A stretch of 12,314 bases of DNA from an uncultured Oscillospiraceae bacterium (GTDB taxonomy: Bacteria; Bacillota; Clostridia; Oscillospirales; Oscillospiraceae), in the NCBI GenBank assembly GCA_934623575.1, contig CAKTVL010000035.1:1-12314 (forward strand), written 5' to 3'. Both the position numbers and the translations under genes were made by a program. Positions within the stretch are counted from its first letter, which is position 1. Every line of letters starts with the position of its first letter. The notes below the pieces were generated by a model. It saw only the letters and a program-made list of their open reading frames with translations. It did no database searches and had not been told where the DNA came from. Below are positions 1 through 12,314 of the stretch, one piece after another.

Positions 1-12
1 GGAGGATCATAC

Positions 13-732
13 ATGAAGGCAATCATTGGCAAGAAAGTCGGTATGTCTCAGATCTTCGACGAAAACGGCAAGGTCATCCCCGTCACTGTTATTGAAGCGG
101 GCCCCTGCACCGTCGTTCAGAAGAAGACTGCCGAGAAGGAAGGCTACGCCGCTGTGCAGCTGGGCTTCGAGGATGCCCCCGAGCGCAAGCTGACCAAGCC
201 CGAGATGGGCCACCTGAACAAGGCGGGCGTGGCTCCCAAGAAGTACCTGCGCGAGTTCGACCTGGAGAACGCCGCCGAGCTGAACATCGGCGACATCATC
301 AAGGCCGACACTTTCAAAGAGGGCGACTTCGTTGATGTCACCGGCACCACCAAGGGCCACGGCTACCAGGGCGTTGTGAAGCGCTGGAACGCCGGCCGTA
401 CCCCCATGAGCCACGGCGGCGGCCCCGTCCATCGTCATGCCGGTTCCATGGGCTCCACCACCGATCCCAGCCGCATTTTCAAGGGCAAGATCGGCGCCGG
501 CCAGATGGGCTGTGACCAGGTGACCATCCAGAACCTGGACATCGTCAAGGTCGATCCCGAGCTGAACATGATCGCGGTCCGCGGCGCCATCCCCGGCCCC
601 AAGGGCGGTCTGGTGCTCATCAAGTCCACCGTCAAGACTCACCGCATCAAGCACGCTGACGCTGGTATCAGCAACAACCCGCAGAAGGCTTCCGGTCGTA
701 ACCCGCAGAAGGCTTCCGCCCGTACTAAGTAA
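13..732 (+). CDS. rplC: 50S ribosomal protein L3
   Basis: L3 is an early-assembling 23S rRNA-binding protein of the large subunit; its central extension reaches towards the peptidyl transferase centre. The protein (239 aa) opens with the typical MKAIIGKKVGMSQIF and carries the family signature around residues 112-166 (KGHGYQGVVKRW, then HRHAGSMGS and FKGKIGAGQMG). The ATG has a GGAGG site at positions 1-5. Bacterial L3 is usually about 205-215 aa. The excess is a basic C-terminal tail that contains an 8-residue tandem duplication, NPQKASGR then NPQKASAR (residues 222-237). It is the first gene in the window; in this operon type rpsJ (S10) normally lies just upstream, outside the view. The gap to rplD is 20 nt. 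Confidence 0.97.
   Translation: MKAIIGKKVGMSQIFDENGKVIPVTVIEAGPCTVVQKKTAEKEGYAAVQLGFEDAPERKLTKPEMGHLNKAGVAPKKYLREFDLENAAELNIGDIIKADTFKEGDFVDVTGTTKGHGYQGVVKRWNAGRTPMSHGGGPVHRHAGSMGSTTDPSRIFKGKIGAGQMGCDQVTIQNLDIVKVDPELNMIAVRGAIPGPKGGLVLIKSTVKTHRIKHADAGISNNPQKASGRNPQKASARTK
676..723 (+). repeat. Tandem 24-nt duplication in the 3' end of rplC
   Basis: Two copies of a 24-nt unit lie head to tail (676-699 and 700-723). The first 19 nt of each are identical, and the last five differ at two positions. They encode NPQKASGR and NPQKASAR in the tail of L3. The period is a multiple of three, so the reading frame is kept. This looks like a simple local duplication. Confidence 0.85.
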
Positions 733-734
733 GG

Positions 735-741
735 AAAGGAG
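735..741 (+). promoter_or_regulatory. Ribosome binding site deciding the rplD start
   Basis: AAAGGAG here is 11 nt upstream of ATG 753. The longer open frame would begin with GTG at 741, which is the last base of this Shine-Dalgarno sequence, so that start is not usable. The site therefore supports ATG 753. Confidence 0.7.
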
Positions 742-752
742 TGCTTAAGGAA

Positions 753-1376
753 ATGTCTGCTATCAAAGTTTTGAACATGGCCGGCGCTGAGGTCGGCACT
801 GTTGAGCTCAACGACAGCATCTTCGGCGTGGAGCCGAACACCGCCGTCGTGCACGAAGTGGTCAAGAACCACCTGGCTAACTGCCGGCAGGGCACCCAGA
901 GCGCTCTGACCCGCGCCGAGGTCTCCGGCGGCGGCAAGAAGCCCTGGCGCCAGAAGGGCACCGGCCACGCCCGTCAGGGCAGCACCCGTGCTCCCCAGTG
1001 GACCCACGGCGGTATCGTGTTCGCCCCCAAGCCCCGCAGCTACTCTTACGTTCTGAACAAGAAGGTCAAGAGACTGGCTATGAAATCTGCTCTGTCCGCC
1101 AAGGCCGCTGCCGGCGAGATCATCGTCATCGACAGCATCAAGATGGACAGCATCAAGACCAAGGACTTCCGCGCGTTCCTGACCGCCGTTAAGGCGGACG
1201 GCAAGTCTCTGGTGGTCACCCCCGCCAAGGACGAGATCGTCATCAAGAGCGCCCGCAACATCCCCGGCGTCGAGACCTCTATGGCCAACCTGATCAATGT
1301 CTATGACATTCTGAAGGCCAAGTATCTGGTGCTGGATAAGGAAGCCCTCGCAGTAATCGAGGAGGTGTTCGCGTAA
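753..1376 (+). CDS. rplD: 50S ribosomal protein L4
   Basis: L4 binds domain I of 23S rRNA and sends a basic loop into the wall of the nascent-peptide exit tunnel. In gammaproteobacteria it also represses the S10 operon through the leader upstream of rpsJ; that leader would be outside this window and is not known to apply here. With the start at ATG 753 the protein is 207 aa, normal for the family. The loop is visible at about residues 46-90, with RQGTQSALTRAEVSGGGKKP, then WRQKGTGHARQGS and the TRAPQW motif. A GTG at 741 would add four residues but lies in the ribosome site. The stop codon overlaps the rplW start by one base (TAATG), which suggests coupled translation. Confidence 0.96.
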   Translation: MSAIKVLNMAGAEVGTVELNDSIFGVEPNTAVVHEVVKNHLANCRQGTQSALTRAEVSGGGKKPWRQKGTGHARQGSTRAPQWTHGGIVFAPKPRSYSYVLNKKVKRLAMKSALSAKAAAGEIIVIDSIKMDSIKTKDFRAFLTAVKADGKSLVVTPAKDEIVIKSARNIPGVETSMANLINVYDILKAKYLVLDKEALAVIEEVFA

Positions 1377-1672
1377 TGGCTAACGTATACGACATCATCA
1401 TCCGTCCCATCATCACCGAGCGTTCCATGGCCGCTACTTCCGACAAGAAGTACGTGTTCGAAGTGGCTCCCTCCGCCGGTAAGATCGAGATCAAGAACGC
1501 TGTGGAGAAGATCTTCGGCGTGAAGGTCGCCAAGGTCAACACCATCAACTACGATGGCAAGACCAAGCGTATGGGCGCCGGCCGTCCCGGTACCCGCAAG
1601 AGCTGGAAAAAGGCTTACGTCCAGCTGACCAAGGATTCCAAGACCATCGAGTTCTTCGAGGGTATGGTGTAA
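1376..1672 (+). CDS. rplW: 50S ribosomal protein L23
   Basis: L23 sits at the exit of the peptide tunnel and is the docking point for trigger factor, SRP and the SecY translocon, whose pore subunit is encoded further along this cluster. The 98-aa protein begins with YDIIIRPIITERSM, close to the family motif (I-x-x-P-I-x-T-E-K/R). It then has the FEVAPSAGKIEIKNAVEKIF helix region and the basic GAGRPGTRKSWKKAYV rRNA-binding loop. Length is typical. GGAGGTG at 1361-1367, inside the end of rplD, serves as ribosome site 8 nt before the ATG, and the start overlaps the rplD stop by one base. Confidence 0.96.
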   Translation: MANVYDIIIRPIITERSMAATSDKKYVFEVAPSAGKIEIKNAVEKIFGVKVAKVNTINYDGKTKRMGAGRPGTRKSWKKAYVQLTKDSKTIEFFEGMV

Positions 1673-1690
1673 GAGAAGGGAGTGTAGAGA

Positions 1691-2527
1691 ATGTCTATTA
1701 AAACTTTTAAGCCGACCACCCCTTCCCGCCGGCACATGACTGTTTCCGGCTTTGACGGCATCGACAAGCACGCCAAGCCCGAAGCCAGCCTCGTTGAGGT
1801 GCTGAAGAAGAACGCTGGTCGCAACAGCTATGGCCGCATCACCGTCCGTCATCGCGGCGGCGGCGAGAAGCGCAAGTACCGCATCATCGACTTCAAGCGC
1901 GACAAGATGGACATGGAAGCCACCGTTCTGCGCCTGGAGTACGATCCCAACCGCAGCGCCAACATCGCCCTCGTCCAGTACGAGGATGGCGAGAAGCGCT
2001 ACATCGTCGCTCCCGTGGGTCTGACCACCGGTGACAAAGTGCTCTCCAGCGCCGCTGCCGATATCAAGCCCGGCAACTGCCTGCCCATCGCCAACATCCC
2101 CGTTGGTACCGTGATCCACAACATCGAGATGCATCCCGGCAAGGGCGCCCAGCTGGTTCGCTCCGCCGGCGCCTATGCCCAGCTGATGGCCAAGGAAGGC
2201 GACAACGCCCAGATCCGTATGCCCTCCGGTGAAGTGCGCATTATCCGCACCAACTGCAAGGCCTGCATCGGTCAGGTGGGTAATCTGGAGCACGAGAACA
2301 TCCAGATCGGTAAGGCCGGCCGTAAGCGCCACATGGGTTGGCGTCCCACCGTGCGCGGCTCCGTCATGAACCCCTGCGATCACCCCCACGGCGGTGGTGA
2401 AGGCAAGTCCCCCGTGGGTCGTCCCGGCCCTGTTACTCCGTGGGGCAAGCCGGCTCTGGGTTACAAGACCCGCAAGAAGAAGAATCCCACCGACAAGTTC
2501 ATTGTCAAGCGTCGCAACGTGAAGTAA
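1691..2527 (+). CDS. rplB: 50S ribosomal protein L2
   Basis: L2 is one of the most conserved large-subunit proteins; it contacts 23S rRNA near the peptidyl transferase centre and supports subunit joining. The 278-aa length is standard. Visible hallmarks are [18 protein letters not shown] (about residues 53-70), an SH3-like middle region, and the C-terminal signature from about residue 216, with [13 protein letters not shown] and then [20 protein letters not shown]. The conserved His residues of that loop (231 and 233) are present. An AAGGGAG site precedes the ATG, 18 nt after rplW. The third codon positions are strongly C/G, as in its neighbours. Confidence 0.98.
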
Positions 2528-2542
2528 AGGAGGCAAGAGAAT

Positions 2543-2806
2543 ATGAGCAGATCTATCAAAAAAGGCCCGTATGTTGCCCCTGAGCTGCTGAAGCGGGTTG
2601 AAGAGATGAACGCCAAGGGCGAGAAGAACGTGCTGAAGACCTGGAGCCGCAGCTCCACCATCTTCCCCGCCTTCGTCGGCCATACCATCGCTGTCCACGA
2701 CGGCCGCCGTCATGTGCCTGTCTACGTGCAGGAGGACATGGTGGGTCACAAGCTGGGTGAGTTCGCGCCCACTCGTACCTTCCGCGGCCACACCAAGAAA
2801 GCGTAA
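2543..2806 (+). CDS. rpsS: 30S ribosomal protein S19
   Basis: S19 lies in the head of the small subunit, pairs with S13 and touches the A-site tRNA and the central bridges. The 87-aa protein is typical from end to end: [11 protein letters not shown] at the start, the [20 protein letters not shown] core, and the C-terminal signature [20 protein letters not shown]. The ribosome site AAAGGAGG (2526-2533) overlaps the rplB stop codon and stands 9 nt before ATG, so re-initiation by ribosomes leaving rplB is likely. Nothing unusual in length or composition. Confidence 0.97.
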
Positions 2807-2807
2807 A

Positions 2808-2814
2808 AAGGAGG
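2808..2814 (+). promoter_or_regulatory. Ribosome binding site deciding the rplV start
   Basis: AAGGAGG is directly followed by an ATG at 2815, which is too close to be used. The next in-frame ATG at 2827 has a 12-nt spacer and begins the canonical L22 sequence, so it is preferred. Confidence 0.75.
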
Positions 2815-2826
2815 ATGCAGAGTAAT

Positions 2827-3162
2827 ATGGAAGCGAAAGCATATCTGAGATACGTCCGCATCTCTCCCCGCAAGGTCCAGATCGTCTGCGATCTGATCCG
2901 CGGCAAGGATGCCAAGACTGCTATGGCCATCCTGATGAACACCCCCAAGTCTGCCTCCGAGCCGCTGGTCAAGCTGCTCAAGAGCGCCTGCGCCAATGCT
3001 GAGAACAACTTCAGCATGGATCCGGACAAGCTGGTGGTCACTCAGGTGTTCGCCACCCCCGGCCCCATCCTCAAGCGCATGATGCCTCGGGCTCAGGGCC
3101 GCGCCTACCGCATCAACAAGAGAACCTCTCATGTGACGCTGGCCGTCGCCGAGAGAGACTAA
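2827..3162 (+). CDS. rplV: 50S ribosomal protein L22
   Basis: L22 contacts all domains of 23S rRNA, and its beta-hairpin lines the exit tunnel beside L4; changes in that hairpin are a known route to macrolide resistance. From ATG 2827 it has 111 aa, the normal size, starting [20 protein letters not shown] as in the family. The hairpin covers about residues 78-97 and the signature [17 protein letters not shown] follows it. No insertion or deletion is seen in the hairpin. A four-residue longer frame from ATG 2815 is rejected because that codon abuts the Shine-Dalgarno sequence. Confidence 0.95.
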
Positions 3163-3181
3163 GAAAGGGAGGAACAGTTAA

Positions 3182-4036
3182 ATGGGTCAGAAAGTCAATC
3201 CCCATGGCATGCGCGTGGGCGTCATCAAAGACTGGGATTCCCGCTGGTATGCCAGCAATGAGAAGGTCGGCGACCTGCTGGTCGAGGACCACAAGATCCG
3301 CGTATACCTGAAGAAGCTGCTGTTTGCCGCCGGTGTCTCCAAGATCGAGATCGAGCGCAGCAACGAGGTCGTCACCATCTACCTGCACGTGGCCCGCCCC
3401 GGCGTGGTCATCGGCAAGGGCGGTGAGCAGATCGAGCAGTACCGCAAGGACGTGGAGAAGCTGATCGGCAAGACCGTGAAGCTGAACATCGTCGAGGTCC
3501 GCAACCCCGATATGGACGCGCAGCTGGTGGCCGAGAACATCGCCGCACAGCTGGAGAAGCGTATTTCCCACCGCCGCGCCATGAAGAACGCCATGGGTCG
3601 CGCTATGCGCGCCGGCGCCAAAGGCATCAAGTGCAATTGCGGCGGTCGTCTGGGCGGCCGCGAGATCGCCGGCAGCGAGCATTATCATGAGGGTACCATC
3701 CCCCTGCAGACGCTGCGCGCCGACATCGACTACGGCTTCGCTGAGGCTGCCACTACCTTCGGCCGCATCGGCGTGAAGGTGTGGATCTACAAGGGCGAGA
3801 TCCTGTCCCAGGCACTGCGCACTACCCCGCGCACCCTGGATACCAGCAAGCCCTATCAGGAGCGTCGTGAGCGTCGCGGCAACCGTCGTGACGGCGATCG
3901 CCGTGGCGGTTTCCGCCGCGATGGTCAGAACGGCGGCTTCAACCGTGACCGTCAGAACGGCGGCTTCAACCGCGGTCCCCGTCCCGAGGGCGGCTTCCGC
4001 AAGCCCGCAGAAAAGAAAGAAGGAGGCGCTCAGTAA
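3182..4036 (+). CDS. rpsC: 30S ribosomal protein S3 with a long Arg/Gly/Asn tail
   Basis: S3 forms part of the mRNA entry channel with S4 and S5. The core is standard: [15 protein letters not shown] at the start, a type-2 KH domain at about residues 39-107 with the loop VIGKGG (76-81), and the C-terminal signature [20 protein letters not shown] ending at KGEIL near 208. Bacterial S3 is usually about 210-235 aa; this one has 284. The extra ~60 residues are rich in Arg, Gly, Asn and Asp and include a roughly 9-residue repeat ([18 protein letters not shown], then a degenerate [10 protein letters not shown]). This tail is probably disordered and RNA-binding (inference). Residues 151-153 read C-N-C just before the conserved GRLGG. 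The stop overlaps the rplP start by one base. Confidence 0.96.
3924..3972 (+). repeat. 27-nt period repeat in the rpsC tail
   Basis: A 22-nt segment (3924-3945) recurs exactly at 3951-3972, giving a 27-nt period. It encodes the QNGGFNR motif twice in the S3 tail, and a third, diverged copy follows ([10 protein letters not shown]). The reading frame is preserved, as expected for expansion by in-frame duplication. Confidence 0.85.
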
Positions 4037-4470
4037 TGCTTCTGCCCAAGAGAGTTAAGTACCGCAGAGTACACCGTGGCCGCCTCACCGGTAAGGCCAT
4101 GCGCGGCAACAAGGTCACCTACGGCGAATACGGCCTGGTGGCTCTGGAGCCCAGCTGGATCACCAGCAACCAGATCGAGGCGGCTCGTATCGCCATGACC
4201 CGTTACACCAAGCGTGGCGGTCAGGTCTGGATCAAGATCTTCCCCGACAAGCCCATCACCGAGAAGCCCGCTGAGACCCGTATGGGTTCCGGTAAGGGTT
4301 CCCCCGAGTATTGGGTCGCAGTAGTCAAGCCCGGCCGTGTCATGTTTGAGATCGCCGGTGTTTCCGAAGAGGTCGCCCGCGAGGCCCTGCGTCTGGCCAG
4401 CCACAAGCTGCCCATCAAGACGAAGATCGTCAAGCGCGAGGATCTCGAAGCCCAGGAAGTAGGTGAATGA
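4036..4470 (+). CDS. rplP: 50S ribosomal protein L16
   Basis: L16 binds 23S rRNA near the A site and is needed for late assembly of the large subunit and for tRNA accommodation. The 144-aa protein has the usual start [17 protein letters not shown], the [14 protein letters not shown] segment, and the family signature around residues 75-98 ([20 protein letters not shown], then [13 protein letters not shown]). Length is typical. Its ribosome site (AAGGAGGC, near 4019-4026) lies inside the rpsC tail, and its ATG overlaps the rpsC stop codon by one base, so it is probably translated by coupling to S3. rpmC follows after a single base. Confidence 0.97.
4461..4466 (+). promoter_or_regulatory. Ribosome binding site deciding the rpmC start
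   Basis: AGGTGA, matching part of the extended anti-Shine-Dalgarno complement, ends 5 nt before ATG 4472. A GTG at 4463 would start three codons earlier but falls inside this site and would add the non-family residues M-N-E. Confidence 0.65.
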
Positions 4471-4471
4471 G

Positions 4472-4663
4472 ATGAAGGCAACTGAAGTACGTGCAATGAC
4501 CGTGGAGCAGCTCAACGAGAAGCTGGACTCCCTGAAGAAGGATCTGTTCTTCCTGCGTATGCAGCACGCAACCAATCAGCTGGACAATCCTCTCAAGATC
4601 GCTGAAACCAAGCGCGACATCGCCCGCGTGAAGACCGTTATCCGTGAAAAGGAGGAGAACTGA
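4472..4663 (+). CDS. rpmC: 50S ribosomal protein L29
   Basis: L29 is a small helical-hairpin protein next to L23 at the tunnel exit and contributes to the trigger factor and SRP contact surface. From ATG 4472 it has 63 aa, a typical length, starting [10 protein letters not shown] like other Bacillota L29 proteins. The first helix carries the [18 protein letters not shown] segment and the second the signature [19 protein letters not shown]. It starts one base after the rplP stop and ends one base before rpsQ, so rplP, rpmC and rpsQ look translationally coupled. The longer GTG start at 4463 is unlikely. Confidence 0.93.
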
Positions 4664-4664
4664 A

Positions 4665-4928
4665 ATGGAAGAGAAGAGAATTTCCTCCCGCAAGACCAGA
4701 GTCGGCAAGGTCGTTTCCGATAAGATGGACAAGACCGTGGTCGTCGCCATTGAGGACCGCGTCGCCCATCCTCTGTATAAGAAGATCGTCGGCCGCACCT
4801 ACAAGCTGAAGGCTCATGACGAGCAGAACGCTTGCGGCGTTGGCGACATCGTCAAGGTGATGGAGACCCGCCCCCTGTCCAAGGACAAGCGTTGGCGCGT
4901 GGTCGAGATCGTCGAGAAGGCTAAGTAA
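4665..4928 (+). CDS. rpsQ: 30S ribosomal protein S17
   Basis: S17 is an OB-fold protein that binds the 5' domain of 16S rRNA early in small-subunit assembly. From ATG 4665 it has 87 aa. The family pattern is clear: [20 protein letters not shown] in the first strands, then [19 protein letters not shown], and the signature [18 protein letters not shown]. The open frame extends upstream to an ATG at 4644, but that start would overlap rpmC and precedes the AAGGAGGAG site (about 4649-4657) that serves ATG 4665. The gap to rpmC is one base. Confidence 0.95.
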
Positions 4929-4943
4929 GGAGGTGCCGCAAGT

Positions 4944-5312
4944 ATGATCCAGCAAGAGTCTTATCTGAAGGTTGCCGATAATACCGGCGCCAAGGAGATC
5001 AAGTGCATCCGCGTTCTGGGCGGCTCTAAGGTCAAGTACGGCAACATCGGCGACGTGATCGTTGCCTCCGTGCGCAAGAGCACCCCCGGCGGCCAGGTGA
5101 AGAAGGGCGAGGTCGTCAAGGCCGTTATCGTCCGCTCCGCCAAGGGTGTCCGCCGCGCCGACGGCACCTATGTCCGTTTCGACGACAACGCTGCCGTCCT
5201 CATCAAGGACGACAAGAACCCCAGAGGTACCCGTATCTTTGGGCCGGTCGCTCGTGAGCTGCGCGACAAGGATTACATGAAGATCCTGTCCCTCGCTCCC
5301 GAAGTTATTTAA
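4944..5312 (+). CDS. rplN: 50S ribosomal protein L14
   Basis: L14 sits at the subunit interface, bridges to helix 14 of 16S rRNA and is the binding site for the silencing factor RsfS. The protein has the standard 122 aa, starts [19 protein letters not shown], and carries the signature [20 protein letters not shown] followed by [12 protein letters not shown]. The conserved [20 protein letters not shown] segment lies near the C terminus. An AAGGAGGTG site overlaps the rpsQ stop codon, and the gap is 15 nt. In E. coli this is the first gene of the spc operon; here the spacing gives no sign of a promoter in front of it. Confidence 0.97.
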
Positions 5313-5327
5313 GGAGGGGACGGACAC

Positions 5328-5642
5328 ATGAACAATCTGAAGATCAAGAAGAACGACAAGGTCGTCGTTCTGTCCGGCAAGGACAAGGGCAAGACCGGCA
5401 AGGTGCTGGGCACCGTTCCCAGCGAGCGCAAGGTCGTTGTGGAGGGCGTCAACACCGTGACCTGCCACATCAAGCCCCGCAAGCAGGGTGAAGAGGGCGG
5501 CATCGTCAAGCGCGAGGCGGCCATCTACGCCAGCAAGGTCCAGGTGGTCTGCCCCAAGTGCGACAAGCCCACCCGCGTGGCCTATGAGATCAAGGACGGC
5601 AAGAAAGTCCGCGTGTGCAAGCACTGCGGCGCCGCTCTGTGA
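5328..5642 (+). CDS. rplX: 50S ribosomal protein L24, four-cysteine form
   Basis: L24 is an assembly initiator for the large subunit and ends up near the tunnel exit. The 104-aa protein has an N-terminal KOW motif (about residues 6-33: KNDKVVVLSGKDKGKTGKVL) and the GVNTVTCHIKPRKQGEEGGI region. The C-terminal part carries two cysteine pairs, C75-x-x-C78 and C97-x-x-C100, in the pattern of a zinc ribbon; this form is common among Bacillota, whereas E. coli L24 lacks it. AAGGAGG (5311-5317) overlaps the rplN stop and stands 10 nt from ATG. Zinc binding is inferred from the cysteine spacing only. Confidence 0.96.
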   Translation: MNNLKIKKNDKVVVLSGKDKGKTGKVLGTVPSERKVVVEGVNTVTCHIKPRKQGEEGGIVKREAAIYASKVQVVCPKCDKPTRVAYEIKDGKKVRVCKHCGAAL

Positions 5643-5661
5643 GAAAGGAGAGAGTAAGTAA

Positions 5662-6201
5662 ATGGCACGTCTGAAAGTTAAGTATACCGAAGAAGTGGCT
5701 CCCGCTCTCTTCAAGAAGTTCGGCTACAAGTCCACCATGCAGATCCCCAAGATCGACAAGGTCGTCGTGAACGTGGGCTGCGGTGAGGCTCGTGAGAACG
5801 CCAAGGTTCTGGACGCTGTGTGCAGCGATCTGGCCACCATCACCGGCCAGAAGGCCATCATCACCATCGCCAAGAAGTCCGTTGCAAACTTCAAGCTGCG
5901 TGAGGGTATGCCCGTGGGCGCCAAGGTCACGCTGCGCGGCGACAAGATGTGGGAGTTCCTGGATCGTCTGTTCAACGTGGCTCTGCCCCGTGTCCGTGAC
6001 TTCCGCGGCATCAGCGCCAACGCCTTTGACGGCCGCGGCAACTATGCCCTGGGTATCAAGGAGCAGCTGATCTTCCCCGAGATCGAGTACGATAAGATCG
6101 ACAAGATCCGCGGTATGGATATCGTCATCTGCACCACCGCCCAGACCGATGAAGAAGCACGCGAGCTGCTGACCCTGGTCGGCGCTCCCTTTGAACGCTG
6201 A
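5662..6201 (+). CDS. rplE: 50S ribosomal protein L5
   Basis: L5 binds 5S rRNA together with L18 and L25-type proteins, anchors the central protuberance and contacts P-site tRNA. The 179-aa length is typical. Visible motifs are [20 protein letters not shown] (about residues 28-47), the [20 protein letters not shown] signature near 61-80, [20 protein letters not shown], and the C-terminal [32 protein letters not shown] site precedes ATG 5662. In E. coli the S8 repressor site overlaps the rplE start; no such element could be recognised here by eye. Confidence 0.97.
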
Positions 6202-6217
6202 TTAGGAGGAGAACGAA

Positions 6218-6403
6218 ATGGCTAAAAAGTCTATGATCCTGAAGCAGCAGGCGCCTGCGAAATTCTCCACCCGTAAGTACAACCGCTGCAAGCTGTGCGG
6301 CCGTCCCCACGCCTATCTGCGTGACTACGGTGTGTGCCGTATCTGCTTCCGCACGCTGGCGTACAAGGGCGAGATCCCCGGCGTCCGCAAGGCCTCCTGG
6401 TAA
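6218..6403 (+). CDS. rpsN: 30S ribosomal protein S14, zinc-binding short form
   Basis: S14 is a late-assembling protein of the small-subunit head. This is the short C+ form: 61 aa with C24-x-x-C27 and C40-x-x-C43, the zinc-binding pattern, unlike the ~100-aa zinc-free paralogue. The start [11 protein letters not shown] and the end [12 protein letters not shown] are canonical, so the gene is intact despite the unusual sequence that follows it. Many Bacillota keep a second, zinc-independent S14 elsewhere for zinc shortage; that cannot be judged here. A TTAGGAGGAG site precedes ATG 6218. The next gene does not begin for 281 nt. Confidence 0.97.
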
Positions 6404-6488
6404 TCTTTTTTCCTCATACTTCGTTGGCAAGGCTTGCCGTACACAAAGTACGGCTGCGCCATGCCGCCTCGTCTGAGAAAAAAATCTT
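6404..6488. repeat. Long imperfect palindrome after rpsN
   Basis: This segment folds on itself. The inner stem is perfect: GCCGTAC (6436-6442) with GTACGGC (6448-6454) around the loop ACAAA. Going outward, GGC (6431-6433) pairs with GCC (6458-6460), GGCA (6426-6429) with TGCC (6462-6465), CTCA (6413-6416) with TGAG (6474-6477), and the T run 6406-6411 with the A run 6478-6484. The left arm contains a further dyad, GGCAAGGCTTGCC (6426-6438). Because the T run is on the left and the A run on the right, it is not a normal intrinsic terminator on either strand. The layout resembles dispersed intergenic palindromes or miniature elements; no flanking target duplication was recognised. Confidence 0.65.
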
Positions 6489-6668
6489 CACCAGGAGCAG
6501 GCGGAGGAAATGCTCTCCGCCGAACCCATGTACCCAAGAGCCGCAAGGCTCCGGTAATACAGGATGGCGAAAGGTCGCTGGTAATTAAACACTGGGGTCA
6601 GCTCCGGCGAAACAAATTATCAGCGATACCTCGCTGCCTCAACAGGCTGCGGCCTGTAACTCTAAAAT
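6489..6668 (+). other. Hairpin-rich non-coding segment before rpsH, possible structured RNA
   Basis: No convincing gene is present. Five local hairpins can be drawn: GGCGGAG/CTCCGCC (6500-6521, 8-nt loop); GAGCC/GGCTC around the GNRA loop GCAA (6538-6551); GCGA/TCGC (6567-6578, 4-nt loop); CAGCGA/TCGCTG (6621-6636, 4-nt loop); and ACAGGC/GCCTGT around the UNCG-type loop TGCG (6642-6657). GAGCA (6495-6499) could instead pair with TGCTC (6511-6515), an alternative to the first hairpin. The segment uses triplets such as ATA, TTA, CTA and CGA that neighbouring genes avoid, so it is not a decayed copy of a neighbour. It may be a structured RNA, a control element for rpsH onward, or part of an inserted repeat. 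No known RNA family was recognised. Confidence 0.45.
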
Positions 6669-6684
6669 AGGAGGAAACATTAGT

Positions 6685-7083
6685 ATGCACATCACTGACC
6701 CTGTTGCCGATATGCTGACCCGTATCCGCAACGCCAACAACGCCAAGCACGAGACCGTCGACGTTCCTGCTTCCAACATGAAGAAGAGCATCGCTCAGAT
6801 CCTGCTGGATGAGGGCTACATCAAGTCCTTCCAGGTCATCGAGGACGGTACCCAGGGCGTTATCCGCATCACCCTGAAGTACAATGCCGGCAAGGAGAAG
6901 GTCATCTCCGGTCTGCGCCGCGTGTCCAAGCCCGGTCTGCGCGTCTATGTGGGCGCCGACGAGCTGCCCCGCGTGCTGCGTGGCCTCGGTATTGCTATCG
7001 TATCCACTTCCAAGGGCGTCATGACCGACAAGGCTGCTCGCGCAGCGCACGTCGGCGGCGAAGTCCTTGCGTTCGTATGGTAA
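6685..7083 (+). CDS. rpsH: 30S ribosomal protein S8
   Basis: S8 binds helix 21 of 16S rRNA and is central to assembly of the platform. In E. coli it is also the translational repressor of the spc operon, acting at an mRNA site that mimics its rRNA target. The 132-aa protein starts [20 protein letters not shown], and ends with the family signature, [20 protein letters not shown] then VLAFVW. AGGAGG (6669-6674) lies 10 nt before ATG. It is the only ribosomal gene in the window whose ribosome site is not within about 20 nt of the previous stop codon, because 281 nt of structured sequence separate it from rpsN. It cannot rely on simple coupling to rpsN translation (inference). Confidence 0.97.
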
Positions 7084-7098
7084 GGAGGTATTTGAACA

Positions 7099-7644
7099 AT
7101 GTCGAGAATTGGTAGAATGCCCATTACCGTCCCCGCCGGTGTGGAAGTCACCATCGCGGAGAACAACGTTGTTACCGTCAAGGGGCCCAAGGGTACTCTG
7201 ACCCAGGCTCTGCGTCCGGAGATGATCCTGGAGCAGGACGGCAGCACCATCCACGTCAAGCGTCCCTCCGACGACAAGCTGCACTGCGCTCTGCACGGCA
7301 TGACCCGCGCTCTGCTGCACAACATGGTCGTCGGCGTCAGCGAAGGCTTCAAGAAGGAGCTGGAGATCAACGGTGTCGGCTATCGTGCAGCCAAAGAGGG
7401 CAATGAGCTGGTCATGAACCTTGGCTACTCTCACCCTGTGAAGGTGGCGGAGATCGACGGCATCACCATCGATGTCCCCGGCCCCAACAAGGTCGTGATC
7501 TCCGGCCCCGACAAGCAGAAGGTCGGCCAGTTCGCGGCGGAAGTCCGCGAGAAGCGTCCTCCCGAGCCGTACAAGGGCAAGGGCATCAAGTATGTTGACG
7601 AAGTCATCCGCCGCAAGGTCGGTAAGACCGGCGCTAAGAAGTAA
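7099..7644 (+). CDS. rplF: 50S ribosomal protein L6
   Basis: L6 lies near the factor-binding site beside the sarcin-ricin loop and the stalk base. The 181-aa protein has the expected two related halves: [18 protein letters not shown] with [10 protein letters not shown] in the first, and [20 protein letters not shown] then HPV in the second. The family signature [20 protein letters not shown] is near the C terminus (about residues 154-173). TAAGGAGG overlaps the rpsH stop and the gap is 15 nt, so normal tight operon spacing resumes here after the break before rpsH. Confidence 0.97.
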
Positions 7645-7658
7645 GGAGGTGTGCCGAT

Positions 7659-8018
7659 ATGATTAAAAGACCCGATACCAACGCGCAGCGTCTGAAGCGC
7701 CATAAGAGAGTCCGCGCCAAGCTGTCCGGCACTCCCGAGCGTCCCCGTCTGAACGTGTTCCGCAGCGAGAAGAACATCTACGCCCAGGTCATCGACGATG
7801 TGGCCGGCAACACCCTGGTCTCCGCTTCCTCTCTGGACAAGGAGATCGAGGGCAACGGCGGCAACAAGACCGCGGCCCGCGCCGTGGGCAAGCTGGTGGC
7901 CGAGCGCTGCAAGGCCAAGGGCATCGACACCGTCGTGTTCGACCGCGGCGGCTATGTGTACCACGGCCGTGTGGCCGAGCTGGCTGAAGGCGCCCGCGAG
8001 GGCGGCCTGGAATTCTAA
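7659..8018 (+). CDS. rplR: 50S ribosomal protein L18
   Basis: L18 binds 5S rRNA with L5 and brings it into the central protuberance. The 119-aa protein has the basic N-terminal tail ([20 protein letters not shown], residues 12-31), then [17 protein letters not shown], and the C-terminal signature [20 protein letters not shown] followed by AREGGLEF. Length and composition are normal for Bacillota. An AAGGAGGTG site overlaps the rplF stop codon, 14 nt before ATG 7659. Confidence 0.97.
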
Positions 8019-8035
8019 GGAAGGAGGACTTATCA

Positions 8036-8536
8036 ATGGCTAGATTTGAAAGAGAGCAGAGCGAGTACATTGAAAAAGTAGTCGCTACCAACCGCGTTTC
8101 CAAGACCGTTAAGGGTGGTCGTGTCATGAAGTTCTCCGCCCTGATGGTGGTCGGCGACGGCAAGGGCAAGGTCGGCTACGGTCTGGGTAAGGCCGCCGAG
8201 GTGCCCGAGGCCATCCGCAAGGGCATCGAGGACGCCAAGAAGAACATGATCAACGTGTCCCTGTCCGGCAGCACCATTCCCCACGAGATCATCGGCGAGG
8301 CCGGTGCAGGCCGCGTGCTGATGAAGCCCGCCGCCCCCGGTACCGGCGTGATCGCCGGCGGCCCCGTGCGTATCATCATGGAAGCCGCGGGCATCAAGGA
8401 TATCCGTACCAAGTGCCTGCGTTCCAACACCGCTGTCAACGTGGTGGCCGCTACCTTCGAGGGCCTGAAGTCCCTGCGCACCCCCGAGGAGGTCGCCCGC
8501 ACCCGCGGCAAGAGCGTGGACGAGATCGTGGGTTAA
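8036..8536 (+). CDS. rpsE: 30S ribosomal protein S5
   Basis: S5 forms the mRNA entry tunnel with S3 and S4 and influences decoding accuracy; changes in its N-terminal loop give spectinomycin resistance. The 166-aa protein has the S5 double-stranded-RNA-binding fold at about residues 9-72, including that loop ([20 protein letters not shown]) and [20 protein letters not shown]. The C-terminal domain follows, with [20 protein letters not shown] and [13 protein letters not shown]. The loop residues look wild type in pattern. AAGGAGG around 8021-8027 serves ATG 8036. Confidence 0.97.
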
Positions 8537-8550
8537 GGAGGGACTGAACA

Positions 8551-8730
8551 ATGGCTAATCTGAAGATCCAGCTCGTAAAGAGCCTCAACGGGAGACTGGA
8601 GAAGCACATCGCTACCGCCAACTCCCTGGGCCTGCGTAAGATCGGTGATACCACCGTCCAGCCCGACAATGCCCAGACCCGCGGCAAGGTCGCCAAGATC
8701 GGCTACCTGCTGAAGGTCACTGAAGAATAA
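8551..8730 (+). CDS. rpmD: 50S ribosomal protein L30
   Basis: L30 is a small large-subunit protein of bacterial type that packs against domain II of 23S rRNA. Read directly from the sequence, the frame gives 59 aa: it starts [19 protein letters not shown], has [15 protein letters not shown] in the middle and ends GYLLKVTEE before TAA. Length matches the family (about 58-62 aa), as does the LGL-x-K-x-x-x-T-V-x-x-x-(N) helix-strand pattern. TAAGGAGGG overlaps the rpsE stop and the gap is 14 nt. The gene is short enough to be lost with a 60-codon length cut-off. Position between rpsE and rplO is as expected. Confidence 0.95.
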
Positions 8731-8744
8731 GGAGGTGCGAGAGA

Positions 8745-9185
8745 ATGAAACTGAACGAACTGTCTCCCGCAGCCGGCTCCGTTAAGGAAGCCTACCGCAA
8801 GGGCCGTGGTCACGGCTCCGGCAACGGCAAGACCGCAGGCCGTGGTCACAAGGGTCAGAAGGCCCGCTCCGGCGGCGGCACCCGCATCGGATTCGAAGGC
8901 GGCCAGATGCCTCTGGCGCGCCGCATCCCCAAGCGCGGTTTCAACAACATTTTTGCCAAGCCCCTGGAGATCATCAACCTGAGCGCCCTCAACAAGTTTG
9001 AGGACGGAGAGATCGTCACCGCGGAAGCCCTGCTTGCTAAGGGTATCCTCAGCAAGTGCGAGTACGGCTACAAGGTCCTGGGTAACGGCAAAGTTACCAA
9101 GAAGGTGACCGTGCAGGCCGCTGCTTTTTCCCAGGCTGCCAAGGAAGCGATCGAGGCAGCTGGCGGAAAGGCAGAGGTGATCTAA
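8745..9185 (+). CDS. rplO: 50S ribosomal protein L15
   Basis: L15 is a late-assembly protein with a long N-terminal extension threaded through 23S rRNA. The 146-aa protein starts [20 protein letters not shown], has the Gly/Arg-rich stretch [20 protein letters not shown], the [19 protein letters not shown] motif and a globular C-terminal domain whose signature region includes [20 protein letters not shown]. Length is typical. An AAGGAGGTG site precedes ATG 8745. Its stop codon is immediately followed by the GTG start of secY, with the secY ribosome site inside its last codons. Confidence 0.97.
9173..9180 (+). promoter_or_regulatory. Ribosome binding site of secY inside rplO
   Basis: AGAGGTGA lies within the last codons of rplO, 5 nt before the GTG start of secY. 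Because site and start flank the rplO stop codon, SecY synthesis is probably coupled to L15 synthesis. Confidence 0.7.
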
Positions 9186-10469
9186 GTGATACAGACGATC
9201 AAAAAAGCGTGGGCGATCCCCGAGCTTCGTAAGAAGATCGTCTTTACCGCCCTCATCCTGCTGATCTTCCGCATCGGCAACGCGATCCCCGTGCCCTATG
9301 TGAACACCGATCTGCTGAGCGAGTATCTGAAGCAGATGAGCACCACGATCCTGGGCCTCTATGACGTGATGTCCGGCGGTGCCTTCGCCAGCGCGACCAT
9401 CTTCGCACTGGGCGTCCAGCCCTATATCAACAGCTCCATCATCATTCAGCTCCTCACCATCGCCATTCCTCCCCTGGAGCGACTGGCCCGTGAGGGCGGC
9501 GAAGAGGGCAAGAAGAAGATCCAGTCCATCACCCGTTACGCAACGGTGGCCATCGCCATCCTGCAGGGCTGGGGCTACTACGCTCTGATGAAGAGCGGCA
9601 ACATCCTCACCAGCACCGGCTTCTGGGCCGCCCTGGTGATCATCGTGTCCTTCATCGCCGGCTCCTCCTTCGTGATGTGGATGGGCGAACAGATCACCGA
9701 GTTCGGTATCGGCAACGGTATCTCCATCATCCTGTTCGCGGGTATTCTGTCCCGCGTGCCCAGCATGGTGTCCTCCATGGCCATCTCCCTGCGCTCTGGC
9801 GCGATGCAGTGGTGGCACGCCCTGCTGGTGGTCATCGGCATCCTGGCACTGATCGTGCTGATCACCTGGGTCAACGGCGCCGAGCGCCGCATCCCCGTGC
9901 AGTACGCCAAGCGTCAGGTGGGCCGGAAGATGTACGGCGGCCAGGCATCCACCCTCCCCATGAAGGTGAACATGTCCGGCGTGCTGCCCATCATCTTTGC
10001 CCAGTCCATCGCCATGATCATCCCCACCGTGGCGGCGTTCCTGCCCGCCCCGGAGAAAGGTACCTTCGCCTATTCCCTGGTGAACGCTGTGGACAGCAAG
10101 AGCGTGCTGTACATGATCGTCTATTTCCTGATGATCATTGCCTTCAGCTACTTCTACGCCACCATTCAGTTCAACCCCATTGAGATCTCCAACAACCTGA
10201 AGAAAAACGGCGGCTTCATCCCCGGCTTCCGGCCCGGTAAGCCCACCGCGGACTTCATCAAGAAGGTCCTCAACAAGGTCACGCTGTTTGGCGCCATCTA
10301 CCTGGGCGTGGTGGCGATCCTGCCCCTGTTGATCGGCAAGATCGTGAACGTGGCGTCCCTGTCCATCGGCGGTACCTCCGTCATCATCGTGGTCGGTGTG
10401 GCGCTGGAGACCGTACAGGCTCTGGAGTCCCAGATGCTGATGCGTCAGTACAAGGGCTTCCTGGAATAA
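9186..10469 (+). CDS. secY: Protein translocase pore subunit SecY
   Basis: SecY is the membrane channel that, with SecE and SecG, exports or inserts proteins delivered by SecA or SRP. The 427-aa protein fits the family size and ten-helix layout. A first hydrophobic segment lies at about residues 18-36, and the plug/helix-2 signature GGAFASATIFALGVQPYINS at 64-83. GEQITEFGIGNGISIILFAG follows at 167-186, FNPIEISNNLKKNGGFIPGF with RPGKPT at 329-354, and the last helices with GGTSVIIVVGVALETVQALE at 395-414. The start is GTG, placed directly after the rplO stop; no better start lies nearby and the N terminus (IPELRKKI) matches other SecY proteins. Placement after L15 is the usual one. Confidence 0.97.
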   Translation: MIQTIKKAWAIPELRKKIVFTALILLIFRIGNAIPVPYVNTDLLSEYLKQMSTTILGLYDVMSGGAFASATIFALGVQPYINSSIIIQLLTIAIPPLERLAREGGEEGKKKIQSITRYATVAIAILQGWGYYALMKSGNILTSTGFWAALVIIVSFIAGSSFVMWMGEQITEFGIGNGISIILFAGILSRVPSMVSSMAISLRSGAMQWWHALLVVIGILALIVLITWVNGAERRIPVQYAKRQVGRKMYGGQASTLPMKVNMSGVLPIIFAQSIAMIIPTVAAFLPAPEKGTFAYSLVNAVDSKSVLYMIVYFLMIIAFSYFYATIQFNPIEISNNLKKNGGFIPGFRPGKPTADFIKKVLNKVTLFGAIYLGVVAILPLLIGKIVNVASLSIGGTSVIIVVGVALETVQALESQMLMRQYKGFLE

Positions 10470-10482
10470 TTGAGGTATTACC

Positions 10483-11121
10483 ATGAAACTGATCCTTTTA
10501 GGCGCTCCCGGTGCCGGTAAGGGCACCCAGGCAGACATCATCAAGAAGAAGCTGGACATTCCCACTATCTCCACCGGCAATATCCTGCGGGCGGCCGTGA
10601 AAAACGGCACGCCCACCGGGCTGAAGGCCAAGGAGTACATGGATGCCGGCAAGCTGGTGCCCGATGAGGTCATCATCGGCATCATCAACGAGCGTTTGCA
10701 GGAGGCCGACTGCGCCAACGGCTACATTCTGGACGGGGTGCCCCGCACCATCGCCCAGGCCGAGGCCCTGGAGCAGGCGGGTATCAGATTCGACGCCGTG
10801 GTCGCCATCGAGATCCCCGATGAGAAGATCATCGCCCGCATGGGCGGCCGGCGTGTCTGCGAAAGCTGCGGCGCCAGCTATCACATCGTGAACATCCCCC
10901 CGAAAAAGGAGGGCGTGTGCGATGTGTGCGGCGGCGCGCTGAAGCAGCGCAAGGATGATGACCCGGAGACGGTGAAAGACCGTTTGGCGGTCTATCATAA
11001 GGAAACGGAACCCCTCAAGGGCTTCTACGAGGCCAGAGGCGTTCTGAAAACCGTGGAGGACCAGCCCACTGTGGAGGGTACGACGCGGGAGATCCTGCGG
11101 GTGCTGGGAGTGAACGAATGA
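10483..11121 (+). CDS. adk: Adenylate kinase, zinc-containing type
   Basis: Adk catalyses ATP + AMP = 2 ADP in the cytosol and sets the adenylate energy charge. The 212-aa protein has the P-loop GAPGAGKGT (residues 7-15), the AMP-binding segment STGNILR (30-36), DGVPRT (84-89) and, in the long lid, two cysteine pairs C126-x-x-C129 and C146-x-x-C149 that typically hold structural zinc in Gram-positive enzymes. The conserved R156, D158, D159 and R167 follow. One small oddity is Val in place of the usual Phe of DGFPRT. The ribosome site (GAGGT near 10472) is weaker than those of the ribosomal genes. The end overlaps map by 4 nt (ATGA). Confidence 0.97.
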
Positions 11122-11879
11122 TCACGCTCAAGTCACCCCACGAGATCGAGCTGATGCGCCGGGCGGGCAAAATTACCGCGGCAGCCCGTGCCCTGGCACG
11201 GGATATGGTAAAACCCGGCGTCACCACTGCTCAGATCGACAAGGCAGTGTTCCATTTCATCAAGGAGCAGGGCGCGACCCCCTCCTTCCTGCACTACAAC
11301 GGCTATCCGGCCAGCGTGTGCGTCAGCGTCAACGATGAGATCATCCACGGCATCCCCGGCAAGCGGGTGCTGCAGGAGGGCGACATCGTCAGCGTGGACG
11401 TGGGCGCGTTCATCGGCGGCTTCCACGGCGACTGCGCCGGCACCTACCCCTGCGGGCAGGTGGACGACGAGGCGCTGCGGCTGATCCGGGTGACGCAGCA
11501 GAGCTTCTTCGAGGGCATGAAATTTGCCCGGGAGGGCTACCGCCTGTCGGACATCTCTGCCGCCGTGCAGGCGTATGTGGAGGCCAACGGCTTCAGCATC
11601 GTCCGGGAATATGTCGGTCACGGCATCGGACACCAGATGCACGAGGCCCCCGAGGTCCCCAACTATGGCAAACCCGGCCATGGCCCCCGGCTTCTGCGGG
11701 GCATGACCATCGCCGTGGAGCCCATGGTCAACGCGGGGACGGCGGCCATCCGGCAGATGCCGGACGGCTGGACGGTCAGGACCGCCGACGGGAAAAATGC
11801 CGCCCACTACGAAAACACCGTACTGATCACCGACGGGGAACCGGAGCTTCTGACGGACCCGGAGAAGTCATTGGTGTGA
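11118..11879 (+). CDS. map: Methionine aminopeptidase, type I
   Basis: Map removes the initiator methionine from nascent proteins after deformylation, a cytosolic metal-dependent reaction at the ribosome exit. The 253-aa protein matches the short bacterial form without an N-terminal zinc-finger domain. Metal ligands fall exactly where expected: D94 and D105 (in VSVDVGA and FHGDCAG), H168 (in [13 protein letters not shown]), E201 (in AVEPMV) and E232 (in HYENTVLIT). H77 and H175 match the catalytic histidines of E. coli Map with a constant offset. The start overlaps the adk stop as ATGA, typical of translational coupling. Arginine codons here include many CGG, which the upstream ribosomal genes almost never use. 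Confidence 0.97.
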
Positions 11880-11880
11880 T

Positions 11881-12162
11881 ATGGACATTGTAAAGGCGAA
11901 TATCGTAAGATCTACCGCAGGCAGGGATAAGGGAGCGCCCTTCTTCGTCCTGGAGACGGAGGGGGACTTCCTCCTGCTGGCGGACGGAAAGACGCGGCCC
12001 GTGGAGCGGCCCAAGCGCAAGCGGCGCAAGCACGCGGCGCTGCTCCGCGCCGACGGGGGCGTCGTTTCCCAGAGGATCAGAAGCAACGAATCAATCACAA
12101 ATAGTGAGCTTCGTAAAGCCATAGCCGCGATACGCGGCAGTGATCAAGACCAGGAGGGATAA
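11881..12162 (+). CDS. KOW-domain RNA-binding protein, L14e-like
   Basis: The 93-aa product has a KOW-type beta-barrel start: a strand (DIVKANIVRS), then the turn TAGRDKGAPFFVLE, then strands around FLLLADGKTRPVERPKRKRR. The AGRDKG turn and the basic R-P-K-R-K-R-R-K-H stretch (about residues 43-51) recall archaeal and eukaryotic L14e. A helical C-terminal part (ESITNSELRKAIAAIRG) follows. Similar small KOW proteins are common between map and infA in Clostridia, where they are annotated only as RNA-binding; the function is unknown. RNA or ribosome binding is inferred from fold and neighbours. It starts one base after the map stop with only a weak GGAGAAG site (11861-11867), so coupling to map is likely. 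The end is 3 nt before infA. Confidence 0.85.
   Translation: MDIVKANIVRSTAGRDKGAPFFVLETEGDFLLLADGKTRPVERPKRKRRKHAALLRADGGVVSQRIRSNESITNSELRKAIAAIRGSDQDQEG
12152..12157 (+). promoter_or_regulatory. Ribosome binding site supporting the TTG start of infA
   Basis: AGGAGG stands 8 nt before TTG 12166, an ideal distance. The next in-frame ATG (12181) would remove the conserved A-K-S-D start of the protein, so TTG is the better choice. Confidence 0.75.
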
Positions 12163-12165
12163 CAC

Positions 12166-12314
12166 TTGGCAAAATCCGACATGATCGAAGTAGAGGGCGT
12201 CGTCGTCGAGTCGCTGCCCAACACCACATTCCAAGTCGACATTGGAAATGGACACACGATCTTAGCGCATATTTCCGGAAAGCTCAGAATGAATTTCATC
12301 AGGATTCTGCCCGG
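12166..12314 (+). CDS. infA: Translation initiation factor IF-1, cut by the window end
   Basis: IF-1 is a single OB-fold protein that binds the ribosomal A site during initiation and cooperates with IF-2 and IF-3. The first 49 residues are visible: the start reads [20 protein letters not shown], then [20 protein letters not shown] and MNFIRILP, which follow the family closely. About 22-23 residues lie beyond the edge, since IF-1 is usually 71-73 aa. The start codon is TTG with AGGAGG 8 nt upstream. The gene is 3 nt after the KOW gene, as is common in Clostridia, where rpmJ, rpsM, rpsK and others usually follow. Confidence 0.95.

Follow-up and report, generated by a model that had tools for sequence, protein, structure and literature searches.

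A conserved RNA element with the core of an S8-binding site between rpsN and rpsH in Oscillospiraceae

Why does a tightly packed ribosomal protein operon contain one long gap? In the window, which here means the whole 12,314-nt stretch of DNA analysed, from an uncultured Oscillospiraceae bacterium, the rpsN gene (uS14, PF00253; 6218..6403, + strand) ends at position 6403 and the rpsH gene (uS8, identified by PF00410 and alignment with E. coli S8; 6685..7083, + strand) starts at 6685, leaving an intergenic gap of 281 nt. An earlier sequence-only reading had singled out this junction as the only widely spaced one, and the 19 other junctions computed range from -4 to 19 nt (a count that omits the rplP-to-rplN stretch and the final junction to infA). 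As it had also stated, the flanking genes are intact (Pfam E values of 3e-25 for S14 in rpsN and 5.5e-54 for S8 in rpsH) and the gap holds no convincing gene. Two large frames in or over the gap (6434-6670, + strand; 6598-7434, - strand) have no Pfam match, and within the 120 nt that precede rpsH, any given one of the three + frames is interrupted by a stop codon in 72-74 of the 82 sequences compared below. A protein-coding gap was rejected on these grounds. The gap folds with -112.5 kcal/mol, whereas its dinucleotide shuffles reach -81.4 +/- 5.2 kcal/mol (z = -6.0), none of 200 being as stable. No Rfam family matched in the window (the best sub-threshold hit had 14.5 bits versus 95.4 required), and a search for a match of phage origin found none. 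The only match labelled "plasmid" is to an 861-kb Vescimonas record, where it corresponds to the orthologous spc operon, and plasmid origin was likewise rejected. Downstream of the gene map, a 93-aa open frame without a Pfam match lies at 11881-12162 (+ strand).

Is the gap peculiar to one strain? I compared a first set of 82 sequences, comprising the 80 closest rpsH relatives among the matches listed (genome contigs), Vescimonas and the window. The rpsN-rpsH gap is 121-863 nt long in all of them. It is 288 nt in a CAG:176 scaffold (L001), where the first 94 nt are 84% identical to the window, and 306 nt in a Vescimonas fastidiosa record (L081; 72% identical). Since this separately assembled scaffold and the Vescimonas record also have the gap, an assembly artefact is unlikely. 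For contrast, the 30 best matches were taken at each of three levels, from 57 matched genomes for the order, 31 for the class, and 41 for the phylum, giving 88 distinct loci. Both genes could be placed in 87 of them, and four (L096, L097, L098, and L101) carry the element described below, their genomes being also in the family sample. The other 83, which stand for the wider group by their sampling rank and the absence of the element, have a median gap of 28 nt, and five of their gaps exceed 100 nt. Thus, the long gap with its RNA is a lineage trait rather than a strain insertion. The earlier statement that rpsN and rpsH are normally adjacent agrees with these 83 sampled loci but not with the Oscillospiraceae family studied here.

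The gap has two main parts, a dispersed palindrome of about 94 nt and a conserved structured RNA at 6561-6674 directly before rpsH (all features are on the + strand). The palindromic repeat (6404..6497) directly follows the rpsN stop codon and lies outside the conserved RNA; its assignment comes from the fold of 6404-6490 (-31.2 kcal/mol) and from genome matches. It is followed by a local hairpin in a variable linker (6500..6521), which appears by eye to be unconserved among the relatives, and by the hairpin P0 (6531..6556) just before the conserved RNA, with similar hairpins visible in several relatives. The conserved RNA itself starts with P1 (6561..6639), an irregular hairpin, followed by the hairpin P2 (6642..6657). 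From the end of P2 it is 11 nt to the rpsH Shine-Dalgarno sequence AGGAGG (6669..6674, assigned by sequence and position) and 27 nt to the start codon. P3 (6660..6673) is a weak pairing of CUCU with GGAG of the Shine-Dalgarno sequence.

Is this structure under selection? The 82 sequences consist of 42 of the window type, 38 of the Flavonifractor type, and two exact duplicates in the core. Alignment A1 contains 39 of the 42 window-type sequences (L005 was omitted for a long insertion, and L045 and L051 as near-copies), and alignment A2 contains 33 of the 38 Flavonifractor-type sequences (L052, L053, L058, L067, and L073 were omitted for divergence or insertions). The two alignments share the fold, namely, P1 with its internal core, P2, the linker, and AGGAGG, and in both the linker is conserved and the spacing to the Shine-Dalgarno sequence is nearly constant. 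In A1, 15 of the 32 pairs show two-sided changes, and 97.2% of the cells are paired (86.8% after shuffling). Its covariation score is 0.356 versus 0.163 for the shuffles, none of 500 being as high. P1 accounts for 22 pairs, of which nine show two-sided changes and which are paired in 97.1% of the cells of the 39 sequences, and P2 for six (five with two-sided changes; 95.7%). P3 is paired in 100% of cells with a two-sided change in one of its four pairs, and it is absent from the predicted fold of the A2 group. In A2, 10 of the 20 pairs show two-sided changes and 96.5% of the cells are paired, with a covariation score of 0.322 versus 0.126 (0 of 500 shuffles reach it). When the partners were slid by 1-3 columns, pairing fell to 35-51% and the A1 score to 0.037-0.104, a comparison that favours the structure as drawn since it was taken from consensus folds with the core rewritten after helix 21 of 16S rRNA. 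Aligning the junction among relatives had been proposed as the check between insertion and functional RNA, and the conserved gap with its abundant compensating changes falls on the side of a functional RNA. In the gap of L005, about 200 nt are apparently inserted in the P2 loop with both P2 strands kept.

What might P1 bind? In all 72 aligned sequences (39 rows of A1 and 33 of A2), P1 contains AGGUC (6572..6576) and GAUACC (6625..6630); the columns of this core are fixed, whereas the neighbouring helices vary. A regular expression for the core matched 82 of 82 first-set gaps (13.6 expected from shuffles) and none of the 83 contrast loci. In my mapping, the strands correspond to residues 595-599 and 639-644 of helix 21, the primary S8 site of 16S rRNA, giving A595, G596-C644, G597-C643, U598-A640, C599-G639, U641, and A642. 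The S8-site residues found are G597-C643, U598-A640, C599-G639, A642, and an unpaired residue 595. The S8 protein encoded in the window keeps the STS motif and the tyrosine when aligned with E. coli S8. A 16S rRNA gene was found in the genomes of five of 15 relatives, and helix 21 was read in three, none of them the window's own species; it is AAGUC / GAAACU. The leader has the same strand order and equals these relatives at 8 of the 11 core positions, with A642 and G597-C643 kept. The exceptions are residue 641 (U, not A) and the compensated 596-644 pair (G-C, not A-U), and the leader resides in an mRNA, not in the ribosome. According to PMC4176348, the S8 site of helix 21 has a base triple (G597-C643)-U641, an invariant A642 touched by a serine of the S-T-S motif of S8, and a triple of residue 595 with the pair 596-644 (A-U in E. 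coli, C-G in T. thermophilus). Positions 641 and 596-644 are among those that vary between known S8 sites (PMC4176348).

A strict descriptor of the site (x-GUC-stem-GANAC-x'), composed after the motif had been seen, gave 63 matches in 24.3 kb of gap sequence, distributed over 62 of the 82 gaps (20 were missed), and two in 823 kb outside; the loci are related and so the matches are not independent. On the minus strand it gave eight matches, and the only + strand match of the window is at 6574. In this rRNA order, the descriptor had no match in the E. coli operon. A permuted descriptor without mismatch had none near E. coli rplE, and with one mismatch it paired GUC at +82 with GAAAC at -28 and missed the published partner strand at +6, which was located by its letters. 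As a positive control, the E. coli operator was therefore not recovered by these descriptors. For divergent members, a widened descriptor gave 11 matches in 7.0 kb of gap, six in 73.6 kb outside, and four on the minus strand, and these members were counted instead by regular expression with letter-shuffle controls.

How far does the element extend, and does it keep its place? The first set was retrieved via rpsH and was excluded from this assessment. I searched models R1 and R2 against 120 sampled genomes from the GTDB family to which Oscillibacter valericigenes (G012) belongs. At an E value of 0.01, R1 matched 86 genomes and R2 89. Each of the 86 R1 matches immediately precedes rpsH, one in each R1-positive genome. 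An S8 search found a full-length rpsH in 93 family genomes, in 88 of which the gene is immediately preceded by a match to R1 or R2. In the order sample, R2 matched 31 of 295 genomes (E value of 0.001), and eight of the nine order-level matches fetched precede rpsH. The element is consistently upstream of an r-protein gene in these samples, a placement that is not wholly independent evidence because both models contain the first 12 nt of rpsH. In the class sample, R1 matched four of 291 genomes. Several matches were judged to be due to chance: four weak R2 matches in the family away from rpsH (G406, G411, G424, and G450), the order-level R2 match G337 in a stretch without S8, and two of the four class-level R1 matches (20.7 and 21 bits) at loci without S8. 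One family genome, G516, has two S8 genes; the one on contig C41 carries the element and the one on contig C141 is 67% identical, which may indicate contamination or a second copy.

Twenty divergent family matches, chosen by hand from the lists, all lie before rpsH; 17 have the canonical core by regular expression (1.6 expected), two have GGCC..GGAACC, and one has neither. Among the eight order-level matches before rpsH, three are canonical (0.7 expected), three are variant, and two are neither. The variant cores, GGCC..GGAACC (L227, L228, and L239) and GGUU..AA[A/U]ACC (L234 and L236), exchange the pair 598-640 (U-A to C-G) or 599-639 (C-G to U-A) and leave 597-643 and A642 unchanged. Judged by sequence, such compensated cores are what would be expected for an S8 site. 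The five family genomes with a full-length rpsH and no model match (G408, G428, G445, G502, and G507) gave two canonical cores with a loose regular expression (0.9 expected), one variant, and two with neither, which is little better than chance. The core was absent by regular expression from L230, L233, L237, L207, and L208. In L207 and L208, which have no model match, a hairpin ACCGUC..GAUAGGU abuts the Shine-Dalgarno sequence before rpsH, possibly a minimal or degenerate S8-like site.

What is the palindrome in the first third of the gap? In the L001 genome, 6404-6497 has eight matches, counting the one that lies between its rpsN and rpsH, and matches were found in six of nine other genomes, most of which had been chosen because their gap seemed to hold the palindrome. 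Of the 15 copies viewed (L184-L198), eight lie 1-42 nt after the stop codon of a same-strand open frame of more than 100 codons; this measure skips short genes such as rpsN, and the remaining copies fail by it. The oriented palindromic repeat resembles a REP-type 3' element. It is a separate element that is not needed for the S8 RNA.

Does the gap have its own transcription signals? Promoter-like sites were found in 16 of 20 gaps of at least 400 nt (1.4 expected from letter shuffles), in six of 12 gaps of 300-399 nt (0.8 expected), in three of 15 gaps of 200-299 nt (0.3 expected), and in four of 35 gaps shorter than 200 nt (0.8 expected). In the long gaps these sites lie upstream of the S8 hairpin; thus, the element there would be a true 5' leader (5' UTR). 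The window and several short gaps have a weak promoter-like match that overlaps P2 and the linker, and the window has just this one. The suggestion that the gap may hold its own start signal is therefore apt for the long-gap relatives rather than for the window. A scan of 6350-6720 gave terminator-like sites on the minus strand only, and thus attenuation, which had been offered as another possibility, is not supported. Seen by eye, L056, L058, L060-L064, L068, L072, L073, L077, and other long gaps have a terminator-like hairpin after rpsN, mostly followed by a TTGCAA-N17-TATAAT-like site, splitting the spc operon at the rpsN-rpsH junction. Some long-gap relatives (e.g., L056, L062, and L077) have an extra hairpin, GGUCAAACCCGC..GCGGUUUUGAUA, ahead of the S8 element, which by eye resembles half of the S8 core (without C643). 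L107 and L113 (gaps of 519 and 492 nt) share a different leader with GUGAAAGGGUCACGGCGG..GAAGUACCG and no S8 core; it shows terminator-like and promoter-like stretches by eye and may be another RNA family.

The analysis shows the conserved structure, its place before rpsH, and the S8-site core. On these grounds, I consider, with a probability of roughly 85%, that 6561-6674 is a cis-acting mRNA element that would bind S8, with P1 imitating the core of helix 21, for the autoregulation of S8. The element would act as a sensor of spare S8 that turns down S8 and the genes behind it. While 16S rRNA is plentiful, S8 would go to the ribosome, and rpsH and the following genes would be translated. Excess S8 would bind P1 and fix the P1-P2 structure that ends shortly before the Shine-Dalgarno sequence. 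In the simplest reading, this clamp would hinder the loading of the 30S subunit at rpsH, and the expression of the downstream genes would then fall via translational coupling. Repression by an initiation block is the presumed outcome of S8 binding, and activation or mRNA processing in its place is possible. A switch of the Shine-Dalgarno sequence through P1 was rejected, having no effect in silico: its unpaired probability (mean of 39 sequences) is 0.31 in the free fold, 0.31 with P1 forced, and 0.27 with P1 forbidden, and rpsH is not unusual among the genes of the window. Thus, steric hindrance or S8-dependent decay would be the realistic routes, and since P1 formation leaves the Shine-Dalgarno sequence unhidden, the step from binding to repression is supposed rather than seen in the fold.

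That same null result leaves some room for a processing or stability element, in which S8 or an RNase acting at P1/P2 would split the spc mRNA and set differing half-lives. The promoter-like sites of many long-gap relatives and the retroregulation by S8 known in E. coli (PMC10931766) also speak for it, but the conserved linker and the near-constant distance to the Shine-Dalgarno sequence suggest an action on initiation, and I regard this alternative as rather unlikely. The RNA might also be a structured leader for another ligand, be it a different r-protein encoded in the operon or a factor from outside the ribosome, with a coincidental S8-like core. Other r-proteins of the operon could in principle regulate such a leader, and S8 binding here is argued from sequence; however, the nucleotides that never vary coincide with the S8 site, the variants obey its rules, and rpsH lies directly behind. 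A ligand other than S8 thus seems improbable.

The promoter counts of the longer gaps could be taken to mean that the gap is a promoter region of an independent rpsH unit, with the RNA structure being secondary. However, gaps shorter than 200 nt rarely have such a site, yet the core is present in every first-set gap, which makes this explanation more improbable still. That the whole gap is a functionless inserted mobile element is hardly credible. The dispersed palindrome speaks for it, but the rest is conserved in place across the family with covariation, and each R1-positive genome has a single match. Insertion is already contradicted for 6561-6674 and may apply to 6404-6497. Among the options named by the sequence-only reading, that of a control RNA is supported for 6561-6674 by its covariation, constant place, and S8-site core, that of an inserted element is confined to the first 94 nt or so, and that of attenuation finds no support.

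Is the putative S8-binding element just the E. coli-type spc operator at another place? Both share the proposed ligand, the operon, and the logic of the core. The E. coli operator at rplE uses residues A+80, A+81, and U+11 (PMC4176348), and the letters of MG1655 rplE are GAAACU at +6..+11 and AAGUC at +80..+84. In contrast, the RNA studied here is non-coding, precedes rpsH instead of lying at the start of rplE, has an additional P2 and linker, and belongs to a different lineage. AGGUC comes first and GAUACC second as in rRNA, whereas the E. coli strands are permuted (GAAACU, then AAGUC). The permuted descriptor has one match in the window, near 8646 and not at rplE. Because position and strand order differ, I did not file the element as an E. 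coli-type spc S8 operator. It resembles the r-leaders of PMC7247131 in that a conserved RNA with covariation precedes an r-protein gene, and some of those mimic rRNA (L20, eL15, S15, and S4). Neither uS8 nor rpsH occurs in the main text of PMC7247131. The literature searched, where a motif confined to a supplement could be missed, yielded no S8 leader described from outside Gammaproteobacteria. A 2024 review (PMC10931766) calls the regulation of spc in B. subtilis or other species unknown.

It is fairly probable that the element represents a new family of S8-responsive mRNAs, present in Oscillospiraceae and some related members of the order, which arose independently of the E. coli operator as a copy of helix 21 with the strands in their native order. 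With it, the spc operon would consist of an upstream part and one under S8 control, and the intercistronic operator would in several lineages have turned into the 5' leader of an rpsH transcription unit in its own right. If so, a large group of gut Firmicutes would have a concrete and testable S8 operator outside Gammaproteobacteria, and rRNA mimicry would have arisen convergently with a different strand topology. The relatives would then form a natural series from an intercistronic operator to a promoter-driven leader.
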